Origin: a virus
Reading direction: 5' to 3' (one strand)
DNA: 37,288 nt
Virus record (IMG/VR): IMGVR_UViG_3300009503_000052
Coordinates: 1 to 37,288 of that record
The notes beneath the pieces were generated by a model. The model had not been told where the DNA came from and did no database searches. It saw only the letters and a program-made list of their open reading frames with translations. The position numbers were made by a program, and so were the translations under genes. The stretch's first letter is position 1. Every line of letters starts with the position of its first letter. Of the stretch, positions 1 to 37,288 are shown one piece after another.

Positions 1-2
1 AT

Positions 3-92
3 GTGAAGAACAAAAGCTGGACAACCAACAAACGCAAGCGTAATAAGGAACAAACACTGGCTGATAAAATAAGATGGGAATATTGTTTTTGA
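3..92 (+). CDS. C-terminal end of a gene cut by the left edge
   Basis: An open frame of 29 codons enters from the left edge and ends in TGA. The encoded tail is basic (Lys/Arg-rich in the middle) and ends Trp-Glu-Tyr-Cys-Phe. A terminator-like hairpin follows within two bases of the stop, as expected for the last gene of an operon. If the contig is circular, this frame is the direct continuation of the frame open at the right edge. The family is not recognised, and a second frame is also open here for 13 codons, so the assignment is tentative. Confidence 0.4.
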   Translation: MKNKSWTTNKRKRNKEQTLADKIRWEYCF

Positions 93-93
93 T

Positions 94-122
94 AATAAAG
101 TTTTATAAAAGCTTTATTTTTT
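94..122 (+). terminator. A+T-rich terminator-like hairpin
   Basis: AATAAAG (94-100) pairs with CTTTATT (112-118). The intervening bases contain the self-complementary TTTTATAAAA, and a T run extends to 122. The stem is weak but follows a stop codon directly, so it may end the operon arriving from the left. Confidence 0.45.
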
Positions 123-365
123 AAGGATAAATTATAAACCACCAGAATTAAAATTATTTTAACAATATAATTAGTCAAGGCTCGTTTTCATTAGTTGAAA
201 CAATATTAAAAATCTGAAAATTTATTACAGCTCCCAATTAGAGTTCTCTTAAAAGCTTGAACCGCTTTGAATAGTCGTTGTAAAATACATTGTAGCTCCT
301 GAATTGTAAAAATTGAGAGATAAAGCTATGATTTTGCTTTCCTGTATATATCATATATATAGTAT

Positions 366-546
366 ATTCAAAAAATCCTTATTTTACAATAAGTTACAAA
401 TTTATAACAAGCCTTACAAATTTATAAGACTGCTTAAAAATTAGATATTCAAAAATCCTTTATTTTTCAACGAGTTACAATCTTATGAAACTTTTTAATA
501 AAACTATAAGTATTTTAAATAGTCTTTATTTTTCAATGAGTTATAT
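366..546 (+). repeat. Three degenerate 34-35-bp direct repeats upstream of the ubiquitin-like operon
   Basis: Copies lie at 366-399, 447-480 and about 512-546. They share the pattern ATTCAAAAA-TCCTT-TATTTTTCAA-YGAGTTACAA; the first two are most alike and the third is diverged. The intervals between copies are 47 and about 31 bp. The rest of 123-569 is A+T-rich with no convincing gene. One 17-bp motif ending in AGCTCC plus AATT also appears twice (around 222 and 288). The repeats end just before the promoter, so they could be regulator binding sites or remnants of a repeat array. Confidence 0.45.
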
Positions 547-569
547 AAGATAAAGCATTAAAAAAGATA

Positions 570-598
570 TTGAAAAAGTATAATATATATGATATGAT
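570..598 (+). promoter_or_regulatory. Sigma70-type promoter of the ubiquitin-like operon
   Basis: A -35 box TTGAAA (570-575) and a -10 box TATGAT (593-598) are separated by exactly 17 bp. The predicted start is near 604-606, giving a leader of about 50 bases before the first gene. Confidence 0.65.
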
Positions 599-606
599 AT
601 TATTAA

Positions 607-623
607 GGTATCCATTGGATACC
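607..623 (+). promoter_or_regulatory. Operator-like palindrome at the transcription start
   Basis: GGTATCC (607-613) and GGATACC (617-623) form a perfect 7-bp inverted repeat around ATT. It begins just after the predicted start of transcription. The position suits a repressor operator or a 5'-terminal mRNA hairpin. Nothing in the window directly identifies its binding partner. Confidence 0.45.
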
Positions 624-653
624 ATAAACAAAAAATATTTTGGAGGTGCCAAA

Positions 654-881
654 ATGGCAGGAACAATTTTTGAAGCAACAGGAGGAGTAAAGGTAGTGTT
701 TAATGGTGAGGTTGTCGCAGAGGTTGACAACCTCACCATTGACGCCCTGAAAAGAATAGCAAAAGAGCAGGGCGTGAAGAAATTCACCGTTGTTGACAGC
801 AACGGTGAAGAGCTAACCGCAAGTGACTTCCCCGTCACAGACGGGGAGGTCACCATTAAGCCCTACTACGAGGCAAAGTAG
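654..881 (+). CDS. Small ubiquitin-like (beta-grasp) protein, 75 aa
   Basis: Likely a protein modifier or sulfur-carrier-like beta-grasp protein, the substrate of the E1/E2/JAB set encoded next. The size (75 residues) and the alternation of predicted strands with one helix (roughly residues 30-42) fit the fold. The context, immediately before a ThiF-like E1, an E2 and a JAMM peptidase, is the main evidence. The start at 654 is chosen because GGAGGT lies 6 bp upstream; an upstream in-frame ATG lacks a site. The C-terminus ends Tyr-Tyr-Glu-Ala-Lys with no di-glycine, which is unusual for a conjugated modifier. Conjugation would need another C-terminal chemistry or trimming. The PRTRC protein C family is a possible distant relative. 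The gene contains four near-perfect inverted repeats. Confidence 0.6.
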   Translation: MAGTIFEATGGVKVVFNGEVVAEVDNLTIDALKRIAKEQGVKKFTVVDSNGEELTASDFPVTDGEVTIKPYYEAK

Positions 882-887
882 TAGGGC
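702..887 (+). repeat. Four tandem inverted repeats filling the ubiquitin-like gene
   Basis: Arms are 702-716 with 726-740 (15 bp, perfect), 783-792 with 800-809 (10 bp, perfect), 823-836 with 840-853 (14 bp, one T-G wobble) and 860-869 with 878-887 (10 bp, perfect, spanning the stop codon). Loops are 3 to 9 bases. A wobble pair is compatible with RNA rather than DNA pairing. The mRNA should fold into a chain of hairpins that ends in the terminator-like hairpin that follows. Confidence 0.85.
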
Positions 888-892
888 CACCA

Positions 893-926
893 AGAGGGAG
901 GCAAAAAAATGCCTCCCTCTTTTTTT
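893..926 (+). terminator. Intrinsic terminator or attenuator between the ubiquitin-like gene and E1
   Basis: An 11-bp perfect stem (893-903 with 910-920) with a six-A loop is followed by a T run of six more bases, the classic intrinsic terminator. The ribosome binding site of the next gene (GGGAGGTG, 927-934) begins directly after it. No promoter is evident between them, so the enzymes probably depend on readthrough, which would keep them less abundant than the modifier. Confidence 0.8.
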
Positions 927-938
927 GGGAGGTGAAGC

Positions 939-1553
939 ATGAGAGAAATTTATCAAAGACAGCAAGAGATAGGGCTCCGCAAATATGGGAGGGCCCTTGT
1001 GGCTGGGTGTGGCGGGGTTGGGAGTTGGACTGCACTGTTCCTCGCACTTTCAGGAACAGCTGAAGAGATCATTCTCGTGGACGAAGACATCGTAGAAAAA
1101 TCCAACCTGAATCGCACTCCTTTCAAATACGAACACGTGGGCCGCAACAAGGCCCACGCCCTCCGGGAGATCATCATCGAAAGAAGACCGTTTTTGAGAG
1201 TCATTTCCTACTCCAGCTGGTTGGAGGATGTGAAGGACCAGCTGGAGGGAGTGGACCTCTTCCTCGATTGCCGGGATGTAGTCGATATATACTCCGCGAG
1301 ATCTCCAATTCTCGCGGGGTACGACAAGGAAAATATATCTTTGTCTGTCAATTTCAAAAATGACCGTGTATTTGATAGCGGAATTGACAGGCACGGATAT
1401 ACCGGGGCGTGGCTCATTCCTCCTGTAATGTGTGCGTCCCTGATTATTCTTTATATTACTCAAAACTATATTTCTGAAAGTAAAAATGTAACTCTCAATG
1501 TGAGAGAGTTATTGGACAAAATTTTAAGAGGAGGCAGAGATGATAGAAATTAG
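939..1553 (+). CDS. E1/ThiF-family adenylating enzyme, compact form (204 aa)
   Basis: E1-like enzymes activate the C-terminus of ubiquitin-like proteins by adenylation. The Rossmann glycine motif GCGGVGS is at residues 23-29, followed by VDEDIVEKSNLNR (47-59), which supplies the acidic and Asn/Arg residues that bind ATP. FLDCRD (108-113) matches the MoeB/ThiF motif carrying the Mg-binding Asp. At 204 residues it is shorter than MoeB or ThiF (about 250) and lacks the CxxC zinc pairs. Cysteines are only at 24, 111 and 165, so a classical thioester cysteine is not obvious. GGGAGGTG lies 5 bp before the ATG. The 3' end overlaps the E2 gene by 14 bp, implying translational coupling. Hairpins also run through this gene. 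Confidence 0.85.
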   Translation: MREIYQRQQEIGLRKYGRALVAGCGGVGSWTALFLALSGTAEEIILVDEDIVEKSNLNRTPFKYEHVGRNKAHALREIIIERRPFLRVISYSSWLEDVKDQLEGVDLFLDCRDVVDIYSARSPILAGYDKENISLSVNFKNDRVFDSGIDRHGYTGAWLIPPVMCASLIILYITQNYISESKNVTLNVRELLDKILRGGRDDRN

Positions 1554-2303
1554 GAGCAGAATAAGAGAAGAAGTCAAAAATTTTGAAAGAGTTTTCGAAG
1601 TGTCAATTGGCACTTTGAAAACTAAAATTTTTGTGCAAGGCGATCGCCTTGCCGGTAACTACTCTCCCGAAGAAGACGGGAGAGTAATATCAATCTATTG
1701 CAGAGGATTTGTGAGTATCGCCTCGCCACCACGGCGTGAAGGCGACATTCAACAAATCCAGATTTGGAGAGGGAATTTGAGCGTATGCCTTGACTTGGAG
1801 TCCCCCTCTGAAGACAGTATTGCCAAAAAATATGTTGATGAGTTCCACAATACCCTCGCCGTGGTGGACTGCTACGGCAATATATACTTCATAGACTTCA
1901 TCCACGACAGCGACCAGGGGAAGGACTTCCTACCAACATTTTTCGAGATCCTGAAGCAGGAAGAACATCCCCTGGTCGAGGAGTGGTGGGAGATGTTCTT
2001 CGAACAGCAGCTCTTCCGAACTTTGCATTCCGAGGTTTTGCAATTCGCAAAAAACCTCAGAATAGCAGGAAAAGTAAAAAGGATTGTTGAAGAGCAACTT
2101 CAAAGCCAGTACAACAGTCAAATTGCTGCACTGGCGGAGGAAATCGAAGAACTGAAGCAGGAGCAGCTGAGGAGAGCAGAAATAGAAATATGGGGGGCAT
2201 TTCTTGCAGGGATTGAACTCTCTGCAGGGCAAGCATGGAAAGTTAATGACGGATTATTGCAATATTCCAAAAAAATAGTTGTCAAGCATATAAAGCTTGA
2301 CAA
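1035..2303 (+). repeat. Series of inverted repeats inside the E1 and E2 genes
   Basis: Pairs seen by eye: 1035-1042/1052-1059 (8 bp), 1136-1143/1151-1158 (8), 1211-1221/1237-1247 (11), 1290-1301/1310-1321 (12, one T-G), 1593-1620 (14-bp palindrome with two G-T pairs), 1635-1652 (18-bp perfect palindrome), 1660-1669/1677-1686 (10), 1911-1921/1978-1988 (11, long loop with a nested pair) and 2279-2287/2295-2303 (9). All lie within coding sequence. Such density was not seen in the late operon. G-T wobbles favour RNA-level pairing. Confidence 0.8.
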
Positions 2304-2628
2304 TAAAATAGTTGAGGCTCCTCGTGGAAAATACTATGTTAAAGGGCTCACAATCAAATACTCTCCAGACGAATTCATCAGAGCATGGGCGGGTAGATGG
2401 TATCACCCGAACATTTCTGATAGTGGTTTAGTTTGTCTTGGAGATGTAAAAAACGGTAGTGATGGACTGTTGGAGCATCTGAAAAGAATTCATATGTTGC
2501 CAGAATTGCTCCAGACAATCAATCTTGATAGTTCATACGACGGACAGGCGAAAAATGACGCTTGGGATGATTGGGAGCAATCTTCCATAGACAGTGAGGT
2601 CTTTGACCTTACAATAACAACTGAATAA
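1540..2628 (+). CDS. E2 ubiquitin-conjugating-like protein with large N-terminal extension (362 aa)
   Basis: Likely accepts the modifier from E1 and passes it to a target. The diagnostic part is Y-H-P-N-I at 288-292 followed by G296 and C299-L-G-D302. Eukaryotic E2s carry the HPN motif with the catalytic Cys eight residues after the Asn, and here N291 to C299 has exactly that spacing. Residues 1-175 are not recognised; about 178-215 are predicted coiled coil, possibly a dimer or target-binding arm. PRTRC protein B and BilB are the nearest known contexts for such E2-like proteins. GAGGAGG lies 5-6 bp before the start, inside the end of the E1 gene. The gene carries several inverted repeats, including a perfect 18-bp palindrome at 1635-1652. 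Confidence 0.8.
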   Translation: MIEIRSRIREEVKNFERVFEVSIGTLKTKIFVQGDRLAGNYSPEEDGRVISIYCRGFVSIASPPRREGDIQQIQIWRGNLSVCLDLESPSEDSIAKKYVDEFHNTLAVVDCYGNIYFIDFIHDSDQGKDFLPTFFEILKQEEHPLVEEWWEMFFEQQLFRTLHSEVLQFAKNLRIAGKVKRIVEEQLQSQYNSQIAALAEEIEELKQEQLRRAEIEIWGAFLAGIELSAGQAWKVNDGLLQYSKKIVVKHIKLDNKIVEAPRGKYYVKGLTIKYSPDEFIRAWAGRWYHPNISDSGLVCLGDVKNGSDGLLEHLKRIHMLPELLQTINLDSSYDGQAKNDAWDDWEQSSIDSEVFDLTITTE

Positions 2629-2640
2629 GGAGGAGTAAAA

Positions 2641-3225
2641 ATGAAGAAAAAAGAAAAAAAGATTGAAAAAACAATTAGTTTTGGTAGTGTTTTTGATAGT
2701 GAGCTCAAGATTGTATCTCCTGTTGTAATTATTCCGCAGAGGGTGAATAGCATTGTACGGTATATCCAGAGCAAACTCAACAACAATGAATTTTCGCTGT
2801 TGCTGAAAGGGTGCTGGACTGAAAACGGCTATGCTCTCTCAAAAGAATATTATATTCCCCTGCAAGAGGTAAGTTCCACTTCTGTTGATTACAAAGAGGA
2901 TTTATCTCTGTTGTCTTCAGAGTGGAACACTATTTACCATAGCCATCCGTTTAGCAGTGGCACTCCTTGTTTTTCAGAGGCAGACAGAACCAGTATCAAC
3001 TGCAACTTTACATGCTCTCTTCTGGGAACAAGGGAGGGCATAAAGGTTGCTAATCTATCATTCTTTACGGGAGTTTGTATGGTGCAGGTTCCTGCTGAGG
3101 TTGTAATTGTAGACGATGAAATAGAGCCAGTAGATATTAGCAAGATTACAGAAAAGAGATTTGAATACTACAATTGGTATTTGAATAGAAATTTTAAAAA
3201 CGACGATGATTTAGAGATTTTGTAG
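2641..3225 (+). CDS. JAB/JAMM metallo-isopeptidase (194 aa)
   Basis: Predicted zinc peptidase that removes or matures the ubiquitin-like modifier. JAMM residues are visible: E50 in a NEFSLLL segment, H100-S-H102-P, then S112 and D115 in FSEAD. The His-to-Asp loop is two residues longer than in CSN5 or Rpn11, as often in prokaryotic JAB proteins. The first 20 residues are Lys/Glu-rich and may be a flexible tail. GGAGG lies 7 bp upstream, and the gene follows the E2 gene by 12 bp. The set resembles PRTRC protein A, BilC and Cap3 contexts. Hairpin density is lower here than in its neighbours. Confidence 0.82.
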   Translation: MKKKEKKIEKTISFGSVFDSELKIVSPVVIIPQRVNSIVRYIQSKLNNNEFSLLLKGCWTENGYALSKEYYIPLQEVSSTSVDYKEDLSLLSSEWNTIYHSHPFSSGTPCFSEADRTSINCNFTCSLLGTREGIKVANLSFFTGVCMVQVPAEVVIVDDEIEPVDISKITEKRFEYYNWYLNRNFKNDDDLEIL

Positions 3226-3238
3226 GGAGGAGGTGTTT

Positions 3239-3490
3239 ATGCCGAGGGTAACAAGAATAAGAGTTCCAACCAATGGGAGCATATTCCATTGGTTTTCTTC
3301 CAGCTTTGGAGTTGGAGGATTTGAAAACTATGAGCCAGAACAAATTGAGGCTATATTAAGAGCTTTATACCAGTTGCTTTATGTATGTGGGAGCTGGGAG
3401 CTTTGGTTCATAGGAAAGGTGCTCCTGAAGTTATCTGATTATCCAGAACTTCAGGAAAAGTTTCTTGATGAGTTGGAGCTGTTTAAATAG
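3239..3490 (+). CDS. Unknown protein at the end of the ubiquitin-like operon (83 aa)
   Basis: No family is recognised. It begins basic (PRVTRIRV), has a Ser/Phe/Gly-rich segment (about 16-28) and continues with two aromatic-rich helices and an acidic end. ATG 3239 is preferred because GGAGGAGG sits 6 bp before it; an in-frame GTG two codons earlier overlaps that site. It follows the JAB gene by 13 bp and is followed by a terminator, so it belongs to the operon. It could be a target adaptor or a structural partner of the E2. Two perfect inverted repeats lie within it (3268-3276/3286-3294 and 3423-3432/3447-3456). Confidence 0.65.
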   Translation: MPRVTRIRVPTNGSIFHWFSSSFGVGGFENYEPEQIEAILRALYQLLYVCGSWELWFIGKVLLKLSDYPELQEKFLDELELFK

Positions 3491-3507
3491 GCTCCATTTC
3501 ATCACAG

Positions 3508-3535
3508 AGCCTCTGGTATTTCCAGAGGCTTTTTT
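3508..3535 (+). terminator. Intrinsic terminator of the ubiquitin-like operon
   Basis: AGCCTCTGG (3508-3516) pairs with CCAGAGGCT (3522-3530) around a five-base loop, followed by a T run. It lies 18 bp after the last stop codon of the operon. Confidence 0.85.
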
Positions 3536-3581
3536 ATTGGTCTTTTAAAGGCTCGTTTTAGGCTCGCAATAAAAGGGCAAT

Positions 3582-3613
3582 AAAAAACCCCGGGCGGGGC
3601 ACTCACCCGGGGT
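3582..3613 (-). terminator. Terminator of the convergent cysteine-rich gene
   Basis: On the minus strand, ACCCCGGG (3613-3606) pairs with CCCGGGGT (3594-3587), followed by six T (3587-3582). It lies a few bases after the stop codon of the leftward gene and faces the terminator of the ubiquitin-like operon. Confidence 0.75.
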
Positions 3614-3617
3614 GGGA

Positions 3618-4043
3618 TTATTCCCCAAACAAAGAGAAATATTCGTTGCAGGTGCAACGAAATTCTCCGTTGCACCTGCAACAAGGAGAGGGCAGAGAAG
3701 GGGTAAACACCACCGCCTCAGAGGTGGTGGTGTTCACCTCGTAGTTTCTCTTTGGATCCGCTTCCCATGGATCCAGGAGAGAAACATCATATCCCTCTCT
3801 ACCCCCCCTATGGGGAGGAACAGGTATCTCCACCCTGTCTCCCTCTGCTTCCAGAGAGAGCAGGGTAAAAGAATACCTGCCCTCCCCTCCGAGTTGCCCC
3901 TCGCAGGGGTAGTGACAGGAACATTCATGTTTCGCCCCTGCGTTGAGGAGAAGTGAGGTAAACTCCTCGGGGGCATAAGTTACCCTTCGGTAATGCTTTG
4001 CCCCCCAGTCTTCCTCGTATCCGAGGAGGGCATAGAGTTTCAT
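3618..4043 (-). CDS. Cysteine-rich protein of unknown function (141 aa)
   Basis: No family is recognised. Cysteines cluster in CSCHYPC (about residues 41-47) and near the C-terminus in CCRC followed by CTC (about 121-131), suggesting zinc binding. The middle is rich in Gly, Pro and charged residues. AAAGGAGGTG precedes the ATG by 8 bp and a near-consensus promoter lies just upstream, so strong expression is likely. It is a single-gene unit convergent with the ubiquitin-like operon and shares its higher G+C and hairpin-rich coding style. A 15-bp inverted repeat (3645-3659/3668-3682) encodes the C-terminal cysteine cluster. It may be acquired together with the operon and could be a substrate or regulator; this is inference. 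Confidence 0.7.
   Translation of the reverse strand: MKLYALLGYEEDWGAKHYRRVTYAPEEFTSLLLNAGAKHECSCHYPCEGQLGGEGRYSFTLLSLEAEGDRVEIPVPPHRGGREGYDVSLLDPWEADPKRNYEVNTTTSEAVVFTPSLPSPCCRCNGEFRCTCNEYFSLFGE
3645..3738 (-). repeat. Two long inverted repeats in the cysteine-rich gene
   Basis: 3645-3659 pairs perfectly with 3668-3682 (15 bp, 8-base loop). 3702-3719 pairs with 3721-3738 (18 bp with two non-Watson-Crick positions, one-base centre). A shorter GGATCC-centred pair follows at 3753-3759/3769-3775. Confidence 0.8.
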
Positions 4044-4072
4044 TTTTTTTCACCTCCTTTCTTTTTATTTTA

Positions 4073-4101
4073 ATTATAGCTTATTAGGATAAAGAAGTCA
4101 A
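4073..4101 (-). promoter_or_regulatory. Near-consensus sigma70 promoter for the cysteine-rich gene
   Basis: Read on the minus strand, TTGACT (4101-4096), 17 bp, then TATAAT (4078-4073). The start codon is about 30 bp downstream of the -10 box. Confidence 0.8.
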
Positions 4102-4961
4102 TATCTTTTTATTTACATAGAAAAAGAGAAAGTTATTGAAAAACAAGAATTATTTAAAAATTTTATAGCTTTATTAAAAAATTAAAACACCTTTTTTATT
4201 GGGGCTTCTTGTATATTCTCTTATTGGACTTTATCACCTCAATCTCTTCAGGACTTGACAGAAATGAAAAAAAATATCAATAGTCTTTTTATCTATATCT
4301 CTTATGCTTTTTAGTTTATCTTTATTTTCTCTTTTATTCTCTTATTTATTTCTTTTTCTTATTTTTCTTTTCTATTCTTTTATTTATCTTTTCTCTTTGT
4401 TTTTTCTTTTGGTTACTTTGTTTATCTTTTTCTTTTTTGTTTTCTTACTTTCCGTCTTTGTCTTTAAGAACTCTATCCTCTATAAGAAAAAGAAAAATAT
4501 CTTATCTGTCTATGTCTACTGGTTACTGCATTGGTTATCTGATTTCAGTTGTGTGGGGTGTTTATCCAACTACCCCCAAAAAAAATTTTTTATTTACAGC
4601 TAATAAAAAATAATTAAACTATAATTAAATTAACTAATCTTTTAATAACTGAACTACTAAAGAGAAATATTACAGAAAAGTATTATGTTGTTTTTCTTTT
4701 TTGGTTAGATTTATCTGTTTAATATTAATCTTATCTATGGCAATATATTGCCAAGAATAAAATTCTTTTATATTTCAAAGAGTTATGGTGTTAGAAGTGT
4801 GAAAATTTAACATAATATGGCAGAATGTAGGTGATATAATCCCGATATTGACGGCATATGGTATGGCAAAGATGGTATGATTTTTAATGAGATTTATTGG
4901 ATAATGGATATTGTAAAAGATATTTTATAGTGTTAAAAAGATAATATAGGGGGGTATAAGG
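4102..4961. other. Gene-free A+T-rich region with a pyrimidine-rich tract
   Basis: No supported gene. From about 4290 to 4460 the plus strand is dominated by T and C in irregular CTTTT/TTATT runs. An open frame here would code almost only for Leu, Phe, Ser and Tyr and has no ribosome site, so it is not called. Strand asymmetry of this kind could mark an unwinding, packaging or recombination site. The stretch separates the ubiquitin-like module from the late operon. Confidence 0.5.
4832..4840 (+). promoter_or_regulatory. Extended -10 promoter candidate for the late operon
   Basis: TGATATAAT (4832-4840) matches the extended -10 form TGn-TATAAT. No good -35 is seen at the usual distance, which extended -10 promoters can tolerate. 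It lies about 120 bp before the first late gene. Confidence 0.45.
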
Positions 4962-5321
4962 GTGGTGTATATAATCAAAGACTATGGGAAGAAGAAGGTT
5001 CAGGAGAGGGCTATTGGTGAGATGTTAGAGAGGGCTTGTAGCAGGGTTAGTGGTAGTTATAAGCCGAAGTATGATGAGCTAATGGAGAAGGCAAAGGTTC
5101 ATGCTAAAAAGGTAGAAGAGGTATTAAAGGATATGGGGATAGAGATGATAAAGAAGATAGAAATCAGGAAACCTTCTGATTTAGACAAGGTAGCAAAGCC
5201 AGTAGAAACTCAGGGAATAGAAGTGATAGATAAAAGCCAGTTAAAGGAGGCTTTTATAGATGTTAAAGTTAATGAGAAAAATTATAATGATGTTCAGGTT
5301 GGTGGGATAAAGAAGAGATGA
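4962..5321 (+). CDS. First late-operon protein, unknown (119 aa)
   Basis: Unrecognised, basic and mostly helical, with a Lys/Glu-rich central helix (about 40-75). It starts with GTG (a second GTG follows directly), with AGGGGGGT about 6 bp upstream. Its end overlaps the portal start by 4 bp (ATGA), so the two are translationally coupled. Position suggests a small packaging or head-associated protein, but no small-terminase motif is clear. Confidence 0.7.
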   Translation: MVYIIKDYGKKKVQERAIGEMLERACSRVSGSYKPKYDELMEKAKVHAKKVEEVLKDMGIEMIKKIEIRKPSDLDKVAKPVETQGIEVIDKSQLKEAFIDVKVNEKNYNDVQVGGIKKR

Positions 5322-6874
5322 GGAAGGGTTTAAAGGTAATAAAGAATTTAAATATTTTTCCTTATGATGATAAAGAGATTTTAGATTTCAAAGATGGTTG
5401 TTTACAGAATATAGAAATCAGGCAACAGAGGTATAAACAGTTAAGAAGTGTATTATTTGATAATGAGAAGAAGAATTCTATAAGTAAAACAATTGATGAT
5501 ATAGTTTCTCTTATATATCTTCCAGATAATATTATTTTTGATATAATTGTTGACCCTGATAAAGAAGAACTGATAAATGATAAAATTCAGAAAAAAATAG
5601 ATAAATTAAATAAGCTGTTAAATGAGAAGTTTATTCGTGATGGTATAGATATAGAAATTTATGATTGGTTGTATTGGGCATGTGTTTATGGAACTTATAT
5701 AGTTAAAACAATACTTGATGGTGATAAAGTTGTATTTAAGGGAGTATCTCCTTTTGATTTTGCTGTATATTATGAAGATAACAAAAATCTTAATAAAGAC
5801 CAGATATTCTGTCATATAGCAAGGATACCTATACATGTTGCTAAAAGAAAATATCCAGATGTTAAATTTTTGCCAGCAGTAACTCCACCAGTAAGGCAGG
5901 ATACTTTCCTTGATTTGGTGATATCTCAAAATCAACAAACAGGGCAATTTAATGTAAGTCCGATACCTATCAAAAATGAAGATGAATTATCACCAAAGAA
6001 AGTTGGTGAATATGTAGAAGTATATGAAATGTGGTTCTGGGATTATGATAGAAAAGATTGGTTTATGGCTCAAATAGTTGGTGATAGAATTTATAAATCA
6101 GTTAATCCATTTATCCCAAAAGAACATCCATTTATAGCATTCACTCCAACTCCTGTGGAGGGGTTCTTCTGGGGATTATCTGAAATGCATTACTTGATAT
6201 ATCTTTTTCAAACAATAAAAAATGAAACAGATAGATTAAATAAAGTAGAGGATTTACTATCTAAACCACCAGTAATTGTGTATGGCGTCTCAGGTAGCAT
6301 TGAAGCTCAGGAAATGCAAAATAAATTAGGTCAGGCTGGCAGTGTAATTGAAATAAATGACCCTACTGCAAAATTTGACTTCTATTTGCCTAAGCTGGAC
6401 CCTGCTATCATTTTTAATTCACTTAAACATTATAGCGAAGAATTTAGAGAACAATCTGGTATTATAGGAATTCTTGGTGGTAAACCTATGCCAAATGTAA
6501 GGAGTGCTTCTTATGCTACTATACTTGCACAGTTTGCTTCCACAGTATTAAAAAAGAAAGCATTAAGAGTGGAAGCATTTATAGAAGAGATAATGACAAT
6601 GCTTGCTAATTGTATTGTATATACAGATGCAAATTATAAAGAGCTATTAAGTATTCCTTTTAGAGTTGATGTATTTGCACATACTTCTTCACCAATAACA
6701 TCTTTAGCATATCAGGAAATGATATTAACTTTTGCAGAAAATCAGATACTTCCTCCAGATGTTGTTATTGATTTATTACCCATACCAAGAAAAGAAAAAA
6801 TTAAAAAATATATGCAACAGAAAGCTTTAATGGAAATGCAAAATGAAGCTAAGAAGGAACAGGAAAACAAATAG
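5318..6874 (+). CDS. Portal (head-tail connector) protein, 518 aa
   Basis: Forms the dodecameric ring at the packaging vertex. The length matches T7-like and related podovirus portals (about 500-550 aa). Typical portal features include a long alpha/beta N-terminal half, FWGLSEMHYLIYLFQTIKNETDR (near 290-312) leading into the helical stem region, and a Glu/Lys-rich C-terminal helix (barrel-like tail). The segment GGKPMPNVRSASYATILAQF resembles the tunnel-loop area of such portals. It is followed by very small basic peptide genes and then fibre genes rather than the scaffold. Confidence 0.8.
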   Translation: MRKGLKVIKNLNIFPYDDKEILDFKDGCLQNIEIRQQRYKQLRSVLFDNEKKNSISKTIDDIVSLIYLPDNIIFDIIVDPDKEELINDKIQKKIDKLNKLLNEKFIRDGIDIEIYDWLYWACVYGTYIVKTILDGDKVVFKGVSPFDFAVYYEDNKNLNKDQIFCHIARIPIHVAKRKYPDVKFLPAVTPPVRQDTFLDLVISQNQQTGQFNVSPIPIKNEDELSPKKVGEYVEVYEMWFWDYDRKDWFMAQIVGDRIYKSVNPFIPKEHPFIAFTPTPVEGFFWGLSEMHYLIYLFQTIKNETDRLNKVEDLLSKPPVIVYGVSGSIEAQEMQNKLGQAGSVIEINDPTAKFDFYLPKLDPAIIFNSLKHYSEEFREQSGIIGILGGKPMPNVRSASYATILAQFASTVLKKKALRVEAFIEEIMTMLANCIVYTDANYKELLSIPFRVDVFAHTSSPITSLAYQEMILTFAENQILPPDVVIDLLPIPRKEKIKKYMQQKALMEMQNEAKKEQENK

Positions 6875-6881
6875 AGGCTCA

Positions 6882-6941
6882 ATGAAAAGGAGCTTAAGAG
6901 TGTATAAAAGATTTACACGGAGAAAAGGGACACTCCGATGA
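6882..6941 (+). CDS. Micro-peptide, 19 aa, strongly basic
   Basis: ATG with AGAGG about 5 bp upstream, directly after the portal stop. The product has nine Lys/Arg among 19 residues (MKRSLRVYKRFTRRKGTLR). Such a short frame can arise by chance, but the ribosome site, the tight spacing and a second basic micro-gene just downstream support it. It could bind DNA or RNA in the virion. The 3' end forms part of the left arm of a long inverted repeat. Confidence 0.45.
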   Translation: MKRSLRVYKRFTRRKGTLR

Positions 6942-7065
6942 GCAGTATTTTAAAAAAACTAAAAGGAGATTTATAATGCCAAGAGGAAAAGGAAGAACAA
7001 AAGTAAGAAAAGGCAAAAGAGGACGCAGGTCTAAGTAACTAACAGCCTCATCTGGAGTGTCCCTT
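6925..7065 (+). repeat. 18-bp inverted repeat bracketing a basic micro-gene
   Basis: The left arm 6925-6942 and right arm 7047-7065 are reverse complements except for one extra T in the right arm. The 104 bp between contains the ribosome site and the whole 20-residue basic gene. In mRNA this would be a long stem enclosing the gene. As DNA it resembles the ends of a very small mobile element. Confidence 0.75.
6976..7038 (+). CDS. Micro-peptide, 20 aa, DNA-condensing-like
   Basis: ATG with AAAGGAG 7-8 bp upstream. The product MPRGKGRTKVRKGKRGRRSK has eleven Lys/Arg, four Gly and no acidic residue, like protamine-type or viral core peptides. It is bracketed by an 18-bp inverted repeat. Inference: it may neutralise packaged DNA or bind RNA. 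Confidence 0.6.
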   Translation: MPRGKGRTKVRKGKRGRRSK

Positions 7066-7086
7066 AAATAAAAAGGAGGTAATAAT

Positions 7087-7476
7087 ATGCCAAATGTTTT
7101 AGAACAATTAGGCATTGATACTAATTTATCAGCTCCTGCTGGTGGTGAAACAGGATTAAATAAAGAAGCTCAAGCTAATCAGGCTATACCAGTTACAGAA
7201 GCAACACAACCAGCAAAATTAGGTTCTTCTAAAGAAATAGCTGAAACAATAGTTGCTGGAGCTATAATAGCTCTGGAACAGGTAGTTGCTATTTATGGAT
7301 ATACAACAGAAGAAGGCAAAAAAATAGCAAAAGCCATAGATAATTTATCTTCTGTTGTCCCTGAAAATAAAATTAAAGAAGTGCAGGGGCAATTAGGCAC
7401 TGCATTAAGCGGTGGTATGCAAACAATACAACCGCCAGCAACATCGCCAGCTGGTGGTGGAATACCAACTATGTAA
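7087..7476 (+). CDS. Putative virion protein, Ala/Gly/Pro-rich ends (129 aa)
   Basis: Not recognised. A flexible N-terminus (to about 45) leads into a helical hydrophobic core (AETIVAGAIIALEQVVAIYGY, split by charged residues) and a Pro/Gly-rich tail. AAAGGAGGT lies 7-8 bp upstream. The place between portal and fibre genes suggests a minor head or decoration protein. Confidence 0.65.
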   Translation: MPNVLEQLGIDTNLSAPAGGETGLNKEAQANQAIPVTEATQPAKLGSSKEIAETIVAGAIIALEQVVAIYGYTTEEGKKIAKAIDNLSSVVPENKIKEVQGQLGTALSGGMQTIQPPATSPAGGGIPTM

Positions 7477-7491
7477 GGAGGTAATTAAACA

Positions 7492-7842
7492 ATGGCAAAA
7501 ATAAGAATATGTCCAAATTCAAATCCATATTTTTATGGAGTTTCATTTCCAGTAACAACAATAAGTGCTACTGGAGCTATGAGTTATACAGCAACTGATA
7601 ATGATTTTACAATAGCTGTAAGCGCAACAGGTGGAGCTGTAACAGTAGCTCTTCCATCTGCTTCTACTTGTTCTGGAAGATTATATACTATTAAAAAAGT
7701 AGATAGCTCTACTAATGCTGTTACTATAGCTCCTGCAACAGGAACAATTGATGGAGCTACTACAAAATCTTTAACATCACAATATGCTGTTAATATAGTT
7801 CAGTCTGATGGAACAAACTGGCAGATTATAAGTTCATCATAA
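7492..7842 (+). CDS. Head or tail fibre-type protein (116 aa)
   Basis: Strand-rich, Ser/Thr/Ala/Gly-rich sequence. The pattern of short strands ending YTIKKVDSSTNAVTIAP, a GTIDGATT turn and a C-terminal SDGTNWQIISS is typical of trimeric phage fibre or surface domains. GGAGG precedes the start. The next gene is also fibre-like. Confidence 0.65.
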   Translation: MAKIRICPNSNPYFYGVSFPVTTISATGAMSYTATDNDFTIAVSATGGAVTVALPSASTCSGRLYTIKKVDSSTNAVTIAPATGTIDGATTKSLTSQYAVNIVQSDGTNWQIISSS

Positions 7843-7856
7843 TAGAGGTAACATGA

Positions 7857-8504
7857 ATGCCTGTACCATTACCGTATAACTTTCAGAATTTAAATACTTC
7901 TGGATTACAGGATGCAAAAGATAGTGCAGGAGATACCATAGGTAAGGCTACTCCTGCCAGCTATCTTGATAGTAATTTTAATCAGCTTGCTCAATTAGTA
8001 ACAGTATCTTCAACTGCACCAACACCAAGTTATGCAGGGCAGTTATGGCTGGATACTTCTGTATCTCCACCAGTAATGAAGCAATGGGATGGTTCTGCAT
8101 GGCGAGGTAATTCTGATACGGTAGATGGTTTTCATGCGAGCCAGACATCTCAAGCTAATACGATACCAGTAGCAGATAATAGCGGAAAATTGAATATTAA
8201 TTGGATACCTTTCATGTTTAATTCTGTAAGTGTGATAAGTCCATCTGCAAATACTATATATCAAGAGACTGCACCTTGTTTGATTATGGTGGTTTCACAA
8301 GATTTATACGGTTTACAACTTTCTCCTGATGGTTCAACTTGGTATGGGAGTTTTGGACAAGAGCATTTATGGAGTACAAATGAGGGAGGGACAATTACCT
8401 TTTATGTTCCTAAAAATTGGTATTGGAAGTATACCGGTCTTTTCACTTCTACGTCGTATGATTTTTCCTCCAGTTACTGGTTAAAAATTGTATTTAATTA
8501 TTAG
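7857..8504 (+). CDS. Tail fibre protein (215 aa)
   Basis: Likely a receptor-binding or fibre component. It contains the common phage fibre motifs QLWLDTSVSPPVMKQWDG (about 62-79) and DTVDGFHASQ followed by ANTIPVADNSGKL (about 88-112). The C-terminal 90 residues are aromatic, strand-rich and probably the receptor-facing part. A short gene with fibre-assembly-like features follows. Confidence 0.78.
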   Translation: MPVPLPYNFQNLNTSGLQDAKDSAGDTIGKATPASYLDSNFNQLAQLVTVSSTAPTPSYAGQLWLDTSVSPPVMKQWDGSAWRGNSDTVDGFHASQTSQANTIPVADNSGKLNINWIPFMFNSVSVISPSANTIYQETAPCLIMVVSQDLYGLQLSPDGSTWYGSFGQEHLWSTNEGGTITFYVPKNWYWKYTGLFTSTSYDFSSSYWLKIVFNY

Positions 8505-8516
8505 GAGGTTAAAAAG

Positions 8517-8945
8517 ATGGCAAAATTTGTTTTGTATAAAAATGAAGGAAAAATTTATAGACTTGAAGCAGAACTCCCCCCTTCTGATGCATATATTGTT
8601 TTTGATTTTGATGCAGAAAATCCCGAAGATTTAATTTATGATGGTTCTCAAATTCGTTTAAAAACTCAAGACGAGAAGCTACAAGAACTTAAAGCTCAAA
8701 AGCTTTCAGAGCTAAAAACTTATGTAGCATCTTTACTTGTTCAAACTGATTATATAATCACGAAGATAGCAGAAACTCTGATACAAAACAATACCGCAAA
8801 AGTAGAAGCCCTCAAACAAAAATACTCAGCCCAATTACAACAAAGAGAGGTAATTAGAGCTTGGAATGAGAAAATGAAGCAAATTATACAAAGCGCACAA
8901 ACAATAGATGAATTGAGAGGTATTGCAATTGAATTTAAAGAATAA
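8517..8945 (+). CDS. Putative tail fibre assembly or chaperone-like protein (142 aa)
   Basis: The N-terminal strand-rich part (1-55) followed by a long charged helix (EKLQELKAQKLSELKTYV, about 58-75) and further helices resembles small proteins encoded after fibre genes that help fibre folding. GGAGG is 7-8 bp upstream. Overlaps the next gene. Confidence 0.55.
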   Translation: MAKFVLYKNEGKIYRLEAELPPSDAYIVFDFDAENPEDLIYDGSQIRLKTQDEKLQELKAQKLSELKTYVASLLVQTDYIITKIAETLIQNNTAKVEALKQKYSAQLQQREVIRAWNEKMKQIIQSAQTIDELRGIAIEFKE

Positions 8946-9273
8946 ATTTTTAAAAATTTTTAATAGTAAGTGGTGCCCTTTTGGAAACTGCAATGATCCC
9001 ATTCCACTAGAATGGGTTTTTGCAAAATATGGTAATATAAAAGCTTATCTTTATTGGTATTTCATTAGAAATCCTTTCCATAATTTTGCACATTTTTGGC
9101 TGGGAACTGGAAATTATCCAGCTGAGTGGAAAGTATGGTCTTCTAAAAGAAGATGGAATTTAGTATTACCTTTCTTTTCTTACAGAAGTAAAAAATGGGA
9201 ATTTTATGCAGGATGGAGACCAGATAGTAAAATGTTTGGTATAGCATTAAGAAAAATTAAAGGAGGTGTTTAA
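8923..9273 (+). CDS. Phage protein with WxxIRNPxHNF motif (116 aa)
   Basis: An aromatic-rich protein with YWYFIRNPFHNFAHFW at about 43-58, a pattern seen in a family of uncharacterised phage proteins. Two CxxxC-like cysteines lie near residues 18-23. It probably starts at TTG 8923 or 8929, after GAGAGG inside the previous gene. Many Trp/Lys/Arg residues suggest contact with membrane or cell wall. Function unknown. Confidence 0.6.
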   Translation: MQLNLKNKFLKIFNSKWCPFGNCNDPIPLEWVFAKYGNIKAYLYWYFIRNPFHNFAHFWLGTGNYPAEWKVWSSKRRWNLVLPFFSYRSKKWEFYAGWRPDSKMFGIALRKIKGGV

Positions 9274-9275
9274 CA

Positions 9276-9572
9276 ATGCCAAAAGCTTTTAATGATTGCC
9301 CGTCTGATTTACTGGAAAAAATCAGACAGCAGTATAATACTTTACAGGCAGATGTAAATAATCTGATAACAAAGTATAATGCACTTGTTAGCCTTGTGAA
9401 TGATATGAAAGCTAAATTTAATGCTCATACTCACACAGTAACACATGCCGCTTGCTCTGCAACAAATGCTGCTTATGGAACTGCTACTGCTATTACTTCT
9501 ACTTCTGGTCCTTCAACAACAGTTGCTGATGGAACAACTGCAAGCATTACTGCTGATACAGTAACAAGATAA
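9276..9572 (+). CDS. Putative tail/spike-associated protein with HxHxxxH motif (98 aa)
   Basis: An N-terminal coiled coil (10-48) is followed by FNAHTHTVTH (about 47-56) and a Thr/Ala/Ser-rich tail. His-rich HxH motifs of this kind occur in phage spike and baseplate proteins, where they bind metal ions. Fits the neighbouring fibre genes. Exact role unknown. Confidence 0.6.
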   Translation: MPKAFNDCPSDLLEKIRQQYNTLQADVNNLITKYNALVSLVNDMKAKFNAHTHTVTHAACSATNAAYGTATAITSTSGPSTTVADGTTASITADTVTR

Positions 9573-9584
9573 GAAGGAGATAAA

Positions 9585-9698
9585 ATGTCTGAAAGAACAA
9601 AAAGAACAGCAAGTAGAAAAAAATCAAGAACAATACCAATGAGAAGAGAATATGGAGCAATAGGAGGAAGAGTAAGAAGAAAAATAATAAGGAGATAA
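9585..9698 (+). CDS. Basic micro-protein, 37 aa
   Basis: ATG with AGAAGGAG 6-7 bp upstream. About 15 of 37 residues are Lys or Arg, with only two Glu (MSERTKRTASRKK, then RVRRKIIRR at the end). This is the third strongly basic tiny gene in the late operon. Candidate nucleic-acid-binding virion peptide. Confidence 0.6.
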   Translation: MSERTKRTASRKKSRTIPMRREYGAIGGRVRRKIIRR

Positions 9699-9709
9699 AG
9701 GAGTTAAAA

Positions 9710-9850
9710 ATGCCTGAAAAACTTGATAGATGTGTGAAAAAATTACAAAAGAAAGGATATTCTAAAAATTCCGCCTATGCCATTTGCTCTACAAGCACAG
9801 GATATAAAAGAGCAAAAGGCGGTAAATGGAAAAAAACTAAAAAGAGGTAG
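9710..9850 (+). CDS. Small phage protein, 46 aa, Cys-containing and basic
   Basis: MPEKLDRCVKKLQKKGYSKNSAYAICSTSTG resembles short phage proteins with the pattern LD-x-CV ... G ... A-x-AIC that are widespread but uncharacterised. The two cysteines (8 and 26) and a Lys/Arg-rich tail (33-46) suggest a small helical binding module. GGAG lies about 7 bp upstream. Confidence 0.65.
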   Translation: MPEKLDRCVKKLQKKGYSKNSAYAICSTSTGYKRAKGGKWKKTKKR

Positions 9851-9853
9851 TTT

Positions 9854-10057
9854 ATGGAAGTTCAATTTGCAGTTGGGATTTTTATTGGCATAACAATATT
9901 TGTAATAGGCAATTTATTGCTTGCAGGAATTAAAGGAGAAAACAAAAAAGTTGATGATAATACATTTAGGGCATGTATTGATGCTTTAAACAAAAGGCTT
10001 GATATAATTGAACAAAGAATTGCAAGAATAGAAGAAATACTTTTGAAGGGGAATTAA
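9854..10057 (+). CDS. Single-pass membrane protein with coiled coil (67 aa)
   Basis: One N-terminal transmembrane helix (about 4-26) is followed by a cytoplasm-facing coiled coil (about 40-64). It precedes a holin-like protein and an endolysin, so it may be an antiholin or accessory lysis protein. No close family is recognised. Confidence 0.6.
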   Translation: MEVQFAVGIFIGITIFVIGNLLLAGIKGENKKVDDNTFRACIDALNKRLDIIEQRIARIEEILLKGN

Positions 10058-10058
10058 A

Positions 10059-10535
10059 ATGATACTTGGTGCAATATTAGGTTTAGCAGGTTCATTTATT
10101 CCAGAAATTATCAAAATATTTAAATCTAAACAGGAACATAAACAGGAACTTGAGATGCTGGAAATGCAACTAAAATATCAAAGAGAAATGACTGAATTAA
10201 AAATTGAAGAAGCTAAAGCTATGGCACAAGTTGAATTAGATAAACAAGTATATCAATATGCAGAACCACAGGAACTTAAAATAACAGGCAAATGGTGGCT
10301 TGATGCTATTCAGATTATTATGAATGCTTATAATCAATCTGTTAGACCAACTATTACTTATTTGGTTATCGGTGCGTGGTTACTGCTAAAATTCAGTATG
10401 TGGCAATCTGCTGGAGGGACTTTGCAGGCTATACCACAAATATGGAGTGATGTTGAAAATGAATTTGTTAGTGTGGTGGTTACTTTCTGGTTTGGTTCAA
10501 GGGTTGTAATGCGAACATTTGGAAGGATAAAGTGA
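10059..10535 (+). CDS. Holin-like membrane protein (158 aa)
   Basis: Membrane segments lie near residues 1-18 and 106-122, with a further hydrophobic stretch near 138-152 and a charged helical region (22-72) between. The pattern SVRPTITYLVIGAWLL followed by a C-terminal VVTFWFGSRVVMR is typical of the three-TM holin family found in phages and gene transfer agents. It overlaps the endolysin gene by four bases, as lysis pairs often do. Confidence 0.65.
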   Translation: MILGAILGLAGSFIPEIIKIFKSKQEHKQELEMLEMQLKYQREMTELKIEEAKAMAQVELDKQVYQYAEPQELKITGKWWLDAIQIIMNAYNQSVRPTITYLVIGAWLLLKFSMWQSAGGTLQAIPQIWSDVENEFVSVVVTFWFGSRVVMRTFGRIK

Positions 10536-10975
10536 CAGATAAATGTGTAGAATTGGTAAAGAAATACGAAGGTTTCAGGGCAGTTCCATACCTCTGTCCA
10601 GCAGGATATCCAACAGTGGGTTACGGGCATGTTATTACGAAAGAAGAAACATTACAGTATCCAATGAGCAGAGAATTTGCAGAAGAGCTATTATTACAGG
10701 ACTTGGTAAAAATAGAAATGCTTATTAAGCCAATGATAAAAGTAGATATACATCCATATATGCTTGATGCTCTAATTAGCTTTAGCTTTAATGTAGGAGC
10801 TTATGCTTTTAGGGCATCTACATTAAGAAGAAAACTAAATAACCACGAATGGTATGAATGTGCAGAACAATTTTTAAGATGGATATATGCAGGAGGGGAA
10901 ATACTTAAAGGATTGATTAAAAGAAGGCAGGAAGAAAAAGAATTGTTTTTAGAGGGGGTAAAACTATATGGCTAA
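10532..10975 (+). CDS. Endolysin, GH24 T4-lysozyme-type muramidase (147 aa)
   Basis: Cleaves peptidoglycan at lysis. E13 in KYEGF and T28 in YPTVGYGH match the catalytic Glu and Thr of phage lysozymes; the intermediate T4 Asp position is C22 here (E-x8-C-x5-T), a known variant. The helical remainder includes ALISFSFNVGAYAF and RRQEEKELF, both normal for the family. It starts with GTG after GGAAGG. No signal anchor is evident, so it should depend on the upstream holin. Confidence 0.9.
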   Translation: MTDKCVELVKKYEGFRAVPYLCPAGYPTVGYGHVITKEETLQYPMSREFAEELLLQDLVKIEMLIKPMIKVDIHPYMLDALISFSFNVGAYAFRASTLRRKLNNHEWYECAEQFLRWIYAGGEILKGLIKRRQEEKELFLEGVKLYG

Positions 10976-11369
10976 TACTTTATATCCAAAATTTAAAGAG
11001 GCATTGTTACAGGGACAGATAAACATGTTAACTGATACTATTAAAGCTATGCTTGTTAAAACAGGATATACTTATAATGCTTCACATCAATATGTATCAG
11101 ATGTATCAACTTATGATAATGGCAGAAGTTCAGCTTTAACAAACAAATCAGTTACAAATGGTATTTTTGATGCAGATGATATTCAGATAACAGCTATATC
11201 GGCAACACAGGTTATTGCAGTTGTTTTATACAAGGATACTGGTACTGATAGCACTTCACCATTAATTGCTTATCTTGATACTGTATCTGGAATTCCTTTT
11301 ACACCAGCGGCAAATGGGACAGTGCAAATAATATGGGATAATGGAAGTTATAAGATATTTAGCCTATGA
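10968..11369 (+). CDS. Phage virion protein, uncharacterised family (133 aa)
   Basis: The pattern from TIKAMLVKTGYTYNASHQYVSD through NGIFDADDIQITAIS to AVVLYKDTGTDSTSPLIAYLD is found in many small phage structural proteins encoded near fibre genes. It is mostly strands. It overlaps the endolysin end by 8 bp and the next gene by 4 bp. Probably a surface or tail component. Confidence 0.6.
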   Translation: MANTLYPKFKEALLQGQINMLTDTIKAMLVKTGYTYNASHQYVSDVSTYDNGRSSALTNKSVTNGIFDADDIQITAISATQVIAVVLYKDTGTDSTSPLIAYLDTVSGIPFTPAANGTVQIIWDNGSYKIFSL

Positions 11370-11803
11370 GTAATTACTATTTATTTCCAGAACAGATTTA
11401 TAATAAAGGAAATTTTGGAGGATTGATATTCCAGACTAATAATGGAGTTAATCTAATCTTTCAGAACTCTTCTGGTGTTAATTTAATAGCTGGTAAATAT
11501 CCTTTGCAGGATTTAGCAGGACAGGAAATATTAAATCTCCTGCAATATCCATCAGGGATATATTTAACTCAATTAGGCAGTTATTTATTACAATTACTTT
11601 TACTTTCAAATGGATATTGTTCAACTAATTATGGTATTAATAACTTAATCTTATGGTTACTATTAGTTTCTTTTATAACCACTCAATATGGAACAGATAA
11701 GATAAAAACAGCGAGCTGGGTGAATATACAGGGAGCTAATTATAGCAGTAAAGTTACATCAAAAGCAAGTTATAAATTAACGCATGTTGAAAAAAATTAT
11801 TAA
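11366..11803 (+). CDS. Unknown structural protein (145 aa)
   Basis: Not recognised. A short internal duplication (GLIFQTNNGVNLI and LIFQNSSGVNLI, about 20-42) is followed by Leu-rich helices (about 45-105) that could be membrane-associated or a core helix bundle. It overlaps the previous gene by 4 bp. Confidence 0.6.
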   Translation: MSNYYLFPEQIYNKGNFGGLIFQTNNGVNLIFQNSSGVNLIAGKYPLQDLAGQEILNLLQYPSGIYLTQLGSYLLQLLLLSNGYCSTNYGINNLILWLLLVSFITTQYGTDKIKTASWVNIQGANYSSKVTSKASYKLTHVEKNY

Positions 11804-11836
11804 TTGTGTTAATTAAAAGTAAAGGGGGTGATAAAA

Positions 11837-11992
11837 ATGTTAGGAAAATCAAAAGGTATGGGAAGGAAGATGCCTGTACAGGTTGATCAGGCAAAGGATT
11901 TTCTTGGTATTGACCTTAATCAGGACCCTAAAATAGGTTTTCATCCTTCTGTAACAAAGAAAGAAACAAGAAAAAAAGGAGGTAAGAAGTAA
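11837..11992 (+). CDS. Small basic protein, 51 aa, before the scaffold
   Basis: ATG with AAAGGGGGTG about 6 bp upstream, and a stop overlapping the scaffold start (TAATG). Both ends are Lys/Arg/Gly-rich and the centre is neutral (VDQAKDFLGIDLNQDPKIGF). It may be an assembly or core peptide. Function unknown. Confidence 0.65.
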   Translation: MLGKSKGMGRKMPVQVDQAKDFLGIDLNQDPKIGFHPSVTKKETRKKGGKK

Positions 11993-12531
11993 TGGAAGAA
12001 TTTGATATTGAAGAAGCATATAACAGATTAAAAAATGAATATGAACAATTAAAACAGGCTTACAGTGCTTATGAAATGGGATTTAAGAAAGCATATGAAG
12101 ACCCGGAGCTAAGACCACATTTAAAGAAAATTGGTGAAAAAATTGGTGTAGTTATTGATGACCCACCACATGAAAAGGTTTATAAAAAAGAGATTGAAGA
12201 ATTAAAGAGACAGCTTGAAGAAAAAGAAGCTAAAGAAAAAGAAGAGAAAGCTAAACAGAAACAGGAGGAGTTTATACAGTTACTTGCAAAATACGGGATA
12301 ACAACAGATGCTGAATATCAGGATTTTCAGAAATTTATTCAGGAAAACGGTGTAGTTCCATCAACACAAAAAGGATGGGAAAAGATGTTGCAGGATTACA
12401 GGCGTGCAAAAATAGCACAGCCAACATATCAGCGACCAGCATTTAAAAACAGAATAGGAGAAGATTTTATTAAAAATCCAGAAGAGGCTTTGTTTAAAGC
12501 TCATCTGGAAGCATTAGGAGTAAAACAATAG
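11992..12531 (+). CDS. Putative scaffold (capsid assembly) protein (179 aa)
   Basis: Highly charged, helical and coiled-coil-rich (about 5-30 and 65-105), with a Lys/Glu-rich centre and a basic C-terminal segment that may bind coat protein. Its place directly before the major capsid gene is typical for scaffolds of procapsid-assembling phages. No enzymatic motif. Confidence 0.75.
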   Translation: MEEFDIEEAYNRLKNEYEQLKQAYSAYEMGFKKAYEDPELRPHLKKIGEKIGVVIDDPPHEKVYKKEIEELKRQLEEKEAKEKEEKAKQKQEEFIQLLAKYGITTDAEYQDFQKFIQENGVVPSTQKGWEKMLQDYRRAKIAQPTYQRPAFKNRIGEDFIKNPEEALFKAHLEALGVKQ

Positions 12532-12544
12532 GAGGTAACAAACA

Positions 12545-13618
12545 ATGGCAGTGAACTTTAATTATCAAACTCCATGGGGCATATATCCCCCTACTGATGC
12601 AACAGGTGCAAAAGATTATCTTAACTCTTTAAGTAGGGCAATTCCACCTTATGTAGTTGCACAGAATTTAGGTAAACTATCCCCGCTTACAAGAAGGATA
12701 CTGGCTAATGCGGAAGTAAAACCAATATCATTTCCATTTATTTCACAGCCAGTAGCAAAGAAAACCATTAACAATGTTCAGAAGGTAGATTATCAGGGAA
12801 GCTTTAATGTTCCATCAAGTATTGATACTGACCTTGCAGATATGGCAACTCTGTATTCTAATCTTGCACTATCAACATTGCTTGTAACTGATTTTGAAGT
12901 TAAAGCTTATGAGCAGGGTAATCCAAATGTTCTTTATGATACTATTAAATTAAGAGCTAACGAAACATGGCTTGGGTTGATTGACCAGATAGCAACATGG
13001 TTACTTGGTTCAAGAATATCTGGAGGAACAGAAGATACCACCCAAATTTATGGACTTCAGGATATTATTGATGATGGAACACATTGCACTAACTATGCAA
13101 ACATTGACAGAACAACTAACACATACTGGAATAGCTATATATGGAATGCAACAAGTTTATTTGGAAGTGGTTTAAATGCTTATGTTTATGTTATGAGAGC
13201 ATTAAGCAAATATCAGAAAGTAGCTTCAACAATGGGAATGCCAGATGTTGGGTTTACATCACCAGCAGTATTTCAGGCATTAGCAGAAAGCTTTACCAAT
13301 ATTGAGCGTTATATAGTAGCAGACCCTGCTAAACTTGAAGAAATAAGGCAGTATGAAGTAACAGGAATAGCAATTAATGGTGTTCCAATATTTCCAGACC
13401 CATACATTACTACAAATGAAATCTACTTTATTAACTGGTCTCATCTACATTTTAAATTCTGTGATGGATATGCTGTTGTATCTTCAGATTGGAAAGATTT
13501 AAGCATGACAGGAAGACTTGCTTATTTCTCATTTATAATGTTTGGTGGACAGTTATTCTGTAACGCTCCTGTATCCTGCTTCAGATTACAGAATATGCCA
13601 ACAGCTACTGGAATTTAA
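12545..13618 (+). CDS. Major capsid protein, HK97-type fold (357 aa)
   Basis: Forms the head shell. Typical features: a hydrophobic helix-rich core (GLIDQIATWLLG, about 141-152), IYGLQDIIDDGT (168-179), then a pattern of helix and strand ending in FINWSHLHFKF and a small C-terminal domain. The length suits a podovirus coat protein. GGAGG is 7-8 bp upstream. It follows the scaffold and precedes head-tail adaptors. Confidence 0.85.
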   Translation: MAVNFNYQTPWGIYPPTDATGAKDYLNSLSRAIPPYVVAQNLGKLSPLTRRILANAEVKPISFPFISQPVAKKTINNVQKVDYQGSFNVPSSIDTDLADMATLYSNLALSTLLVTDFEVKAYEQGNPNVLYDTIKLRANETWLGLIDQIATWLLGSRISGGTEDTTQIYGLQDIIDDGTHCTNYANIDRTTNTYWNSYIWNATSLFGSGLNAYVYVMRALSKYQKVASTMGMPDVGFTSPAVFQALAESFTNIERYIVADPAKLEEIRQYEVTGIAINGVPIFPDPYITTNEIYFINWSHLHFKFCDGYAVVSSDWKDLSMTGRLAYFSFIMFGGQLFCNAPVSCFRLQNMPTATGI

Positions 13619-13637
13619 TAATTAAAGGAGGCCAGTA

Positions 13638-13928
13638 ATGGTATTGGTGCAAAATACTTCTGACAGAGATTTTAAAATAGTGTATCAGGCAGTAGAATAT
13701 GTTATTCCAGTAGGAGAACCTGTTGAAGTTCCAGAGATAGCGGCTAAATTATATTTTGCCTACGGGATAGATGTAGATGATATTAATCCAAAAATAATTA
13801 GCTGGTGTTGTGAAAGAATTAGAAGGGCAAATCCAGAGTTTAGCAACCTGACAGATAGGGACATATGGGATGACATTATTCTGAAAGTGCTATTTGGCAG
13901 GGATATAATTAAAAAGAGTAAGAAGTGA
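13638..13928 (+). CDS. Small head-tail associated protein (96 aa)
   Basis: Not recognised. A strand-rich first half (DFKIVYQAVEYVIPVGEPVEVPE) resembles small decoration or head-completion proteins, followed by helices with charged residues. It overlaps the next gene (a GTG start) by 4 bp. Position points to a capsid or connector accessory protein. Confidence 0.6.
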   Translation: MVLVQNTSDRDFKIVYQAVEYVIPVGEPVEVPEIAAKLYFAYGIDVDDINPKIISWCCERIRRANPEFSNLTDRDIWDDIILKVLFGRDIIKKSKK

Positions 13929-14491
13929 CAGGGCAGGATATAATTGATAATGCTAAACTTATTTACCCTGTTGAAACCTTTTTGAGTAACGATACACTGG
14001 TTAAATTGATTAATCAGGCAAGAGAAAAGGTAAATAAGTTATTAGCATTATCATATGCAGAATATAGCTTTACAACAGAAGCCAATCAATGGCGATATAC
14101 TCTTGATAGGAGTTTCTATGTGATTTACAGGGCAAAAGTAGACATAGGGAACTCTCTTGTAATTCCCCTTGAGCTGGTGAATGAAGGAGAGTTCCCGTTA
14201 AGAGACAAATTCCATATGTTCCCAGTGAAATATGCTTTTACTCCAATGGATAAAATAACATTGTATCCCTGTCCTGATAAAAATTATTCAGTATATTTAT
14301 ACGGAAATACTCTACTTGGATTTAACTATACTACATCTAACTTAAATAATACAGATGTTATTCCTGATAATTTACTTGAGGCAATATCTTTTGAAGTTGC
14401 AAGAAGATTAGCGATGTATGACCAGAATTATGAACTTGCAGGATTGTTTTTGCAGGAATTTTATAATCATTTAAGAGTGATGAAAATATAA
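13925..14491 (+). CDS. Head-tail adaptor (gp4/gp11-like), 188 aa
   Basis: Probably a ring below the portal. The N-terminal helices (LVKLINQAREKVNKLLALS), followed by WRYTLDRSFYVIYRAKVD and a C-terminal helical part, follow the pattern of P22 gp4 and T7 gp11-type adaptors. It begins with GTG and its stop is coupled to the next start (ATAATG). Confidence 0.7.
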   Translation: MTGQDIIDNAKLIYPVETFLSNDTLVKLINQAREKVNKLLALSYAEYSFTTEANQWRYTLDRSFYVIYRAKVDIGNSLVIPLELVNEGEFPLRDKFHMFPVKYAFTPMDKITLYPCPDKNYSVYLYGNTLLGFNYTTSNLNNTDVIPDNLLEAISFEVARRLAMYDQNYELAGLFLQEFYNHLRVMKI

Positions 14492-15936
14492 TGGCAATAG
14501 CAACTAAAAAAACAAAAAAAAAGAAACAACCTAAAGACATAGCTAAATCTTTCAATGTTGATTTAGTTCCGTGGAATGGAATGATTACTTCTCAGGATGC
14601 TTATACTATTCCAGAAGATACTGCGGTATGGGTAAGTGGATTGCCAAAACTAACTGGTGCTATTGAAAATGTCCCTGATGCAAATACTGTTTATACTCAT
14701 ACTGCAAATATAGTTGATTTCTTTACATTTGTTCTTGGCTCTTCACAGTATTTTTGTATCCTTGATGGTAGTTATTTAAGAATATATTCATCAACTTTTA
14801 ATCAAATTGCTACTTATGCTACCAATGTTGCTAAAGTTGATTATACTATTCAGGATAACCAGTATATCTGGATAACTAATAAAAACAGTTTTCTTATTAC
14901 CTTTGATGGAACAACTATTTATGATTTAACTTCCAATGGAGTAACTGGTGATGCAATTTGTTACTGGAAAGGTAGAATATTTATAGGGAAAGATAGAGTA
15001 ATTACTTTTTCTGTCCCCAATCCTGATGCAACAGGAGCTACCAATCCTTTCGATACTGCCAATGGTGCAGGCTCTATAACTTTAACTGTTTCAGTATTTG
15101 CTCAAATTTTAGCACTTATTCCAAAAGAAGATAGTATTTATATATTCACAAATAGAAGTATAGTATCTCTTATTGGAACGACAATATCAAATGACCCAAC
15201 TCAATGGTATATTACAGAAATAGTTAAAGATGTAGGTATAACAGGAATAAGAAATTATGTGGTGAATGAGCATACTGTTTATTTTCATTCTCCATTTGGG
15301 ATATATGAAATTACTGCAACTGCACCACAAAAAATTGATGATGCAATAACAAATATAACCAGTGCAATATCTGGAATATGTTTTTTTTCTTATAAACAAA
15401 TTCCTTATATAGCTGTTTCTTGCACATCTTTCATTGATAATAGTGTTAATGCTATTTATTGTAATAATCTTTTAACCAATAAATGGTATGCATTGAATAT
15501 TGATGCTAAGGTTATGTCTAATAATCTTAGTGATGCATGGTTTGTAAATGGAACAAAAGTATATAAAATGTTTGCAAGCAGTGATTATTTGCCTTTACAT
15601 GTTAAATCAAAAATCTTTTTCAATCTTGAAAACACTTATTATAATATCAAAAATGTAATTCTTTATGGCAGAGGTAACTTTAACTATTTACAAGAATTTA
15701 TAATATTAGTATTTGCAGGACAACAGGATAATATTATATTTCAAACATCTGGTGGTAATTTAATACAAGTTGCACAGCAACAAGATTTTTGGTTAGCAGT
15801 GCTGAGACCATCTACTACTTTGCCTTATGCAATGAGAGTAAAACAATTCCAGATTGAATTAAAACAATCTGATAAAAATTATTCAGAAATAATAAATGTA
15901 AGAATTAAAGGTAGTATAGGAGCAAGATATGTATAG
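14491..15936 (+). CDS. Tail hub/nozzle-type beta-propeller protein (481 aa)
   Basis: A long strand-rich protein with repeated blade-like stretches, for example YFCILDGSYLRIYSS, YIWITNKNSFLITFDG and FIGKDRVITFS. The size is close to P22 gp10 (472 aa), a tail hub located below the adaptor. A lysine-rich N-terminal tail (6-15) precedes the fold. It overlaps the following gene by 8 bp. Confidence 0.7.
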   Translation: MAIATKKTKKKKQPKDIAKSFNVDLVPWNGMITSQDAYTIPEDTAVWVSGLPKLTGAIENVPDANTVYTHTANIVDFFTFVLGSSQYFCILDGSYLRIYSSTFNQIATYATNVAKVDYTIQDNQYIWITNKNSFLITFDGTTIYDLTSNGVTGDAICYWKGRIFIGKDRVITFSVPNPDATGATNPFDTANGAGSITLTVSVFAQILALIPKEDSIYIFTNRSIVSLIGTTISNDPTQWYITEIVKDVGITGIRNYVVNEHTVYFHSPFGIYEITATAPQKIDDAITNITSAISGICFFSYKQIPYIAVSCTSFIDNSVNAIYCNNLLTNKWYALNIDAKVMSNNLSDAWFVNGTKVYKMFASSDYLPLHVKSKIFFNLENTYYNIKNVILYGRGNFNYLQEFIILVFAGQQDNIIFQTSGGNLIQVAQQQDFWLAVLRPSTTLPYAMRVKQFQIELKQSDKNYSEIINVRIKGSIGARYV

Positions 15937-16333
15937 CAGATTACCTGTTGTTGAAGATAAACTTGATACCCAATTCTGGCTTACATATAATAAACTCCAT
16001 TTAGATGAACATCAGGATATGGCTAACTGGATTAATGCACTTGCTAAAGCTAAAAACATTGATTTAACTATAACTTATTATCAGTTGCCTCCACTGGACC
16101 CTCATAATACTGAATTGATAATTAATTTTTTCTCTACCAACTGGAAACAGCATCAATTGTTTTATGATTTCTTAAACAAAATAGGCAATGCATTAACTGT
16201 TCCTATATTTACTTTTCCAAGAAATTATCCAAGCTTTTTTTATGATTTAGATTTAGAAAATTTTTTAAAACTTGAAAAAGATATACATAATACTTTGTGG
16301 AGAGCAATAGATGTTATTAAGTCAAATCTTTGA
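15929..16333 (+). CDS. Unknown tail-associated protein (134 aa)
   Basis: Not recognised. Aromatic-rich helices with YYQLPPLDPHNTELI and FPRNYPSFFYDLDLENF. It overlaps the hub gene by 8 bp and the next gene by 23 bp, so it belongs to the tail block. Possible tail completion protein; no motif gives a function. Confidence 0.6.
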   Translation: MYSRLPVVEDKLDTQFWLTYNKLHLDEHQDMANWINALAKAKNIDLTITYYQLPPLDPHNTELIINFFSTNWKQHQLFYDFLNKIGNALTVPIFTFPRNYPSFFYDLDLENFLKLEKDIHNTLWRAIDVIKSNL

Positions 16334-16703
16334 TTTATGTTTTTCTCTTTGTGGACAGAATAATTACTGGCAAGTATCTGAGCAATGCAGTATGATAGCA
16401 TGGGCTTATGAAAGAGGTAATTATTTAATAGTATCAAGGAATGGTAGCTGGGCTGTATGTTTTTATGCATTCTGTAATTTTGATGATGCAAAAAAACTTA
16501 TAGAAACTAATGATTTTTTAGATGGTGCATTGGTTTTAATGAGAAGGCAGATAAAAGGAGATGTTATATTTCCATTTCTTGTATGTGGTAAAATAGATAT
16601 GATTTATAAAGATTTCTTTAAAAAACATGCTAAAGCATCAGGAGCTAAAGCAATGATATATTACAAAACAAAATTGAAAAAATTTTATATGATGGAGGTG
16701 TAA
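16311..16703 (+). CDS. Unknown small virion protein, possibly GNAT-like (130 aa)
   Basis: Contains cysteines and aromatic residues throughout. The centre (DGALVLMRRQIKGDVIFPFLVCGKID) and the C-terminal GAKAMIYYKTKLKKFYMMEV loosely resemble acyltransferase-fold proteins. T7 gp13, encoded in a similar place, is such a protein, but the resemblance here is weak. GGAGAG precedes the start. Confidence 0.5.
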   Translation: MLLSQIFDLCFSLCGQNNYWQVSEQCSMIAWAYERGNYLIVSRNGSWAVCFYAFCNFDDAKKLIETNDFLDGALVLMRRQIKGDVIFPFLVCGKIDMIYKDFFKKHAKASGAKAMIYYKTKLKKFYMMEV

Positions 16704-16705
16704 TT

Positions 16706-17395
16706 ATGGGATGGGAAGCGGCAACATGGCAGGCAATAGCGGCGATAGGCTCTTTAATTGGTGGTGCTGCAAGTGCTATTAAAGCTTTTTCGCCACCAAA
16801 AATTAGCATTCCCAAAGTTGAAATACCGCAGGAAGATTTGGATAAGATTAATCAAGCAATAGAAGCTAATAAAGAATTATCTGATACAGCAAGAGCTAAT
16901 ATTCAACAGGCATTAACATTATATCAGCAGGGAAAACTTACTCCACAGTATCAGGCTATGTTAGATGAATGGTGGAATAAGCAATCAACTGCATTACAGC
17001 AAAGATTAGCGGCTATGGGATTATCTAATTCTACAATAGCACAATCAGCATTCGAAGAACTACAAACAGCTTATTTAACTAATATGGGTAATTTACTGCA
17101 AAAACAACTCTCAGATGCTTTATCAATGACAGGACTGGCAGATGATTATAGAGCCAGTTTGATGCAAAAAGCCCAACTGGAGTTACAGGGTAAAATTGCA
17201 GAAGCTAATGCTTATGCACAGGCTCAAACTTATTCGGCATTGATGGGTCAGGCTCAGGGACAAGCTTTTGGAAATTTACAAACTGCTTTTGGGAAATTAG
17301 GAGAATTAGGTAAAAGCACTACTCAAGCTCCAACTACTACTATTCAAACTCCAGTTGCTCCTAAAGACACTACTTCAGAAATTGGCTGGATATAA
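16706..17395 (+). CDS. Internal virion / ejection protein (229 aa)
   Basis: An N-terminal hydrophobic Gly/Ala segment (IAAIGSLIGGAASAI, about 11-25) is followed by a long Ala/Gln/Leu-rich helical body and a Pro/Thr-rich tail. Small ejection proteins of podoviruses look like this: they leave the capsid with the DNA and form a channel. It is followed by three more proteins of this type. Confidence 0.6.
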   Translation: MGWEAATWQAIAAIGSLIGGAASAIKAFSPPKISIPKVEIPQEDLDKINQAIEANKELSDTARANIQQALTLYQQGKLTPQYQAMLDEWWNKQSTALQQRLAAMGLSNSTIAQSAFEELQTAYLTNMGNLLQKQLSDALSMTGLADDYRASLMQKAQLELQGKIAEANAYAQAQTYSALMGQAQGQAFGNLQTAFGKLGELGKSTTQAPTTTIQTPVAPKDTTSEIGWI

Positions 17396-17415
17396 TATTA
17401 AAAGTAGGAGGGCTT

Positions 17416-18060
17416 ATGGGTGGAAAAAAGAAAAAAGAAGAAGAACCATGGATAAATAGATTTACAAGAGAAATACAGCAAAGACCACCAGCAGATATAT
17501 CTCCTTTTTTATCTGCTATACAATCAAAGTTTGGTGAATATGAAAAACAAATTGGTTCTAATATAGAAATAGAACAGGCAAAAAGATTACAATTATTGCA
17601 AACTGCTCTTATGAATGCCATTGGGAGCTTACAATATAATCCTTATGCAGAAAAAACAAAACAAGCTTTTGAACAATTAAGACAGCAAAAATTACAATCA
17701 TTAGAGCAATCTAAATCACAGGCTATATCTCAATATACTGCAATAACTCCAGAAGTATCTCAGGCATTGAGAATGGCAGGAGCTTATCAATGGGCAAAGG
17801 GATATTCACCGTCAGAAATAGAAAAAGGCAAAGTATATGAGCTTACTGGAGCTTTACCTCCAACAATGGTCTCATCTGACAGAGCTAAAGATATTTTGCA
17901 ATATTATCAACCAACTTATGAAGCTGGAATGCAATTTATGCAACAAACAAAAGATTTCTTAAAAGGACTTGGTTATCAGGACACAGAAATAGAAAATATT
18001 ATAAAACCATATACTTCTTTAATACAGGAAGGATATGAATTAGCAGGGGGGTATTTATAA
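17416..18060 (+). CDS. Internal virion protein, helical Gln-rich (214 aa)
   Basis: Lysine-rich N-terminus (KKKKEEEPW) and an otherwise helical, Gln/Ala-rich body with no enzymatic motif. It overlaps the next start as TAATG. Probably an ejection or core protein in the same block. Confidence 0.6.
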   Translation: MGGKKKKEEEPWINRFTREIQQRPPADISPFLSAIQSKFGEYEKQIGSNIEIEQAKRLQLLQTALMNAIGSLQYNPYAEKTKQAFEQLRQQKLQSLEQSKSQAISQYTAITPEVSQALRMAGAYQWAKGYSPSEIEKGKVYELTGALPPTMVSSDRAKDILQYYQPTYEAGMQFMQQTKDFLKGLGYQDTEIENIIKPYTSLIQEGYELAGGYL

Positions 18061-19331
18061 TGGGAACTTCTAAACAGTCTGTCGTGCAATATGAAACATA
18101 TAATCCTGCAACTGGGCAGGGAGTAACAATTTCTGATATAGAAAGACAAAAAAAATCCGCATTAATTGACCAGAGTATAAGAAATTATCTGACAGGTACT
18201 GCGGGTATAAAAGGAGTAACTCAATCACCATATTCTGGTTGGACAGGGTTAGCAGAAAGAAAAGGCAAAGAAATAAAAATAGAAGCTCAAAAACCACAAA
18301 AAATAAAAAAAGCTAAACCAAAAGCTGAAGTTTCATCTACTGGGGGAGAAAAAGTAAAACAACCTACTTCTGAAGCAGGGCAATTTGCAGAAGAATTTAA
18401 AAAAATAGGAGAAGAAGAAGCAAAAGCAAAAGAACCACATCTAAAGATGATTGAAGAAATGCAAAAAACTCTAAATGAAACACTTAAGAAACAGGATGAA
18501 TTTTTAGAAAGCTATAAAAAAGATGTTGATAAAACAATATCTGGAATACAGGAAATAGCTAAAAAAGAATTGCCAGCTCCACCAAAGTTTGAAGATGTTG
18601 AAAAACCTAAAAATCTTGCTCAAGTTATTACAAAAATACTTGTTCCAGCTATTGTTGGTATTGCAACTGTATTTAGAGGAGATAAATTTGCAGGATATAA
18701 TTACTTTTATTTCAATTCCATGATGGATGCTTTAAAGAAAAATGATTTAGAAACTTACCAGAAATTATTAAATCAATGGGAAATTGATTATGAATATGCT
18801 AAAGAAAGAAAACAAAATGAGTTAGAAATAGCTAAAATGGAATTAGAGAAAATTGAAAGTTCTGCAAAAATAACTTCAGCACAATTTGAAAAACAAATCA
18901 AAACATACGAAAACAGAATTAAACAGGAAGAAAAAATGTTAGAAGAAATAGATAAGGCATTTAACAAAACAAGGGAATTTTTATTTAAAATTGCTCATTT
19001 AAGGCTTGAAGAATTTAAAGCTATTGAAAATGCAAAATATCATCAGGAGCATTTAAAAATAGAAAGAGCAAAATTAGCTAAAGAAGGTAGTTATAAAGAC
19101 AAGTTAAGAAAAGAAGTTAAAGAAACATTCTATAAACTTTTAAAAGCAGTTAATATGGAACATCTAACCAGAGAACAATTAGCACACTTATTAATGTCAG
19201 CCTTTCAATTCACTGGTATTAAACCAGATGAGGAAAGATTTAAGGAACTATATGAAGAGTTATCTACAGGTTTAATCCCTCCAGAGCAGATGGGTGGAGA
19301 AACTAAAAAAGAAAAATCATCTCATTTTTAG
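18060..19331 (+). CDS. Internal virion protein with long coiled coil (423 aa)
   Basis: A Lys/Gln-rich disordered first part (to about 120) is followed by coiled-coil stretches (about 115-180 and 235-320). One hydrophobic segment (VITKILVPAIVGIATVF, about 191-207) could insert into membrane. No catalytic motif is visible. Likely an ejection protein acting with the very large protein encoded next. Confidence 0.6.
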   Translation: MGTSKQSVVQYETYNPATGQGVTISDIERQKKSALIDQSIRNYLTGTAGIKGVTQSPYSGWTGLAERKGKEIKIEAQKPQKIKKAKPKAEVSSTGGEKVKQPTSEAGQFAEEFKKIGEEEAKAKEPHLKMIEEMQKTLNETLKKQDEFLESYKKDVDKTISGIQEIAKKELPAPPKFEDVEKPKNLAQVITKILVPAIVGIATVFRGDKFAGYNYFYFNSMMDALKKNDLETYQKLLNQWEIDYEYAKERKQNELEIAKMELEKIESSAKITSAQFEKQIKTYENRIKQEEKMLEEIDKAFNKTREFLFKIAHLRLEEFKAIENAKYHQEHLKIERAKLAKEGSYKDKLRKEVKETFYKLLKAVNMEHLTREQLAHLLMSAFQFTGIKPDEERFKELYEELSTGLIPPEQMGGETKKEKSSHF

Positions 19332-19339
19332 GATTGTAA

Positions 19340-22300
19340 ATGGTAGATATATTTGCTCCAAGACAGATTGATATATTTGGTGTAAAAAAAAGTAGTGATA
19401 AAATAATTGGCAAAAGACCTGAATGGTTTAAGCCAGAAGAATATGCCACTCCAGTAAAAGAACCTGAACATGAATTTTCAATTGGACATTTAGCATTATC
19501 TGTTGGATTAGATTTACTTTCAATGGCTGGTGGCAGTTTAATATTTGGTGGTCTTGGTAGTGCAGTTGTTACTGCTACCAGAGGGGCTAAAATGCTACAG
19601 AATGCCACAAGGCTTGCTAACTTACTTGTTAAAGGTTCAAAGTTAACTGGTGAAACATTAGGATTAGCTACAAGTTCTTTAATACAGGGTGAAAAGCCAG
19701 AAGAAGCTATTAAAGGTGCTGTAACTGCACAGCTATTAGGTTATGGTATAGCAAAGGGTGGTAAGTATGCTGTTAAAACTGTTAAAGCTGTTACTCCCGA
19801 AGCAGTAAAACAAAAAGTAGCAGATAAATCTATAAAGGTTTATAACTGGCTTTTTCATGGTGGTAATGCAAAACCAGCTGATATAAAAGATGTTCATAAA
19901 GAATTGCTGGATGTTATGAATATCAGCACTTATGTAAGAAGAAACGCAGAAGAAGAATTAAAAAAATTTGTTAGGAATCCTGAAGATATTAGAAGATTAA
20001 TTGAAGCAATACAGCAGGCAATAAGTAAAAATCCCCGTCTTATTCCAGATTTACCAGCAGATAAAGCACTGGCAGTTTTAGAAAAAATAAAAACCACTCC
20101 ATTTCATGAATATAGCGTAGAACCTCATTTCTTATTTGAATTAGCAAAAATACCAGAAATAGAACCACTTGCTAAATCAGTTCTTGAGAAATATCCTACA
20201 TTAAGTAAATATGATAATTTATATAAACATAGCACTGAGGCATATTATAACTTAATTGCAGATAAAATAGACCCAAGAGTTTTAGAACAATTGGATAGAG
20301 ATGTAGCAGATATACAATATAGAATTTCAAATAAAATTAAAAAACTTGAAGAAATAACTACTTCTCTTACAAAAAGGGAAAAAATTACAGCAGATGTATT
20401 TAAGAATGAATTAAAAGATACAAAGCAATTAATTAAAGTATTAGAAAGTTTAAGAGATAAAGGCTTATTAGAAAATACAAAAGAAGTTAGTGCAATTATT
20501 TTAGAACTTAAAAGAACATTAAAACAACTTGGTAGAATTAGAATTCCTGAAATAAAAGAAGCTCAAAAGATAAATGATATATTAAATAAAGCTATATTAG
20601 ACCTTCAAAAGATTGCTACTGAATTTCCAGAAAAGATAAAAGTAACTCCAATAGCAAATGAGATTAAACAAGCTATTTCAAAAATAGGTATTGTTAGTAA
20701 TATAGCAGAAAGAGAAACTGTTATTACTCATTTAAAAAATGCCATAAAACAAATAGATACATATTTTGAACTTTATGCACCAACAAAAGCTATATACAAG
20801 TCTGCAAATATTGTTAAAGCAAGGGAAGAATTAAAAAAAGCTCTTAAAGATACATCAGAAGTAGGGAAAGAAAGAGTAAGATTTTTAAAAGAACAAATAA
20901 AGTCTTTAATCAAAGCTGAAAGGAAAAAAATTAAAGAATTACTACCATTACAAAAACACTTGTTATCATTAAGAAGAGAAATTAGTAAAACTGCAAGAAC
21001 TATAAGTAAGCTTGGGATAGTTAAAAGAGGACTACTTAAACAACAAGAAAGAGATTTAACATTAAAAAATCTTGATAAGATAAGGAATCTTTTGCCTAAA
21101 ATAATGCCTAAAAACATTAAGGCTAACATAGATGCAATGCATAATATGTATTATCCAAGAATAGGGCTTCCAGCAAAGATTGGTTTAAAAGAAGCTGATA
21201 CAATTACATCACCATTTGAATATCAAATTGAAAGAGTTGTATCAGAGGCTTTAAGCTCATTTATTAGCCACATAGGAAATATAGCAAAGTATTTAAAAGA
21301 AAGAAAATATTCTACATTGTTATCTAAATATGCTGATGATATATTATCTAAAGTTAGTGGTGAAGAAGGTTTTAGAGTTGTTTATAAATCTAACAGGGAT
21401 TTTGCAGATATTGTTACCAATGCTTATACTATTCCAGTAGCAATTGATAGATTAAAAAAACTATTTCTTAAATGGATATCAGAAGGGAAAACAATTGAAA
21501 CAGAATTAAAAGGTTTTGTAGGAGAAACAACAGGGCTAACAAGAAAATATTTAGTTCCTTATGTGGCAAAATCTGAAGAAGATATGATTAAAGAATTAGT
21601 AAGGCTTAATGGATTAACTGAGGAGAATGCACAGCAGTTATTTAAAGCTTTACATTCTCAAAGATTAATTGGACATTTTCCAGAATTGGGAGTTTATGTT
21701 CATAAAGATATATACGAATTAGTAGGGCACTCTATCAGACTATTATTTGCTGGCAAAATGATGCTGTTTGACCCATCCAAAACTGGAATATCTGCTTTAA
21801 ACACTATTTTAAAAAGAATACAGGTATTATTTGGAATTATTCACTATAAAGCATTAAGTACAGCGGCAATTGGAACAGGTAGATTTAAAGAGTTAGCAAA
21901 GGCATGGGAAAGTGTATTCAGGTCTGATGCATGGTTTAAAGAGCATGTATTACCAATGCAAAGAGAAATTATTGAACTTATAAGGAAATATAATATTAAA
22001 TCTACTTTCTTTATTGCAAGTTTTGATGATGTAAGAGAACAGATACAAAGATTATTATTAGAAGATAAACTTAATCCTTTACTTAAACTTACGCAAAAAA
22101 TTGGACTTGTTAAATTAGGGGCAGAGTTTGATAAAAGGCTATGGGATAGATTGTTTTATACTCTTAAATGTATGTCTGCAAGAAATATACTAACAGAATT
22201 AGAAAAAGGAAATATTACAAAAGAAGTTGCAGAAAGTTTTTTAAATAGACTTGGTAGTGCTTTTGGTGGTAATTATGAATGGTTGTTTATGAGACACAGT

Positions 22301-23347
22301 GCAAGAGAAGCGGCAAGACTTTTACTATTTGCTCCAGACTGGTATTTAACAATGATTAAGCATCTTACTGGCTCTGTAACTGGACATGAATTATTTTCAG
22401 AATTCTTCAGAAGAATATTCTTATTACATTATGCTTTAGCAAATGAAATATCATGGCAATTAACAGGCAAAACAACATGGGAAAGATTTAAAGAAAGCAA
22501 AAACTGGGTAGATTTATTTAGAGTTCCATTTATTACAATAGACCCTATAACAGGGAAATATAAAAGAAGCCATATTAATTTGCTTGGATTTGAAATAGAA
22601 GGTCTGGAATTGCTGGGATTTGTTCCTTTACATGACTTTCTATATGAATATTACACAACCAATAAATCTCTTAAGGAGGCTATTGGTGATGCTACTGACA
22701 AATGGGCAAAACATTTAGCACACAAAAAAGGACCTATATTTAATTCTCTTTATGAAATGGCTCAATCAATGGAAAGAGGAGAAGGATTGGCTATAATTGG
22801 TGCTTTACCTATGCCAATAATAGCATCTTCTATATCATTTATATTTAACAGAAATGTTACATTTACAGAAGCTGGTGAAAAAGTTCCTGCTGAATTAATA
22901 GTAGTATTGTATCAAACTGGTATGAAATATCAAGCCAGCATGGAACTGTCAAAATATTACAGAATGGAAATGAGAAAAAAGGTTACTCCTGAAGAGGCTA
23001 AAGTAATACTTGAAAGAGCATACAGAGAAATGGATACAATTACCAGAAAAGTTAAAGCAGTTAAAGTTCCTATAAAGTTACAATCAGATAATCCAAAGAC
23101 ATGGTTTGATACAATGATGACTTCTGTTATAATGGAAGATTTAAAAGATAATTACAAATCAGATATAGAAAAAGTAGTAGGTGGAACATTAACAAGAAAT
23201 GAATTAGAAAAAAAGATTTTACAAGATTTTGAAGACACTGCTATCAGTTATCATCCAAAGTTCAGGAAATATGTTAATTCTGCATTAAAGAATATTATAA
23301 ACAAAGGTTACAGAGAATACAGGAGGAGGCATGCGGGGGAAAAGTAA
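19340..23347 (+). CDS. Giant internal virion / ejection protein (1335 aa)
   Basis: The largest gene in the window, comparable in size to T7 gp16 (1318 aa), the largest internal virion protein. An amphipathic, Gly/Ala-rich segment (about 50-120) resembles membrane-active regions; most of the rest is charged helix. No lytic transglycosylase motif was recognised. It is likely ejected with DNA to span the envelope. Its 3' end overlaps the next gene by 17 bp. Confidence 0.65.
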   Translation: MVDIFAPRQIDIFGVKKSSDKIIGKRPEWFKPEEYATPVKEPEHEFSIGHLALSVGLDLLSMAGGSLIFGGLGSAVVTATRGAKMLQNATRLANLLVKGSKLTGETLGLATSSLIQGEKPEEAIKGAVTAQLLGYGIAKGGKYAVKTVKAVTPEAVKQKVADKSIKVYNWLFHGGNAKPADIKDVHKELLDVMNISTYVRRNAEEELKKFVRNPEDIRRLIEAIQQAISKNPRLIPDLPADKALAVLEKIKTTPFHEYSVEPHFLFELAKIPEIEPLAKSVLEKYPTLSKYDNLYKHSTEAYYNLIADKIDPRVLEQLDRDVADIQYRISNKIKKLEEITTSLTKREKITADVFKNELKDTKQLIKVLESLRDKGLLENTKEVSAIILELKRTLKQLGRIRIPEIKEAQKINDILNKAILDLQKIATEFPEKIKVTPIANEIKQAISKIGIVSNIAERETVITHLKNAIKQIDTYFELYAPTKAIYKSANIVKAREELKKALKDTSEVGKERVRFLKEQIKSLIKAERKKIKELLPLQKHLLSLRREISKTARTISKLGIVKRGLLKQQERDLTLKNLDKIRNLLPKIMPKNIKANIDAMHNMYYPRIGLPAKIGLKEADTITSPFEYQIERVVSEALSSFISHIGNIAKYLKERKYSTLLSKYADDILSKVSGEEGFRVVYKSNRDFADIVTNAYTIPVAIDRLKKLFLKWISEGKTIETELKGFVGETTGLTRKYLVPYVAKSEEDMIKELVRLNGLTEENAQQLFKALHSQRLIGHFPELGVYVHKDIYELVGHSIRLLFAGKMMLFDPSKTGISALNTILKRIQVLFGIIHYKALSTAAIGTGRFKELAKAWESVFRSDAWFKEHVLPMQREIIELIRKYNIKSTFFIASFDDVREQIQRLLLEDKLNPLLKLTQKIGLVKLGAEFDKRLWDRLFYTLKCMSARNILTELEKGNITKEVAESFLNRLGSAFGGNYEWLFMRHSAREAARLLLFAPDWYLTMIKHLTGSVTGHELFSEFFRRIFLLHYALANEISWQLTGKTTWERFKESKNWVDLFRVPFITIDPITGKYKRSHINLLGFEIEGLELLGFVPLHDFLYEYYTTNKSLKEAIGDATDKWAKHLAHKKGPIFNSLYEMAQSMERGEGLAIIGALPMPIIASSISFIFNRNVTFTEAGEKVPAELIVVLYQTGMKYQASMELSKYYRMEMRKKVTPEEAKVILERAYREMDTITRKVKAVKVPIKLQSDNPKTWFDTMMTSVIMEDLKDNYKSDIEKVVGGTLTRNELEKKILQDFEDTAISYHPKFRKYVNSALKNIINKGYREYRRRHAGEK

Positions 23348-23618
23348 AGATAAAGATATTTTTAAAGAATTACTAACTAAATTAAATTCACTTGCTTTAA
23401 ATGTACTTGATGAAATATATGAAGCAAGAATAAAAAAGAAACCTATTGATTTTGAGGAATTAAAAGCTCCTTTACTGGCTATCAAAGAAATAAAAGATTT
23501 GGTTAAAATAAACGACAAAATTAAAAGCGGTGAAACAAGTGATTTGCTTAATCTTGATATTGAAGATTTAAGCAATACAACAACATTAGAGGAGGTTTTA
23601 AATGAAGAAGAAGGTTGA
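23331..23618 (+). CDS. Small acidic helical protein (95 aa)
   Basis: Not recognised. Lys/Glu/Leu-rich helices, an acidic C-terminal half (DLLNLDIEDLSNTTTLEEVLNEEEG). AGGAGG precedes the ATG, inside the end of the giant gene. Could be a small packaging protein given its place near the terminase. Confidence 0.6.
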   Translation: MRGKSKDKDIFKELLTKLNSLALNVLDEIYEARIKKKPIDFEELKAPLLAIKEIKDLVKINDKIKSGETSDLLNLDIEDLSNTTTLEEVLNEEEG

Positions 23619-23829
23619 AACAAAACCTGAAGTAAAAGTATCACCAGCAGGAATTGGATTTATCAACTTTTTGCTGGTAAGTGGATTACTGGCATGGATA
23701 ATAACACTTACCTGTAATCTGTTTATATTTATAGTAACTCTCTTTTATTCAGAAAAAAGCCTTCTATATTCCCTTATTTTCTTTGGAATTAGTATTGCAG
23801 GGCAAATACTGTTCCTGAGAAAAAGATGA
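23602..23829 (+). CDS. Two-TM membrane protein (75 aa)
   Basis: Two transmembrane helices (about 18-44 and 53-70) after a Lys/Val-rich start; the C-terminus is FLRKR. Small hydrophobic phage proteins of this shape are often holins or envelope proteins, but a holin-like gene is already near the endolysin. GAGG lies before the start, and it overlaps neighbours on both sides. Confidence 0.6.
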   Translation: MKKKVETKPEVKVSPAGIGFINFLLVSGLLAWIITLTCNLFIFIVTLFYSEKSLLYSLIFFGISIAGQILFLRKR

Positions 23830-24242
23830 AAATTCCAGAATATGCATATGGCATAGCTCAACTATGTAATATTTCTGATGCAATGGCTGAAGAGCTATGG
23901 GGGCAGTTTGTATATCTGAAACTCCACTATTTTGATAAACAGGCATTTAAGGAATTCTTTTATATGCTACTATGCCTAAAAAGTAATGGTATAATAATAA
24001 AGTTATTTGATTTTATCCTTCAGAATGTAAGAATACCACATGCTACAGCTGTTAAAAGATTTAAACATGAATGGGTAATACATTTTCTTAATATGTCTGA
24101 AAATGCAAAATTTATTCTTCTTTATGCCTTAATAAATGTATGTGAGGATTTATCGGCTATAAGAAAATTAGCAAAGTTACTGTTTAATAACAAAGAAGTA
24201 AAGATTGAAAGGAGAGACAGAGGTGCCATCGGTTTTATCTAA
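23826..24242 (+). CDS. Unknown helical protein before the terminase, possible small subunit (138 aa)
   Basis: Helical, with several Cys and aromatic residues. Position immediately before the large terminase is where a small subunit (TerS) usually lies, but no clear HTH is seen. The terminase start lies inside its 3' end. Confidence 0.5.
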   Translation: MKIPEYAYGIAQLCNISDAMAEELWGQFVYLKLHYFDKQAFKEFFYMLLCLKSNGIIIKLFDFILQNVRIPHATAVKRFKHEWVIHFLNMSENAKFILLYALINVCEDLSAIRKLAKLLFNNKEVKIERRDRGAIGFI

Positions 24243-26004
24243 TTTCTACAAATGGGCTGAATATTTAAAGATTGTATCAAGAGAAAAAGGATTAACTTCT
24301 TTTTCACCATCTGCATGGTTTAATAGCCAGAAATATGTTATCAATCAAATCTTTGCAGAAATAGAAAAAAATTCAGAAATAAAAGAATTCCTTATTCTTA
24401 AAGGCAGGCAACTTGGGATAACTACTGTATTGCATGCTCTTGATTTATTCTGGATTATGGGAATTAAAGGCATTAAATTGGGTTTTTTATGCCACAGTTA
24501 TGAAGCAAGACCAAAGTTAAGAGAAATAATCAGAAGCATGTATTTAACTCTTCCAAGAAATATGAAAGTAAGCTGTCTTATTGATAACAGAGAAATGATG
24601 CATTTTGCCAATGGTTCAGAAATACAGTTTATGCATGTATCTTCCCGTGAAAGCTCAAGACAAACTGTTGCACGCTCACAGGCTCTTACATGCCTGCATG
24701 CAACAGAAGCGGCTTTTTATTCTGTTAATGACCCCAATGATGAGGTATTAAAATCTCTTATGGTTTCATTAAGTAAAACTAATCCAGCAAGATGGTGCAT
24801 ATTAGAAAGCACAGCTAATGGATTTAATTCTTTTTATGATAGATGGAGGGAAGCTAAAAAGAACCCTTCACAGAAAACAATATTTACAGGTTGGTATATG
24901 AGAAATGATTACAGGATTAAAAGAGACAATCCATTGTTTCAGGAATATGGATATCCACCAACAAGAGAAGAAAGAAATAAAATTAAGTTAGTTAAAGAGT
25001 TATATAATTTTGACATTGGCATAGAACAGCTTGCATGGTTCAGGAAAGAAGTTGCTACTACATTTGCAGGAGATTTAAATTATGCTTTACAGGAATTGCC
25101 ATGGTGGGAAGATGAAGCATTCAGGTTATCAGGATACAGATATTTCAGTTCTGAAAAGCTAACTGAATTAATGAAAAAGAAATTATCTGCACATTATTTT
25201 AATGTATTTGCCAATGCTAATGGAATATATATAGATAGAGGAACAGAGTTTGACCACAACTTAAAGATATTTGAATATCCAAAAGAAAATGAAAACTATT
25301 TTATTGGTGCAGACCCCAGTTATGCATCATCACCAGAAAGCGATAATGCTGTTATATCTGTATGGAAAGGTTATAGAGACAAAGTAATTCAGGTTGCAGA
25401 ATATTCTGATAATTCTTTAGGAGTTATAGAGTTTGCTAAACTTATTTTATTCTTTGCATGCTTTTATAAAAATGCTTATGTAAATATAGAAGTTCAGGGA
25501 CCTGGCAGGATGGTAATAAAAGAAATAGATAACTTAAAAAGAAATGCTTATGATATCGGTGAAATTGTATGGAATTTTGATAGCAAAGATATAAACATAG
25601 AGCAGATAAAATCCAATATAAGAAATATAAAAGAATATCTATATTACAGGGCTGATAGCTTAAATAGAACTTATGTAAGGCACTGGCAAACAACTGCTGA
25701 TACAAAAGAAGCTGTTATGGGACAGTTTAAAAGCCTTTTTGAAATGAATATGTTAGATATAAAAAGTAAAGATTTAGTTGAAGAAATGAGTTTTTTTATT
25801 AGAGATGGTTCTTATCTTGGAGCTGAAAGAGGAAAACATGATGACAGAGTTATTGCTTCTGCAATAGCAGTTGAGTGTTGGAGAAGATTTGCTTATCATA
25901 AATTACCAAAAAGTTCTGATATTCCTGTTAATGTAGAAAAAAATAATCAACTGCTAAAAGCAATAGGGATATATGATGCAATTAAACCCTTTATTGAAAG
26001 ATAA
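24223..26004 (+). CDS. terL: Terminase large subunit (593 aa)
   Basis: ATP-driven DNA packaging motor and nuclease. A Walker-A-like LKGRQLGITT (59-68 from GTG 24223) and a Walker-B-like LTCLHATEAAF are visible. The nuclease domain has FIGADPSYA with SDNAVISVW, NIEVQGPG and GKHDDRVIASAIAVE, supplying the acidic residues of the RuvC-like fold. GTG 24223 is preferred to a TTG six codons upstream because GGAGAG lies 6 bp before it. Placing the terminase after the ejection proteins is unusual; many phages put it first. Confidence 0.93.
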   Translation: MPSVLSNFYKWAEYLKIVSREKGLTSFSPSAWFNSQKYVINQIFAEIEKNSEIKEFLILKGRQLGITTVLHALDLFWIMGIKGIKLGFLCHSYEARPKLREIIRSMYLTLPRNMKVSCLIDNREMMHFANGSEIQFMHVSSRESSRQTVARSQALTCLHATEAAFYSVNDPNDEVLKSLMVSLSKTNPARWCILESTANGFNSFYDRWREAKKNPSQKTIFTGWYMRNDYRIKRDNPLFQEYGYPPTREERNKIKLVKELYNFDIGIEQLAWFRKEVATTFAGDLNYALQELPWWEDEAFRLSGYRYFSSEKLTELMKKKLSAHYFNVFANANGIYIDRGTEFDHNLKIFEYPKENENYFIGADPSYASSPESDNAVISVWKGYRDKVIQVAEYSDNSLGVIEFAKLILFFACFYKNAYVNIEVQGPGRMVIKEIDNLKRNAYDIGEIVWNFDSKDINIEQIKSNIRNIKEYLYYRADSLNRTYVRHWQTTADTKEAVMGQFKSLFEMNMLDIKSKDLVEEMSFFIRDGSYLGAERGKHDDRVIASAIAVECWRRFAYHKLPKSSDIPVNVEKNNQLLKAIGIYDAIKPFIER

Positions 26005-26257
26005 ACAAGGCAAAACTATTCAATTACATCAATTATCCTATATAACAGGAATACCACCATCATTATTAATTGAAATATTATCAGGTAAAAAAGGATATGG
26101 AATAAAGAAATCTGTTTATTTGTCAATGATATGCAAGCAACAGGGTTATGATTTCCCACCAGAAACTTTTATGAGCAGTCAGGATTTAAAGTTATTGAAT
26201 TACATACTGGAGGCTATATGCAAAGTAGAGCTGAAGCCTTACAATCCCCTCCAGTAA
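25973..26257 (+). CDS. Small HTH-like protein overlapping terminase (94 aa)
   Basis: QLHQLSYITGIPPSLLIEILSGKKGYGIKKSVYLSMICKQQG (about 17-58) resembles an HTH fold, with a Pro-rich tail. It overlaps the 3' end of the terminase by 32 bp. No further function is clear; it might be a regulator of late genes or a packaging helper. Confidence 0.5.
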   Translation: MMQLNPLLKDKQGKTIQLHQLSYITGIPPSLLIEILSGKKGYGIKKSVYLSMICKQQGYDFPPETFMSSQDLKLLNYILEAICKVELKPYNPLQ

Positions 26258-26631
26258 TTTGTAAGAAGTGTGGTTCTTCTATGTTCCTTGATGGACATGA
26301 CCATGTTTTATTCTGGCATTGCATAATATGCGGTAATGTAGTATTTATTCCAGAAGGAAAGCCTAAAAAAAAACATAGAGCTAAAAAATATAATAAAAAA
26401 GCTAAATGTCAAACTTGTGGAAAAATGTTTATAAAATATAAATCAGACCAATATCTTTGTTCAGAATGTTCTAAAAAGAATGAAAGATATTATAAAAAAA
26501 TTTGTGAATATTGCAATAAAATTTTCTATGCTAAATTTAAATATGCAAAATACTGTCAAGCTTGTTTGTTAAAAATACGTTCAATACAAGCTACAAGGAG
26601 GAAAGCAAATGGTAAAAATAAAAGTTATTGA
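26218..26631 (+). CDS. Multi-zinc-ribbon protein (137 aa)
   Basis: Three CxxC pairs or pairs-of-pairs are visible: CKKC with CIIC (about 17-40), CQTC with CSEC (about 64-85) and CEYC with CQAC (about 98-121). A Lys/Arg-rich linker (about 49-62) separates the first from the second. It probably binds nucleic acid. Overlaps flanking genes at both ends. It may serve with the neighbouring helicase-like protein. Confidence 0.75.
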   Translation: MQSRAEALQSPPVICKKCGSSMFLDGHDHVLFWHCIICGNVVFIPEGKPKKKHRAKKYNKKAKCQTCGKMFIKYKSDQYLCSECSKKNERYYKKICEYCNKIFYAKFKYAKYCQACLLKIRSIQATRRKANGKNKSY

Positions 26632-27985
26632 TAGCCATAATGCAAGCTTTTCATGGATTGCAGAAAAATGTAAAGATGAACCTAAATCTGCAATATTTGT
26701 ATTCAATAAAATTGCCAGACATTTAATGCTGTTAAATCTTATTAGATATGGAGTTAAAAATATTCCAGTTGATTTCCCAGAAAAGTTTTTTGCAAGTCTT
26801 ATTAAGAAACGCTACTGTCAAACTCATGATATTTGTAATCAGTTAAAAAGACAGCCATACTTGTTTAATGATAAAAAAGGATTTGAAAGAGATTTAATTA
26901 TATGGAGATGTGTAAGGACACTACTTACAGAAAAAGCTAATATGAATGATAGTATGTATAAAGAAATTCCATTATGGAATTATATAACAGTAGAACAGTA
27001 TGAAACATTTAAAAAAGCATTTGAAAAATTAAATATAACAACAGGTTTTGATATTATAAAGGAATGTATGGATAGAAATATAAAAGCTACTGTTAAAAAT
27101 CTCTTTATAGCTGGATATGAAGATGGATATAAATTATTGTTTTCCGCTATTGATAAATGCATTATCCCAGAAAAAATATATTACACAGGAGACCCTTATA
27201 GATACTCTATTTTGTATTCTAATTGTAATGATATAAATTTCAATGAAACAATAGATTTAAATACCTCACTGCAAATACCAGCAAATATGTATAACTATTT
27301 TGTGCAGATTAAAGATTTACTTCAAGTTCCATATAACATATCTCCAAGTAAGGCTTTTGGTAAAGTATCTCATTTTAATAGTTTAGATAAGGCATTAAAT
27401 TATTTACAGGCAAAACAATTTGATTTAGCCTGTGTTGTTTATGAAACACCAATGTATGCTGATAATGTAGAAACGACATTGTTTAATAAAAACATACCAT
27501 TCAAGGGGGTTACAGAAAAATACAGATTTCCTTTTGAATTATATGTTATTTTTAATATTATGGAAAATGTTTGTAATAATAAAGGTATAATTACTTACAA
27601 AGAAATTAAAACTCTTATAGACAGTATAAGAGGAGAAATCACAGATAAATTTGGAGGCAAAAAACAATTATTGAAAATGTATTCATTACCTGCTATTTCA
27701 GGAGCTACTTTACATAAAACAACATTCTTTAAATATTTAATCAAAGTTTGGGTAAGCAGTAATTTTAATTTTTGTTTACAGGAAGATTTGGCAAGAAAAT
27801 GGATAATGTGGAAAGGTAAATTAAACAAGAGATGGTATTCACCAAATATATATTGTGGGATTGTAACTAATATGAAAACCTTAAATCCTGATATTTCTCT
27901 GTGTATAGCAAGCCTGCCAGAAGAAAAAAACAGACTTGCTTATACAATGTTAACTGTTACTAAAAATGAATTAATCTTTGTTTAA
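26609..27985 (+). CDS. Degenerate UvrD/AddA-like (SF1 helicase-derived) protein (458 aa)
   Basis: No Walker A is visible, but the order of later motifs is suggestive. AIFVFNKIARHLM (about 28-40) resembles motif Ia. YYTGDPYRYSILYS (about 191-204) resembles the GDPxQxIYxF motif, the FDLACVVYETPMYADNVETTLFNKNIPF stretch resembles the region before motif V, and EEKNRLAYTMLTVTKNELIFV at the end resembles the LxYVAxTRA motif. These are remnants by eye only. If real, it is a non-ATPase or scaffold protein of the UvrD family. It is the last gene before the repeat array. Confidence 0.4.
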   Translation: MVKIKVIDSHNASFSWIAEKCKDEPKSAIFVFNKIARHLMLLNLIRYGVKNIPVDFPEKFFASLIKKRYCQTHDICNQLKRQPYLFNDKKGFERDLIIWRCVRTLLTEKANMNDSMYKEIPLWNYITVEQYETFKKAFEKLNITTGFDIIKECMDRNIKATVKNLFIAGYEDGYKLLFSAIDKCIIPEKIYYTGDPYRYSILYSNCNDINFNETIDLNTSLQIPANMYNYFVQIKDLLQVPYNISPSKAFGKVSHFNSLDKALNYLQAKQFDLACVVYETPMYADNVETTLFNKNIPFKGVTEKYRFPFELYVIFNIMENVCNNKGIITYKEIKTLIDSIRGEITDKFGGKKQLLKMYSLPAISGATLHKTTFFKYLIKVWVSSNFNFCLQEDLARKWIMWKGKLNKRWYSPNIYCGIVTNMKTLNPDISLCIASLPEEKNRLAYTMLTVTKNELIFV

Positions 27986-27998
27986 CATTTAAAACCTC

Positions 27999-28260
27999 TG
28001 TTACTTTTTTGTCTAACTCATTCCTCAATCTTGTTACTATGTTTAAATAACTCATTTAGACTTTCTTGTTACTCCTTCCTTGTAACTCATTTAAATTTCT
28101 TGTTGCTTATTATTTTTAACTCATTTTTACATCTTTATTGCTTATAACACCTAACTCATTTCAAATCTCTGTTGCTTTCTATTCCTAATTCATTCCTATT
28201 TTCGTGTTGCTTGAGATTTCTAACTCATTCATAAAAATTGTTGCTTTCGTTTCATAACTA
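27999..28260. repeat. Eight-unit tandem array with alternating 34/35-bp spacing
   Basis: Core TAACTCATT (one copy TAATTCATT, the last diverged) starts at 28014, 28048, 28083, 28117, 28152, 28186, 28221 and 28255. A second core TGTTRCT starts at 27999, 28032, 28067, 28101, 28136 (TATTGCT), 28170, 28205 and 28239, always 16 bp (15 in the first) before its partner. Core-to-core steps alternate strictly 34 and 35 bp; the gap after TAACTCATT alternates 9 and 10 bases. Non-core bases vary. The array fills the gap between convergent transcripts. Confidence 0.9.
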
Positions 28261-29220
28261 TGCTACTTTTTTCTTTTTACTTGCTTTACTTCTTAATGTT
28301 TCTTCTATTTGTATTGCTTGTTTCCAGTCTATAAAATCATCATGCTTTAAGAATTCAAAAGCATAAGGCATTCTATATCCCATGCCTGATAGTTCTCTCC
28401 ATGATTGGTATAAATGTGCAAGAAATATTTTAAAAGCTTTTCTTCTTGCTGAAAGTGTTGCTCTTCTTGAAGCTACCTTTGTCTCTTTGCCTCCCTTTTT
28501 AACAATTTTATAATACTTATCTTTAGCATCAGGTCTGTTCATTAGCCTTTCTCTTTCTTGCTTAAATATTCTACCATAGAAACTCTTGTTGGGATTTTTA
28601 ACCCAATATTCAGTAACAATATAATATGTTTTTTTAGCTTTTTTGTTCCAGAAACTAAAGTAACCTTTCATTCTTCTTGGTGGCATAGGCTCTGCTTTAA
28701 TAATCTTACCACCACATTCCCCCATAACAGGTCTTTTTATAAGAGTTATGTCTCCATCAAGGTCTTCTGATAGTTCTTCATCCTCATCTATCTTCTTTGG
28801 CATTATACAGGTAGCTCCTGTTTTAAATGGGTCAGATGGTAGCAGTATTTTATGTCCATGTTCACATTCACAAGCCCAGTAAACAGGAACTAATCCAAAA
28901 TACGCATACCAGTCAGAAAGCTCTCTTTTAAGGTCAAGTCCTAATGACAGCAATCTTAAAGAAGTTCTGATATTGATACCATTTACTTTAATTAAAAACT
29001 CATTATAAATAATATCATTTTTTAATACCTCTTCAGCCTGTCTGGTAATAATTTTTTCAAATTCTTTAATTTTTTTAACATGTTCCATTGCTATTTTTCT
29101 TTCTCTGTGGTCTTCATCATAATTCTGCACAATTGCTCTTAACCTGTTTTCTGCGGCTATTCTCATCTTCTGAACAGCCTCAAATGTATCACAAATCCCT
29201 CTTAATGCTAAAGATTGCAT
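28258..29220 (-). CDS. IS110-transposase C-terminal-like HhH protein (320 aa)
   Basis: A helical N-terminus (1-70) is followed by FLIKVNGINIRTSLRLLSLG (75-94) and YAYFGLVPV (105-113), which resembles the helix-hairpin-helix Transposase_20 domain of IS110 elements. A CEC...C...C insert (117-165) may bind zinc. The end has RRKAFKIFLAHLYQSWRE (about 262-279), a motif of related phage proteins. The RuvC-like catalytic domain of IS110 is not seen, so it may bind branched DNA rather than transpose. GGAGG precedes the start. It is the last gene of the leftward operon. Confidence 0.55.
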   Translation of the reverse strand: MQSLALRGICDTFEAVQKMRIAAENRLRAIVQNYDEDHRERKIAMEHVKKIKEFEKIITRQAEEVLKNDIIYNEFLIKVNGINIRTSLRLLSLGLDLKRELSDWYAYFGLVPVYWACECEHGHKILLPSDPFKTGATCIMPKKIDEDEELSEDLDGDITLIKRPVMGECGGKIIKAEPMPPRRMKGYFSFWNKKAKKTYYIVTEYWVKNPNKSFYGRIFKQERERLMNRPDAKDKYYKIVKKGGKETKVASRRATLSARRKAFKIFLAHLYQSWRELSGMGYRMPYAFEFLKHDDFIDWKQAIQIEETLRSKASKKKKVA

Positions 29221-29237
29221 AACTTATACCTCCTTCT

Positions 29238-29471
29238 TTATTTATTATCAAAATGCTCAAAAACACTATCATTAAAAGCACAATCATTATATCTTATAAG
29301 TTTGCTTGTTATTTTTCTTACTGCTAAAATATCAAGAATGTAAAATCTGTCTATCAATCCATGCTTACACCATACCTCACCCTTGTGAATTCTTAAATTA
29401 CTGCAATAAAGACAACTATTTTTATCTGCTTTTTTGTAAAGTTTGTTTAAGATATCATTTGCTGTTACCAT
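29238..29471 (-). CDS. Small cysteine-rich (zinc-ribbon-like) protein (77 aa)
   Basis: CLYC (20-23), then C35 and C64 make a plausible four-Cys zinc site; NLRIHKGEVWCKHG links the pairs. It lies between the RusA-like gene and the HhH protein gene. Probably nucleic-acid binding. Not recognised further. Confidence 0.6.
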   Translation of the reverse strand: MVTANDILNKLYKKADKNSCLYCSNLRIHKGEVWCKHGLIDRFYILDILAVRKITSKLIRYNDCAFNDSVFEHFDNK

Positions 29472-29474
29472 TTT

Positions 29475-29900
29475 CTATATCCTCCTATCTGGAAGAACAA
29501 TAACTTTTATTTCAATACAAGGAGGCTGGGGAATAATACCAAGCTCTTTACTTATATATTTACCTGCTGATAGACGGATTATTTGATTATCATTTTCAAA
29601 AATAATTCCCTGCATAGCATCAAGCAGTGCTTTTATTAAATTATCTATATCCATCTTAAAAAAATTTTTTTCTTTAAGAAAAAAAATACATTCAATAGCT
29701 ATGGGTATATATTTTGGAATTATAGAAGATTTATATTGCCTTTTTAATTCCCATCCAATAAATTCTTTATATTTTTTCATTTTCTGACTTTCATATACCC
29801 TTCCATAAGCTCTCCCTTTTCTATAACTAACAGTAAATCTTGGTCTCTCCTGTGGTATAGGCTCTGTGTTAATAATAAAATCCCATATTTTTGGTTTCAT
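29475..29900 (-). CDS. rusA: RusA-family Holliday junction resolvase (141 aa)
   Basis: Cuts four-way junctions during phage recombination. EPIPQERPRF (13-22) is the usual N-terminal motif. The catalytic acidic residues are visible as D84 and D86 in MDIDNLIKALLDAM, and D104 in FENDNQI. The size is normal for the family (about 120-140 aa). Acts with the annealing-like and nuclease genes upstream. It overlaps the preceding small gene by the ATGA junction. Confidence 0.9.
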   Translation of the reverse strand: MKPKIWDFIINTEPIPQERPRFTVSYRKGRAYGRVYESQKMKKYKEFIGWELKRQYKSSIIPKYIPIAIECIFFLKEKNFFKMDIDNLIKALLDAMQGIIFENDNQIIRLSAGKYISKELGIIPQPPCIEIKVIVLPDRRI

Positions 29901-30043
29901 TTTCCATCCTCCATAGCTAAATTATAACCAATGGTTATTAAAGTGAGTGCATCAAGAATATCTGATATCCCTCTGAAAAAGAAATCCATTATATTTAAAG
30001 ATGTCCACAGCAAAACTGTCCACTTTAAAACTTGCATAATCAT
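29897..30043 (-). CDS. Small hydrophobic protein (48 aa)
   Basis: Too short for most gene callers, but AAGGAG sits 8-9 bp before the ATG and the stop overlaps the RusA start (ATGA). The sequence is hydrophobic (MIMQVLKWTVLLWTSLNIMD), a possible membrane helix or amphipathic peptide. Function unknown. Confidence 0.55.
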   Translation of the reverse strand: MIMQVLKWTVLLWTSLNIMDFFFRGISDILDALTLITIGYNLAMEDGK

Positions 30044-30078
30044 TTTCCTATCTCCTTAAGCAGTAATTTTTTCACTTT

Positions 30079-30321
30079 TTATTCTCCTTTCTGTAAACTA
30101 CGCTTTACACTACCACTTTTCTGTAAAGCATAATTTACATATCCACAACATAACTCACTTCTGAGCTGATAATTTGCTATCTGTGCATCCTTCTGTTTCA
30201 ATATCTGTTCATAGTTTCTATATACTTCCAGCTTATCCTTAACTGCAAAATAATGCCATGCATAACCAAATATTACTCCTATCATTATGCCTACTAACAA
30301 CCAGTTAAGTAGTTTTTTCAT
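30079..30321 (-). CDS. Single-pass membrane protein (80 aa)
   Basis: One N-terminal transmembrane helix (about 5-26, LLNWLLVGIMIGVIFGYAWHYF) is followed by a coiled coil (about 30-55) and CC (58-59). The shape resembles an inner-membrane spanin, but the location is in the early operon, so this is not claimed. Overlaps the upstream gene by 17 bp. Confidence 0.6.
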   Translation of the reverse strand: MKKLLNWLLVGIMIGVIFGYAWHYFAVKDKLEVYRNYEQILKQKDAQIANYQLRSELCCGYVNYALQKSGSVKRSLQKGE

Positions 30322-30508
30322 TTTTTATTACCTCCGTGTTTATTAATCCATGTGTAATAAACCAGTGCCACAATTTTGATTCAATCCGTGTTTTTAATGC
30401 TCTGAATGCATGTTGCATATATTGTGGAGCATTTTCATATTCAGGATATTCAACTCGCAAAATCTCATCAGCTAATTGAGATATATCTTCATCATTGAAA
30501 ACTTTCAT
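30305..30508 (-). CDS. Unknown helical protein (67 aa)
   Basis: Acidic first third, Trp/His-rich centre (SKLWHWFITHG). Not recognised. Overlaps the flanking genes (ATGA junction with the upstream gene). Early operon accessory. Confidence 0.6.
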   Translation of the reverse strand: MKVFNDEDISQLADEILRVEYPEYENAPQYMQHAFRALKTRIESKLWHWFITHGLINTEVIKNEKTT

Positions 30509-30777
30509 TCTTTATCCTCCTTCCTTTTGAAATTTTCTTCCTCCTCAAAAAATTCTTTAATTTTTTTAATAGCATCCAGTTGGGCATCCAATCTTGCTAT
30601 TTCTGTATTTACAACCTCCAGTTCCCCGTAATCAACAGGCCACCCCATTTCTTTGTCCTTTTCTATGTTTCTCTTTGCTACTTCTCTCCATTTTTCCAGA
30701 TATGGTTTATTTTTTTGTAATAATTTTTTCTCCCATTCTTCAATCTTTTTGTATATTTTTAATAGTTTATCTTCCAT
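30505..30777 (-). CDS. Coiled-coil protein (90 aa)
   Basis: Lys/Glu-rich helices throughout (for example KIYKKIEEWEKKLLQKNK), with a KKIKEFFEEEE tail. A 34-bp segment covering the code for that tail is repeated 1.2 kb upstream in the leftward operon, before the nuclease gene. Function unknown. Confidence 0.6.
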   Translation of the reverse strand: MEDKLLKIYKKIEEWEKKLLQKNKPYLEKWREVAKRNIEKDKEMGWPVDYGELEVVNTEIARLDAQLDAIKKIKEFFEEEENFKRKEDKE

Positions 30778-31752
30778 TTTTATTCCTCCTTTATTCTTTT
30801 GATTCCAAAAACATATTTAATCTCTTTATCCATAGCCTGATACAAAATTTCATTTTCTTTAGCAAACTTTTTTGCTTTTGTCGTATCAATCTTTACACAA
30901 CTTATAAAATCCTCTATATTAGCATCTTTGCATAATTTTAAGAATTCAACTGGATTAATTACCGTATATGCTCTTTCAAAAAACCCAAGCTGAATTTCAC
31001 CAATCTGAACTGGCTCTCCAGTTAACTCAATATGCTTTCTCAATATCTCTTCATACATATCAGCTCTTGCTTTAAGATATAGATATTCTTCTGCAACCAG
31101 CTGAAGATTTGTTTCATCAATTGGTTTTATTCCATAATCACAACCACGCTTGTATTCACAATATTGACATTCTGAAGTCTTAACAGTCATTCTTGGTATT
31201 CTTCTTTTAGCCTTCTGTATTTCAGCAAGAATAAAATCAATAGATAGCGGTTCAATACAAATCGTTGTTAATGGATAATGTTGATTATACACTGCATATA
31301 TTCCAATGGTTGTGTTAGCAACGGGTTTTTCATGTTGTGCCATAGAGGCATAAATCATTAGCTGAAGCTTATCTTTATCAGTAATCGTTGCATCATATCT
31401 ACATTTAATATCAATTATTAATCTGTTAATTTCAGTTTCAATTATAACATCAGGATACGCAATAAATTCTATTTCTCCATTAGAAAAATTGTATTCTTTT
31501 TCTATAAATACATCCGCATCTTTATACATTGCCAGAACTGGATTATCAATTTCTTTTTTTAAAAATTTCTCTTCAATCTCTTCATGAATTCTTTTTGCCT
31601 GCTCATATTCAGGAACTTCTGTGTCTGTTGGTAACTCCTGAATGTATCTTTTCTCAAAAGCAATCTTGCAACCTCTTGTTGCCTCAATCTTACTGAAACT
31701 CCATTTCTCCATTTCTATTCCTCCTCAAAAAATTCTTTAATTTTTTTTAATA
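30538..31752. repeat. 34-bp direct repeat in the early operon
   Basis: Segments 30538-30571 and 31718-31752 are identical except for one extra T. The first encodes the KKIKEFFEEE part of the coiled-coil gene. The second lies just before the nuclease gene, holds its ribosome binding site and, read leftward, encodes KKIKEFFEEE followed by a stop. It looks like the surviving 3' end of a duplicated gene. Confidence 0.7.
30780..31712 (-). CDS. PD-(D/E)XK nuclease, Cas4/AddB-like with four-Cys cluster (310 aa)
   Basis: H43, D88 (AYPDVIIE), D101-I-K103 and Q117-to-Y121 (QLMIY) form the RecB-type nuclease motif order. C15 with C182-x2-C185-x5-C191 matches the four cysteines that hold a 4Fe-4S cluster in Cas4 and AddB. 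It should degrade or resect DNA ends, working with the annealing-like protein. GAGGAGG is 5-6 bp upstream. The C-terminal 100 residues are phage-specific. Confidence 0.85.
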   Translation of the reverse strand: MEKWSFSKIEATRGCKIAFEKRYIQELPTDTEVPEYEQAKRIHEEIEEKFLKKEIDNPVLAMYKDADVFIEKEYNFSNGEIEFIAYPDVIIETEINRLIIDIKCRYDATITDKDKLQLMIYASMAQHEKPVANTTIGIYAVYNQHYPLTTICIEPLSIDFILAEIQKAKRRIPRMTVKTSECQYCEYKRGCDYGIKPIDETNLQLVAEEYLYLKARADMYEEILRKHIELTGEPVQIGEIQLGFFERAYTVINPVEFLKLCKDANIEDFISCVKIDTTKAKKFAKENEILYQAMDKEIKYVFGIKRIKEE

Positions 31753-31759
31753 CCTTTTA

Positions 31760-32017
31760 TTAGTGCCTTCTACGACAATGTCTTCTTTTTCCGCAACTTC
31801 TTTTTGGTCTCATTGGCAATTCAGGTGAAGGTAGTCTGACATGCCAATGCCCAAAAATAGGAGCATTAGGTGACGCTGATATTACTTCTACTTTATCCAC
31901 CCATGATGGCAATTTAGGTCCTCCAAATCTTATAAACGGACCACCACCTCTCTGAATTGTTAATATCGGTTTAGACCCAAAGAAATATGTAGTTGCTCTC
32001 ATTGTTTTTTTTACCAT
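31760..32017 (-). CDS. Small basic Gly/Pro-rich protein (85 aa)
   Basis: Gly/Pro-rich middle (GGGPFIRFGGPKLPSW) and a Lys/Arg/Cys/His tail (KRSCGKRRHCRRRH, about 72-85), likely nucleic-acid or metal binding. Not recognised. Confidence 0.6.
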   Translation of the reverse strand: MVKKTMRATTYFFGSKPILTIQRGGGPFIRFGGPKLPSWVDKVEVISASPNAPIFGHWHVRLPSPELPMRPKRSCGKRRHCRRRH

Positions 32018-32020
32018 TGT

Positions 32021-32365
32021 TTATTTCTCCTTTCCAAATAAATAATTAAAATAAGCATGGTTGGTTAATTTTATTGCAAATTCACTATCAGAATAAAATT
32101 TTAGAATTGCTTTAAGAAATTTACGCATTATTTCATCATAATCATAAGAATGCTCATCCCATATGAAGTCCAATTCTTTACTATATAAACACACTGTAAT
32201 CAATCCATTCGGTGCTACATGAAAATCAAAAGGTATTTTACTTTTACAAATCTCTTTAAAAATATCAACAAACTTTGGCTCTTCTTCTTGTAAAAATTCT
32301 TTTTCTACTATACCTAAAAAGGAATAAATCTGGTCAATCAGATATTGTTTTTCTTCTCTGTTCAT
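32021..32365 (-). CDS. Unknown acidic protein (114 aa)
   Basis: Start at ATG 32365 is preferred over an upstream TTG because AAAGGGTG lies 5 bp before it. Mixed strands and helices (FHVAPNGLITVCLYSKELDFIW), ending in FGKEK. Not recognised. Confidence 0.6.
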   Translation of the reverse strand: MNREEKQYLIDQIYSFLGIVEKEFLQEEEPKFVDIFKEICKSKIPFDFHVAPNGLITVCLYSKELDFIWDEHSYDYDEIMRKFLKAILKFYSDSEFAIKLTNHAYFNYLFGKEK

Positions 32366-32366
32366 T

Positions 32367-32594
32367 TTACACCCTTTTCTTTTCAATTGAATTTAATTGT
32401 AATATTACATCACCAATAACAATCCTTACCTGATGATAAGTAAAATTTCCATCTTCAGCATATGCATATTTACTTTGTTTAGCATCCCTTAATCTTTCAA
32501 TAATCTCTACTGGAACATTGTTAATAAAAATATGAACACCCTCTTTATCTATGAAAATATTAACCTTCTCACTTTCAAAATAAGCAGTTTCCAT
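32367..32594 (-). CDS. Unknown small protein (75 aa)
   Basis: Strand-rich start (VNIFIDKEGVHIFINNVPVEII), then a Lys/Tyr-rich stretch. Similar in build to its two upstream neighbours. Tightly spaced genes, function unknown. Confidence 0.6.
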   Translation of the reverse strand: METAYFESEKVNIFIDKEGVHIFINNVPVEIIERLRDAKQSKYAYAEDGNFTYHQVRIVIGDVILQLNSIEKKRV

Positions 32595-32605
32595 CTGTTC
32601 CCCCT

Positions 32606-32812
32606 TTAATCCGTTCCACCAATTTTTATTTCTACTATTTCTTCTGTCCCAACTGGTTCTGAATATAAATATAATTCCGTATCTTTTACTGTAATACCAA
32701 GTTCATAATAATGCTCACCATCAAGAAATTTCCTTTTTACATCAAATCCTGCACTCTCTAATGCAGTAAAAAATCTTTCTGGTAATCCATGAATGGATAT
32801 ATAAGTTCCCAT
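32606..32812 (-). CDS. Unknown small protein (68 aa)
   Basis: Begins MGTYISIHGLPERF; strands with conserved-looking Gly and Tyr (HYYELGITVKDTELYLYSE). Not recognised. GGGTG-type ribosome site upstream. Confidence 0.6.
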   Translation of the reverse strand: MGTYISIHGLPERFFTALESAGFDVKRKFLDGEHYYELGITVKDTELYLYSEPVGTEEIVEIKIGGTD

Positions 32813-32823
32813 CTTACACCCTC

Positions 32824-33081
32824 CTAAAAATTATTATAAGGCTTGCTATAATACCACCAGCTTAGCTGGTCAGTGATTATATCAGATTTATCACCCATTT
32901 TATATGGATTGATTCCCTCAAGCTTTTTTCTTACCTGTTCTTGAAGCTCTGCTTCTTTTTGTCTCTCCTGTTCAATCTCAATAATCCTGAAATTAACTAA
33001 CTTCAAAATTTCAGTGAGATTTTCTGCTTCAGCAAGTTCCTTTACTTTCTTTAATAATTCTAATTCTGTTAAAGTCCACAT
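32824..33081 (-). CDS. Unknown helical protein (85 aa)
   Basis: Amphipathic helices with Glu/Lys/Leu and a Tyr-rich C-terminus (LSWWYYSKPYNNF). Follows the annealing-like gene closely. Function unknown. Confidence 0.55.
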   Translation of the reverse strand: MWTLTELELLKKVKELAEAENLTEILKLVNFRIIEIEQERQKEAELQEQVRKKLEGINPYKMGDKSDIITDQLSWWYYSKPYNNF

Positions 33082-33093
33082 TTTTTGCCTCCT

Positions 33094-33870
33094 TTAAAAT
33101 GGTTCTTCTTTCAGTTTTGTTATTACTTTGGTTGCTTCTTCTTTAGTAAGCTCTTCTATCTTTTCAAGCTCCCTTCCTGTAATTTCACTGATAACTCCCA
33201 TAGCATCTTTAAACTTCCAACCTCTTTTTTCTATCATCAAATTTATATATCCTTTCTGTGCATCTGAAATGGGTTCAGAACCAGCACTTGCCTTTTTCGC
33301 TTTACCAGAGGCTTCAGGTTGAGTTTTTGGTTTTTCCCTATATTCTGATATAGGTTTTGCTTTTTCATGCAATTCTGGTTGATTTTGCGAAGTAGTTTCT
33401 AATTCAATAATCTCTTCGGCAGGAGTTGGTTTGTATCCTGCAAGAACTACAACCCACGCAAGAACATTCCGTAGAGCTTTTGCACAGGCTCTTGTCTGTG
33501 CCATAGATTTTAGCATAAACATCGGCTTATCTTTCCAGTTTGGCTCATCATTTAAACACATTGCTTCTGCTCCAGAAATCTCCATTCCGTCTCTTGTTCT
33601 TACAACGACAGCCTTTGCAGAAAATCCTTCTGCTTTCCCTATCTGAATATATTGAGTTTCTGTTACTTTAGGAACAAGTCCGTAAAATCTACCCACTGTT
33701 TGCCAGTCTTCAAATTCAAGATATTGCTCTCCTCTTATAATTACTGGCTTTGGTTTTGACTTAATAACTTCTGTAAGAGCTTGAGCTGCTTTTTGTGCTT
33801 CATTAAGAACAACCTCTGGTGGAGTAACTATATCAACTAAAATTTCCTTCTTTTCTACTAATTCGTTCAT
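33094..33870 (-). CDS. Putative single-strand annealing (Erf/Rad52-like) recombination protein (258 aa)
   Basis: QYLEFEDWQTVGRFYGLVPKV (about 48-68), then FMLKSMAQTRACAKALRNVLAWVVVLAGYKPTPAEE (about 118-154), match a recurrent phage family encoded with resolvases and nucleases. The MAQTRAxxKALR core resembles the Erf/Rad52 annealing-protein pattern. The C-terminal part has a Gln/Lys/Ala-rich linker and a helical domain, perhaps for single-strand-binding protein contact. No catalytic motif. The place early in the recombination operon supports it. Confidence 0.6.
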   Translation of the reverse strand: MNELVEKKEILVDIVTPPEVVLNEAQKAAQALTEVIKSKPKPVIIRGEQYLEFEDWQTVGRFYGLVPKVTETQYIQIGKAEGFSAKAVVVRTRDGMEISGAEAMCLNDEPNWKDKPMFMLKSMAQTRACAKALRNVLAWVVVLAGYKPTPAEEIIELETTSQNQPELHEKAKPISEYREKPKTQPEASGKAKKASAGSEPISDAQKGYINLMIEKRGWKFKDAMGVISEITGRELEKIEELTKEEATKVITKLKEEPF

Positions 33871-34127
33871 CTTCCTTCCTCCTTTTTGCTATCTGCATAC
33901 GACAATATTTCTATGAGGTTTTTCAAAATCTCAGGTTCAAATAAAAATTGCTTAATGAATTTGCCATTTCTGTTATAGAGTCTGAGACTAAAATATTCTA
34001 TCCCATCTGAGGTCCTCACACGCACAAAGCAATAGCTCCGTCCGTTATGTTCACAAGCACCAATGTTATCAAGAACTGTCAGTTTATATTTTCCGAACCT
34101 GAATCCTGCTTTTTGTTTTTCAACCAT
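33867..34127 (-). CDS. Small strand-rich protein (86 aa), first gene of the leftward operon
   Basis: Strands with Tyr/Arg/Gly (HNGRSYCFVRVRTSDGIEYFSLRLYNRNGKF) and a helical end. It overlaps the annealing-like gene by 4 bp. GGAGGGGGAGAATG gives a clear ribosome site. Could be an early regulator or ssDNA-binding helper; not recognised. Confidence 0.6.
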   Translation of the reverse strand: MVEKQKAGFRFGKYKLTVLDNIGACEHNGRSYCFVRVRTSDGIEYFSLRLYNRNGKFIKQFLFEPEILKNLIEILSYADSKKEEGR

Positions 34128-34172
34128 TCTCCCCCTCCTCCTGTTTTAATTTGTTTGTTTATTCTTAATTTT

Positions 34173-34201
34173 AGTTTATCATTAATATTCCAATAAGTCA
34201 A
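34173..34201 (-). promoter_or_regulatory. Leftward early promoter
   Basis: Minus strand: TTGACT (34201-34196), 17 bp, TAAACT (34178-34173). About 45 bp before the first leftward gene. Confidence 0.65.
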
Positions 34202-34258
34202 TACTTTTTTAATTTAAATATTTTATAAATATATAAAAAATATTTATAACTATAAATA

Positions 34259-34288
34259 TTGACTTGATAATTAATAATGGTATATACT
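34259..34288 (+). promoter_or_regulatory. Rightward early promoter
   Basis: TTGACT (34259-34264), 18 bp, TATACT (34283-34288), about 50 bp before the first rightward gene. The leftward promoter's -35 is its mirror image: AAGTCAATA (34195-34203) against TATTGACTT (34257-34265). Confidence 0.65.
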
Positions 34289-34336
34289 ATATCATGGCTT
34301 CATAGAAGCTAATAATATCAATCAGGAGGGATTAAA

Positions 34337-34534
34337 ATGAAAGGAAGAAAATTAGAATTCTGGTTACCAAAGAAGAGATTTTTCAAAAGTGGGAATGCAG
34401 ATTTTGTGACTTCATTTCCATCAAGGATTATGCGTGCATTTGGCTGGCAGATAAATGAAGAAGTGGAAATGTATATCACTCCAGAGGAAATCAGAATAGT
34501 AAGGGCAGGAAATGATAAGCAAGATAAAAGATAA
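34337..34534 (+). CDS. AbrB/SpoVT-like DNA-binding protein (65 aa)
   Basis: The pattern FKSGNADFVTSFPSRIMRAFGWQINEEVEMYITPEEIRIVRA follows the SpoVT/AbrB swapped-hairpin fold, which binds DNA as a dimer. Basic N-terminal part. GGAGG is 6-7 bp upstream. As the first gene after divergent promoters it may autoregulate this region. Confidence 0.65.
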   Translation: MKGRKLEFWLPKKRFFKSGNADFVTSFPSRIMRAFGWQINEEVEMYITPEEIRIVRAGNDKQDKR

Positions 34535-34865
34535 ACTATTTGATATCAAGTGCTTTATACAGAGAGGCAGGAAAGGATATTCAGACAGAGACCTCTGGGA
34601 CTTTGATTGTTACCTTGCAAAAATAATCTCCAGTGGATTACAGGAATTAAAAGAAAATAACCTGCTTTCCTATCCATATTCACTTAAATCTAAAGAAGAA
34701 TGGAAAAATATTTTAAACACAATTATTGAAGGCTTCAAAGAAAAATTGAAAGCATGTAATTGTTATTATGGTTATGATATTACAGAATATCCTGATTATG
34801 ATGTTGAAAAAATAGAAAAGGCACTTGAATTGTTTGCAAAATATTTTAATTACTTCTGGGATTAA
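34512..34865 (+). CDS. Conserved phage protein of unknown function (117 aa)
   Basis: GRKGYSDRDLWDFDCYLAKIISSGLQELKE then SKEEWKNILNTIIEGFKEK is a recurrent pattern in phage genomes, found near early or virion genes with no known role. Predicted helical, aromatic-rich. The start lies inside the preceding gene. Confidence 0.6.
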   Translation: MISKIKDKLFDIKCFIQRGRKGYSDRDLWDFDCYLAKIISSGLQELKENNLLSYPYSLKSKEEWKNILNTIIEGFKEKLKACNCYYGYDITEYPDYDVEKIEKALELFAKYFNYFWD

Positions 34866-34867
34866 AA

Positions 34868-34913
34868 ATGAGGAGCATTCCCGCGGGATGAAACCTTCTG
34901 GTAGTTTCCTCAT
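34868..34913 (+). ncRNA. Small three-way-junction RNA element
   Basis: ATGAGGA (34868-34874) pairs with TCCTCAT (34907-34913) and encloses two hairpins: 34876-34881 with 34885-34890 (six pairs, one T-G, G+C-rich CCCGCGGG centre), and an ACC-TTCT-GGT hairpin at 34893-34902. It stands out in A+T-rich sequence between two small genes. It may be a leader element of the next gene; not a known riboswitch. Confidence 0.35.
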
Positions 34914-34984
34914 CGTGATTACAGTATTATTATAGCAAATTTTTACAAATTTGACAAAGCTATAACTCATAAGGGGGTGATAAA

Positions 34985-35134
34985 GTGAAAGCAATCTTAA
35001 AGGCAACAACAAAAACTTATAATGTAGGGAATGATAGAGTGCCTAAACTGTATGTTTTTATTCCAAAACTTTTCAGAGATGCATTAGGCTTAAAACCAAA
35101 AGAAGGCAATAAAAGAATTATAAAAATTAATTAG
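34985..35134 (+). CDS. Small AbrB-like protein (49 aa)
   Basis: Begins at GTG after AAGGGGGTG. VPKLYVFIPKLFRDALGLKPKEG resembles an AbrB-type swapped hairpin half. Very short but with a good ribosome site and a tight link to the initiator gene 10 bp later. Probably a DNA-binding regulator. Confidence 0.6.
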   Translation: MKAILKATTKTYNVGNDRVPKLYVFIPKLFRDALGLKPKEGNKRIIKIN

Positions 35135-35144
35135 GAGGTTTAAG

Positions 35145-35975
35145 ATGGAAATAGGACAAAGATTTAATCCTTATAAGTTATTTACAGGATGTTTTATTCC
35201 AAACTCTTTAGCAAAATATAAAGGTTTGACAGCATTAAGCAAATTGGTTTGGGCAAGATTAGCTCAATATGCAGGTGAAGATGGAATCTGTTATCCTTCA
35301 CTGAAAACACTTGCAGAAGAAGTAGGAGCTACAAAACAAGGAGTAATAAAAGCCATTAAACAACTAATCAAAGAAGGATTTATTGAGCAAGAAAAACCTT
35401 CAGGAATGGAAATGATTATGCATAAAACATCAAGATATTATTTTTTATGGCATTCTGTCTTTGAAGCAGATTTGCGTCCAGAGGTTACTTCTCAAAGTAA
35501 ACAATTTTTACCTCCAAGCGATAAACAAAATTTACCTCCAAGCGATAAACAATTTTTACCCAAAGAGAATCAATTAAAGAGAATCAATGAAAGAGAATAT
35601 ATATATAGTAATAGCATTCAATTTTCAAATGAAAATTTCATGCCAACATCTCCTGAAACTTCTTTAGAAATTTCTTCTTCTAAGGGAAACAATAATGAAA
35701 CAGGCAAGCATAAACAGGCAGATATTGTTTTTGATGAAGAAACCTATACCTTTAAAGGAATTGAGCCTTTTATTGATAAATGGAAGTCTGCTTATCCAGC
35801 GGTTAATGTTGAAACTGAAATCAAGCAGATGGAAAGTTGGGTTATGTCTCAGCCAAAAACACGATGGAAAAAGAACTGGAAGCGTTTTATCACGGGCTGG
35901 CTTTCCCGTGAACAAGAAAGACAGGAATTCAGGAAAGCAAAATTTGGAGAAAGGAGGAGCTTTTTAGATGATTGA
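35145..35975 (+). CDS. Replication initiator with winged helix (276 aa)
   Basis: SKLVWARLAQYAG (about 31-43), then PSLKTLAEEVGATKQGVIKAIKQLIKEGFIE, is a winged-helix DNA-binding domain of phage replisome organisers. Residues about 115-150 are a low-complexity linker (repeated LPPSDKQ), encoded by iteron-like DNA repeats. The C-terminal part (about 195-276) with WKSAYPAVNVETEIKQME and KKNWKRFITGWLSRE resembles the C-terminus of such initiators. The next gene overlaps it by 8 bp and looks loader-like. Confidence 0.8.
   Translation: MEIGQRFNPYKLFTGCFIPNSLAKYKGLTALSKLVWARLAQYAGEDGICYPSLKTLAEEVGATKQGVIKAIKQLIKEGFIEQEKPSGMEMIMHKTSRYYFLWHSVFEADLRPEVTSQSKQFLPPSDKQNLPPSDKQFLPKENQLKRINEREYIYSNSIQFSNENFMPTSPETSLEISSSKGNNNETGKHKQADIVFDEETYTFKGIEPFIDKWKSAYPAVNVETEIKQMESWVMSQPKTRWKKNWKRFITGWLSREQERQEFRKAKFGERRSFLDD
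35499..35610 (+). other. Candidate replication origin inside the initiator gene
   Basis: Three near-identical 24-bp units begin at 35499, 35523 and 35547 (AAACAA-TTTTTACC core). Then three 14-bp units begin at 35562, 35576 and 35590 (AAAGAGAATCAAT core). The run ends in an A+T-rich stretch (ATATATATAGTAATAG). Lambda-type phages place iterons within the initiator gene next to an A+T-rich unwinding element, as here. Confidence 0.6.
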
Positions 35976-36315
35976 TTATGAATTGTTTAAATCAAAAATT
36001 AAAACAGTGTTACTCTTATGCGGAAAAACACCGTCAAAGCAACAGATGGATGCGGTTTATGAACGGATTAAAGATAGATATTCCACAGTAGATTTTATAT
36101 CAGCGTGCAATGATGATGAACTTGTTGAAGCGTGGAGTGAACGGGTCAGCTATCCTGCTTTAAAGAGAATTTTAGATAAATATCTTTCTAATCGGATAGA
36201 GAGAGAAGAACAGGAAAGAAAAAGAAAAGAAAGAGAAGAGATAGAAAAAATGATGGAAGATGAAAAACTGTCCGATTTTGTTAAAGAAATTTTTAAGAAA
36301 ATTAAAACATTATAG
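35968..36315 (+). CDS. Putative helicase loader-like protein (115 aa)
   Basis: Helical, ending in a Lys/Arg/Glu-rich tail (ERKRKEREEIEKMMEDEK). It directly overlaps the initiator and has the size and position of phage helicase-loading or primosome accessory proteins. No ATPase motif is seen. Confidence 0.5.
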   Translation: MIDYELFKSKIKTVLLLCGKTPSKQQMDAVYERIKDRYSTVDFISACNDDELVEAWSERVSYPALKRILDKYLSNRIEREEQERKRKEREEIEKMMEDEKLSDFVKEIFKKIKTL

Positions 36316-36324
36316 GAGGATAAA

Positions 36325-36720
36325 ATGAAATTGAAAATTTTAAAAGAAAGTTCTTGCATAAGAGGTAAAGTAGGGGAGATAAAAGATGTAGAAAATTCTA
36401 CGGCTGAATTCCTTTTGTTAAACTATCCTGATTGTGTAATTCCTTATGAAGAAGAGGATTATCTTTATTGGAAGTATTATCTTTGGGAAAATCGTATTTG
36501 GGAGTGCAAAGATAATATAGAAAAGATAGCAGAAGAAGTTAATCGTTTGTCTGAAATATTTGAGAAAGCAGGTAAATGGCATATAAGAAATCTAATGGTT
36601 AATATGTTTTTTCAATTGCGAGCAATGGGAAAAGATTTGAGAGATTTAATTGAAATTTTAGAAAGAGAAAAGAAACAGATGCAAGAAAAAAGAGCTTTTA
36701 ATAATGAAAGTGAAAGTTAG
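36325..36720 (+). CDS. Protein with an N-terminal SH3-like small domain (131 aa)
   Basis: Begins MKLKILKESSCIRGKVGEIKDVENSTAEFLL, a pattern (KxKxLK...GxVxxL...AEFLxxxG) shared with the next gene and with many short phage proteins. The remainder is aromatic and charged helices. The two genes look like paralogous starts. Function unknown. Confidence 0.6.
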   Translation: MKLKILKESSCIRGKVGEIKDVENSTAEFLLLNYPDCVIPYEEEDYLYWKYYLWENRIWECKDNIEKIAEEVNRLSEIFEKAGKWHIRNLMVNMFFQLRAMGKDLRDLIEILEREKKQMQEKRAFNNESES

Positions 36721-36970
36721 AATAATAAAACAAATTAAGGGGAGCAATGTAAAAGTTGGAACTGTTTTAAAGCTATCAGATGCTGAAGCTGAATTTTTAA
36801 TCCAGCAAGGCATAGCAGAACTAGTTGAAAAGAAGATAACTATTACGGAAGATGAAGAGCTTGCTATGTGGGGATTAGTTACCATACCATTGGAGCAAAA
36901 AGAGCTTATCAAATTTGCATGCAACCTGTTTAATGGAGTGATAGTTGATGTGGAAAATACCAAAATTTGA
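36704..36970 (+). CDS. Paralogous small domain protein (88 aa)
   Basis: MKVKVRIIKQIKGSNVKVGTVLKLSDAEAEFLIQQGIAELVEKK is the same domain as in the previous gene. The second half (ELAMWGLVTIPLEQKELI) is different. Overlaps both neighbours. Function unknown. Confidence 0.6.
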   Translation: MKVKVRIIKQIKGSNVKVGTVLKLSDAEAEFLIQQGIAELVEKKITITEDEELAMWGLVTIPLEQKELIKFACNLFNGVIVDVENTKI

Positions 36971-37040
36971 AGCTGTAATCAATCAGGAAAGGATTTTAAT
37001 TGAAACCTATAATAAGTATAAGTTAGGCAAGAAAAATTAA
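36948..37040 (+). CDS. Micro-protein, 30 aa
   Basis: MWKIPKFEAVINQERILIETYNKYKLGKKN; ATG after GGAGTG, overlapping the previous gene by 23 bp. Helical, basic end. Plausible but short. Confidence 0.4.
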   Translation: MWKIPKFEAVINQERILIETYNKYKLGKKN

Positions 37041-37054
37041 TTCTGGAGGCTTTT

Positions 37055-37288
37055 ATGAATTCAAAAGTATATTTACTTATTTTTGGTTCAGGACAGGTAT
37101 TTTCAAAAAACCTAAAGCAATGGTTGAAGTAATTAAAAGCAGATGCGGAGATGCTATGCCAACGACTCTATCATTGTTCCAGGAAAACGGAGGAATTTTA
37201 ATATCTCCGCTTCAGCTTGAGATAAAAATAATTTCTCCGCATCTTGCTTGCGAATTAAACAAAAAGTGGCATAGCAGATTGCCTGAGA
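37055..37288 (+). CDS. Frameshifted gene running off the right edge
   Basis: ATG 37055 has GGAGG 5 bp upstream but its frame stops after 25 codons (37130). The -1 frame is open from before that point to the window end and encodes a convincing protein (for example PHLACELNKKWHSRLPE). The switch would occur at A-AAA-AAC (37105-37111), a classic -1 slippery heptamer, or the A run may carry an indel. If the contig is circular the -1 frame continues in frame into the fragment at the left edge. Family not recognised. Confidence 0.55.

Follow-up and report, generated by a model that had tools for sequence, protein, structure and literature searches.

Described ubiquitin-like systems and the phage locus

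Known ubiquitin-like (Ubl) systems of bacteria have a role in defence, and the Bil (ISG15-like) anti-phage system is encoded by the host as four separate genes in the order Ubl-E2-JAB-E1. CBASS provides an example of a Ubl-type system in defence (PMC10097602). Type 6d bacterial Ubl operons comprise stand-alone Ubl, E2-like, JAB and E1-like genes, and in the tail genes of lambda-like phages a Ubl domain occurs together with a protease of the JAB type (PMC1779556). For amidoligase/GATase gene pairs of phages, a change to the cell wall and the prevention of superinfection have been suggested as functions (PMC10580990). Bacterial Ubl systems have so far been seen mainly as host defence, a view that the recurrent phage-carried family described here turns round, raising the question of what phages tag.

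The DNA examined (the window) spans the 37,288 bases of an entire IMG/VR virus record, which is linear and lacks end repeats. Its left end contains five packed, nearly touching genes on the + strand, with a strong Shine-Dalgarno sequence before every start. A sequence-only reading had described this group as five packed genes with E1, E2 and JAMM motifs and a small beta-grasp-like neighbour, a description that is confirmed here with all catalytic residues intact. Judged from its sequence, the cassette has each of the features tested for Ubl conjugation, namely a predicted beta-grasp modifier, an E1 site, the E2 HPN and Cys residues and a JAMM motif.

Bil also consists of four separate genes, but in gene order the two differ, the window having Ubl-E1-E2-JAB. 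The CBASS Cap2/Cap3 proteins resemble the window in their ThiF-fold E1, UBC-fold E2 and JAB protease, whereas Cap2 is a single E1-E2 fusion that ligates a cGAS-like enzyme and the window has a separate E1, a separate E2 and a true Ubl. A search of the record for the CBASS nucleotidyltransferase (SMODS) gave no match, and CBASS type II was rejected for this reason and because E1 and E2 are separate genes. The type 6d operon of Iyer et al. 2006, which we take to be the PRTRC cassette, has features not found in the window: its Ubl has a conserved C-terminal Gly, its E2 is without the usual histidine, its JAB includes a JAB-N domain, and a helical protein forms part of the set. Among the PRTRC models only PRTRC_ThiF matches the cassette, at 21.8 bits against a cut-off of 144.75, and Prok-E2_D is absent from the Pfam matches of the E2; with no PRTRC model above its cut-off and the type 6d features absent, PRTRC membership was rejected. 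The lambda TAPI/TAPK pair places a Ubl and a JAB-NlpC protein in tail genes with no E1 or E2, unlike the window, which has both. With PADLOC, the cassette gives no match beyond the generic domain of the E1 and a marginal hit of the JAB to a methyltransferase.

An exchange slot in the phage genome

The flanks of the cassette are shared with an independent 8.7 kb IMG/VR contig, L004, whose portal protein is 89% identical to that of the window. L004 is colinear, gaps excepted, with window positions 4909-10261, a region in which a 119-aa protein and a portal/connector-type protein (4962..6874, + strand) mark the start of the virion module. It also matches the window at 343-570 on the left and at 3239-3550, containing the 83-aa gene and the terminator, on the right. 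The left flank (343..570, +) is AT-rich with repeats of CTTTATTTTTCAAYGAGTTA and is 79-83% identical to L004 700-920 and 42-193; the repeat occurs in four copies in the window, where 0.04 are expected, and in four copies in L004. On the right, the intrinsic terminator that closes the locus (3506..3537, +) is conserved in L004.

Between these flanks, window positions 571-3238 are replaced by L004 positions 921-2983, which encode an amidoligase whose Amidoligase_2 score is 22.1 bits (cut-off 22), together with a 148-aa protein and a protein resembling class-II amidotransferases, the latter with a weak GATase_6 match, and no Ubl-E1-E2-JAB set. L004 has in the same slot one of the phage amidoligase/GATase pairs (PF12224/PF13522), enzymes unrelated to the Ubl set, and it carries in addition a GNAT acetyltransferase between its two left-flank copies. 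A scan with the amidoligase for further sister loci returned L004 alone. Since L004 matches the window on the left flank and again on the right, with the 83-aa gene, the locus truly belongs to a phage and its contents can be exchanged. The swap of Ubl and amidoligase sets suggests that the tagging of proteins or of the cell wall is a common phage strategy.

The third-position GC content (GC3) falls from 0.53 in the Ubl gene to 0.39 in the JAB gene, and is 0.15-0.22 in the virion genes; the cassette appears to have been acquired recently, since its GC3 exceeds that of the virion genes. Of the earlier proposal that the cassette lies in a virulent-type phage, the phage genome is borne out by the L004 flanks, and the term virulent-type is only weakly supported: a tyrosine integrase was searched for and not found, but this linear record without end repeats may not be a complete genome, and one of its genes matches a PHROG named transposase. 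Apart from uncultured contigs, a scan with the portal protein matched just two spring phages, both distant. Taken together, the data make it very probable that this is a complete Ubl conjugation cassette owned by a phage.

The E1, E2 and JAB enzymes

The E1-like protein (939..1553, +) is a ThiF-fold adenylating enzyme of 204 aa with a full adenylation site, and it is the sole cassette domain above a curated family cut-off (Pfam ThiF, 2.3e-21). Its closest PDB relatives are MccB, SUMO E1, ThiF and MoeB, and R7, GxGGxG, D48, D50, N56, R59, K71, D110 and D113 are invariant in 16 homologues. The single well conserved cysteine in this set sits in the DCRD motif (14/16), and the E1 is therefore without an evident dedicated catalytic cysteine.

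In single-sequence searches the other three proteins stay under curated cut-offs, with UQ_con at 0.07 for the E2, Prok-JAB at 0.09 for the JAB and none for the Ubl; Pfam and NCBIfam give no family above cut-off for any of them, and PHROGs and PADLOC give marginal matches only. The identities of the E2 and JAB were for this reason settled with family profiles. The E2-like enzyme (1540..2628, +; 362 aa) has a variable N-terminal region and a C-terminal UBC core, HPNISDSGLVCLGD, in which H289, N291, C299 and G301 (HPN...C) are invariant in 14 sequences. A profile of these 14 sequences finds UBE2C as its best PDB match (1.5e-5), followed by UBE2D and UBE2N, with the active sites in register, and 59/60 among the matches listed are E2s or E2 fusions. 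The JAB/JAMM metalloprotease (2641..3225, +; 194 aa) contains the motif E50...HSHP...S112EAD115, with E50, H100, H102, S112 and D115 invariant in 17 homologues, and its profile finds the AMSH/STAMBP JAMM deubiquitinases first, with weak E-values of about 0.15-0.5.

The Ubl modifier and its terminus

The Ubl gene (654..881, +) encodes a 75-aa beta-grasp modifier, identified by its homologues, an AlphaFold2 model and Foldseek. Its start is the ATG at 654 with GGAGG upstream, the listed TTG start at 570 being mechanical. Upstream lies a promoter-like site, TTGAAA-17-TATGAT with a TG preceding the -10 (570..598, +), which agrees with the consensus at 10/12 positions and is a consensus match only. 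In the gap between the Ubl and E1 genes, a hairpin resembling an intrinsic terminator, with a 12 bp stem and then a T run (892..921, +; -22.4 kcal/mol), may set Ubl output above enzyme output.

The AlphaFold2 model, made with 20 sequences, is beta-beta-alpha-beta-beta, with a mean pLDDT of 79 and about 85 in the core. The top Foldseek matches are nearly all ubiquitin-like and include 8tyx, a complex between a bacterial Ubl and its deubiquitinase; the best E is 0.007 and none is below 0.001. A model other than a beta-grasp for the 75-residue protein had been named beforehand as evidence against a conjugation system, and the model obtained is a beta-grasp, with moderate Foldseek E-values.

A C-terminal Gly-Gly was looked for in the Ubl and is absent, the protein ending ...IKPYYEAK, that is, in Ala-Lys (EAK). 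The 20 Ubl homologues have a common C-terminal motif that ends A-[K/A/G], with P-K in L147; the motif ends in YYEAK in the window and in YNEAA, YNEAK, VDEAG, YVKAG and HNKAA in other homologues. Half of these proteins (10/20) end exactly at the motif and the other 10 run on for 1-70 residues, including L151 (+13), L157 (+14) and L152, in which the 70 additional residues form a zinc-ribbon-like tail. A protease that matures the Ubl would put no constraint on residues beyond the fixed motif, and these tails do vary; the JAB is therefore the likely processing enzyme of the tailed Ubl precursors. The mature protein would end either with the Ala or one residue further on. The apparent A-[K/A/G] terminus in place of Gly-Gly is a new detail of these Ubls, and, with this distinct terminus and the natural length variants, both maturation and conjugation can be put to a direct test in vitro.

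A family of phage-borne sets

When viral contigs were scanned for patterns from the window's E2 or E1 singly, there were no matches, and tblastn against phage and plasmid records likewise gave none. Relatives were located by the E2 active-site pattern HP[NH][IV]xxxGx[hydrophobic]CLG, searched at the DNA level, and by E1 alignment. The E2 pattern matches 25 viral stretches, with a ThiF-family protein in 22/24 records searched, and the E1 alignment search returns 75 viral loci. All four of Ubl, E1, E2 and JAB are present in twelve viral contigs beyond the window and in L065, from a Sulfurovum bin, and three of the four genes are recognised in further contigs. Since many further phage contigs also carry the four genes together, chance is excluded as an explanation; the sequence-only reading had asked for the same order in other phage genomes, and Ubl-E1-E2-JAB is found in L151 and L152 as in the window, most of the other sets having the order Ubl-E2-E1-JAB.

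Several of the four-gene contigs carry terminase, portal or capsid genes, and G005 has all three. The set immediately precedes a portal-head morphogenesis gene in both L151 and L152 and follows the terminase in L155, and L145 has terminase and portal downstream of it. In small phages it often adjoins the portal or terminase; large phages, L150 for example, have it among replication genes. The sets of these uncultured phages (G005/L146, L145, L150, L151, L152 and others) thus have homologous, adjacent Ubl, E1, E2 and JAB genes in phage context, but unlike the window they mostly have E2 before E1 and are without the 83-aa gene. Identity between the window and G005 is 33% for the Ubl, 37% for the E1, 26% for the E2 and 32% for the JAB. 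The gap from the Ubl to the next gene in G005 is only 20 bases, a tighter spacing than in the window.

In the E1 tree, the window belongs to a supported clade (97/88) that comprises 14 phage rows and L065, placement inside it being weak, and cellular relatives in Omnitrophota fall outside this clade. Related but more distant E1/JAB sets occur in the cultured Bacteroides phage DAC15 and Flavobacterium phage FpV4, which are possible experimental systems. In the literature searched, outside which lay preprints and most subscription papers, no description of a phage-encoded complete Ubl cascade was found.

Proposed mechanism and possible roles

Active conjugation by the cassette is probable, to judge from its sequence features. 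In the proposed mechanism, the E1 would adenylate the C-terminus of the Ubl, which would go straight from the adenylate to C299 of the E2, a direct transfer that is probable because the E1 has no conserved cysteine beyond its adenylation site. The E2 would link the Ubl to a target lysine by an isopeptide bond, and the JAB would trim tailed Ubls after A-[K/A/G] and could also reverse conjugates; the Ubl/E1 hairpin may yield Ubl in excess of the enzymes.

The reading that we favour, by a little, is that of a complete phage-encoded Ubl conjugation system that belongs to a phage-dominated family, occupies an exchangeable slot and most likely serves as a conflict module. That the tag of such a module goes to a defence protein of the host or to some part of a phage competitor is an evenly balanced proposal by analogy, favoured in view of the recent acquisition of the set, its sporadic occurrence and its swap with amidoligase/GATase genes, whose suggested functions concern the cell wall and superinfection. 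Mobility, exchange and the analogy with defence Ubl systems form the basis of this conflict role. The strongest rival, because the set lies repeatedly near the portal and terminase (L151, L152, L155, L145 and the window), is that the phage modifies its own virion, the Ubl being put on portal, head or tail proteins as a structural or protective tag or a switch in assembly and the JAB editing the product. The pairing of Ubl domain and JAB in lambda-like tail genes lends this a precedent. Nearness to virion genes is weak evidence, however, since structural genes occupy much of a small phage; large phages have the set among replication genes, and the sister phage L004 retains the portal without the cassette. 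Virion self-modification is on balance doubtful, though a serious candidate.

It is improbable that a bacterial anti-phage Ubl system was captured and is used unchanged to guard a lysogen or an infected cell against attack by other phages. The defensive nature of known bacterial Ubl systems and the GC3 sign of recent acquisition speak for such a capture, but the record has neither a CBASS nucleotidyltransferase nor a tyrosine integrase, PADLOC adds nothing beyond the generic E1 domain and the marginal JAB match, and the nearest relatives of the E1 are in phages and not in cells. The ThiF-type models that give the E1 its best scores would also fit a sulphur-carrier or cofactor pathway of the ThiS/ThiF or MoaD/MoeB type, but complete sets always have an adjoining E2 with invariant HPN and Cys residues and no biosynthetic partner genes are seen; this very unlikely pathway was rejected, as the Ubl lacks the Gly-Gly of a carrier and the family motif is A-[K/A/G]. 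That host or chimeric sequence is fused to the phage contig, for which the GC content of 40-46% against 32% in the phage could be cited, has a negligible probability, similar sets being present inside other phage contigs. Related genomes had been proposed as a way to reveal a chimera, and the independent contig L004, in which both flanks of the slot have homologues and the 83-aa gene recurs, leads us to reject it. Beyond the favoured conflict module, we tentatively raise the rather unlikely idea that phages have a Ubl conjugation family of their own, with a modifier that ends in Ala-[K/A/G] after maturation by the JAB, and exchange it at a fixed locus for an unrelated peptide-ligase set. The locus would then be a slot for interchangeable protein-tagging systems that share a single target, which could be the 83-aa protein or a virion protein encoded nearby.

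The 83-aa gene

The fixed right-hand gene of the locus (3239..3490, +) encodes an 83-aa helical protein, for which the structure model is all-helical with low confidence and the fold matches are not meaningful. A 77% identical copy lies in L004 behind the unrelated amidoligase/amidotransferase set. This copy was the sole match in a scan with the protein, and none of the other Ubl sets examined has the gene. The idea that the protein sets the specificity of the Ubl system is weakened by these observations, and a role as an E3-like specificity factor was dropped, as the gene also follows an unrelated set. Since the L004 copy follows such a set and other Ubl sets are without it, the gene belongs to the locus and not to the Ubl system, and its product is either unconnected with tagging or a shared substrate.

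In the sister phage represented by contig L004, the place that the ubiquitin-like (Ubl) set takes in the window is occupied by genes for a GNAT acetyltransferase, an amidoligase and a class-II amidotransferase-like protein (L004, 250-3235). The repeat CTTTATTTTTCAAYGAGTTA lies ahead of both the cassette (377-543) and the portal module (4766-4785) of the window, is also present four times in L004, and possibly functions as a phage promoter or operator. A second variable gap separates the terminator from the portal region of the window and houses a GC-rich (53%) ORF of 141 aa on the minus strand (3618-4043), for which a search for a family match returned none. Also on the minus strand, a 320-aa protein (28258-29220) matches a PHROG family named transposase (5e-24), and a tyrosine integrase is absent from this phage.

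Related ThiF-JAMM pairs are found in cultured phages, namely Flavobacterium phage FpV4 (L221) and Bacteroides phage DAC15 (L222), and in two crAss-like phages (L223, L224), at about 1.5-5.7 kb of each, where existing annotation assigns them to thiamine biosynthesis or calls them metalloprotease. These pairs are preceded by a gene with a beta-grasp-looking N-terminus and by an E2-like-looking gene carrying HSH...CLG in DAC15, cr128_1 and cr126_1, with NFCIG as its counterpart in FpV4. A second phage set type has the order E2 (HPH...CLG)-JAB-E1 (L015, L017, L018, L024, L028, L031 and others), resembling the gene order of Bil or PRTRC. The viral contig L010 encodes, at 1949-4539, an E1 of 379 aa, a desampylase-like JAB and an E2 that matches a zinc finger, a set similar in look to archaeal ubiquitin-type operons.

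After the JAB gene of contig L147, two cysteine-rich zinc-finger-like proteins are encoded (11634-12535) that are possible E3-like partners. In the large phages L148, L149, L150, L153 and L157, the cassette is followed about 5-8 kb downstream by another ThiF gene, which is shorter than the first. In L066, an Izimaplasma-binned contig of T4-like appearance (clamp, clamp loader, helicase), the Ubl set is broken up by GIY-YIG-type homing endonuclease-like genes.
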